Below, one piece after another: positions 1-38,990 of a stretch of DNA of 38,990 nt. Every line of letters begins with the position of its first letter. Positions within the stretch are counted from its first letter, which is position 1. This stretch comes from an uncultured Lachnospiraceae bacterium (GTDB lineage: Bacteria > Bacillota > Clostridia > Lachnospirales > Lachnospiraceae). A model generated the notes under the pieces. That model was not told the DNA's origin. It made no database searches and saw nothing but the letters and a program-made list of their open reading frames with translations. The stretch is taken from assembly GCA_902762955.1 (NCBI GenBank), contig CACWQH010000024.1:1-38990 (forward strand), given 5' to 3'. The position numbers and the translations under genes are program-made.

Positions 1-42
1 TTCAAGTTTTAATTCGTTACTATACATCTTCTTGCCAGACAT
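1..42 (-). CDS. Partial IS3-like transposase OrfA, N-terminal 14 residues
   Basis: The 14 codons visible read MSGKKMYSNELKLE, which resembles the start of IS3/IS150-type OrfA proteins (basic start, then a helix-turn-helix that would recognise the IS ends). The ATG is at 42-40. A Shine-Dalgarno AAAGGGG sits at 51-57, about 8 nt upstream, and is one arm of the hairpin at 49-92. The gene continues out of the window, so its integrity and any frameshift product cannot be judged. Identification rests on very few residues. Confidence 0.5.
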   Translation of the reverse strand, partial: MSGKKMYSNELKLE

Positions 43-48
43 AGAAAT

Positions 49-92
49 AACCCCTTTCATTAGACATATATTTTTGTCTAACAAAAGGGGTT
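49..92. promoter_or_regulatory. Hairpin that sequesters the transposase ribosome binding site
   Basis: Arms 49-66 and 75-92 pair (AACCCCTTT...TAGACA with TGTCTA...AAAGGGGTT) with one 2-nt internal mismatch and an 8-nt loop. The AAAGGGG Shine-Dalgarno of the transposase lies inside one arm. A transcript entering from the right would therefore fold and hide the ribosome binding site. This is known protection in other IS elements such as IS10 and IS50; for this element it is inferred. Confidence 0.55.
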
Positions 93-177
93 CACTTCAA
101 AGCTAGGTGCTATTTTTTAAGTAACTCAATTGCCAGCGGCTGGACGCACCCCAGCGTTCGGCTCTCTTGTTAAGTAC

Positions 178-206
178 ATTATATGCAACAAATATGCTTT
201 TGTCAA
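178..206 (-). promoter_or_regulatory. Consensus sigma-A promoter spanning the IS boundary, reading into the IS
   Basis: On the minus strand TTGACA (206-201) and TATAAT (183-178) are separated by exactly 17 bp; both hexamers are perfect consensus. The last base of the -10 box coincides with the proposed first base of the IS end (TGTAC), so the -35 lies in flanking DNA and the -10 at the IS tip. Transcription would run into the transposase gene. Confidence 0.6.
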
Positions 207-234
207 ATTGTTATAATGAAAATCATGATATTTT

Positions 235-873
235 CTATCGTCCAGGCATATTTTTTATCAAATCTGATAATCTCTTTAAAATATCACTTACTGCATCATT
301 ATAAAAATACTTCTGTAAGTTGTTATTCAATTCCTGCCTTGTATTTGCATTCATATAAGCATCAAGAATATCTTCTTTGTTTCCTTCATAATCATCCTTA
401 AGATATTTACCAAAATATGAACGAAAAATCTGTTCTTTTTTCTTATCAGTTCCTTGTCGCTCATTATTCATTTTTATATCTATATTGTTTTGAGAAACTG
501 ATTGAGCAGCCTTACAAACTTCAGAAATCTTTCTTATATTTATTTTTATTTTCTGTTTTTCCATAATATAATTATCAAAATCACCATCTAATGATACAAT
601 AAAAAAATCAGCATCTTTACTTTCTATTATCCTATCTGAAAGATCATACATAAGTATAACATCCAGTGCATTCTTTACACCCTTCAAATCCTTTCTCATT
701 CTTACATATTCGAATTTTGCCGGAGATTCTATTATTCTCCTATGAGTACCAAACGAAATCTTATTTGCATCTTCACTATAATATATTCGCACAACATCAT
801 CAGAATCCAATTTTGCAATTCCATTAAGACCGCTATCCTTAACATTTTCAAAATCCACATAAAAAATCTTCAT
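235..873 (-). CDS. NYN/PIN-like domain protein, putative RNase
   Basis: The 212-aa protein opens with an NYN/PIN-like nuclease fold. D7 in the YVDFEN strand, D71 in NALDVILMYDL and D96/D98 in SLDGDFD match the acidic residues that bind metal in this superfamily. Known members cleave RNA; the substrate here is unknown. Residues about 140-212 form a charged, helical tail after a K/E-rich linker, with no domain I can name. The start is supported by AAGAGGATGAGAT just before ATG. The gene is monocistronic, stops about 57 bp before the IS boundary and has no clear terminator, so its transcript may enter the IS. Related small PIN-like proteins occur in bacterial accessory and defence regions, but nothing adjacent proves such a role here. 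Confidence 0.6.
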   Translation of the reverse strand: MKIFYVDFENVKDSGLNGIAKLDSDDVVRIYYSEDANKISFGTHRRIIESPAKFEYVRMRKDLKGVKNALDVILMYDLSDRIIESKDADFFIVSLDGDFDNYIMEKQKIKINIRKISEVCKAAQSVSQNNIDIKMNNERQGTDKKKEQIFRSYFGKYLKDDYEGNKEDILDAYMNANTRQELNNNLQKYFYNDAVSDILKRLSDLIKNMPGR

Positions 874-933
874 ATCTCATCCTCTTATGCATCCATCTAA
901 ATAATAAATAAATCCTAAACCCTTTATATAAAC

Positions 934-939
934 ATTGTA
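934..939 (-). promoter_or_regulatory. Possible extended -10 promoter of the NYN gene
   Basis: The minus strand carries TG-G-TACAAT, an extended -10 box, about 60 nt upstream of the NYN start codon. No good -35 hexamer precedes it. If used, the palindromic repeat at 999-1292 would be upstream of this transcript and belong to the 3' side of the hrcA operon. Confidence 0.3.
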
Positions 940-998
940 CCATCTCATATGATAAATTACTATAGTTTAATTTTAAAACCAACCATCATGCGCAGCAT

Positions 999-1292
999 GG
1001 CGGTCAGATGGTGGTATGGCTGTCTGATTTTCAAAAATCTAAATTAGTGCGAAGGTATATATAGGTCTTTAAATGGACCGTTTAAAAACGCGAGCACTTT
1101 AAGGTAATGAAAAAGGGAAGGTTGAACATTTGCATTTATGCAATAATGTTCAACCTTCCCTTTTGAATTAGCTTATTAGTACTCCTGCGTTTTTAACCGA
1201 GTGAGAACGTGTCCTTTAAAGACCTTATATATACCGTGCACTATCCAAGAACCTAACAAATTCAGACAGCAATACCTTTCCATCTGACCGCC
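999..1292 (-). repeat. Long palindromic repeat, copy 1 (inverted orientation, with a terminator-like apical hairpin)
   Basis: This fills most of the 432-bp gap between the NYN gene and prmA. Outer arms 999-1026 and about 1262-1292 pair (GGCGGTCAGATGG/CCATCTGACCGCC and CTGTCTGA/TCAGACAG), followed by a second stem around ggtatatata...tctttaaa (about 1045-1073 with 1214-1245). Read on the minus strand, the core contains CACGTTCTCACT, AAAACGCA and GTACTAA, which match CACGCTCTCGCT, AAACGCA and GTACTAA of the copies at 14660 and 17270. A 20-bp hairpin (1111-1130 with 1145-1164) forms the tip. Compared with the other copies, one core stem is changed on both sides (GGAC/GTCC instead of GCAGG/CCTGC), keeping pairing. 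It begins 12 bp after the prmA stop codon. Confidence 0.8.
1109..1164 (-). terminator. Rho-independent terminator of the hrcA-prmA operon
   Basis: A perfect 20-bp stem (1145-1164 with 1111-1130) with a 14-nt loop that can itself pair TGCAT/ATGCA. On the minus strand the stem ends in CCCTTTTTC, a short U tract. It is the apical hairpin of repeat copy 1 and lies about 140 bp after the prmA stop. Confidence 0.65.
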
Positions 1293-1304
1293 CCATACTC
1301 ACCA

Positions 1305-2276
1305 TTATTTAGCTATGATTGACACCCAGTCGTTCATATGCACGATATCAACTATTTCAAATCCATTTTCGATAAGCGCACTCTTAACCTGCTCTTCCTT
1401 CATATCAATGATTCCCGAAGTGATAAATAATCCACCTTCTTTAATAAGCGGTCTTACCACACCGGATAAAGGAATGATTACATCGGCTAAAATGTTGGCA
1501 ACCACGATATCATACTTATTGCCACCGTTAATCTCTATAGCCTTTTCGATAGCTTCACTACCTGTTGTGCTATCAAGCAGATTTCCACAGGTAAACTTAA
1601 GCTTATCCTCGCCTATTTTATTGACCTCTTGGTTTTCAATACTTGCCTTTACAGCAATCTCATCTATGTCCATGCCATGTACAAAGCCTGCACCAAGAAA
1701 TACACTTATTATGGATAAGATTCCGCTTCCCGAACCCACATCAAATACGGAATCACCGTACTTAAGATACTTTTTAAGCTGACCGATACATAACTTGGTT
1801 GTCTCATGTGATCCGGTACCAAAAGCTATGCCCGGATCGATTTCAACGACGATATCATCCTCATTTACGGCTTCAAGTTCCTCCCAGGTAGGCTTGATAA
1901 CTATATTGTCATAAATCCTAAACGGCTTAAAAAACTGCTTCCAGTTATTTATCCAATCCTTATCTTCGGTATTTGATAAAGTAATGTTCATGGTACCTAC
2001 AGGCATAAACGCACTAAGGCGGGTAAGTTCTGCAACTATATCCGCCTTTAATGTGTCGATATCAAAGCTTGTGTCGATAAAACACGAAACCTTTGCAGTT
2101 CCGTCATCCTCTCCCTCAACAAGAGGAATGTCAACAAACATAGCCTTTTTATCTTCTTCCGTAAGTGGAACATTATCTTCAATCATAATACCTTCAACGC
2201 CCTTTTCATCAAGAAAAACGCTTAAGATATCAACTGCATCAACAGTTGTTTCGATTGTTAATTTTGTCCACATCAT
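1305..2276 (-). CDS. prmA: Ribosomal protein L11 methyltransferase
   Basis: PrmA transfers methyl groups from S-adenosylmethionine to ribosomal protein L11 in the cytosol. The 323-aa protein has the family layout: an N-terminal L11-recognition domain (about 1-100), the linker motif DPGIAFGTGSHETT (147-160), then a Rossmann methyltransferase domain with DVGSGSG (179-185) as SAM loop and VVANILADVI near 257. The length is usual for clostridial PrmA. The gene is the last of the heat-shock operon, 6 bp after dnaJ, as in many Firmicutes. AAGGA in the end of dnaJ is a likely ribosome binding site; two adjacent ATG codons leave the exact first residue open. Copy 1 of the palindromic repeat, carrying the terminator, follows directly. 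Confidence 0.95.
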   Translation of the reverse strand: MMWTKLTIETTVDAVDILSVFLDEKGVEGIMIEDNVPLTEEDKKAMFVDIPLVEGEDDGTAKVSCFIDTSFDIDTLKADIVAELTRLSAFMPVGTMNITLSNTEDKDWINNWKQFFKPFRIYDNIVIKPTWEELEAVNEDDIVVEIDPGIAFGTGSHETTKLCIGQLKKYLKYGDSVFDVGSGSGILSIISVFLGAGFVHGMDIDEIAVKASIENQEVNKIGEDKLKFTCGNLLDSTTGSEAIEKAIEINGGNKYDIVVANILADVIIPLSGVVRPLIKEGGLFITSGIIDMKEEQVKSALIENGFEIVDIVHMNDWVSIIAK

Positions 2277-2282
2277 AATATT

Positions 2283-3446
2283 TTAAAATCCTTTTTTAAA
2301 GCCTTTCTTCTTCTTGTGATCACCAAAGCTGAAACCGCCTGCTGAATCCGTCGAAGATCTTGCATTTACAGTAGTAGTATTGGCATACTGATTAAGCAGT
2401 GACTTTTGCTCCTCAGTAAGCTTATCCGGTACCTGAACAATAAGCGTTACGTAATGGTCACCTCTTACATTCTTATTTCTAAGAGTAGGAACGCCCTTGC
2501 CCTTAAGCTTAAGCTTGGTATCAGTCTGGGTACCCGGCTTAATCTCTATATCATAAGGTCCATCTATTGTATTAACAGTAATCTTCCCGCCAAGAGCTGC
2601 CTGGGTAAAGCTTATAGGCTCTGATGAATAAAGGTCGTATTCCTGACGCTGGAAAGTCGGATGTCTGTCTACAAGTACGGTAACGAGAAGGTCACCACGA
2701 CCGCCGCCATTTATACCCGGCTCGCCTTTTTCACGGATACGTATACTCTGTCCGTTATCTATACCGGCAGGTACTGCAACCTGAATCTTCTTCTTGCTCT
2801 TAACATATCCCGTTCCGGCACAGTTACTACACTTATATTTGATAATCTTACCGGTACCGCCACAATCCGGACAGGTCTGTACGGTTCTTGCCATACCGAA
2901 AAGGGACTGTTGGGTAAAGGTAACCTGACCTTTACCTCCACACTTTGAACACGTTTCAGGCTGATGTCCCGGCTGTGAGCCTGTACCCTTACATACATCA
3001 CATTCATCCTTAAGAGGAAGCTCAAGCTCCTCCTGAGTTCCGAATACAGCTTCTTCAAATGATACTCTTACGGTAGTCTTGATATTGGCACCCTTTACAG
3101 GACCATTTGACTGACTACGCCTTGAGCCTCCACCAAAGAAGTCACCAAATATATCACCGAATATATCGCCCATATCAGCAAAGTCAAATCCGCCAAATCC
3201 ACCCGGACCGCCTCCCTGCTCAAAGGCGGCATGACCAAACTGGTCATACTTTGCCTTCTTTTCAGGATCTGATAATACTGCGTAAGCTTCGGCTGCTTCT
3301 TTAAATTTTTCTTCTGCTTCTGCATCGCCCGGATTGGTATCAGGATGGTATTTCTTAGCTACTTTTCTATATGCCTTTTTTAAATCTGCCTCTGATACAT
3401 TTTTGTCGACGCCAAGCACCTCATAATAATCTCTTTTTTCAGCCAT
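2283..3446 (-). CDS. dnaJ: Chaperone protein DnaJ (Hsp40)
   Basis: DnaJ delivers unfolded clients to DnaK and stimulates its ATPase. Seen in order: J domain with HPD at 34-36, a Gly/Phe-rich stretch (about 70-105), four CxxCxGxG zinc-finger repeats ([32 protein letters not shown]; about 145-215) and the C-terminal substrate-binding domains, ending in a Lys-rich tail. This is a complete type I DnaJ of 387 aa. I start at ATG 3446 ([12 protein letters not shown]) because AAGGGTGAG lies just upstream; the in-frame GTG nine bases earlier is part of that site. The gene follows dnaK with a gap of 14 bp and is cotranscribed under HrcA control. Confidence 0.97.
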
Positions 3447-3460
3447 CGCACTCACCCTTA

Positions 3461-6033
<2,573 letters not shown>

Positions 6034-6047
<14 letters not shown>

Positions 6048-7080
6048 TCACCCCTTTGCGCTTATTAAATATATCATCCAACTCAATGGTTAAATTCTTT
6101 AATGTGCTTACAACCTTTTTATAATCCATACGCTTCGGTCCCAATATACCGATTGTACCTTTCGCACCCTCCGGCATCTTGTAGGTTGCCGTTACTATCG
6201 AACAATCCTCCATATTGGAAACGGTATTTTCTTCACCTATATATACCTGTATGTCATGGAAATCATCCTTGTTACCCGTGGTCTCCTCAAGCAGATGTGA
6301 AAGTTCTTCCTTATCCTCAAACTTTTCAAGAAGCTCACTGGTCTTGCTTATATCTCCTATCTCCGGATACTTTAATATATTTGTTGCACCACTTGTATAT
6401 ATTTCAAGTTCATTTGCTTCATTTACGGCATCAACAATTCCCTGAAATATCTGGTCAAGTATAACACTATACTCACCGGACTGCTTCTTCATGGCATTTA
6501 TCATCTCAAGATTTATATCCTCCAAAGAAGCTCCCTGTAAAAATGTATTAAGCAAAATGTTGAACTTCAGCACATCCTCATTATCAAGGATTGTATCTAT
6601 CGGAATTATCTGATTTTTTATCAGATTACCCTCGATTACTATAACCGCCAGAAGTGTTGCTTCATCGACCTTGGAAAGCTGTATGAATTTTACCGTCTTT
6701 CTGTAGTTCGGAGCCGTAACAAGGGTTGCATAGTTGGTATTATATGCCAGCACCTTCGCAACCTGCTTTAAAAGAAGCTCCATCCGGTCAACTCTTTCAA
6801 GCAGTGTGCTCTTTTCAACCTCTGCCTCTTCCTTTTCTTCCATAAGGTTATCTACATAAAATCTGTATCCCTTATCGGTAGGAATTCTTCCTGCTGACGT
6901 GTGTGGCTGAACTATATATCCAAGCTCCTCCAAATCCGCCATCTCATTTCTGATGGTTGCCGAGCTTAAGTTCAAATCATTGAACTTGGAAATGGTTCTT
7001 GAACCAACCGGCTCGCCTGTTTCAAGGTATGTCGCTATAATTAATTTAAGAATTGTCTTCTTACGTTCATCAAGCTCCAT
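6034..7080 (-). CDS. hrcA: Heat-inducible transcription repressor HrcA
   Basis: HrcA binds CIRCE operators and represses class I heat-shock genes; its folding depends on GroEL in known cases. The 348-aa protein has an N-terminal winged helix (LDERKKTILKLIIATYLETG, then SSATIRNEMADLEELGYI, about 3-60), the family motif HTSAGRIPTDKGYRFYVD (about 60-77) and the C-terminal GAF-like/dimerisation domain ending ILGPKRMDYKKVVSTL. It is the first gene of the operon, directly downstream of a CIRCE element it presumably binds (autoregulation). Its stop codon lies inside the start of grpE. Confidence 0.96.
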
Positions 7081-7105
7081 TCAATCATCCTTTTCTCTTT
7101 TATTA

Positions 7106-7132
7106 TTAGCACTCAAATCTTTCGAGTGCTAA
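7106..7132. promoter_or_regulatory. CIRCE operator for HrcA
   Basis: A perfect match to the CIRCE consensus: TTAGCACTC (7106-7114), a 9-bp spacer and GAGTGCTAA (7124-7132). It lies between the predicted promoter and the hrcA start codon, where bound HrcA would block transcription of hrcA-grpE-dnaK-dnaJ-prmA. Confidence 0.97.
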
Positions 7133-7143
7133 CTCTAAAACAT

Positions 7144-7172
7144 AATCTATCACTATGCATGAGTTTTGTCAA
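7144..7172 (-). promoter_or_regulatory. Sigma-A promoter of the hrcA operon
   Basis: On the minus strand TTGACA (7172-7167) and TAGATT (7149-7144) are separated by 17 bp, placing the start of transcription just upstream of the CIRCE element. No sigma-B-like or CtsR-like site was seen. Confidence 0.8.
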
Positions 7173-7222
7173 GCATTTGTGGGAAAAAAAATATTTTTTT
7201 CTATATTTGGTGGTGAACTCTT

Positions 7223-8014
7223 TTATTTTTTGTTTTTTAAAACAACTATCGATATATAATGAAGAACTTCAAATTTCTCCGGTGTTTCTCTTTCAAGCAT
7301 AGCCATGTGTTCCTTGTTCCATTCTGCAAGCTTGTCTTCAGAAAGTGACGCTCCCACACCTCTGCATGCGCGCATACGTCCATTCCAGCTTTCTCTTGTA
7401 AAAGGAACCTTGACCAAAGTTTCTTCTTGGTCAATTATTTTAAAATCATCCGTATACTCATCAGGCACCCATACAGGATGAACCGTGTCACCCGCACCTG
7501 ACCAGTTCGGACTGTATTTTAAGATAATCTCTTCACTCTTTCCTGCAATTTTATCTTCAAACGGAAGCCATCCCATATATAAAATCACAAACTTTCCGTC
7601 AGGTTTTATTATGTTTTTTAGCTTTGGTGCAAGTTTTTTGTGATCAGGATACCAGATACATTGACAAGCTGTTACAACGTCAAAGCTATTGTCAGGAAAA
7701 TCTATCTCCTCTGCCGGACAGGTGAAAAAATCTATATCCATACCGGCTGCTTTTGCCATAGCCTTTGCCTCTGCAATTTGGTTTTCGGATATATCAGTAC
7801 CCGTCCATTTAGCACCGTACTTATACATATTTCTCGGTAGGACTCCGGTGCCGGTTCCGATATCAAGAACATGCTGTCCGTTTATACATAAACCTTTATC
7901 TACTATTTTTTTATAGAATATATCCGGATATATATCTCTGTACTTGGCATAATCCTCTGATGTCTTTCCCCAGTCAAACGGATTACCACTATCAATTTTG
8001 TCATTCTTTATCAT
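7223..8014 (-). CDS. Class I SAM-dependent methyltransferase, substrate unknown
   Basis: The 263-aa protein has a seven-strand methyltransferase core: motif I VLDIGTGTGVLP (49-60), an acidic end of strand 2 (GTDIS), ITCPAEEIDF-like motif II region (FFTCPAEEIDFPDNSFDVV) and a Pro-rich post-motif (IKPDGKFVILYMGW). The C-terminal 90 residues, rich in Trp, probably bind substrate. This arrangement fits the Methyltransf_11 group, whose substrates are diverse; I cannot name one. It starts 13 bp after the AlkD-like gene with GTGGGGA as ribosome binding site, so the two are likely cotranscribed. It is unrelated in operon terms to hrcA, which has its own promoter downstream. Confidence 0.8.
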   Translation of the reverse strand: MIKNDKIDSGNPFDWGKTSEDYAKYRDIYPDIFYKKIVDKGLCINGQHVLDIGTGTGVLPRNMYKYGAKWTGTDISENQIAEAKAMAKAAGMDIDFFTCPAEEIDFPDNSFDVVTACQCIWYPDHKKLAPKLKNIIKPDGKFVILYMGWLPFEDKIAGKSEEIILKYSPNWSGAGDTVHPVWVPDEYTDDFKIIDQEETLVKVPFTRESWNGRMRACRGVGASLSEDKLAEWNKEHMAMLERETPEKFEVLHYISIVVLKNKK

Positions 8015-8027
8015 TTCATTTCCCCAC

Positions 8028-8720
8028 TTATTTCTTTTTAATCTTAAGCGTCTTCAAATACTCCTTTTGCTCCAGGGTTATGCGGTAGCTCTCGCACGCC
8101 TTTTGGATTGCCTTGTTGTGTGTCCAGTTATCCAGCTTTTTTTCTTCTATATAAGGCAGTATGCTTTCATACTGTTTTGCAAGTGCGGTGGCAAAATACC
8201 AGGCAATCATCATATTGATATAGTACTCCTCTGAACGAACCGCTGCTACGAGCTTTGGATATTTTTCATCATAATCATCATCCAGATAATGCTGCATAAG
8301 CATACCGATTGCAAATCTTACGGTATAGGTATGCTCTGATTTTATCCACTTTTCTATGTACGGTAACAGTTCTTTTTTATGCTTCTTAAATACCTTTGGT
8401 GAGGTCTGGTCACAGGTTGCCCAGTTATTTATATAGGGAAGAAACTCTTCAACCTCTTCTATACAAACTTTATAATCCTTTTCCCCTGATATAATAAATC
8501 CGTGTAGCTGGTTTTCATCGAAATACTTGTGCGGAAGTTCCTTTAAAAAGCTTTGAGTATCCTCTTCCTTTGATATTTCCTTTGCAAATGCTCTTAATGC
8601 CGGTGTTCTCACTCCTATAAAATAAGAATCCTCCATACCCGGAATCAGCTTTTTATTAAACTCATTAAACTTCTTATCCTGAAGCTCAAAAAGCCTTTTT
8701 TCTATATCTTTTGTAATCAT
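8028..8720 (-). CDS. AlkD-like DNA alkylation repair protein (HEAT-repeat DNA glycosylase)
   Basis: AlkD-family glycosylases remove cationic alkylated bases such as 3-methyladenine and 7-methylguanine. The 230-aa length is typical and the sequence is a series of HEAT-like helical repeats. Family landmarks are visible: GVRTPALRAFAKEI (36-49), the INNWATCDQTSPK segment with W100 and D104 (the likely active-site Trp and Asp), R135 in VRFAIGMLM, and NWTHNKAIQKACES near 198-211. The likely ribosome binding site AAGAGGA lies 8 nt upstream of ATG. Inverted GAGAAC/GTTCTC repeats lie upstream (8742-8780). A methyltransferase gene follows at 7223-8014. Confidence 0.87.
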   Translation of the reverse strand: MITKDIEKRLFELQDKKFNEFNKKLIPGMEDSYFIGVRTPALRAFAKEISKEEDTQSFLKELPHKYFDENQLHGFIISGEKDYKVCIEEVEEFLPYINNWATCDQTSPKVFKKHKKELLPYIEKWIKSEHTYTVRFAIGMLMQHYLDDDYDEKYPKLVAAVRSEEYYINMMIAWYFATALAKQYESILPYIEEKKLDNWTHNKAIQKACESYRITLEQKEYLKTLKIKKK

Positions 8721-8741
8721 ACATAATCCTCTTTTTTATAC

Positions 8742-8780
8742 AAGTTCTCGTAAAAATACTTTCATGAGAACTTATTCTCA
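8742..8780. promoter_or_regulatory. Cluster of GTTCTC/GAGAAC inverted repeats upstream of the AlkD-like gene
   Basis: Two overlapping dyads are present: aagttctc (8742-8749) with gagaactt (8766-8773), and TGAGAA-CTTA-TTCTCA (8765-8780). There is no U tract on the minus strand, so a terminator for the upstream methyltransferase is unlikely. An operator is possible but the binding protein is unknown; the half-sites and spacing do not match the Firmicutes LexA box. Confidence 0.35.
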
Positions 8781-8800
8781 CATTATTTTACTATAAAATT

Positions 8801-9400
8801 TTATTCCTTAGTTATAATAGCAACTGCGCAAGGCATCTTTCCTTCAATCACATCAAAGGCAACATTTTCATAGCCTGCATCCTTAAAAAACTGCTTATAA
8901 GACTCAAAGTAAAATTCCTTTTTGAAGTTCACACCAAGAAGTTCAATAAATTTTACCATCGTACGCTCTTTACCATTTTGTATATTAATGTAAGTCGGAA
9001 TAATAACCTTTCCACCCTTCTTGCAAACTCTGACAAGCTCCTTAATGGCAGCCTGTGGGTCGTCCAAAAGATGAATAACATTTCCCGCAACAACCTTATC
9101 AAAGCAGCCATCCTTAAAGCCAAGGTTCATAATATCGGCTCTCTTTATGGTTACATTATTCAAACCCCTGCATTTCTTCTTAACTCTTTTAAGCATCCCT
9201 GTAGACAGATCAGTAGCCAAAAGCTTTTTACAATTTGTCGCAATTCTTTTTGTGATAGCTCCCGTTCCGCAGGCACACTCAAGGACGATATCCTTTTTAT
9301 CAATCTCGTGTGCTACTCTTTCTCCAAGTCCCCTATATACCTTACCGTTATAAATATTTTCAAATAAATCATAAGGTCCCGACATCAAATCCCAAATCAT
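8801..9400 (-). CDS. Class I SAM-dependent methyltransferase, substrate unknown
   Basis: The 199-aa protein is a compact methyltransferase. Motif I is VLECACGTGAIT (39-50), slightly unusual in having Glu-Cys-Ala-Cys in place of Asp-x-Gly-x. Later segments ATDLSTGML, the acidic RADIMNLGF and the CKKGGKVIIPTY post-motif complete the core. The N-terminus resembles the ubiE-like group (MSGPYDLFENIY) but the protein is too general to assign a substrate. AGGAGG-like sequence (GGGGAGGAAACAAA) gives a strong start at 9400. The upstream gene ends in its own terminator (9425-9472), so this gene needs a promoter in the short gap; I could not identify one. Confidence 0.78.
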   Translation of the reverse strand: MIWDLMSGPYDLFENIYNGKVYRGLGERVAHEIDKKDIVLECACGTGAITKRIATNCKKLLATDLSTGMLKRVKKKCRGLNNVTIKRADIMNLGFKDGCFDKVVAGNVIHLLDDPQAAIKELVRVCKKGGKVIIPTYINIQNGKERTMVKFIELLGVNFKKEFYFESYKQFFKDAGYENVAFDVIEGKMPCAVAIITKE

Positions 9401-9424
9401 TTTGTTTCCTCCCCGTTAAAAATT

Positions 9425-9472
9425 TCCTTAAACAAATACAGGAAACATCCATAAAATGTATGCTTCCTGTAT
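9425..9472 (-). terminator. Terminator after the FakA-like C-terminal domain gene
   Basis: ATACAGGAA (9436-9444) pairs with TTCCTGTAT (9464-9472), with an inner acat/atgt extension, and on the minus strand it is followed by a T-rich run (TTTGTTT). It begins 6 bp after the stop codon at 9478. Confidence 0.65.
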
Positions 9473-9477
9473 TACTC

Positions 9478-9771
9478 TTAGCCATGAAGTCCGTTTGACT
9501 GTCTTATCATATCTTCAACTACAATATCATATATCTCACCTATTGAAGCACAATACTCCAGCAGTTTCCAAGGCTCATTGGTATGGAAATGTATCTTTAC
9601 CAGATCCTCATCTCCTGCTGCGATAAGTGAATTTCCCTCGATATGAGTTGTTATGTAATCTGCGATATCATCCTCATCCAAATCCTCATCACGACGGTCG
9701 ATAAGCAGTTGGGTATCATAACGATACGCAAACTGATCATCCTCTGCATCTATACTTTTTACAGGTTCCAT
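9478..9771 (-). CDS. Standalone FakA/YloV-type C-terminal domain protein
   Basis: Only 97 aa long. The sequence FAYRYDTQLLIDRRDEDLDE, followed by GNSLIAAGDEDLVKIHFHTN and EYCASIGEIYDIVVEDM, resembles the C-terminal domain of DAK-phosphatase/FakA proteins (the fatty acid kinase subunit, about 550 aa). The kinase and DAK2 domains are absent. The gene has its own start signal (GGGAGGA 8 nt before ATG), a likely promoter and a terminator, and no kinase remnant is seen upstream, so it looks like a genuine short gene and not a broken one. Its job is unknown; it may bind the partner normally recognised by this domain. Confidence 0.7.
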   Translation of the reverse strand: MEPVKSIDAEDDQFAYRYDTQLLIDRRDEDLDEDDIADYITTHIEGNSLIAAGDEDLVKIHFHTNEPWKLLEYCASIGEIYDIVVEDMIRQSNGLHG

Positions 9772-9823
9772 TATTATATCCTCCCATTATTTTATTATCG
9801 GTTATATAGACCTAACCATAGGC

Positions 9824-9829
9824 ATTATA
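9824..9829 (-). promoter_or_regulatory. Extended -10 promoter for the 97-aa FakA-like gene
   Basis: TG-T-TATAAT on the minus strand is a perfect -10 box with the TGn extension, about 53 nt upstream of the start codon. The -35 region (TGTAAA) is weak, which is normal for extended -10 promoters. Confidence 0.5.
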
Positions 9830-9908
9830 ACATCATTAGGTTATATTTTACAGTATATTTTTTATTCTAACAATACAATATCCGGATATTTTACAATTAT
9901 CTTAATAT

Positions 9909-10532
9909 CTATATAGCAGGCACTTTAATATCCGCAAGCAGTCCCTTATAGCTGTCACTCCACGCATACCATTGATTATCCTTAGGATCTACATAAAAAT
10001 CCACATATCTTGGTGTATCGGCACCATCAAAGGATACTATAATTCTTTCCAAATCAAGCTTCGGACCGTACATAGTTGAAGGCGGTATATTATAAACATA
10101 CTCTTCCACGGTTACCGAAAAAGGTGTCGCAGACGAATATCCGTTACTTACCGAAGCTCCGTCAAAATATGCATTTGCAAGATATGGATATTTATTATTC
10201 TGCATCATTCTGTCTTTTACAAACTGCTTTCCGAAGTTATTAAAGGTCATACCGCATGTAGGTGAATTCATCAAAACCTCAAGCATACCGTTACAGGTGT
10301 TGTTGTCCTCCGGTGTCCATGTTCTGAACGCACAAAAAAGAAGTGCCATGGTCAAATACTTACCATTTTCACCGGAACGGTCAATGCTTTTAAGCTCTTC
10401 AACACTTGCAGGAAGCTCATTAAAAATCACTTTTGCCTGCTTGATATCAACATTTCTAACCCCTTCATTTTGAGTGTTACCATCCGAAGACTGTCTCGTA
10501 ACCTGCTTAATCTCAATACTTGGCTGCACCAT
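9909..10532 (-). CDS. Unknown protein of 207 aa
   Basis: I do not recognise a family with certainty. The protein is soluble, with no signal peptide or membrane segment. An N-terminal stretch to about residue 30 is polar and probably disordered. The middle (about 40-125) is helical with three Cys (TWTPEDNNTCNGM, SPTCGMTF). The C-terminus is beta-rich with aromatic residues (FYVDPKDNQWYAWSDSYKGLL). The start has a strong GAGGAGGATT site and follows the Spx/ArsC-like gene by 18 bp, so the two are probably cotranscribed. No terminator is obvious after it; a 14-bp perfect palindrome (9877-9890, AATATCCGGATATT) lies in the gap. Confidence 0.7.
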   Translation of the reverse strand: MVQPSIEIKQVTRQSSDGNTQNEGVRNVDIKQAKVIFNELPASVEELKSIDRSGENGKYLTMALLFCAFRTWTPEDNNTCNGMLEVLMNSPTCGMTFNNFGKQFVKDRMMQNNKYPYLANAYFDGASVSNGYSSATPFSVTVEEYVYNIPPSTMYGPKLDLERIIVSFDGADTPRYVDFYVDPKDNQWYAWSDSYKGLLADIKVPAI

Positions 10533-10550
10533 ACATAATCCTCCTCGTAA

Positions 10551-10901
10551 TTATAATACTTTCTCCCATTCACTTTCCTTAAAGCCTGTAAGCACTGTCT
10601 TATCTGTTACAAGCATAGGTCTTTTTACAAGCATTCCATCCGAAGCAAGAAGCTTAAACTGCTCATCCTCGCTCATATCGGGAAGCTTCTTTGATAATTC
10701 CATCTCCCTGTAGATCATACCGCTGGTATTAAAAAATCTCTTTAAAGGAAGTCCGCTTTGCTTATGATATTTCCTTAATGTTTTCTCATCCGGATTATTT
10801 TCCTTTAAATCGATAAGCTCATATTTTACCTTTTTTTCATCCAACCACTTAAGCGCCTTTTTACATGTGGAGCATTTTGAATAACAATATACTTTAATCA
10901 T
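10551..10901 (-). CDS. Spx/ArsC-family thioredoxin-fold protein
   Basis: The 116-aa protein has the ArsC/Spx thioredoxin-like fold with a CSTC motif (C10, C13) near the N-terminus and the family motif LVKRPMLV with R94-P95. Its length and the CxxC motif fit the YffB/Spx/MgsR-like group; true arsenate reductases usually carry CxxS-type sites and lie in ars operons, and no ars genes are nearby. Spx itself regulates transcription through RNA polymerase, while others are of unknown function, so the precise role is open. It lies between the HAD phosphatase and the unknown 207-aa protein on the same strand with short gaps. Confidence 0.82.
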   Translation of the reverse strand: MIKVYCYSKCSTCKKALKWLDEKKVKYELIDLKENNPDEKTLRKYHKQSGLPLKRFFNTSGMIYREMELSKKLPDMSEDEQFKLLASDGMLVKRPMLVTDKTVLTGFKESEWEKVL

Positions 10902-10940
10902 CTTTATCCGCCTTTCTAATTAAACATTCCCTTTTGAACA

Positions 10941-11600
10941 TCAATCACAAGTAATTTCATATATCTCCTCCGGTATTTTAACTAAGTAGGTTGCGCCTGC
11001 GGTTTTAAGCTCCTCATAGCTTCCGTATCCGTAAAGTGCACCTACGGAATCAACACCTGCCTCATTTGCTCCCTCTATATCATACTTTCTGTCGCCTATC
11101 ATAACGACCTTACTTTTATCATCAATGAAATTATCGCTGATTGCTCTTTCTATAAGCTCCTTCTTGCTTGGACTTCTTTCCGACCTGTCCGGTCCGATAA
11201 CACAGACGAATTTACTATCCAGTTCAAAATGTTCTATAATCCTTTTTGCTATATCTGCCGGCTTGGAGGTAACAACAAAAAGCTTCTTTCCGTCAGCAAA
11301 AAGCTTATCAACCAATTCCTTTATACCATCATAAAGCGGGGCATCAAAAAGACCGCTTACTTCATAATATTCGCGGTAATATGCAACTGCTTTTTCCGCA
11401 TCCTCCTCCGACATTCCGTAAAAATCATGAAATGAATTAAATAAAGGCGGACCTATGAATTTCTTCATATCATCATCACTTTCAGAGCTTGAATCAATGC
11501 CCATTTTCTCAAGCGCAACTCTTGCCGACCTTATAATTCCAAACTCCGATTGTGTAATTGTACCATCCAAATCAAAAAAGATATATTTATACTTGTTCAT
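10941..11600 (-). CDS. HAD-family hydrolase, phosphoglycolate phosphatase-like
   Basis: The 219-aa protein carries all HAD motifs: FFDLDGT (D10, D12) as nucleophile site, VVTSKP as motif II, a later Lys (SPSKKEL) and VMIGDRKYDIEGANEAG as motifs III/IV. The helical cap between motifs I and II (about 18-80) fits subfamily I enzymes such as Gph or PpaX. These hydrolyse small phosphate esters; the real substrate cannot be told from sequence. The gene is 12 bp downstream of hemW. Confidence 0.88.
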   Translation of the reverse strand: MNKYKYIFFDLDGTITQSEFGIIRSARVALEKMGIDSSSESDDDMKKFIGPPLFNSFHDFYGMSEEDAEKAVAYYREYYEVSGLFDAPLYDGIKELVDKLFADGKKLFVVTSKPADIAKRIIEHFELDSKFVCVIGPDRSERSPSKKELIERAISDNFIDDKSKVVMIGDRKYDIEGANEAGVDSVGALYGYGSYEELKTAGATYLVKIPEEIYEITCD

Positions 11601-11612
11601 AAAATCCTCACT

Positions 11613-12809
11613 TTAGTTAAGTAAAAAATCACTTAAGATTACATTGCTTACATCTATTCCACGGTCTGTAAGATATATACGGTCATCTGTCATTTCCATA
11701 AATCCTTCACCGATATATTTGTTAAGTACAGGACCGTAAACCTCAAATATATCCTTATTAAAGCGTTCTTCAAAATCGCTTCTGCTGACACCGCAGGTCA
11801 TGCGAAGTCCGAGGAACATAAACTCCTCCATACGAGAATCAATGTAGATAGGTGTAACATTTTCACGAATCATCTTGGTTGTATCGTTGTAAAGAATCTC
11901 ACGGTTATCGTTGTCGGTAAACTTGTCCGAAATCTCCTCCAGCGTATCTATGTAATATCTAATATTTCTCGTATTATTGAACCTCTTGCCCTGAAAATAT
12001 GATGATGCGCCAAGGCCTAAACCGATATACTCACCACCGGTCCAGTAGACCATATTGTGAATACATTCATATCCCGGCTTTGCATAATTGGAAAACTCAT
12101 ATCTGTCATAGCCCTTTGCCGATAAAAGCTTTTTGGTGATTTCATACATTCTCCTGTCAATCATCTCCGGTGGCAAATCATTTAAAACCGATTCATCGCT
12201 TGCAAACGGCGTACCCTCCTCGATGGATAGTGAATATGCGGAAATATGTTCCGGCTCATAATCAAGCACCTTTGATAATGTATCCACATAAGAATGGATT
12301 GTCTGACCCGGAAGCCCTGACATAACATCAATGTTGATATTTTCAAAGCCGGCACGTCTTGCAGCCTTAAAGCTTGCCACAAACTGGTCATAATTATGAA
12401 GTCTGCCAAGCCTTTTTAGCATCTCATCATCAGCGGACTGAAGCCCGATACTAATACGGTTAATTCCCGCAAGCTTATAGCCTGTAAGCTTCTGATGTCT
12501 TAAGGTACCCGGATTTGCCTCAATGGTTATCTCCGCATTTTTTTCTAATTTAAAGGTCTGCTTGATAAATGCCATGATATTGGTTATAAGCGATTCATCC
12601 AGGATTGATGGTGTTCCACCACCTATAAAGATGCTTCTTACCGTATATTCATCAACAATCGGTGCATAAAGCTTTATCTCCTGACACAGTGCATCAACAT
12701 ATCGAAGCATGGTCTGATAGCTTTCACCGTCAAATGAAAGAAAATCACAGTATTTGCATTTTACTGCACAAAAAGGTATATGAACATAAAGACTTACATA
12801 TCTACTCAT
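11613..12809 (-). CDS. hemW: Radical SAM heme chaperone HemW
   Basis: HemW is a radical-SAM protein related to HemN that binds heme and is thought to insert it into respiratory enzymes; it is not a coproporphyrinogen oxidase in known cases. The 398-aa protein has the [4Fe-4S] motif CAVKCKYCDF (C14, C18, C21), the FIGGGTPS segment, EANPGTL, and NRISIGLQS, all typical. The C-terminal HemN/HemW domain is complete (YWTGGEYIGLGLGASSYFQG). The gene starts 9 bp downstream of lepA, an arrangement that is widespread in Firmicutes. Confidence 0.93.
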   Translation of the reverse strand: MSRYVSLYVHIPFCAVKCKYCDFLSFDGESYQTMLRYVDALCQEIKLYAPIVDEYTVRSIFIGGGTPSILDESLITNIMAFIKQTFKLEKNAEITIEANPGTLRHQKLTGYKLAGINRISIGLQSADDEMLKRLGRLHNYDQFVASFKAARRAGFENINIDVMSGLPGQTIHSYVDTLSKVLDYEPEHISAYSLSIEEGTPFASDESVLNDLPPEMIDRRMYEITKKLLSAKGYDRYEFSNYAKPGYECIHNMVYWTGGEYIGLGLGASSYFQGKRFNNTRNIRYYIDTLEEISDKFTDNDNREILYNDTTKMIRENVTPIYIDSRMEEFMFLGLRMTCGVSRSDFEERFNKDIFEVYGPVLNKYIGEGFMEMTDDRIYLTDRGIDVSNVILSDFLLN

Positions 12810-12818
12810 CTGTAAACT

Positions 12819-14633
12819 CTACTCCTCATCTAATTTAAGTACACTCATAAACGCCTTCTGCGGAATCTCTACATTTCCAATCTGGCGCATTCTCTTTTTT
12901 CCTTCCTTCTGCTTTTCAAGAAGCTTACGCTTACGGGTTATATCACCGCCGTAACACTTCGCAAGCACGTCCTTACGAACTGCCTTAACGGTCTCTCTGG
13001 CGATAACCTTACTTCCGATTGCAGCCTGAATAGGAATTTCAAACAAATGTCTCGGTATCTCTTCCTTGAGCTTTTCACACATCTTTCTGCCTCTTTCATA
13101 AGCAGTATCCTTATGAAGGATAAAGGAAAGTGCGTCAACCTCCTCCTTGTTAATAAGCATATCCAGCTTAACAAGATCCGAACGCTCATAGCCCTTGAAC
13201 TCATAATCAAGGGAAGCATAACCTCTTGAACGGGATTTTAAAGCATCAAAGAAATCATATATTATCTCATTTAACGGTAAATCATACTTGAGTAAGGCAC
13301 GAGTGGTTTCCATGTATTCCATGCTCTTATAGATGCCTCGTCTTTCCTGACAAAGCTGCATTATCGCGCCCACATAATCTGTAGTAACCATTATTTCAGT
13401 CGAAACAAACGGTTCCTCCATATAATCTATAACCGAAGGATCCGGTAGATTGGACGGATTGGTAAGCTCGATAACCTCACCGTCGGTTTTATGTACCTTA
13501 TATACAACACCCGGAGCTGTCGTTACTAGGTCAAGGTTGTATTCTCTTTCAAGTCTTTCCTGTATTATCTCAAGATGTAAAAGGCCCAAAAATCCACATC
13601 TGAATCCAAAGCCGAGTGCAATTGAGGTTTCAGGCTCAAAGCTAAGTGATGCATCATTTAACTGCAGCTTTTCAAGTGCATCTCTTAAATCCGGATACTT
13701 TGCTCCGTCTGCAGGATAAAGACCGCAGTAAACCATAGGATTAACCTTCTTATATCCGGGAAGTGCCTCGGCACAAGGGTTGTCCGCATCCGTTACGGTA
13801 TCACCTACTGTTGTATCCTTAACATTTTTAAGACTTGCGGTTATATATCCGACCATACCTGCACTAAGCTCATCACAAGGTATGAACTGCCCTGCTCCAA
13901 ATATTCCGACTTGAACAACTTCAGCCTCTGCACCGGTTGCCATCATTTTTATCTTTGTACCCTTGGTGCAAACACCGTCAAATACACGGCAAAATATTAT
14001 TACACCCTTATAGGAATCATAGAGACTATCAAATATAAGCGCCTTAAACGGTGCGTCCACATCCCCCGTCGGTGCAGGAATTTTTTCAACTATCTGCTCC
14101 AGAACCTGCTCTATATTTATTCCGTTTTTAGCAGAGATAAGAGGTGCCTCACTTGCTTCGATTCCGATTACATCCTCTATCTCATTTATAACCCTTTCAG
14201 GGTCTGCCGATGGTAAATCAATCTTATTTATAACCGGCATAATATCAAGGTTATGATCTACAGCCAAGTAGACATTGGCAAGAGTCTGAGCCTCGATACC
14301 CTGAGCCGCATCCACAACAAGAACGGCACCCTCACAGGCTGCCAGGCTTCTTGAAACCTCATAGTTAAAATCCACATGTCCCGGAGTGTCTATAAGGTTA
14401 AATATATATTCGTGACCATCATTTGCCTTATATATTATACGCACCGACTGCGCCTTAATCGTTATACCTCTCTCTCGCTCAAGATCCATGTTGTCGAGCA
14501 CCTGCTCCTGCATCTCACGACTGGTTAAGGTTCCGGTCTTTTCGATGATACGGTCCGCAAGTGTTGATTTACCATGATCTATATGCGCGATTATGCAAAA
14601 ATTTCTTATATATTTTTGATCAAGATGTGCCAT
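12819..14633 (-). CDS. lepA: Elongation factor 4 (LepA), translational GTPase
   Basis: LepA/EF4 is a ribosome-associated GTPase implicated in translation initiation, back-translocation or ribosome assembly. The 604-aa protein is full length. G1 AHIDHGKST (16-24), the switch region [13 protein letters not shown]3 DTPGHVDF and G4 NKIDLP are intact, followed by domains II and III and the LepA-specific C-terminal domain ([20 protein letters not shown]). GAGGAAAG precedes ATG at 14633. Palindromic repeat copy 2 ends 27 bp upstream of the start codon, inside the predicted leader of the transcript. hemW follows. Confidence 0.97.
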
Positions 14634-14659
14634 GTTTCTTTCCTCTTTTTTTTAATTCC

Positions 14660-14848
14660 GGACTGTGTATAACAGATTATATCCATCGCAGGCACGCTCT
14701 CGCTACTCTCAAACGCAACGGTACTAAGTTCCTTTTCGGTAAGTCTTAATTATTATTACTTCGTAAATAATTAAGACTTACCAAAAACTCACTAAGTACC
14801 GGCGTTTTCAAAGTACCTGCTTATGGATATATCTGTTATACACAGTCC
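14660..14848 (+). repeat. Palindromic repeat, copy 2 (in the lepA leader)
   Basis: Outer arms 14660-14686 and 14823-14848 form a 26-bp stem with one bulged T. The core left strand (14687-14728) contains GCACGCTCTCGCTACTCTCA, AAACGCAACGG and GTACTAAG; the right strand (14788-14822) contains CTAAGTACCGGCGTTTTC and AAAGTACCTGC. Core parts pair (GCAGG/CCTGC, AAACGC/GCGTTT, CGGTACT/AGTACCG) around a conserved asymmetric internal loop. A perfect 17-bp apical hairpin (14738-14754 with 14766-14782) forms the tip. The core is nearly identical to that at 17270-17407, while outer stem and tip differ. Confidence 0.85.
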
Positions 14849-14886
14849 TTCGTAATTGAAGTCATAAATAAATATAATCATAGGAA

Positions 14887-14916
14887 AGTATAACATATTA
14901 GTATAATTTGTGGCAA
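14887..14916 (-). promoter_or_regulatory. Predicted sigma-A promoter of lepA
   Basis: TTGCCA (14916-14911) and TATACT (14892-14887) are separated by 18 bp on the minus strand. Transcription would start near 14880, giving a leader of about 245 nt that contains the whole palindromic repeat 14660-14848. With that repeat this accounts for the 339-bp gap between spoIIP and lepA. Confidence 0.5.
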
Positions 14917-14971
14917 TCTAAAAATATCACAGTTTTATAATAGATAAATTTTTGATTAATCGTTATGTTCT

Positions 14972-16204
14972 TTATTCTTTACGCAGTACACTGTTTATAA
15001 TTGCCGCAAGAGGAATCATTGCATTTTTTGCTTCTTCAACCGTATTGGTCTGGGCTCCAACCTCCACAAGTGAGGCTCTCGGCAGCTTTTCAAGGTTAAA
15101 GCTGTAACCCCTTATGTATATTCTTCGAAGCAAATCTCCGTACATCGCTTTACCGGCGAGATGCATCTGTAGACTGAAGGCAAGATTTTCTACCTTATGT
15201 GGATTGTACAGATAGTCGATATCACCGTTTAGATTAAGCCTGCTCACACCATTTAAAAACATTATCTGAGCTGTCGGTCTTCCGTCTATAACTCTCATAA
15301 GCTTTAAATCCTCTCTTACTCCATCTCTGTGAAGGTCTATGATTACCTCTATAGATGGATTTTCAGCAAGGATTCTGTCAACTGCCGCACCTGATAAGGT
15401 ATATGCATAGCTCCTGTCAAGAACTCCGTTTACCACATCGTAAACATTTCTGTCATGATAGGTTTTTATACCGTATTCTTCTTCAAGTATGCGTGTAAGC
15501 TCATCTCCGACACCTATTACGGTATCTTCGGTCACTCCCTCCCGACTGTCTGCAAATGCCTCGCTTCCGTGGGTATGATATATAAGTACCTTATATCCGT
15601 CACCGGAAAGATCAATACTCATATCCATACCAAGCAAAGTATCAGCATCAATCTCCTCCGGCAAAACACTGGTTGAGCTGTCAACCGCATAGCAGTTTTT
15701 AAGCATAAATTCATAATCATTTAACTGTTCCATCGAGTAATATATACCATTTGGATTCATACCGGCCGATGCCATAACGTAAAGATTATCCTGTGGCTCC
15801 TCCGTACTTTCATCGGGAATAGCCTCTGTTGGCTGCTCTTCAGATGAAGAATCAGTACTTGCATCTTCAGTTTCACCTGATGAAACAACCTCTTTGTTAT
15901 CCGGTGAAAATGCTCCATCCACGCCAAAAGACGAAATAGCCGAATAATCATAATCCGAAAAATCATCGTAGGATAAATCAGGTTCATCCGAATATTCTTC
16001 ATTTCCAATCGCCAGCATGGGGATAAGCTCATACAATAGATCATTTCCCTTAGATTTATCCATACTGATAGCTGGAATAAGCTCATCCCTGATTCCTTTT
16101 AAAATATACCTCGATAAGAATTCAGTCCGGACCATGATAAAGATGCTTATTATAATTACTATTAAACAATAAATATATCCTATAAAGCCTTTTATTTTTT
16201 CCAT
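14972..16204 (-). CDS. spoIIP: Stage II sporulation protein P
   Basis: SpoIIP is a membrane-anchored amidase/endopeptidase that, with SpoIID and SpoIIM, degrades septal peptidoglycan during engulfment. The 410-aa protein has a single N-terminal transmembrane anchor (about 8-26), a long acidic Ser/Glu-rich spacer (about 70-140) and the catalytic domain from about 195, with YHTHGSEAF, the later LHRDG and the closing RASLVEVGAQTNT motif that carry the zinc-binding and catalytic residues of the family. It lies 15 bp after gpr, the usual order in Clostridia and Bacilli, so the pair is one sporulation operon. Its presence indicates an endospore-forming lineage. Confidence 0.94.
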   Translation of the reverse strand: MEKIKGFIGYIYCLIVIIISIFIMVRTEFLSRYILKGIRDELIPAISMDKSKGNDLLYELIPMLAIGNEEYSDEPDLSYDDFSDYDYSAISSFGVDGAFSPDNKEVVSSGETEDASTDSSSEEQPTEAIPDESTEEPQDNLYVMASAGMNPNGIYYSMEQLNDYEFMLKNCYAVDSSTSVLPEEIDADTLLGMDMSIDLSGDGYKVLIYHTHGSEAFADSREGVTEDTVIGVGDELTRILEEEYGIKTYHDRNVYDVVNGVLDRSYAYTLSGAAVDRILAENPSIEVIIDLHRDGVREDLKLMRVIDGRPTAQIMFLNGVSRLNLNGDIDYLYNPHKVENLAFSLQMHLAGKAMYGDLLRRIYIRGYSFNLEKLPRASLVEVGAQTNTVEEAKNAMIPLAAIINSVLRKE

Positions 16205-16219
16205 AGTAAAATATATGCT

Positions 16220-17245
16220 TTAATTTCTCTTATAATTCAAAAAACCGTTAATTGCCTCGGAGATTGTATAAGATACCTTTTTAACCGCTTCGTCTATATT
16301 TTTAGGTGTAACAAACATGGCTGCAAGATCGGGTTCAAGCAGATTACAGGCTATTTCATATTTTTCTGCATCAGTAAAACGGTCCAGTCTCTCGGAGTAT
16401 TCATCAGCTTCTTCATATCCGGTTTCACGGCTTTCATCTGCGCCATGTTTTAATCCACTCATTTTGCCTTTACTATTCTTTTCTCTGCTGTTCTCATTTT
16501 TATTTTTTCCGTCCTTCAAGACATCGATCATACCCTCGACTGACTGGTAGACGATAGCCGGAACAGATATTACGGTCGGAACACCGATAGCTATAACCTT
16601 TACACCAAGTGTTTTCTTATCAAGTCTTGCTCTGTTATTGCCAACTCCTGCACCGGGATTGATACCCGTGTCGCATATCTGTATAGTGGAATTAAGCCTC
16701 TCCGGTTCTCTTGCGGCAAGTGCATCTATGGCAATCACCACATCCGGTTTAACCTTATCACATACCGACTTAATAATTACGCTTGTCTCAATACCCGTCT
16801 GTGCCATAACTCCGGGGATAAGCGCCGAAAGCTCCTTATCCTCCTTTACAAGACCCTCGTTTATAAGGTGCCTTGTTATATAGAGATTATCAATCACAAG
16901 CGGTCCCAATGAATCCGGTGTAATCGCTCTGTTTCCAAGTCCTATAACCATTATCTTGTCTGCCTTACCTATCAACTTGGCAAGATTTTGATGGAGAATC
17001 TTCATAAAGGATTTATTGATACTGTCATCACCCTCACGCAAGCTCTTACTCTCAATTGTGACATAGGTTCCGACAGGCTTTCCAAGCAGCATCTCTCCGT
17101 TTTTATTTACAACCTCTATAATGGTTTCCTTTATATCCTCATCCTTATAATTCTTGGTAAATATCTTCACACCGTCTATAAGTCCCTGCTCGGGCAGGTC
17201 TTCCTTTAATTCAAGTGCCAAATCCGTACGTATATATCTTTTCAT
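16220..17245 (-). CDS. gpr: Germination protease GPR
   Basis: GPR is an aspartic-type endopeptidase made as a zymogen in the forespore that degrades small acid-soluble spore proteins at germination. The 341-aa protein begins with the family propeptide signature RTDLALE (6-12) and contains GLGNRAITPDSLGP, the LIPGVMAQTGIET segment and DALAAREPERL followed by TGINPGAGVGNNR, all typical. An insertion of about 45 charged residues (about 248-292) lengthens the C-terminal half. AAAGGAG is the ribosome binding site. Palindromic repeat copy 3 ends 25 bp upstream of ATG. No convincing sigma-F/sigma-G promoter could be picked out by eye in the gap. Confidence 0.95.
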   Translation of the reverse strand: MKRYIRTDLALELKEDLPEQGLIDGVKIFTKNYKDEDIKETIIEVVNKNGEMLLGKPVGTYVTIESKSLREGDDSINKSFMKILHQNLAKLIGKADKIMVIGLGNRAITPDSLGPLVIDNLYITRHLINEGLVKEDKELSALIPGVMAQTGIETSVIIKSVCDKVKPDVVIAIDALAAREPERLNSTIQICDTGINPGAGVGNNRARLDKKTLGVKVIAIGVPTVISVPAIVYQSVEGMIDVLKDGKNKNENSREKNSKGKMSGLKHGADESRETGYEEADEYSERLDRFTDAEKYEIACNLLEPDLAAMFVTPKNIDEAVKKVSYTISEAINGFLNYKRN

Positions 17246-17269
17246 AAAAAATACTCCTTTTTATTTAAA

Positions 17270-17407
17270 GGTTGGATATGTTTTATATATCTATCGCAGG
17301 CACGCTCTCGCTACTCTCACACGCAACGGTACTAAGCTCGAAAAAACCTCGCTAAGTACCGGCGTGTTCAAAGTACCTGCTTATAGATATATAAAACACA
17401 TCCAACC
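17270..17407 (+). repeat. Palindromic repeat, copy 3 (directly upstream of gpr)
   Basis: Outer arms 17270-17294 and 17383-17407 pair over 25 bp with one mismatch; their sequence is unrelated to the arms of copy 2 beyond the innermost bases. The core (17295-17336 and 17348-17382) is almost identical to copy 2. One difference is a matched double change: left A to C and right T to G (CACACGC with GCGTGTT instead of CAAACGC with GCGTTTT), which keeps pairing. The innermost outer-stem bases also covary (CTAT/ATAG versus CCAT/ATGG). The tip is only an A-rich loop with no hairpin. Confidence 0.85.
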
Positions 17408-17480
17408 AATTTAATTTCTGTAAGGAGTATTATTTGTAATTTATTATATAATTATTATAAAAAGATGGATTAATGTAAGA

Positions 17481-18434
17481 TTATATCAGATATCCCAAGT
17501 ATCTCAAGACAAATATCCATGCTGTAAGTGTAAATGCCGAAAGCAGTGTCGTAAGCACGATTACACTTGATGAGAGCACATCATCGCCGTGCATATTTTT
17601 TGCCATGATGTAGGCTGTAGGGGTGCTTGGTGAAGCAAGCATTATAAGAAGAGCCAGAAGCTTTTGGTCCCTGAAGCCTGCGTATATCGCAACCGGTACA
17701 AAGATGGCAGCAAGCAGTATAAGCTTTATAAAGGTTGCGGCAAGCGTAGGCTTTATCTTGACAAGTGCCTTTCTTCCCTCAAAACCCGCACCTATGGCTA
17801 TGAGTGCAAGCGGCGAAGCCATACCACCTAAGTACTGTATCGGTTTTTCAAGCATCACGGGAAGCTTTAAGCCTATAACCGAAGCTATAAGTCCTAAAAA
17901 TATACCTATTATAATAGGATTTTTAAGAATGTTGATAAAAGCATGCTTTATTCTGCTCTTGTCACTTTTAGTCGCATCATCATTACTCTCGAACGTAAGA
18001 ATTATAACCGCAAATATATTGTAAAGCGGTACTGCACCGATAATCATAAGCGGTCCCATACCCGAGTCTCCGTACACATTTTGTATAAATGCTATGCCAA
18101 GTATGGCTGCGCTGCTCCTGTATGAGCATTGAACAAAGGCACCCACCTCGGATTTATCCTTAAGCAAAAGCTTGGAAAGTACCCAAATGGAAATAATACT
18201 AACAAGTGTAACCACCGCACAAAAGCCGATATATTTGCCGTCAAAATTATTGATAATATCTGTCTTCCACACATCCAAAAAAAGCATGCAGGGAAGGCAT
18301 ACCTTAAATACAAATTTGTTAGCAACCGATACAAATTCTTCACTTAAAAATTTTATTTGTTTCAAAAAATAACCTACCACCATAACCGCAAATATCGGTA
18401 TGGTGGCATTTAAACTGTATATTAAACTGTCCAT
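17481..18434 (-). CDS. AEC-family transporter (auxin efflux carrier-like permease)
   Basis: The 317-aa protein is an integral membrane protein with about ten hydrophobic segments in two inverted halves, starting LNATIPIFAVMVVGYFLKQ. The first half holds VFKVCLPCMLF and the second ASPLALIAIGAGF and ASPSTPTAYIMAKNM, which fit the AEC/PIN family (bile/arsenite/riboflavin-related fold). Bacterial members export or take up organic acids such as malate; the substrate here is unknown. It appears to be a single-gene unit. AAGAGGTC lies upstream of ATG. Palindromic repeat copy 3 begins about 74 bp after its stop codon. Confidence 0.88.
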   Translation of the reverse strand: MDSLIYSLNATIPIFAVMVVGYFLKQIKFLSEEFVSVANKFVFKVCLPCMLFLDVWKTDIINNFDGKYIGFCAVVTLVSIISIWVLSKLLLKDKSEVGAFVQCSYRSSAAILGIAFIQNVYGDSGMGPLMIIGAVPLYNIFAVIILTFESNDDATKSDKSRIKHAFINILKNPIIIGIFLGLIASVIGLKLPVMLEKPIQYLGGMASPLALIAIGAGFEGRKALVKIKPTLAATFIKLILLAAIFVPVAIYAGFRDQKLLALLIMLASPSTPTAYIMAKNMHGDDVLSSSVIVLTTLLSAFTLTAWIFVLRYLGYLI

Positions 18435-18507
18435 TTTTAAGACCTCTTATATACTGCAAAAATCTCTTATTCTTTATGCAGTCGTTAATTCATAAATCGT
18501 TTTTACC

Positions 18508-20427
18508 TTATGAAGCCTTACCTATAACCTTCATAAATTCATCTGAAGATACTGCCTTTGAATAGTACCAGCCCTGCATATAATGACATCCTATATTGGC
18601 AAGATGTTCCTTCTGCTCCTTTGTCTCAACACCTTCAGCAACTATATTATATGAAAGTGCATTTAACATACGGATTGTATATTCAAGCGTAATGCCTGCC
18701 TTAATATTTTGAAATGCATCCCATACGATAAACTTATCAATCTTAATGATATTAAACGGCATATGATTGATATAATCAAGATTGGAATATCCCGAACCAT
18801 AATCATCAAGGGAAAGTGTAATACCGTAGTCAACTATATGCTTGATATTGTCATATACGGTATCCGAGCTTCCCGCCATATTGGCAGTCTCTGTTATCTC
18901 AATATTTATCTGTGAAGGCTTAACATCATACTCCTCAAGAATACTTATAATCTTCTTATAATACTCCGGCTGCTGAAGCTGAACCGGACTCATATTAACC
19001 TCAATATATTCTACGGAGCTTTCAGAAAGCTTATTGTCACGTATAAATTTGCAAACCGAACGAAGTACACATTCGCCAAGCGCAATAATCAAACCGTTTT
19101 TCTCTGCTATAGGAATAAACTCCTCCGGAGAAATCCAGCCAAGCTTCTCATCATTTAATCTGACCAGTGCTTCAGCGGAATTATATGCATTTTTCTCAAC
19201 AGAAAATATCGGCTGATAGTAAACCAAAAGTGCATTTCTGTCTATGGCAAGTCTTACTGCCTTTTCAATCTCCTTCTCGCCTCTCATCTTGGAAAGATCC
19301 ATATCACCGGCGATTGATATTCCGCCCTTATTGGTCTTCTTAGCCATAGACATGGCATAATCAATCATCTCAATAAGACTGCCGTAATCCTGTGCGTCCT
19401 TAGGACATTCAAAACAGCATATGGAAGCCGACATCATAATTCCCGAATTAGATTCACTATACCAAGGATGTCTGAAACGACTCTGGATTATTTCTGATAT
19501 ACTCTTAACATCCTCTATGGATTTTTTATTGCAAACAGCAGCAAACTTGTCCGAGCCGTAAGCAAATATATCATCAACCTCTTTAACACCTTCAAGATAA
19601 TTACCGACCTGAACCAAAAGATTATCTCCTACGTCCACGCCATAGGTCTTATTGATATACTTAAAATCATCCATCGCAATGAAAATAATCGAAAACTGCT
19701 TATCTCTTCCGAAGCGATAATCAAGATAGCTTCGCATACAATCCTTATTGTTAAGATTGGTAAGATTATCCATATAAAGTGCAGGATTAAATATATAGTT
19801 GTAAAGTGAAAGACAAACGATAGAAAATGAAAATCCCAATAATGCTATCGAGAATCTGTATTGAACCATCAGCATAACCGATGAAAATACTATACTTAAA
19901 ATCAGTATAAATACATTAAACGCAGGAACACTCTTCCTTCTGTAGATAATAACCGCAACCTCGGATATTACCAATACTGCCGAGAGTAAAACATATATTC
20001 CGCCAAGCTTACCGGTGGAATAACCGGAACGGTTAAAATAAAATCCAACCTTTGTTGCAGGTGAAAGGAAATCAATAACTGTCATACATATAAGAATTAA
20101 ATAAAAGAAATACTTGATTACTCTTTTATTATTTTCATACAAATTCATATATTCACAGATAAAGTCCGCATATACAACCAGGATAAAGCTTATCATAAAC
20201 GAATAAAGCGCCATGATATAGTTAAAGCCAACCTCATCTACCATTTCAATCTCATACAAAATATCAGCTATCATATTAATAGCTGTAGCAATCAAAACAT
20301 AGATATTAAATCTTAAGAAAAAGGAATAGCTTTTAAGAGGTATTCTTTTCTGATGAAAATACCACATAATCATGAGTATGCAATTTGCGATTGCAGTTAG
20401 ATTAAAAACCAAACTAAATTCGAACAT
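18508..20427 (-). CDS. Membrane-bound GGDEF/EAL protein, probable cyclic-di-GMP phosphodiesterase
   Basis: The 639-aa protein has six or seven transmembrane helices in residues 1-210, then a GGDEF-type domain (about 225-375) and an EAL domain (about 385-630). The GGDEF signature is degenerate (YGSDKF at 290-295), so cyclase activity is unlikely. The EAL domain keeps its catalytic set: E419 in EALVRL, N478, E513, D541-D542 in DDYGSGYS, K562, E601 and Q605. I infer a phosphodiesterase that lowers cyclic-di-GMP in response to a membrane signal, with the GGDEF remnant as possible nucleotide sensor. The Shine-Dalgarno (ACGGGG) is weak. It is encoded alone. Confidence 0.9.
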   Translation of the reverse strand: MFEFSLVFNLTAIANCILMIMWYFHQKRIPLKSYSFFLRFNIYVLIATAINMIADILYEIEMVDEVGFNYIMALYSFMISFILVVYADFICEYMNLYENNKRVIKYFFYLILICMTVIDFLSPATKVGFYFNRSGYSTGKLGGIYVLLSAVLVISEVAVIIYRRKSVPAFNVFILILSIVFSSVMLMVQYRFSIALLGFSFSIVCLSLYNYIFNPALYMDNLTNLNNKDCMRSYLDYRFGRDKQFSIIFIAMDDFKYINKTYGVDVGDNLLVQVGNYLEGVKEVDDIFAYGSDKFAAVCNKKSIEDVKSISEIIQSRFRHPWYSESNSGIMMSASICCFECPKDAQDYGSLIEMIDYAMSMAKKTNKGGISIAGDMDLSKMRGEKEIEKAVRLAIDRNALLVYYQPIFSVEKNAYNSAEALVRLNDEKLGWISPEEFIPIAEKNGLIIALGECVLRSVCKFIRDNKLSESSVEYIEVNMSPVQLQQPEYYKKIISILEEYDVKPSQINIEITETANMAGSSDTVYDNIKHIVDYGITLSLDDYGSGYSNLDYINHMPFNIIKIDKFIVWDAFQNIKAGITLEYTIRMLNALSYNIVAEGVETKEQKEHLANIGCHYMQGWYYSKAVSSDEFMKVIGKAS

Positions 20428-20488
20428 AAGCGACCCCGTAAATTATATATTTGTACAAAAGTACTAAAAATACCAATAAAATAATAAC

Positions 20489-20517
20489 ATTTATTCATAT
20501 ATTTTACAATATGTCAA
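20489..20517 (-). promoter_or_regulatory. Likely promoter of the GGDEF/EAL gene
   Basis: TTGACA (20517-20512) and ATAAAT (20494-20489) are 17 bp apart on the minus strand. The start of transcription would fall about 55 nt before the ATG at 20427. Confidence 0.45.
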
Positions 20518-20561
20518 AATATACAGTTTTAAACTCAATAATTGTATAAATCTTCCTTATA

Positions 20562-21860
20562 TCAGTTAAACGGTATAACCTCAGCCTGTAAGTCACTAGA
20601 AAAGCTGTCAACGATACCCTCGGTAACATATATTGATGCATCAGATTTAACAAGCACCATTTCAAAATCATATTTACCCAAACGCCAAAGTTCTACTGTC
20701 TTGTCATACCCTAACAAAATAGCTATTGTTGATAACGCATCCGCAACTGCCGTATCAGAAGAAATAATAGTTGCCGATACAATGTCTGTGTCTGCAGGAT
20801 AACCTGTAGCAGGGTCAATGATATGATGATAGTAATTACCATCCTGTTCAAAATATCTCTCATATGTACCTGCTGTAACAACCGACATTGCAGACATACC
20901 ATTATCAGATAATCCGTCAATTGAAATTACAGCAATACAGTCGCCCTGACTACCATAAGGATTTTGTATACCTACACGCCATGGCTTGCCGTCCGGTTTA
21001 GATCCAATAAATGAAATGTTACCTCCAAGGCTTATCATGGCACCTGTTAAAACATTTTCATCTTTTGATGTGAGAAGCTCGTTTACCTTATCAGCTATGT
21101 AACCCTTGGCAATCGCACCAAAATCTATCTTCATTCCGTTTTCCTTAAATCTAACGCCAAAAAGCAATTCTCCGCTTTCCTCATCATCAGTATATCCCGA
21201 TGAAACTGCATTAGACCACTCGCGAGCCGGAAGTTCAAGTACCTCTGCATTATCAGGATTTGCAAGCAAAAGAAGTTCACTTATCTCCGTATCATCAGGA
21301 ACACGATAGTTTTTGCTGAAAAATCCCCACGCATCCGATAAAGGATAAAGTGCAATATTGAAGACACCATCTGTTTCATGCGCAAGCTCCTGACTCATCT
21401 TTATAACCTCTATAAGCTCATCCGAACAGGCAGCATTACCATTATTATTTAAATAGTAAACCTCTGAATCGGTTCTTTCCGTTGAAAACACATCGTCCAA
21501 TCTGTCGATCAAATCAGCCGATTCCTTAAGTGAAGCCTCTGCATCCGCACCATATACAGTCAAGCCTATCACAGTATCCATTGCAAAAAATGTGGTTGAT
21601 GCACTGTTTTCACCTGTTTCGATATCTATTGAATCAGAAAAAGGTGTACTTTCTGTTGTCGACACATCAGCTTCTGTCTTTTCCGCTTCAGTGGTTATAT
21701 CAGTTGTATTTTCTTCGGTAATTTCTTCAGACTTTTCTATAGTTTCTTCGGTAGATTTTAAGGAACTACCTTTTTTTGAATCATTTGAATCACCACATCC
21801 GGTTAATAATAAAGCTCCCAAAAAGAAACCTCCTAATATCCGCAATCCTCTTTTATTCAC
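20562..21860 (-). CDS. apbE: ApbE-family FAD:protein FMN transferase, lipoprotein
   Basis: ApbE enzymes use FAD to attach FMN covalently to Thr/Ser of target proteins such as Rnf and Nqr subunits. The 432-aa protein has a lipoprotein signal (lipobox LLTGC, C22), a long acidic Thr/Glu-rich spacer (about 25-85), then the ApbE domain with TTFFAMDTVIGLTVYG, DFGAIAKGYIADKV, SLGGNISFIG and HHIIDPATGYPAD. It acts outside the membrane. The start is GTG at 21860, chosen because GAGGAGG lies 8 nt upstream and the nearby ATG at 21864 gives only four codons. No rnf genes are in the window, so the target is unknown. Confidence 0.92.
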   Translation of the reverse strand: MNKRGLRILGGFFLGALLLTGCGDSNDSKKGSSLKSTEETIEKSEEITEENTTDITTEAEKTEADVSTTESTPFSDSIDIETGENSASTTFFAMDTVIGLTVYGADAEASLKESADLIDRLDDVFSTERTDSEVYYLNNNGNAACSDELIEVIKMSQELAHETDGVFNIALYPLSDAWGFFSKNYRVPDDTEISELLLLANPDNAEVLELPAREWSNAVSSGYTDDEESGELLFGVRFKENGMKIDFGAIAKGYIADKVNELLTSKDENVLTGAMISLGGNISFIGSKPDGKPWRVGIQNPYGSQGDCIAVISIDGLSDNGMSAMSVVTAGTYERYFEQDGNYYHHIIDPATGYPADTDIVSATIISSDTAVADALSTIAILLGYDKTVELWRLGKYDFEMVLVKSDASIYVTEGIVDSFSSDLQAEVIPFN

Positions 21861-21900
21861 TCATTTTCCCTCCTCACTTATACAAACTGCTATATTTATT

Positions 21901-22395
21901 TTACCTCTGCACCCTGTTAAGATATCTCTCCCATGCAAAAATAGCCTCTTTAAAGCTTACCTTTATCTCGTACGAATCTGCTGCCGTATTATCTTCCTCG
22001 TCTGTAAACTCTAATCCTATGTTATAAATATTTTTAGAAGACTCATTGTCAGCATCCTTCTCCATATAATATAAATAAGCTCCCTCACAGATCTTAATTA
22101 TATTTTCAGTCTCCACATCACTTAAAACAGTATCCGGTACCTCTTCCATAAGCACCTCATTTGCATCATAATACCTGTAGCCGTCCTTTTTTGCTGATAT
22201 AATCTTACCGTCTAACAATCTAACAGTAGTTGTGTCTGCGTAGCTTTCGGTATAATTGGTATTCTGTGAGTTGTTGCTGTCTACAATAAGTGCCTCAAGC
22301 ACAAGGATTATTCCGGCTTCATTTACCTTAAAGCTTGAGATAACACAATCGTCAAATGTAAATTTTTCTATTTCGTTTACTGATTTAAAACCCAT
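21901..22395 (-). CDS. Unknown protein of 164 aa
   Basis: I do not recognise the family. The sequence is soluble and acidic, alternating short beta segments (CVISSFKVNEAGIILVLEAL, TTTVRLLDGKIISA) and polar loops, and ends with a helix containing AIFAWERYLNRVQR. Composition suggests a beta-sandwich or lipocalin-like fold, but that is a guess. AAAGGAG before ATG supports the start. It lies 28 bp after the YhcG-type nuclease gene and 40 bp before apbE, on the same strand, and may be part of a long operon starting at 26345. Confidence 0.65.
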   Translation of the reverse strand: MGFKSVNEIEKFTFDDCVISSFKVNEAGIILVLEALIVDSNNSQNTNYTESYADTTTVRLLDGKIISAKKDGYRYYDANEVLMEEVPDTVLSDVETENIIKICEGAYLYYMEKDADNESSKNIYNIGLEFTDEEDNTAADSYEIKVSFKEAIFAWERYLNRVQR

Positions 22396-22423
22396 TTTAT
22401 TACTCCTTTTATTTAAAATATCT

Positions 22424-23440
22424 TTATTCTAACTCCTTCAAAACTGCTTCAACCTGTGCTATCAATTCTTCTTTATCAGGTATTACATAGGTATATTTTG
22501 ATGCAAATATATTATTGTTAATCCCTCCAAGTGTGTACTCTGCTGCCACATCATCCTTGTCAGTACAAAGAATTATTCCTATAGGTTCATTATCATCGAT
22601 ATCATTCACTTCAGAATTATAATAATTAAGATACATATTGAGTTGTCCAACTGCTGCAGCCATCAGCTTCCTTGTTTTTAACTCTATCAAAACATATGCT
22701 TTTAATATCTTATTATAAAACACCATATCAACATAGTAATGTTCATTATCAATCGTAACTCTCTGCTGCGTTCCGACAAACATAAAACCTCTGCCAAGCT
22801 CAAGTAAAAATTTTTCGATATGTGCTACCAACGCTTTTTCCAAATCACTTTCCATAACCGGTTTGTCTTCAGGTACTCCTAAAAATTCAAACACATACGG
22901 ATCCTTTATTATGTCTGATGGTTTATTAATTTCTATACCTGCTTCAGCCAATGAAATAACCTTTTCTTTATTTGCCTTACCATCAGACAATAATAATCTT
23001 TCAAACAATGATGTATCTATCTGTCTTTTTAACTCTCTCACTGACCATCCTGATTTTTCGCATTCTTTTTCATAAAAGCTTCTTTTGTCCTTATCTGAAA
23101 TACCCAATAATTCGCAATAATGAGTCCATGTCAATTTGCCAGTCAGCGACTGGCATTTTGGATAGTTCAAATAAAAAGCTCTCATATTTTGTAAATTTGA
23201 TCTTGAAAAACCTTTTCCCAACTCATTTGTTAATTTCTTTGATAATTCCTTTAATGTCTGTTTTCCATATTCTGCCCTATCATTATTATTTTGTTCATGC
23301 TCTACAATAACCCGTCCAATATTCCAATATGCATTAATAAGTTCAATATTAATTTCTTTAGCAACATTTTTCTTTGCTTTATCTATTATGTCTTTTATTT
23401 CATTTATCATATCAGTAGTAATTAATTCATTTGAACTCAT
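22424..23440 (-). CDS. YhcG-family (DUF1016) PD-(D/E)XK nuclease-like protein
   Basis: The 338-aa protein has the two-part layout of the family: an N-terminal helical DNA-binding domain (about 1-165, with NAYWNIGRVIVEHEQ and GFSRSNLQNMRAFYL) and a C-terminal PD-(D/E)XK nuclease fold. D238 in YYVDMVFYN and E253-x-K255 in VLIELKTRK are the expected catalytic residues. Such proteins are widespread in accessory regions and are often near restriction or defence genes; the biological role is poorly known. Here it stands alone, 24 bp after the PaaI thioesterase gene, and looks inserted into a housekeeping operon. The AGGAGG site is strong. Its very Asn/Lys/Ile-rich composition contrasts with its neighbours. 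Confidence 0.88.
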   Translation of the reverse strand: MSSNELITTDMINEIKDIIDKAKKNVAKEINIELINAYWNIGRVIVEHEQNNNDRAEYGKQTLKELSKKLTNELGKGFSRSNLQNMRAFYLNYPKCQSLTGKLTWTHYCELLGISDKDKRSFYEKECEKSGWSVRELKRQIDTSLFERLLLSDGKANKEKVISLAEAGIEINKPSDIIKDPYVFEFLGVPEDKPVMESDLEKALVAHIEKFLLELGRGFMFVGTQQRVTIDNEHYYVDMVFYNKILKAYVLIELKTRKLMAAAVGQLNMYLNYYNSEVNDIDDNEPIGIILCTDKDDVAAEYTLGGINNNIFASKYTYVIPDKEELIAQVEAVLKELE

Positions 23441-23464
23441 TATTTTACCTCCTGAAAATGTTAA

Positions 23465-23857
23465 TCATTCCTTATGAAATCCTACAATCTTAACTGCTGC
23501 AAGCGGTGTTCCCAAATCATCTGTCACACGCACATTGTAACAGCAGGTACTTCTTCCGTTCTTTATAAGCTCTGTTTCCGCAATAACCTTATCACTCTTT
23601 GGCACTCCGATAAATGATATATCCGACGTGATGGAAACTGTTCCCGGCTTCTGCCAGTTTGATGCAACTGCAAATGCAAAGTCTGCAAGAGTAAAATACA
23701 CTCCGCCCATTACACCGCCTACTGCATTTTTGTGATGTGCATTTAAAGTAAGGCTTACCTTTGCATAGTTATCTCCCACCTCTTCTATGTATACTCCTGT
23801 ATCGGCTGCATACATATCATGGCTGAAAAATTCTCTTATCTCTTCAATGTCCTTCAT
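23465..23857 (-). CDS. PaaI-family hotdog thioesterase
   Basis: The 130-aa protein has the hotdog fold and the PaaI/YdiI-type pattern: HHKNAVGGVMGGVYFTLADF (with His and Gly-rich turn before the long helix, catalytic Asp in ADFAF), then STSCCYNVRV-like strand (GRSTCCYNVRVTD) and AAVKIVGF. These enzymes cleave acyl-CoA thioesters, often aromatic or short-chain; the substrate is unknown. CAGGAGA precedes ATG. It lies 22 bp after the SpoU-type methyltransferase in an apparent operon that starts at the other hotdog thioesterase at 26345. Confidence 0.85.
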   Translation of the reverse strand: MKDIEEIREFFSHDMYAADTGVYIEEVGDNYAKVSLTLNAHHKNAVGGVMGGVYFTLADFAFAVASNWQKPGTVSITSDISFIGVPKSDKVIAETELIKNGRSTCCYNVRVTDDLGTPLAAVKIVGFHKE

Positions 23858-23879
23858 TTTTAGTTCTCCTGTAAATTAA

Positions 23880-24710
23880 TTATCTTCTCTTTCCAAGCTC
23901 CCAAAATGTCACCGCACTTGCTGCTGCCACATTTAAGGAATCCACTCCGTGCGACATAGGTATCATAGCCGTATAATCACAGGTATTAATCACATCATCC
24001 GAAAGGCCATAACCCTCCGTACCCATGATAACAGCAAGCCTGTCTGCCTCTGATAAACATTTATCATCAATTCCTATTGAATTATCCTTTAATGCCATCG
24101 CAACGGTTTTAAAGCCAAGATTATTCAGTTTATGTATATATTCTGATTTATTTTCAAAGTTTGAACAATCAATAATCGTCCAAGGTATCTGAAATACAGT
24201 TCCCATACTTACCCGTATTGCTCTTCTGTAGAGCGGATCGGCACAATCAGAGGTAAGAAATACGGCATCTATACCAAGTGCCGCTGCACTTCTTATAATC
24301 GCACCGACATTTGTCGGATTAACTACACCATCAAGCACCACTATACGCCTTTTATACTCGCATATCTTCTCAACTGTCGGAAGTCCCTTTCTTCGCATGG
24401 CACATAGGGCTCCTCGTGTAAGTTCAAAGCCGGTAATGCCTGTCAGCACATCAAAATCCGCCGTATATATCGGGATTTCACCTATCCTTTCAATAACACA
24501 TTTTGCCTCGCCATCAATCTGCTTTGTCTCAACAAGCATAGATAAAGGTTCATAACCCGCATCTAAAGCTCGCTCAATCACCTTTGGACTTTCAGCTATA
24601 AATATACCGTAATCTTTCGGTGCATTGTAATGAAACAGTTCCTTTTCATTACAAGCCACATACATATTTAGTTCTTCTGACTGCAAATCATCAATTTTAA
24701 TCAGATTCAT
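23880..24710 (-). CDS. SPOUT (TrmH/SpoU-type) RNA 2'-O-ribose methyltransferase
   Basis: The 276-aa protein has an N-terminal L30e-like substrate domain (about 1-100) and a SPOUT knot domain from about 120. The three SpoU motifs are visible: VVLDGVVNPTNVGAIIRSAA (motif 1, N and R of the active site), LAVIMGTEGYGLS (motif 2) and IPMSHGVDSLNVAAASAVTFWE (motif 3). It methylates the 2'-hydroxyl of a nucleotide in rRNA or tRNA; the position cannot be told. Start ATG overlaps the stop of the ACT gene by 4 bp (ATGA), so translation is coupled. Confidence 0.92.
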   Translation of the reverse strand: MNLIKIDDLQSEELNMYVACNEKELFHYNAPKDYGIFIAESPKVIERALDAGYEPLSMLVETKQIDGEAKCVIERIGEIPIYTADFDVLTGITGFELTRGALCAMRRKGLPTVEKICEYKRRIVVLDGVVNPTNVGAIIRSAAALGIDAVFLTSDCADPLYRRAIRVSMGTVFQIPWTIIDCSNFENKSEYIHKLNNLGFKTVAMALKDNSIGIDDKCLSEADRLAVIMGTEGYGLSDDVINTCDYTAMIPMSHGVDSLNVAAASAVTFWELGKRR

Positions 24711-25072
24711 TTAATCTCATATCCTGCCTTCGCCAATGCCTCAAGTGCTCTGTCGAAGTTTTCTTCCTTCACAAGTATGTAATCGGTATTATAGGTTGAT
24801 ACTGCAAATATCCCTATCTTGTTATCAGCAAGAATTGTCGATATCTTGGACAGAATTCCTATCAATGAAAAATCAAGCACTCCCTGAATACGAAAGCCCT
24901 TACAACCATCATCGCACTCTGTAGTTTGAGCAGGCGTATCTTTAGTTGCACACACCAGCGATATCTCTTCATCGGTCTTACCTATGAAGTAAAAATCTTT
25001 AGATAAATCTATATCCTCCTCTGATTTTACCTTGCATACGGTCAGATCATATTCCAATTTTTTTAATTCCAT
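24707..25072 (-). CDS. ACT-domain (CASTOR-like) small-molecule binding protein
   Basis: The 121-aa protein consists of two tandem ACT-like subdomains: the first (about 5-60) is divergent, the second (about 62-121) has the typical start FSLIGILSKISTILADNKIGIFAVSTYNTDYILVKE. Such stand-alone ACT proteins bind amino acids or similar ligands and are mostly uncharacterised. It overlaps nudC by 10 bp and the next gene by 4 bp, so it is tightly coupled to both. No enzyme domain is attached. Role unknown. Confidence 0.82.
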   Translation of the reverse strand: MELKKLEYDLTVCKVKSEEDIDLSKDFYFIGKTDEEISLVCATKDTPAQTTECDDGCKGFRIQGVLDFSLIGILSKISTILADNKIGIFAVSTYNTDYILVKEENFDRALEALAKAGYEIK

Positions 25073-25932
25073 ACTCTATTCCCTTCTTTAAACATCCTCA
25101 TCATCTCATTTGTAAGACTGTAATCATAAGGCTGAAGGACTATATCCTCCGGACTTACCCACTCCGCATATTTTAGCTCCGACTCATCCATACGTATCTT
25201 ATCATCACCGTCTACATCACAGAAGAATCCGACCAGCAGGTCATCTGCAATGCCCCAAGGTTGAGACTTATAATACCTTATATTCTTTACCTTAAGGCCT
25301 GTCTCCTCCATAACCTCTCTCGCTACGGTTTCTTCGATAGTTTCTCCTATCTCAGTAAAACCCGCTATAAGCGCATTATGTGCAAAGCCCGTTTTATATT
25401 TTGTAAGAAGAATTTTATCACCGTTTATAACTCCGACTATAACAGCCGGATTAATACGCGGATAAATCTTATTGCCACATTTTGGACATACAAGTGCCCT
25501 TTCAAAGGAATCCTTCATAACCTTACTTCCACATCTGCCGCAAAATGAATTATTTTCATACCACTGTGCCAGATGGTACGCTGTAAATGCAGCATACATA
25601 TATCTCTTTGGCTCAAGCTCATATCCCATGATGCGCCTCAAATTGTAAAACGCATATCCGGCTGGTGTCTCAAAACCGGGATTTTCATTATTAAGGCAAA
25701 GAGCTTCGGCAAGAAAGAACTTCTCCTCATCCACAGAAAAAATGTATGTCAAATCAGATATGCTATCACCTTTAAAATCCTTCAATCTCGGGAAATCCAC
25801 ATTCTCACCCGAAGAATCAATCTTAAGCAAAAGCTTGTTATCTTTAAATACTACTATAAGACTATCCTCATCCAGCTTGGCATCAGGCTGATAGCTGTTA
25901 TTTAATTTATACGGTAGTATGTCTTGAATCAT
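25063..25932 (-). CDS. nudC: NAD(+) diphosphatase NudC
   Basis: NudC hydrolyses NAD(H) to NMN(H) and AMP and also removes NAD caps from RNA in known bacteria. The 289-aa protein has an N-terminal regulatory domain (about 1-125), a four-Cys zinc ribbon (C131, C134, C149, C152) and a Nudix domain with the Nudix box at 191-212 (G-x5-E-x7-REVMEETG). SQPWG at 223-227 is the motif that marks NADH-specific Nudix enzymes. It starts 2 bp after the thioesterase gene at 25935 and overlaps the ACT gene. Confidence 0.93.
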   Translation of the reverse strand: MIQDILPYKLNNSYQPDAKLDEDSLIVVFKDNKLLLKIDSSGENVDFPRLKDFKGDSISDLTYIFSVDEEKFFLAEALCLNNENPGFETPAGYAFYNLRRIMGYELEPKRYMYAAFTAYHLAQWYENNSFCGRCGSKVMKDSFERALVCPKCGNKIYPRINPAVIVGVINGDKILLTKYKTGFAHNALIAGFTEIGETIEETVAREVMEETGLKVKNIRYYKSQPWGIADDLLVGFFCDVDGDDKIRMDESELKYAEWVSPEDIVLQPYDYSLTNEMMRMFKEGNRVWN

Positions 25933-25934
25933 CT

Positions 25935-26345
25935 TTATCCCTCCATTAAATCCATAAGTGCCTTATGAAAATCAGGATACTCCTTTTCCAATCTTAACAG
26001 CTTTCCATCCATATTCAAAAAACAATGTTCAGAATGAGCCTCACACAAAACCTTATCATCCTTATTCTTCATCTCATAATAAAGCTTAAGTCTTACGCCC
26101 TTAAACTCTATTATCTTTACAGTTATGTAAACTTCGTCGGAAAATGTACAGCTTGTCTTATATTTACAGTCAAGTGCGGTTACCGGCGAGGCAATCCCCA
26201 TCTCTTCAAGCTTGGCGAAATCCCATCCAATCTGTGACAGGAAATCAACCCTTGCCTCTTCCATCCATCTTATATAATTTGAATGATGCACTATACCCAT
26301 TTTGTCTGTTTCATAATATTGAACTATGTGTTTATATTTTTCCAT
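25935..26345 (-). CDS. YbgC/FadM-type acyl-CoA thioesterase
   Basis: The 136-aa hotdog protein has the 4HBT signature YYETDKMGIVHHSNYIRWMEE (about 9-29) with the catalytic Asp-Gly/His region and YKTSCTFSDEV, EAHSEHCFLN later. Members hydrolyse acyl-CoA or 4-hydroxybenzoyl-CoA thioesters. GTGAGGTATT supports the start. It is the first gene of a tight run thioesterase-nudC-ACT-SPOUT-PaaI. The gap to the upstream MutS-like gene is only 28 bp, so its promoter may be further upstream. Confidence 0.87.
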   Translation of the reverse strand: MEKYKHIVQYYETDKMGIVHHSNYIRWMEEARVDFLSQIGWDFAKLEEMGIASPVTALDCKYKTSCTFSDEVYITVKIIEFKGVRLKLYYEMKNKDDKVLCEAHSEHCFLNMDGKLLRLEKEYPDFHKALMDLMEG

Positions 26346-26373
26346 TTTAATACCTCACATTAAAATAAAACAA

Positions 26374-27963
26374 TTATACCATCTCTCTTGCCTTATCCAC
26401 AATCTCCTTTGGATAATTCATAAGTTCCATTAATGCGATTGCATTCGACAGTTTATTTACTCCCTTATAAAGCTTATAATCAAAGTAAATTTTTCCATTT
26501 TTTATCTTGCTGTTGAAGCAGTAGCACTCATACATTTCCTTAAGCATATCGATAAGTTCCATATCATGCGTGGCAATCATAACCATAAGATTAAGCTTGT
26601 TCATATAAGAAAGTACAGCATACGCTGCCGCAACTCTCTCCTTGGAATTCGTACCCTTGAAAATCTCGTCAACAACTGTAAATATAGGAACATTATCATT
26701 ATCTGCATCTATAATTCTTTTAACCTGAAGTATCTCTTTCATATAATAACTTTGTCCACTTACTATATCATCTCGAAGCGACATAGAAGTAATAACCATA
26801 ATTCTTGGCAAAGATATCCTTGAACATAATGCAGTATTAATCGTTTGAGCAAGAATAATATTTATAGCGACACCCTTCATATAAGTAGATTTACCGGATG
26901 CATTTGTTCCTGTTACAAGAATATTTCCAGTCATATCTACATCATTTTCAACAGCCTTATCTAATAGCGGATGCCTCATCTGTTCCATAATAACATGTCG
27001 CTTTTGAGTATATTCAGGCACAGTGTATCCAACAACACTTTTTCTGTATGATGCTATGGATATTTCTGTATCAATCCGACCAACAAGCTCATAAAGTTTA
27101 ATAACCTTATCAAGTTCTCTTGACAGAAGTCTCACAACTTTCTCAAGAGCTATAACGTCAAATAAAAGCACGCCATAAATATACATAATTAATATGCCTG
27201 ACAAATCTCCTGTTGCCATATAGCTTTGCCTTGTTTGAATAGCTATCATTTTACGAGATATTATCTTCAAATCAGCTATTGTTCCATCCAGTTCATCACT
27301 ATGATACATAATCTTTAATCTCTTATCATTGTCTATAAATTGTGAAAAAGCAACTATAGCTTTTACACTTCCTGTTGAGAACATAAGCTGTTCATAATTG
27401 CCTTTGACAAATACATAAATCACAAGATTACTAACTGCATTTATAATAGACAAAAATAGAAACAAAGGATTACCTGTAATCATCGCTGCTATAAGAAAAC
27501 CAAACAGAGTAAGTTGTAACACACGGTATTGCCAACCATTTTTCATCTGCCAGTAATTCATATCCCTTAAAACATCTATAAGCATATAATCATAATAAGA
27601 TTTACCTATACCTGCTAATTTCTCACTTACATCTAACCTTAATTCTTCGTTTTCACTATATGCTTTTATATGCTCCTCAATATCTATGTTTTTCTCCAAT
27701 GGGAAGTGCAGTTTTTTATATAAATACTGTTCTCCGATAAATGAGTAAGTATGATTAATCTTTAGGAATACTTCATCCATTTCCAAATCGTCCCAAGTAT
27801 CATCATCTATATAATTCGATTCAGAATTATTAATACAATCTTCATAATAAAGGCTGACATTCTCTTCCAACTCAATATTATCTCTCTTTATTCCAAATTC
27901 TTTATTTACTTTATCTCTCAAATATTTTTTTCTAAAAAACAAGTTAGCTCTTCCTTTACTCAA
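26374..27963 (-). CDS. Membrane-anchored MutS-like ATPase
   Basis: The 529-aa protein ends in a MutS domain V ATPase: Walker A GTNASGKST (352-360), a MutS-type MSLRDDIVSGQSYYMKE segment (394-410), Walker B TVVDEIFKGT (429-438) and H466 in ATHDMEL. The mismatch-binding and connector domains of MutS1 are missing. Instead residues 150-187 form one or two transmembrane helices and 253-275 another hydrophobic segment, with a lever-like helical region between. The family exists in many gut Firmicutes but its function is not established; it is unlikely to do mismatch repair in the standard way. It overlaps the upstream membrane-protein gene by 8 bp. Confidence 0.85.
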   Translation of the reverse strand: MSKGRANLFFRKKYLRDKVNKEFGIKRDNIELEENVSLYYEDCINNSESNYIDDDTWDDLEMDEVFLKINHTYSFIGEQYLYKKLHFPLEKNIDIEEHIKAYSENEELRLDVSEKLAGIGKSYYDYMLIDVLRDMNYWQMKNGWQYRVLQLTLFGFLIAAMITGNPLFLFLSIINAVSNLVIYVFVKGNYEQLMFSTGSVKAIVAFSQFIDNDKRLKIMYHSDELDGTIADLKIISRKMIAIQTRQSYMATGDLSGILIMYIYGVLLFDVIALEKVVRLLSRELDKVIKLYELVGRIDTEISIASYRKSVVGYTVPEYTQKRHVIMEQMRHPLLDKAVENDVDMTGNILVTGTNASGKSTYMKGVAINIILAQTINTALCSRISLPRIMVITSMSLRDDIVSGQSYYMKEILQVKRIIDADNDNVPIFTVVDEIFKGTNSKERVAAAYAVLSYMNKLNLMVMIATHDMELIDMLKEMYECYCFNSKIKNGKIYFDYKLYKGVNKLSNAIALMELMNYPKEIVDKAREMV

Positions 27964-28570
27964 TCAACCCTACAAATACACCTTTTCTTAAAATAACATT
28001 ACAAACATTTGATGTACCATAGAAAACATATTTATCTCCATCAATTTGAACTTTTTTTGTTTTTATTTTCCCTGTCGGTAATTTATAAACAATATATACA
28101 GAGTAATAGTTATAATGCCACCAAACGCCATCTCTTAATAAAAAATCAGCGCGACTTTTTAAATTCTCAAACTCTTTTCGCCTTAAAACATAACCTTTAG
28201 TCCTCATATATAAATCCGGATTTTTAGCTTCGTTATGCTGCATAAATGCTATCGCTATGTAAACTATATTTAAAAGATAAATGATTCCCATCCACTTCAA
28301 ATCATCAAGCATTATTACCTCTACAAAAAAATTAAATATACAAAATAAAGTGATAAGTATTTTTCTATTTTTATAATAATCTGCTATATATTCAACTTCA
28401 TGCTCATTGGCACCATGCTCAAATTTGACGGATGAAAGCCCATTCAACGCAAGCTTTCTATCAGCATCAGATAAAAAAACAGGTCTGTTAAATGTCATTG
28501 ATTTATATAATATAAGTATTGCTGCAAATACAATATTAAAGATTATAACAATTAAATTACCTAAATCCAT
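27956..28570 (-). CDS. Unknown membrane protein of 204 aa
   Basis: Not recognised. One N-terminal transmembrane helix (about 4-23), a cytoplasmic basic segment, then two closely spaced helices (about 73-112). The C-terminal half (about 120-204) is a soluble beta-rich domain with repeated short strands (YYSVYIVYKLPTGKIKTKKV, DKYVFYGTSNVCNVIL). AAGGAG before ATG is a good start signal. It overlaps the MutS-like ATPase gene by 8 bp, which suggests that the two proteins work together at the membrane. Confidence 0.7.
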   Translation of the reverse strand: MDLGNLIVIIFNIVFAAILILYKSMTFNRPVFLSDADRKLALNGLSSVKFEHGANEHEVEYIADYYKNRKILITLFCIFNFFVEVIMLDDLKWMGIIYLLNIVYIAIAFMQHNEAKNPDLYMRTKGYVLRRKEFENLKSRADFLLRDGVWWHYNYYSVYIVYKLPTGKIKTKKVQIDGDKYVFYGTSNVCNVILRKGVFVGLIE

Positions 28571-28637
28571 AAGACAACTCCTTACTTATTATAAGAATAC
28601 AGCACTTATTTTCTTACTAATGTTTCTATATTAAATC

Positions 28638-29174
28638 TCATTTAGTTCTACGTCCTAACACTGCATTCGGACAAAAGTTTTTAATCGTAGCCATATAATT
28701 ATTAATCTCATCTTTATTCATACCCGCTACATTTATGACAGTCTTACGATACTTAGTCCTAAGAACGATATTTTGTATCTCTCTTGTGGTCATTTTCTCA
28801 CGGTATATTGCATAGATATCCTCAAGGTATGTCATATCATATATTCGAGCCTTTATTATCAGAATATTTTCTATGATATATATGTATCGGTCTTCATATC
28901 TTGGACCTTCGGATGCATCAATAATACTTGCCATCCTTTCAATACCCGGATATTTTTTCAAAGGATTTTTATATCTCATACATCCATCAATCGTAAGAAC
29001 AATAAAAAGTAAAAGTATTACGCATACAACTATTATGCCAAATGTACCTAAAAGCTCCTCATTATATGCCTTTAAGCAGTATATCAATATAATTCCTATT
29101 GCTATAAGACCACCTATTATCTTAGCTTTGGATTCATTTTTTATACGTTTGATTATTAAATCAATATTTTTCAT
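28638..29174 (-). CDS. Unknown membrane protein with two transmembrane helices
   Basis: I start at ATG 29174 (MKNIDLIIKRIKN, 178 aa) because this ATG overlaps the stop of the upstream gene as ATGA and AAAGGGG lies about 11 nt before it; a longer version from 29198 would overlap that gene by 28 bp. Two hydrophobic helices (about 19-36 and 42-62) are followed by a soluble domain of about 110 residues with beta-strand pattern (RYIYIIENILIIKARIYDMTYLED and a positively charged RTKYRKTVINVAG). The soluble part resembles YcxB/bacterial PH-like membrane proteins, which is a weak suggestion only. Confidence 0.65.
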   Translation of the reverse strand: MKNIDLIIKRIKNESKAKIIGGLIAIGIILIYCLKAYNEELLGTFGIIVVCVILLLFIVLTIDGCMRYKNPLKKYPGIERMASIIDASEGPRYEDRYIYIIENILIIKARIYDMTYLEDIYAIYREKMTTREIQNIVLRTKYRKTVINVAGMNKDEINNYMATIKNFCPNAVLGRRTK

Positions 29175-30283
29175 TCTAAGCTTATCCCCTTTGACCATAA
29201 TATCTCTTTTGCTTTATTGCAAAACACAGTGGTTCCACCGCTTTTAGCTACATATTTCAGATTTAAGATTGCTGTTTCTTCGTCACCCTCTGCTAATTGG
29301 GCAAGCGCCAGATAATATGTAAGCTCTATTCTAAAAAGCTGCTTATTGCTCTGCTTCATTTTTTCTGTAATCAAGCCCTTTACGCTTGCAGGATTGTCTC
29401 CAAAGGCACCAATCATAATCTGCCAGTTTTTTCTTACATCCTTGGCAAGTGCCATCTCACTTACAGTTAGCTTTATATTGGTTTCAATGTCATTAAGCTT
29501 TGCCGAAACCACATTAAACGCATCAACATTTCCTATATAGATAAAGGCTGCCCCTCTGTAATACAGGGCATTTATTCCTTCATTGACCTTTAAATTTTTT
29601 CTTTCATATATATCAAGCTGTTTAAACAGTTCATCATAATCCCCCATATAATAACATGCCGCAATTCTGATCAGATTGGAATTGTTATGCTTTCTGAAAT
29701 TTGATGATTCAAGTGCAGTAAGCTCGACTATATCAAAATAAGTCACAGGATCACATTTATCAATTAAAATATCATTGTTATCCTTACCAAAAGCCGACGC
29801 TATAAACTTTACCGGATTTATCATAAATATATAAACCAGAACAATTACCGCAATTATGTAGCTTTCACTTCTACCGCTTCTTATATATGAAAAGCTTATC
29901 ATTGAAAGCAATATCGAAAATAATATTACGTTTAAAATGTTTATAAAACGTCCGCTCTTTTTTAATTCTTCTACCACCTGTCTTGCCTTTGCATTTTCAA
30001 GTGCCGATTTTCTTACGGGAACAGCCTTCTCCTTATCGAATAGTCCCTTAATAAGTGATATAAATTGAACAATAAGAAAAAGTTCTGCTATTATAGATAC
30101 GATAAAAATCAGATGAAATATTGTGAAATCATCTCTGCCGGCCTCATCGTTTGCTATATTTTTTAATATGGTTTTTAGTGCAAACCTGTTAACAATCTCT
30201 GCCACGATAAGCGACACCACAACAACTATCCAACGAACCACAGACGGTTTCTTTTTTTCTATCATGACTATCTCTTGTGTCAT
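29171..30283 (-). CDS. Unknown membrane protein with C-terminal TPR-like helices
   Basis: Not recognised. From the chosen ATG at 30283 (MTQEIVMIEKKK, with ACAGGAGAAAC upstream) it is 370 aa. Four transmembrane segments lie at about 15-35, 55-78, 108-128 and 138-158. The rest (about 175-370) is a soluble alpha-helical region with TPR-like spacing of small and aromatic residues (RIAACYYMGDYDELFKQL, ALYYRGAAFIYIG, YYLALAQLAEGDEETAILNL). A possible TTG start at 30307 lacks a good site. It begins 20 bp after hipA and overlaps the next gene, so it is probably expressed from the hipBA transcript or close to it. Confidence 0.65.
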   Translation of the reverse strand: MTQEIVMIEKKKPSVVRWIVVVVSLIVAEIVNRFALKTILKNIANDEAGRDDFTIFHLIFIVSIIAELFLIVQFISLIKGLFDKEKAVPVRKSALENAKARQVVEELKKSGRFINILNVILFSILLSMISFSYIRSGRSESYIIAVIVLVYIFMINPVKFIASAFGKDNNDILIDKCDPVTYFDIVELTALESSNFRKHNNSNLIRIAACYYMGDYDELFKQLDIYERKNLKVNEGINALYYRGAAFIYIGNVDAFNVVSAKLNDIETNIKLTVSEMALAKDVRKNWQIMIGAFGDNPASVKGLITEKMKQSNKQLFRIELTYYLALAQLAEGDEETAILNLKYVAKSGGTTVFCNKAKEILWSKGISLE

Positions 30284-30303
30284 ATATGTTTCTCCTGTAA
30301 ATT

Positions 30304-31581
30304 TCAATTAATATTACTATCAATTAGAGTAGCAATTTCTTCACTTATCCCACATTTTTCTGCGTAATTCTTCCACATTGGCACTACATTATCTGCCTGC
30401 TCCAATATCTTTTTACATTTTTGAACTGAAAGTCCCATATCCCGTCCTACCGTAATGATATCATCATCCGTAATATTATCGTTTTTGCCGTTTACAGTCA
30501 TCTGGTGCTTTGATATCCATTTATTGCCAGGTTTATATGCATAGGTCAAATCATATGCAGGAGAAAGACTCCATTTCCCCTTTTTATCCATAAGAAATGA
30601 CACATTTTTCACATGGTCATCCATATTAAAGGTTTTACAGTTAAAGACCATTCTTCTGTATATTTGTTCTACATCGTAGGAAAGAATTCCAAGTCTTCTT
30701 CCATATACAGCAAGCTCCTTATATCCGGTAAGGCAAGGTATATTATAATCATAATGACAAAGCGCAGAAAATGTCTGCATATGGATTTTATTGCCATTAT
30801 TTCTATCAAATCGTTTTGTCATAAAATGATTAAGGCCATCCTTATTATATATCCTGCACTCATTCATATCAATTCCAAAATCTTTTGCCATGAGATAATA
30901 AGCATACTCAATTAAGGTATACTGTTTTTTATCCTTAATATTATGATCACCGTTATTTGATACACCATCAAACTTGATAATCCACTGTTCAAAGCTTTCG
31001 TCATTCTCTGTCTGACCTGAGCGGACCTCTCCTGTTTTATTATTCCAAGCTATAACTGCTTTTGCTCTGGCTCCTCCTGCCGAGGTACCAAATTCAAGCA
31101 TCTGCTGCATAGTTATATCCTTCGAGTTATAACTAAGGTTTTCCTTACCCGAAAGAATTTCTGATGCAAACTTAACCATTTCATTTACATCTATGGAAAG
31201 CTCGCCATCTGAAACAGGACCATTTGAAGGGACATACTCCAATGCGCCCATGCCTCTTTTTCCCGTATAACAAAGTCGCTCAATCGCCGTAAATGAGTCC
31301 GGATTCCTCCCTTGACTTATAAGCCATTTATCTATAACGGCATTACCAAACTTGTCAGGAAGTGAATCAGCCAAAAGTCCCGGTAATCCTTTAAATGAAG
31401 TATTTGAAAGCTCCGGAAATGTATATATATTGTTAGATAACGGCATCTTAAATGGCGATACCTGAATATTACTTCTTACAAAATCTTTATCATATTCAAA
31501 TGATATAATTCCACTTGTTTCATCCTGATGAACTATACCTATTCTGGTTCCCCATAGATAAACCTCTGCATTTTGTATCAT
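30304..31581 (-). CDS. hipA: HipA-like serine/threonine kinase toxin
   Basis: HipA kinases phosphorylate and inactivate targets such as glutamyl-tRNA synthetase and promote growth arrest. The 425-aa protein has an N-terminal subdomain (about 1-105, GLPGLLADSLPDKFGN), the Gly-rich GTSAGGARAKA loop (165-175), K203 in WIIKF, MTKRFDR (254-260), the catalytic loop around NMDDHVKN (319-326) and the metal-binding YDLT (D344). All key residues are present, so it should be active. It overlaps hipB by 4 bp (ATGA), the normal order for this module. Confidence 0.93.
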   Translation of the reverse strand: MIQNAEVYLWGTRIGIVHQDETSGIISFEYDKDFVRSNIQVSPFKMPLSNNIYTFPELSNTSFKGLPGLLADSLPDKFGNAVIDKWLISQGRNPDSFTAIERLCYTGKRGMGALEYVPSNGPVSDGELSIDVNEMVKFASEILSGKENLSYNSKDITMQQMLEFGTSAGGARAKAVIAWNNKTGEVRSGQTENDESFEQWIIKFDGVSNNGDHNIKDKKQYTLIEYAYYLMAKDFGIDMNECRIYNKDGLNHFMTKRFDRNNGNKIHMQTFSALCHYDYNIPCLTGYKELAVYGRRLGILSYDVEQIYRRMVFNCKTFNMDDHVKNVSFLMDKKGKWSLSPAYDLTYAYKPGNKWISKHQMTVNGKNDNITDDDIITVGRDMGLSVQKCKKILEQADNVVPMWKNYAEKCGISEEIATLIDSNIN

Positions 31582-31916
31582 ATTTCATCCCCCCACTTCC
31601 AAGTATTATCAGAAGTCTTCCTCTTTCCCACTCTCATTCGCTTTTCTTCATTTTCTATAAAATAAGATGGTCGCATTGTATAATCAGGCACTAAAACCTC
31701 AAGATTTCCTCCTATGCCAAGTGCCTGCATCAACTTAATCAGATTTGACATGGTTATATCCTCACCATTCTCAAATCTGCTTATACTCCTTAGTGATACC
31801 ATGGATTTTTCTGCAAGCTCCTTTTGTGTCATCGGATAAGCAATTCTATATTGTTTTATTCTTTCTGCTATTTCATTTTCAACAAGTTTAACATCAACGT
31901 TATTATTAATATTCAT
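31578..31916 (-). CDS. hipB: HipB-like XRE antitoxin and repressor
   Basis: The 112-aa protein has an XRE helix-turn-helix (about 15-70): MTQKELAEKSMVSLRSISRFENGEDI and the MSNLIKLMQALGI tail typical of HipB. Residues 80-112 form the basic C-terminal tail that in known HipB proteins contacts the kinase. It should neutralise HipA and repress the operon. Two GCAATATATTGC sites upstream (31967-31978 and 32008-32019) are its likely operators. The next gene to the right, a GntR regulator, belongs to the ABC operon. Confidence 0.9.
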   Translation of the reverse strand: MNINNNVDVKLVENEIAERIKQYRIAYPMTQKELAEKSMVSLRSISRFENGEDITMSNLIKLMQALGIGGNLEVLVPDYTMRPSYFIENEEKRMRVGKRKTSDNTWKWGDEI

Positions 31917-31941
31917 TTTCTAACACCTACCTTATAACAGA

Positions 31942-31970
31942 ATAATAACATATAAAAAAATAAAATGCAA
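31942..31970 (-). promoter_or_regulatory. Promoter of hipBA
   Basis: TTGCAT (31970-31965) and TATTAT (31947-31942) are 17 bp apart on the minus strand. The -35 box overlaps the proximal palindrome, so a bound repressor would block RNA polymerase. Confidence 0.6.
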
Positions 31971-32019
31971 TATATTGCGTTTTAACTCTGATTTTAAACA
32001 CTAATAAGCAATATATTGC
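31967..32019. promoter_or_regulatory. Pair of identical palindromic operators (GCAATATATTGC), likely HipB sites
   Basis: GCAATATATTGC occurs at 31967-31978 and 32008-32019, each followed by gtttta. Centres are 41 bp apart, close to four helical turns, which would place two dimers on the same DNA face. Identity extends over about 18 bp. HipB of other bacteria uses paired palindromes. Confidence 0.65.
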
Positions 32020-32022
32020 GTT

Positions 32023-32394
32023 TTATTTATTATAATTTTTTTCTAATAATTCCTTTAACTCCTCCAGCCCTATACCGGAAAGCTTCGCCTTATCCACTGC
32101 TTTCGACAGCAGTTCTTCCGTCTGGCGCAAGGTTTCCTCCCGAAGCAGCTTAGCATTTTGTGCCTTGACGAAGCATCCTCGTCCGGTGTAGGACTCTATG
32201 AAGCCGTCCCGCTCAAGCTCCTCGTAGGCGCGCTTGGTAGTGATAACGCTTATCCGAAGCTGCATTGCGAGATTACGCATCGACGGGAGAGCCTCGCCTA
32301 CGGCAAGCTCCCCACTCATTATCTTTGCCTTTATCTGATTTTCAATCTGCAGGTAGATAGGTTCATCCACCATATTTGAAATAATTATATCCAA
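32023..32394 (-). CDS. GntR-family regulator, YtrA subfamily
   Basis: The 123-aa protein has the GntR winged helix (about 10-75, PIYLQIENQIKAKIMSGELAVGEALPSMR then TTKRAYEELERDGFIESYTGRGCFV) and only a short C-terminal helical dimerisation tail, which is the YtrA subfamily. Such small regulators control ABC transporter operons in Firmicutes, often repressing their own. It is the last gene of the ABC operon, 2 bp after the CPBP gene. The palindrome at 35781-35797 near the operon promoter is the natural candidate target. Confidence 0.93.
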   Translation of the reverse strand: MDIIISNMVDEPIYLQIENQIKAKIMSGELAVGEALPSMRNLAMQLRISVITTKRAYEELERDGFIESYTGRGCFVKAQNAKLLREETLRQTEELLSKAVDKAKLSGIGLEELKELLEKNYNK

Positions 32395-32396
32395 TG

Positions 32397-33323
32397 TTAT
32401 TTCCCGCTTTCTCTAAGAAGTGAATACCAGCTTGGTATACCTACGACAATCGCAGGTACAAGCAATCCGTATATACCAAATGTAAACTGTATGTTGCCCG
32501 ATTCATTTCCCGAAAGGAACATTGAAACAATTGCCGGAATACAGGAATCTATCACTGCATGTGCCAGTGTAGGTGCGATAACCGAATCCGTCTTTTTCCT
32601 TAACAGCTGTAAAAACGCTCCCATAAAAATGCAGCTTATACACATAAGTATAATTCCAACATAAGGATATCCTGCGTAATCCTTGCCATAATTAAGACCT
32701 GATACCACAACAAGCTGTGCATGCCAGAGTCCCCATAGTGTCCCGCCGATTATAACAGAGAGGCTTACTGCACGCTTATGGTTACCGCTAAACAGTTCCT
32801 CCAGCTTATCATAAAGATATGCTCTCCAGCCAAGCTCCTCACCAAGTAAAATAAACATATTAAAATATACCATATCAAGCGATATTGCAGGATTAAGCAT
32901 ATTTACAAAAAAGCTGTAATCATTCTTGAAGGAAAAACCTGCGTGTAAAGAACAAGTTACAAGGAGACAGCCAATTAAACCCATAAAAAGAGGTGCTAAA
33001 ACCGCAATAAAATACCACATGAAATGTCCGGTAAACTTTGGAAGCATGATTCCATCCTTGAAACCTTCTCCCGAAGAATATCTGAGTATCACACAGGCTA
33101 TAAGCGGCGAAAAGATTCCAAGCAGGTATAAAAAGTTAGAAACCTCAGTTAAGTTATGCTTTACTAAGTATCCGTCTTTTTTTAAGTAAAATGCACCCGT
33201 TACATACATAATTCCAAAGGATATTATAACATACAGAATAATTTGTATGATTATTTTTTTCCTGGCAGGCTTCAAATTATTTACATTTTTTTCTGTAATT
33301 ACATTTTCCGTACTACGCATCAT
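32397..33323 (-). CDS. CPBP-family intramembrane metalloprotease
   Basis: The 308-aa protein has about eight transmembrane segments and the three motifs of CPBP (CAAX protease and bacteriocin-processing) proteins: EELGWR (E162, E163, R167), WGLWHA (H201) and LAHAVID (H near 258). These residues bind zinc in the type II CAAX protease fold. In bacteria such proteins are linked to bacteriocin immunity, export and peptide processing. Start: two tandem ATGs overlap the stop of the preceding permease gene, with GGAGGAG nearby. Placement inside an ABC operon suggests processing of, or protection against, a peptide. Confidence 0.9.
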   Translation of the reverse strand: MMRSTENVITEKNVNNLKPARKKIIIQIILYVIISFGIMYVTGAFYLKKDGYLVKHNLTEVSNFLYLLGIFSPLIACVILRYSSGEGFKDGIMLPKFTGHFMWYFIAVLAPLFMGLIGCLLVTCSLHAGFSFKNDYSFFVNMLNPAISLDMVYFNMFILLGEELGWRAYLYDKLEELFSGNHKRAVSLSVIIGGTLWGLWHAQLVVVSGLNYGKDYAGYPYVGIILMCISCIFMGAFLQLLRKKTDSVIAPTLAHAVIDSCIPAIVSMFLSGNESGNIQFTFGIYGLLVPAIVVGIPSWYSLLRESGK

Positions 33324-34086
33324 ACTCCTCCGTTCCCTTTAGATAAAGCTTACAGGATATGCGATATGAAAGATAATAAAGTAATACAATAATATGCGGT
33401 AAAAGTGTCGCCATAAGAAGCTTTGGTGCCGCCATATCAAGAAGCCTTGCCGTTATCGCCTCACCGTTTATGTACTTTGATATATCAGGATTATCCTTAA
33501 GCTGCTTAAAGAACTCTACCTTGCCCGATATATCTCCAAATAATGCATATAAAATCACAAAAAAGAAAACCGTCAAAAGTACCGCAACCTTAACATTTGT
33601 TCCTCTGCCGCTTCCATATCTTATGACAAAAGGAAGTTCTAAAGCCTCATAAAATATATTTACAAAAAGAAGCATCATAAAAACAATAGTATTACCCGTA
33701 TGAATGCCCGTTACCAGCGAGATTAATATATCAAAGCAAAAGCAGATAACAAATCCCGTAAACGCAATCATAAACATCAGTGTATATCGGGATGCCACCA
33801 AACCTTTTTCCGTAAGCGGCGTTGAGGTACCAAAATAGCTCCACTTTCTTCTTTCATCAATCCCGCAAACCTTACTTTGCAGGAAGAAAACCATAAGAAA
33901 CACAAGCATTGCAAGGCACATTGATATATTATTTGTATCAAGACCAAACTCTTTGGCAAATACCAAATTATTTTTTGCAAAAATAACAGCAGCTATAGCA
34001 ATAATCGCCATAAACAAATATACACCCAGACACAAAAATATGTTTTTTCTTTCTAAATACAAATCCTTCTTTATAATGCCGCGCAC
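33313..34086 (-). CDS. ABC transporter permease (ABC-2 type), second of the pair
   Basis: The 257-aa protein has about six transmembrane helices, with the first at about 15-35, and belongs to the ABC-2 type permeases that resemble YtrC/D or EcsB-like. The start is GTG at 34086 (GAGGTG 8 nt upstream). It pairs with the permease at 34105-34851 and with the ATPase at 34866-35720; together they probably form one heterodimeric exporter. It overlaps the CPBP gene by 11 bp. Substrate unknown; lipid-targeting antimicrobials or cell-wall compounds are typical for such YtrA-regulated systems. Confidence 0.8.
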   Translation of the reverse strand: MRGIIKKDLYLERKNIFLCLGVYLFMAIIAIAAVIFAKNNLVFAKEFGLDTNNISMCLAMLVFLMVFFLQSKVCGIDERRKWSYFGTSTPLTEKGLVASRYTLMFMIAFTGFVICFCFDILISLVTGIHTGNTIVFMMLLFVNIFYEALELPFVIRYGSGRGTNVKVAVLLTVFFFVILYALFGDISGKVEFFKQLKDNPDISKYINGEAITARLLDMAAPKLLMATLLPHIIVLLYYLSYRISCKLYLKGTEEYDA

Positions 34087-34104
34087 CCTATAATCACCTC
34101 ACAT

Positions 34105-34851
34105 CTACACCTTTGTCCCATAGCTTTTTGCCGCCTTACATGAACCGTAAAAGCTTGCAAATGCCGTAACAATAACAAGAATAATCATAATCCATATATA
34201 TTTTAAAGCAAAACCTGTCACAATATCATAGATACCTTTATAATCACCTTCACCAAGTGCGTCACCTACTCCCGATTTTACGATAAACACAAAAAACAAA
34301 AGCATCAAAAGAATCATCATCACCATTCCGATAAAAGAAATAACACTTGACTTTCTAAATCTGATAAATAAAAATGCCGCCAAAAGCTCTGCTATAAGAA
34401 AGATTCCGCAAAGAAAAGCTATAACAGCTATATCCCCTTTGTTTAAGGTGGTATGGCTCACTGCATTTGATATAAAAAGATTTATAAATCCAAGCAGAAT
34501 ACCACATACAAACAAAATAAACATTGAGATATATTTTGCTCCGATAAATTTAACCATTTTCAAAGGTGTCGTATTTAAATATTTATTAAAGCCTGCGGAA
34601 TAATCTGAAAAGATCACACGTATGATTCCGCTTACATCCATACAGGCAAAGAACACCATAAAAGCAAGTCCCAGTCTCACATAAGGAAATATCATATCAA
34701 GATTTTCGGTGGAAACATACTTTGCTATATTTCCGCATCTTGCACTAAGCAAAACCAGATTTCCTATAAGAATAAAGACAAGGATGGTGATAAAGCAAAT
34801 CCTGATGGTCTTTCTTCCCAGATAAAATTCTCTCATAATAAGATTCTTCAT
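34105..34851 (-). CDS. ABC transporter permease (ABC-2 type), first of the pair
   Basis: The 248-aa protein has six strongly hydrophobic segments. I start at ATG 34851 (MKNLIMREFYLGRKT) because ACGAGGAAAG precedes it; the alternative TTG at 34869 would be only translated by overlap with the ATPase gene. It resembles the permease halves of GntR-controlled ABC systems. The gene follows the ATPase by 14 bp and precedes the second permease by 18 bp. Confidence 0.82.
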   Translation of the reverse strand: MKNLIMREFYLGRKTIRICFITILVFILIGNLVLLSARCGNIAKYVSTENLDMIFPYVRLGLAFMVFFACMDVSGIIRVIFSDYSAGFNKYLNTTPLKMVKFIGAKYISMFILFVCGILLGFINLFISNAVSHTTLNKGDIAVIAFLCGIFLIAELLAAFLFIRFRKSSVISFIGMVMMILLMLLFFVFIVKSGVGDALGEGDYKGIYDIVTGFALKYIWIMIILVIVTAFASFYGSCKAAKSYGTKV

Positions 34852-34865
34852 AAGCTTTCCTCGTT

Positions 34866-35720
34866 TCAAACCAAGAATACCATTATTTCATCAAGTGTAG
34901 TCTTATCAACTACCATATCAGTGTATTTTTCTGCTGCCTTGTGCCTATCGGCTACAAGCATTTCCACTCCATAATCCGTGTGTCTTATGCCTATGTAATC
35001 GGCACTATCAACACTCTCAAATTCTGCCTTGCCGCATTTAATAATTCCGTAGTTATCCAAAATCTCGTCCTTGTATCCGCTTAAAATAATCTTTCCCTCA
35101 TCAATAAAGGTCACCATATCGGCAATCTTTTCAAGGTCGGAGGTTATATGCGTGGACATAAAGATTGTATTATTCTCATCCTGAAGATACTCCATGAAAA
35201 TATCCAGTATCTCATTTCTTACAACCGGATCAAGCCCTGTGGTCGCCTCATCCATGATTAAAAGCTTTGCGTGATGCGAAAGTGCCACCGCTATCTGAAG
35301 CTTCATCTTCATACCCTTGGAAAACTTCTTAAATGCCTTTTTTGACGGAAGTGAAAATAAATCCAAATAATTGAAAAATACCTTTTCATCCCAATTCTTG
35401 TATATGTCACTCATAACCTTTGACAGTATCTTTGCATTTAAATCCTCATTAAACGGAAGTTCATCAAATACGGCAGCAAGATTTTCCTTAACCTCTGTTT
35501 CATTATTTAAATTATCAAGACCAAACAGCTTAATCTCGCCCTCGTCCCTCTTAACAATATTTAAAATTGCGTTAATCGTGGTGGACTTACCTGCTCCGTT
35601 TTGTCCGATAAAGCCCATAATACTTCCCTTCGGAACCTTAAAGCTCACATTATCTAACGTAAATCCGTCATATTTTTTAGTAAGGTTATTAACCTCAATC
35701 GCATATTCAAAATCCTGCAT
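34866..35720 (-). CDS. ABC transporter ATP-binding protein
   Basis: The 284-aa protein has Walker A GQNGAGKST (39-47), the Q-loop, a signature FSKGMKMKLQIA, Walker B LLIMDEATTGLD and the H-loop STHI. Length and the C-terminal extension are typical of single-ATPase exporters controlled by YtrA-type regulators. GGAGG lies 7 nt upstream of ATG. It is the first gene of the operon ATPase-permease-permease-CPBP-GntR, with a promoter and a dyad at 35781-35826. Confidence 0.95.
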   Translation of the reverse strand: MQDFEYAIEVNNLTKKYDGFTLDNVSFKVPKGSIMGFIGQNGAGKSTTINAILNIVKRDEGEIKLFGLDNLNNETEVKENLAAVFDELPFNEDLNAKILSKVMSDIYKNWDEKVFFNYLDLFSLPSKKAFKKFSKGMKMKLQIAVALSHHAKLLIMDEATTGLDPVVRNEILDIFMEYLQDENNTIFMSTHITSDLEKIADMVTFIDEGKIILSGYKDEILDNYGIIKCGKAEFESVDSADYIGIRHTDYGVEMLVADRHKAAEKYTDMVVDKTTLDEIMVFLV

Positions 35721-35780
35721 AAGAACCTCCGTAAAGCTTGTTATATATCTTTTCGTTTATTTCGCTGCGTTATCAGAATT

Positions 35781-35797
35781 GTATATATCGTATATAC
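35781..35797. promoter_or_regulatory. Palindromic operator of the ABC operon, likely bound by the YtrA-type regulator
   Basis: GTATATA-TCG-TATATAC is a perfect dyad of 7-bp arms. It lies immediately downstream of the -10 box of the promoter 35798-35826, covering the expected transcription start. Position and dyad form fit a GntR repressor site. Confidence 0.6.
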
Positions 35798-35826
35798 ACA
35801 ATACAATATTGTTGTATGGTTGTCAA
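35798..35826 (-). promoter_or_regulatory. Promoter of the ABC transporter operon
   Basis: TTGACA (35826-35821) and TATTGT (35803-35798) are 17 bp apart on the minus strand; transcription would start near 35791, inside the palindrome at 35781-35797. A second weaker pair, TTGTAT (35806-35801) and TACAAT (35783-35778), also with 17-bp spacing, overlaps the same dyad. Confidence 0.65.
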
Positions 35827-35829
35827 TAA

Positions 35830-36015
35830 GAAGAACCATACTATTTTCACAAAAAAAGAAACAGCACTAAGGCTGCAAGATAGGGATTGTAAGAAAAAAT
35901 TGATTTTATACGAAAGACATATCACGAGGAGCTATATCGAAGCCATACTATATTATATTGTGCTGACACCCCATACTTGAACGAGTTTTTATTCCTAACG
36001 TCACCTCAACATTTT
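35830..36015. other. Gap between the ABC operon and the ORF6N gene, possible gene relic
   Basis: This stretch has no gene I can support. On the plus strand, codons from about 35851 to 35980 read a run beginning KKETALRLQDRDCKKKLILY, rich in basic residues and lacking a clear ribosome binding site; it may be the remnant of a longer coding sequence. No hairpin with a U tract could be assigned as the terminator of the ORF6N gene. Confidence 0.3.
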
Positions 36016-37011
36016 CTATCGTAATGTAAGAGCGGAATTTTTCAGCAAATCGTTTATCATATCTTTGTATATGTCCGTTTTCTCAAGTCCAACTATAACT
36101 GTAATTTTGTTTCCGGAATCCTTGCTGCTTGACCCGCAAAGATATATTTTCATCGATTTAGTGCCGTAATCCAAAATGATAAATCTGTCATGCACCTTAT
36201 TCTGTGTCATTATAAACTTGATAGGCATCCCCGGATATTCAGTCTGAAAGTCAGTGTATTCTGAAAGCCTGAGTGGCGAGTATCCTTTATTATCGCTTAT
36301 GATAGTAATATCGACACCGGCTTTAGCTTGGACAAGATGGCGGAGAGCCTTCACTCCAAGATAATCATCGACCATAATAATGTTTTTCTTCGCCTTCTTA
36401 TATATCTTTTGAAATGCCTCATCTGCCTTAAATGGCTCACCGTTCAGAATAAGTATTTCCTCAGATTTGATACCGGAGTCAAACAATTTCATAAGATCAG
36501 AAAGCTCCGCACGAGTGATCATATTATCTTCTATGTTTTGTACCTTGTCGGATAACTGATAATGCTTTAGTTCAAGTGCCTTCAACTCATCATATGGGAG
36601 TAATTGCTTATTCTGCCTTATATAATGCGACATCTCAACAAATGCTTCCATAATCTGTATGCTTGCCTCGATAGCTCTGTCTGTATGAAGCACTGATGTA
36701 AGCATAGCTACACCCTGCTCTGTATAAACAAACGGCAGGTACTTGGAATATTTGCCTTGCTCCAATTCTAAGGTGCCAGATTGGCACCTTAGAATTTCAC
36801 GATATTCTTCTCTTGTTAACTGAAAGCAAAAATTATCAGGGAATCTTTTTATATTACGCTTCATAGCTCTGTTCAGAGCCTTGGTTTCCACATCAAAATA
36901 CACAGCTATATCGCTGTCCATAATTACTTTATACGCTCTAATGTCAAATATCTTAGCTTTTATCTTTTCCTTATCTATCGGCTCATATACAGCAATTTCA
37001 TTCTCTGCCAT
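36016..37011 (-). CDS. ORF6N domain protein with C-terminal phospholipase D-like domain
   Basis: The 331-aa protein starts with an ORF6N domain (about 15-130; RAYKVIMDSDIAVYFDVETK, RFPDNFCFQLTREEY, FVYTEQGVAMLTSVL), a DNA-binding type found in phage antirepressors and mobile regions. A helical linker (about 130-200) follows, then a segment (about 200-331) with KKNIIMVDDYLGVKAL, DITIISDNKGYS and HDRFIILD, which resembles the PLD/HKD-like fold of nuclease-type proteins; the motif has H-D-R rather than the classic HxK, so activity is uncertain. The start is at 37011, because GAGGGAGG is 8 nt upstream of that ATG. The XRE gene lies upstream. Confidence 0.82.
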   Translation of the reverse strand: MAENEIAVYEPIDKEKIKAKIFDIRAYKVIMDSDIAVYFDVETKALNRAMKRNIKRFPDNFCFQLTREEYREILRCQSGTLELEQGKYSKYLPFVYTEQGVAMLTSVLHTDRAIEASIQIMEAFVEMSHYIRQNKQLLPYDELKALELKHYQLSDKVQNIEDNMITRAELSDLMKLFDSGIKSEEILILNGEPFKADEAFQKIYKKAKKNIIMVDDYLGVKALRHLVQAKAGVDITIISDNKGYSPLRLSEYTDFQTEYPGMPIKFIMTQNKVHDRFIILDYGTKSMKIYLCGSSSKDSGNKITVIVGLEKTDIYKDMINDLLKNSALTLR

Positions 37012-37033
37012 CCTTTGTGCCTCCCTCATTCTA

Positions 37034-37053
37034 AGATTTTCAATCTAAAATCT
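37034..37053. promoter_or_regulatory. Small hairpin in front of the ORF6N gene
   Basis: AGATTTT (37034-37040) and AAAATCT (37047-37053) form a 7-bp stem just upstream of the ribosome binding site of the ORF6N gene. No U tract follows. Function unknown. Confidence 0.25.
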
Positions 37054-37098
37054 CAGAAATTACAATGCGTTCAAACTTACAATCTATTATCGTTAAAC

Positions 37099-37551
37099 TT
37101 ATTTTTGACCATAAGGTATATCTGTTACCTTACGTTCAGCCGTCTGTATTCCTACTTTTATATTTGAAATGTCTCGTTCTGTGCTTTGCTCCCGACAACG
37201 TACACCTTCTCGCTGGATCAATGCACTGACACATGCCTGACCATAAGCATCAAGCCGTAAAAACTGTCGAAAGATATCTATCTGCTCATTCTGTATTTCC
37301 CATTCTCCAAGTTGATTAATCTGCTCCATAGTCAGTTTCGGAGAAGAATCGTCATCAGAGTACCCGAGGATATAGTCTATCCTACGGTCAAACATATCAG
37401 ACAACCTGTTTATAGTCTCATAGTCCGGAGTCCGTTTCCCTGTTTCCCACATAGCCACAGTACCTTTTGAAAGGCCAAGTGCTTCAGCCAGAGTAACCTG
37501 TGTATATCCGTTTGCCTTTCGTAATTCCTTTAAGCGTTCTGCAAAGCTCAT
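37099..37551 (-). CDS. XRE-family transcriptional regulator
   Basis: The 150-aa protein has an N-terminal XRE helix-turn-helix (about 5-62, RLKELRKANGYTQVTLAEAL, then GLSKGTVAMWETGKRTPD) and a C-terminal helical part (about 70-150) without a recognised domain, with a Gln/Arg-rich end. The start is ATG 37551, chosen for AGAGGTGAG upstream; the ORF can be extended to 37617 but the longer N-terminus is hydrophobic and lacks a site. It is transcribed toward the ORF6N gene 87 bp away and may regulate it. Two TATTATAAC repeats lie upstream of its promoter. Confidence 0.88.
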   Translation of the reverse strand: MSFAERLKELRKANGYTQVTLAEALGLSKGTVAMWETGKRTPDYETINRLSDMFDRRIDYILGYSDDDSSPKLTMEQINQLGEWEIQNEQIDIFRQFLRLDAYGQACVSALIQREGVRCREQSTERDISNIKVGIQTAERKVTDIPYGQK

Positions 37552-37574
37552 AATCTCACCTCTTTCAACTTCTA

Positions 37575-37603
37575 ATGATAACATATAATAGGCCAAAACG
37601 CAA
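37575..37603 (-). promoter_or_regulatory. Likely promoter of the XRE gene, with upstream direct repeats
   Basis: TTGCGT (37603-37598) and TATCAT (37580-37575) are 17 bp apart on the minus strand. Directly upstream, GTTATAATA occurs at 37604-37612 and again at 37621-37629, in the same orientation and 17 bp apart. These may be operator half-sites for the XRE protein. Confidence 0.45.
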
Positions 37604-37629
37604 GTTATAATACACAATACGTTATAATA

Positions 37630-37887
37630 TCTTACAATTTCAAGAATTATTTATTGGTAAAGTTCACAATATGTGATACCATACTGATTAGACGGGATAT
37701 TATGTCTACAAAAATCCTGCTCCTTTAACCTGAAATCAAAAACAATAAAAGTCAAATTAACGTTTCTTAAGGCATTATGTGTGCAAAATCTAAGGAAATG
37801 CGTATTGGCATTAAGAAAATACAGAATATTAAAATCTTTTGGAATTATATCGAGGATTTTATGCCGTCAGTAAAGAAAAAAGCGTAG
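37630..37887 (+). other. Intergenic region with a 36-codon ORF of doubtful status
   Basis: The 426-bp gap between the XRE gene start and the zinc-ribbon gene holds the promoter and repeats above, a terminator and an otherwise unexplained stretch. On the plus strand, ATG at 37777 opens a 36-codon frame to a TAG at 37885-37887 (begins MCAKSKEMRIGIKK, ends PSVKKKA), basic and without a good ribosome binding site. It overlaps the terminator of the minus-strand gene, so it may be a relic of a longer gene or chance. Nothing else was recognised. Confidence 0.25.
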
Positions 37888-37907
37888 TCACTCCTACATG
37901 ACTACGC
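37872..37907 (-). terminator. Rho-independent terminator of the zinc-ribbon gene
   Basis: GCGTAGTCA (37882-37890) pairs perfectly with TGACTACGC (37899-37907) around an 8-nt loop, and on the minus strand the stem is followed by TTTTTT (37881-37876). It lies about 70 bp after the stop codon at 37978. Confidence 0.9.
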
Positions 37908-37977
37908 CAACAAATTCTCTACACATAAATGCCTCAATAGCTTTAAATCTATTAAAACAAAATGTATTTCACCTATC

Positions 37978-38493
37978 CTATCCCAGCAACGCCCTGTCAC
38001 AGTACGGGCATTTGGCAGCCTCACCCTTTACGATAGTTATGGCATTACCACAACCCGGGCAGGTTACTTCAACATAGATTTTATTTGCCTGCATGGCATT
38101 TTCTGATGTTAGAACCACTGTCTGTGTGTTCATCTCAACTATAACATTTTTTATATATTTCTTAGTGATAAGCTTTTGAAGTTCATCCTCCACATTACTT
38201 CTATTAAGATGGTCTCTTAGTTCGCTGAAAGTAATCTTGGTATCGGTATTATTTGCAAATACATATGCATACTTTTTTGCAAGTGACATATAGTAATATA
38301 TAAAAATTACCTTTACAATCGGCAGAGCCAGTAAAATTGTTAAAATTACAGATACAACGCCCTGAAGTGTACTATCTTTAAATTGAGACGGCATTACAGA
38401 AACTCCGGCTGTAAAAAGAATACCAAACACTATAAGCTTTATAACATTTGCCGCCGAATTAACAGTTACTTTTGCTGTTAAATAATTATTCAT
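37978..38493 (-). CDS. Membrane protein with C-terminal zinc ribbon, function unknown
   Basis: The 171-aa protein has two transmembrane helices (about 16-34 and 44-68), a cytoplasmic helical region (about 70-125, with SELRDHLNRSNVEDELQKLI like a small winged-helix or PCI-like element) and a C-terminal zinc ribbon with CPGCGN and CPYC (about 150-168). The combination looks like a membrane-tethered adaptor, but no known family came to mind. AAGGAAGG precedes ATG. It has its own promoter (38529-38556) and terminator (37872-37907), so it is a single-gene unit. Confidence 0.75.
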   Translation of the reverse strand: MNNYLTAKVTVNSAANVIKLIVFGILFTAGVSVMPSQFKDSTLQGVVSVILTILLALPIVKVIFIYYYMSLAKKYAYVFANNTDTKITFSELRDHLNRSNVEDELQKLITKKYIKNVIVEMNTQTVVLTSENAMQANKIYVEVTCPGCGNAITIVKGEAAKCPYCDRALLG

Positions 38494-38528
38494 AATATAT
38501 ATTCCTTCCTAATATAAAATATACTATC

Positions 38529-38556
38529 ATTTTACCATTAAACTAAATGGTGTCAA
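38529..38556 (-). promoter_or_regulatory. Promoter of the zinc-ribbon gene, with a dyad in the spacer
   Basis: TTGACA (38556-38551) and TAAAAT (38534-38529) are 16 bp apart. The spacer itself is an inverted repeat, CCATT-N6-AATGG, which would be a possible operator. Transcription would start about 30 nt before the ATG. Confidence 0.6.
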
Positions 38557-38606
38557 GAACATACAGATATCCATAATACTTATGATAAACCTTCTCACAG
38601 GCATTA

Positions 38607-38972
38607 TTATATGTACCTGTCCTGTCCCGGATTTTCCAACAAAAGCTTAAGATACTTCTCAGGCTCATTTTTTAGCTTTACCATCATATCAAAGGTATCT
38701 AAAACTATCGTCTCTTTGTTGCCGTCCCACTCTCTGCCGGACGGATAATCCTTGCCTAAGTCCCAGTGAATTTCAGCAACTCTTAAGTTATAAAAATATA
38801 TATCCGTTAGACCGTACTCCTTATATTTATAATCATCCTTAAAGGTATGGTTATCAAGGTAATACATAAATTCTGCCATAAGCCCTTCATCCTTAAGAAG
38901 CTCAGACCAAAGATTTGCTATATACTCCTTTGATTTACCCGTATATTCACCCAAAGCATAGAGGATTTCCAT
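38607..38972 (-). CDS. Unknown protein of 121 aa
   Basis: Not recognised. The protein is soluble, acidic, mostly helical and rich in Tyr, Leu and Lys, with a DIYFYNLRVAEIHWDLGKDY segment in the middle and KLLLENPGQDRYI at the end. AGAAGG lies about 9 nt before ATG 38972. Only 18 bp of sequence lie upstream in the window and the frame stays open there, so a longer protein is possible. The zinc-ribbon gene downstream has its own promoter. Confidence 0.6.
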   Translation of the reverse strand: MEILYALGEYTGKSKEYIANLWSELLKDEGLMAEFMYYLDNHTFKDDYKYKEYGLTDIYFYNLRVAEIHWDLGKDYPSGREWDGNKETIVLDTFDMMVKLKNEPEKYLKLLLENPGQDRYI

Positions 38973-38990
38973 AGCCTTTATCCTTCTTCC

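Follow-up and report, generated by a model that had tools for sequence, protein, structure and literature searches.

A family of dispersed palindromic repeats in Lachnospiraceae with a conserved asymmetric core and arms of nearly free sequence

In enterobacteria, ERIC (RU-1) and YPAL (RU-2) are intergenic palindromic repeats of 127 and 168 bp, respectively, present in many copies. ERIC sequences may be co-transcribed and may affect mRNA stability, while recent mobility of YPAL has been predicted from empty and filled sites. The Correia or NEMIS repeats of Neisseria are small and MITE-like, with 24-bp terminal inverted repeats, a terminal TA and target duplications, and their RNA hairpins have been proposed as RNase III substrates (for these three families, the available extracts of PMC2229807). 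REPs are shorter (20-40 bp) and carry a GTAG or CGTC tag; they form palindromic families with alternative complementary residues in their stems, G-T pairing is often observed in the stems of GTAG REPs, and a RAYT can recognize the latter as single-stranded DNA (available extracts of PMC3733652).

The repeats described here were encountered in a window of 38,990 nucleotides, the whole stretch of DNA analyzed, from an uncultured Lachnospiraceae bacterium whose genome (G000) has a completeness of 89%. Among LepA matches that carry a record name, the best comes from the rumen MAG RUG13380 (uncultured Lachnospiraceae bacterium), whose DNA is 92% identical over 7.8 kb. Three sites in the window, reported by a first-pass annotation to share a core, are all present with that core as described (Table 1). 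As single-stranded DNA they fold with z-scores of -16.0 (element 1, minus strand), -17.3 (element 2) and -12.1 (element 3), and in each case none of 200 dinucleotide shuffles folds as well. They are true copies of one family, and no fourth copy is reported in the window by the covariance model R1 (see below) at E<=0.01.

Each copy is organized around a near-invariant core, in which the 12-nt asymmetric loop CACGCTCTCGCT is followed by GTACTAA / TAAGTAC. The outer stem, of ~26 bp, is nearly free in sequence and self-complementary, and the inner helix, of ~13 bp, contains a 2-nt bulge and a conserved A-A mismatch inside GTACTAA/TAAGTAC. Caps are of several kinds, and sister genomes can differ in cap at one site. 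Elements measure roughly 120-350 bp, most model matches spanning 110-185 nt. The 12-mer CACGYTCTCRCT occurs 28 times in G000, compared with once for its reversed control. In an alignment of 116 distinct copies fitted to the model (A2), information content reaches 1.6 bits per column in the 12-nt loop, a value somewhat inflated because all 18 model seeds were picked by the exact 12-mer, as against 0.5 in the outer helix; the GTACTAA / TAAGTAC columns hold ~1.5-1.6 bits. The core had been characterized as partly unpaired, which needs correcting for the 12-mer, as this carries a 2-bp mini-hairpin, GC-TCTC-GC. In 5 of 115 copies the latter is changed to GT-TCTC-AC, and because this change is compensated the core resembles a junction.

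Two classes of arms can be distinguished. In class A they are complementary and not shared between copies, with a weak end motif at the 5′ side (TTAC|GG), while class B, a longer sub-family, has long terminal repeats, TAAATTCCGGTTTGTCGG, common to its copies. The outer stems had been considered unrelated between sites yet self-complementary. Self-complementarity is confirmed; as to unrelatedness, elements 2 and 3 differ in the outer part and have the inner ~8 nt in common (by eye), and element 1 aligns with class B, in which a large part of the outer stem is common to the copies, although that of element 1 itself has diverged. Outer stems are most often 26-29 nt long (44 of the 105 copies that lack class B motifs). 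Among 70 copies, the arms of 29 show no mismatch other than at one constant loop position, while the remaining 41 show one or more. As arm sequence is free, a conserved reading frame in the elements is unlikely. Some loci form giant hairpins, with at least two cores in opposite orientation per rod (L290-L293, L036, L046, L054).

Table 1. Positions of the three elements, their parts and the adjacent genes in the window
Feature	Position	Strand	Context and evidence
Element 1, class B-like	999..1292	-	directly 3′ of prmA stop codon, sense; R1 match 1055-1234, E 7.4e-15
Element 1, 12-nt loop, variant CACGTTCTCACT, compensated mini-hairpin	1200..1211	-	12-mer search; alignment
prmA, ends just before element 1	1305..2276	-	Pfam PrmA
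lepA, gene downstream of element 2	12819..14633	-	Pfam LepA_C
Element 2, class A, long cap	14660..14848	+	upstream of lepA, antisense; R1 match 14670-14838, E 1.4e-25; ssDNA fold
Element 2, outer stem, 5′ arm	14660..14686	+	18-bp perfect inverted repeat; fold
Element 2, conserved 12-nt loop CACGCTCTCGCT	14693..14704	+	12-mer search; loop conservation
Element 2, outer stem, 3′ arm	14823..14848	+	inverted repeat; fold
spoIIP, gene upstream of element 2	14972..16204	-	Pfam SpoIIP
gpr (germination protease), gene downstream of element 3	16220..17245	-	Pfam Peptidase_A25
Element 3, class A, short cap	17270..17407	+	upstream of gpr, antisense; R1 match 17278-17398, E 9.5e-35; ssDNA fold
Element 3, outer stem, 5′ arm	17270..17294	+	25-nt arm, 96% complementary
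Element 3, conserved 12-nt loop	17301..17312	+	12-mer search
Element 3, outer stem, 3′ arm	17383..17407	+	inverted repeat

Three other features of the window can be mentioned. Element 1 has as its neighbor a coding sequence for a PIN7-domain protein (235-873), AT-rich inverted repeats without a covariance-model match lie at 31944-32042, and a promoter-like sequence, TTGCCA-17-TATACT, precedes the lepA copy (14916-14888, minus strand; by eye).

The distribution of the family was established with R1, built from 18 short-cap copies aligned with MAFFT, all chosen by the exact 12-mer (A1), for which RNAalifold gives a structure of 31 pairs, 20 of them with double changes. At E<=0.001, matches occur in all 37 sampled genomes of the window's genus, with 1-58 per genome and at least 805 in total (lower bounds, scoring having been capped at 96 candidates per genome), so that the repeat is short, dispersed and multi-copy in the manner of MITEs. 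Further copies in related genomes, which the first-pass annotation had proposed to seek in this way, are thus counted in hundreds. Across the order, with filters stricter than in the genus search, 14 of 196 genomes are matched, all from the window's family and representing seven genera including its own; among the itemized genomes of that family, 14 of 22 have a match and eight do not (162 unmatched genomes of the sample are counted without being itemized), while in this sample no genome of another family of the order has one. No match was found in viral contigs with one exact cap pattern as query, nor in plasmids and phages with element 3. The window has no Rfam 15 match at gathering score. 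When the E-value is relaxed, the elements at L001-L003 retrieve no models other than those of miRNAs and snoRNAs, none of which reaches gathering score, and membership of an Rfam family was rejected. With no description in the literature as far as searched, the family looks unnamed, as had been supposed. Another genus of the family (G185, G169) has small paired hairpins made of the cap motif ACTAAGCTCG..CCTCGCTAAGT (L276-L280); at four of these loci a T-box leader adjoins them, two at gathering score, the only such Rfam matches near these hairpins, and two just below.

Genomic context was read in G000, G019 and G024 from longest-ORF gene calls, a few contexts being set by reading overlapping frames. 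From 101 matches listed, 93 were analyzed and 91 have a locus; the eight left out include both matches of a palindrome on G000:C34 and some class B copies. Sixteen loci carry the class B cap motif and, of the other 75, 66 entered a hand-typed orientation table, nine being set aside as class B-like or ambiguous (two ambiguous ones lie between convergent genes). Nearly all copies in the contexts read are intergenic. Counting orthologs of different species separately, 59 of the 66 hand-classified class A copies lie in co-directional gaps (42 antisense, 17 sense), six in divergent gaps and one in a convergent gap (3 of 70 if four ambiguous copies are added). The end of an antisense copy typically lies 20-45 nt away from a start codon, the distances in the window being 26 nt for lepA and 24 nt for gpr. 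Of the 16 class B copies, 14 stand in sense orientation behind a stop codon; in five copies the TAA that opens the element is itself the stop codon, and the preceding genes are unrelated to each other, judging from their C-terminal sequences (both by eye). A promoter carried by the element at a constant spacing from the arm was considered and dropped, as inspection by eye yielded no clear positional motif.

Because of this placement in leaders and intercistronic gaps, the main rival to a mobile DNA element is a cis-acting RNA, possible though rather unlikely, in which a hairpin in the leader, the intercistronic gap or the 3′ end would be cut by an RNase III-like activity or bound, setting mRNA stability or translation, with pairing selected in RNA. 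The strong covariation agrees with it. In A2, 95.4% of the cells are paired, 739 cells are changed on both sides, double changes affect 29 of the 31 pairs, and the covariation score is 0.553, compared with 0.166 after shuffling (none of 500 shuffles reaches the observed value) and no more than 0.121 with slid partners. This alignment leans towards the structure because it was fitted to the model; A1, aligned without structure, gives 0.443 against 0.166, and both structures derive from the sequences scored. The covariation test that had been suggested, run here against shuffled and slid controls, thus gives a large excess.

The wobble pairs tell another story for the RNA rival. Among 3,549 cells there are 48 G-T and 42 A-C mismatches, so that neither strand is favored overall, and two kinds of mismatch that are about equally rare do not match the abundance of G-U that a helix maintained as RNA should show. 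In the outer helix (helix 1) A-C exceeds G-T by 23 to 4, which would be G-U on the other strand and would suit an RNA, but inner helices 4 and 5 show the opposite (41 G-T, 13 A-C); since the helices contradict each other, assignment of a functional strand from wobble asymmetry was rejected. When copies are split by the orientation of the left gene, the bias does not flip as a constraint on mRNA would predict (3 G-T and 6 A-C in sense copies, 3 and 16 in antisense copies, all small numbers). Two tRNAs taken for comparison (4 G-T and no A-C in 49 pairs) form too small a set to be used. Moreover, the same core is found in both gene orientations, so that a transcript would contain the loop CACGCTCTCGCT in some cases and its complement in others.

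The family is a dispersed repeat with turnover of sites between species, an aspect missed by the first-pass annotation. When orthologous sites are paired through flanking DNA (blastn of flanks), 17 of 30 G000 elements have a partner on both flanks in G019, 4 in G024 and 6 in G004. Of the 36 G004 elements taken into the comparison (from 47 matches), 14 have their site in common with at least one of G000, G019 and G024, as does none of seven elements from the more distant G026. Some copies persist intact, those of G000:C9 and G019:C14 being identical over 240 nt, and others are rewritten in place. At three orthologous sites whole stems differ between 700-nt flanks that are 86-97% identical, and the stem upstream of lepA in G000 and G019 has little in common with that of G004, each being self-complementary. 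In 20-bp outer-stem windows of 24 ortholog pairs (some sharing a member), 320 positions are the same, 59 changed on both arms and still paired, 44 changed on one arm, and 6 changed on both and unpaired.

Such rewriting is what a mostly mutational origin would produce, quasi-palindromes being perfected by template switching so that covariation needs little selection. Homogenization of inverted-repeat arms by this route is known (PMC8604942 and PMC7202029, in the extracts available) and very probably occurs in the family: G000:C34:24498-24579 is a near-perfect palindrome running through the core, for which the best explanation is that one arm was copied onto its partner. As the complete account it is nonetheless improbable, since template switching would erase the asymmetric loop, which is kept at the contrast in information content given above, and would leave the narrow range of stem lengths and the family-wide spread unexplained. 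With template switching very probable at that locus, part of the covariation may be mutational, and covariation is not readable as pure selection. The idea of a structure under selection is thus upheld as regards strong covariation and qualified by this homogenization and by the scarcity of wobble; taken as a whole, the earlier reading is partly supported.

A fixed, non-moving chromosomal binding site for nucleoid, partition or repair functions would fit the presence in every sampled genome of the genus and the intergenic location, but is very improbable given a copy number of 1-58, incomplete site sharing among close species and nested copies.

The reading to which we give an even chance is that the sites are copies of non-autonomous, MITE-like fold-back mobile repeats recognized by their structure. 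Mobility is suggested by dispersal, site turnover, both orientations, nesting and apparently empty sites, and recognition by shape by a loop asymmetry and a stem length that are conserved although the arms are free in sequence. Three sites read by eye are filled in one genome and short and armless in a relative (G024:C85:32346 compared with G019; G019:C34:2203 with G000 and G024; G019:C21:33453 with G024); across these comparisons, with flanks ~86-94% identical and blurred breakpoints, no clear target-site duplication is seen. Complete deletion of an element can leave an empty site as well, and remnants indicate that loss is common, which weakens the argument. In the counterpart of element 1 after prmA (by eye), G022 has an intact copy with another cap, G019 and G013 have a central deletion between the self-palindromic repeats TTTAAA and TATATA, G004 and G024 are further reduced, and no counterpart is seen in six more distant relatives (L254-L259). 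One-armed sites also exist. That of G024:C38 hinted that the outer stem is an inverted duplication of the target, a proposal weakened by clean empty sites without an arm and by a second one-armed remnant, in G024 at the site of G019:C21:31103, which keeps the element-specific bases ...TTCATCGCA.

The mobile reading is further weakened in that no transposase was identified, no target-site duplication resolved and no viral, plasmid or phage match found with the queries used, and by the preference for co-directional gaps, which may stem from a role in the transcript. The Y1 (IS200-like) transposase PF01797 is present in 8 of the 37 genomes of the genus and was not found in G000, G019, G024 or G013, several of which are incomplete; as most element-rich genomes are without it, mobilization by a RAYT or IS200 is unsupported.

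Several loci display additional features. Downstream of the decayed element 1 in some relatives, strong promoter-like sequences and an opposite short hydrophobic frame were noticed by eye (L249, L250, L252, L253), an arrangement that resembles a type I toxin-antitoxin locus. Class B elements in G000:C74, C19, C60 and C48 (L030, L194, L193, L197) and in G019:C36 and C25 (L226, L247) are followed by arrays of ~70-bp imperfect palindromes, e.g. GGTAACAAAA..TTTTGTTACC; after some arrays comes an inverted second core element or a terminal repeat, making a composite fold-back element (by eye). The terminal repeat of the composite element occurs 35 times in G000 with at most three mismatches (reversed control, 1), often near contig ends. 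In G000:C38 (L191), a GGTAACAAAT..TTTTTGTTACC repeat array stands where G019 carries the core element G019:C21:32178. At G024:C1 the element is bounded on either side by the end of a gene, the two genes being convergent (by eye); the left one has a different follower in G023 and G013, which suggests recombination between copies.

In this reading each copy is an imperfect palindrome whose fold, in DNA (hairpin or cruciform) as well as in RNA, comprises the ~26-bp outer stem, the asymmetric junction, the ~13-bp inner helix and an exchangeable cap. We infer transposition by a putative trans-acting enzyme that would recognize the junction and measure the stem, and because such an enzyme would read junction and stem length, arm sequence would be free as long as it stays paired. 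Hairpin-templated copying during replication may help to rewrite both arms together, and some copies in mRNA leaders may have been co-opted in mRNA processing or stability. A bolder formulation, which we regard as doubtful, is that the identity of the element is coded in its shape: on folded DNA the enzyme would read a small junction and a paired arm of fixed length, arms without conserved sequence would be rewritten as a unit by hairpin-templated copying, and cores could be stacked and caps exchanged between copies. Every copy would then soon look unrelated to its siblings.

Similarity-based repeat finders would see only the core of such a family. Should shape be both copied and recognized, the family would offer a natural system for structure-guided DNA mobility and for coordinated rewriting of palindrome arms, and it may influence a large number of housekeeping transcripts in bacteria of the rumen and gut. 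A warning also follows: compensatory covariation can arise from correction of DNA palindromes and is alone no proof of a functional RNA.

Comparison with the described systems, within the extracts of the sources cited above, reveals both likenesses and differences. The family resembles REPs in being palindromic with alternative complementary residues in its stems. Unlike REPs, the Lachnospiraceae elements reach ~120-350 bp, have rare G-T pairs and occur in a genome, G000, without a detected Y1 transposase; the consensus and stem ends contain no GTAG tag, so that neither size nor tag is that of a REP. It is a small, MITE-like repeat, as is NEMIS; unlike NEMIS, class A arms have no conserved sequence, and no target duplication was found. 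The family is like ERIC and YPAL in consisting of intergenic palindromic repeats in many copies, and differs from them in belonging to another phylum and in combining near-free arms around a conserved junction with exchangeable caps and double-core rods.
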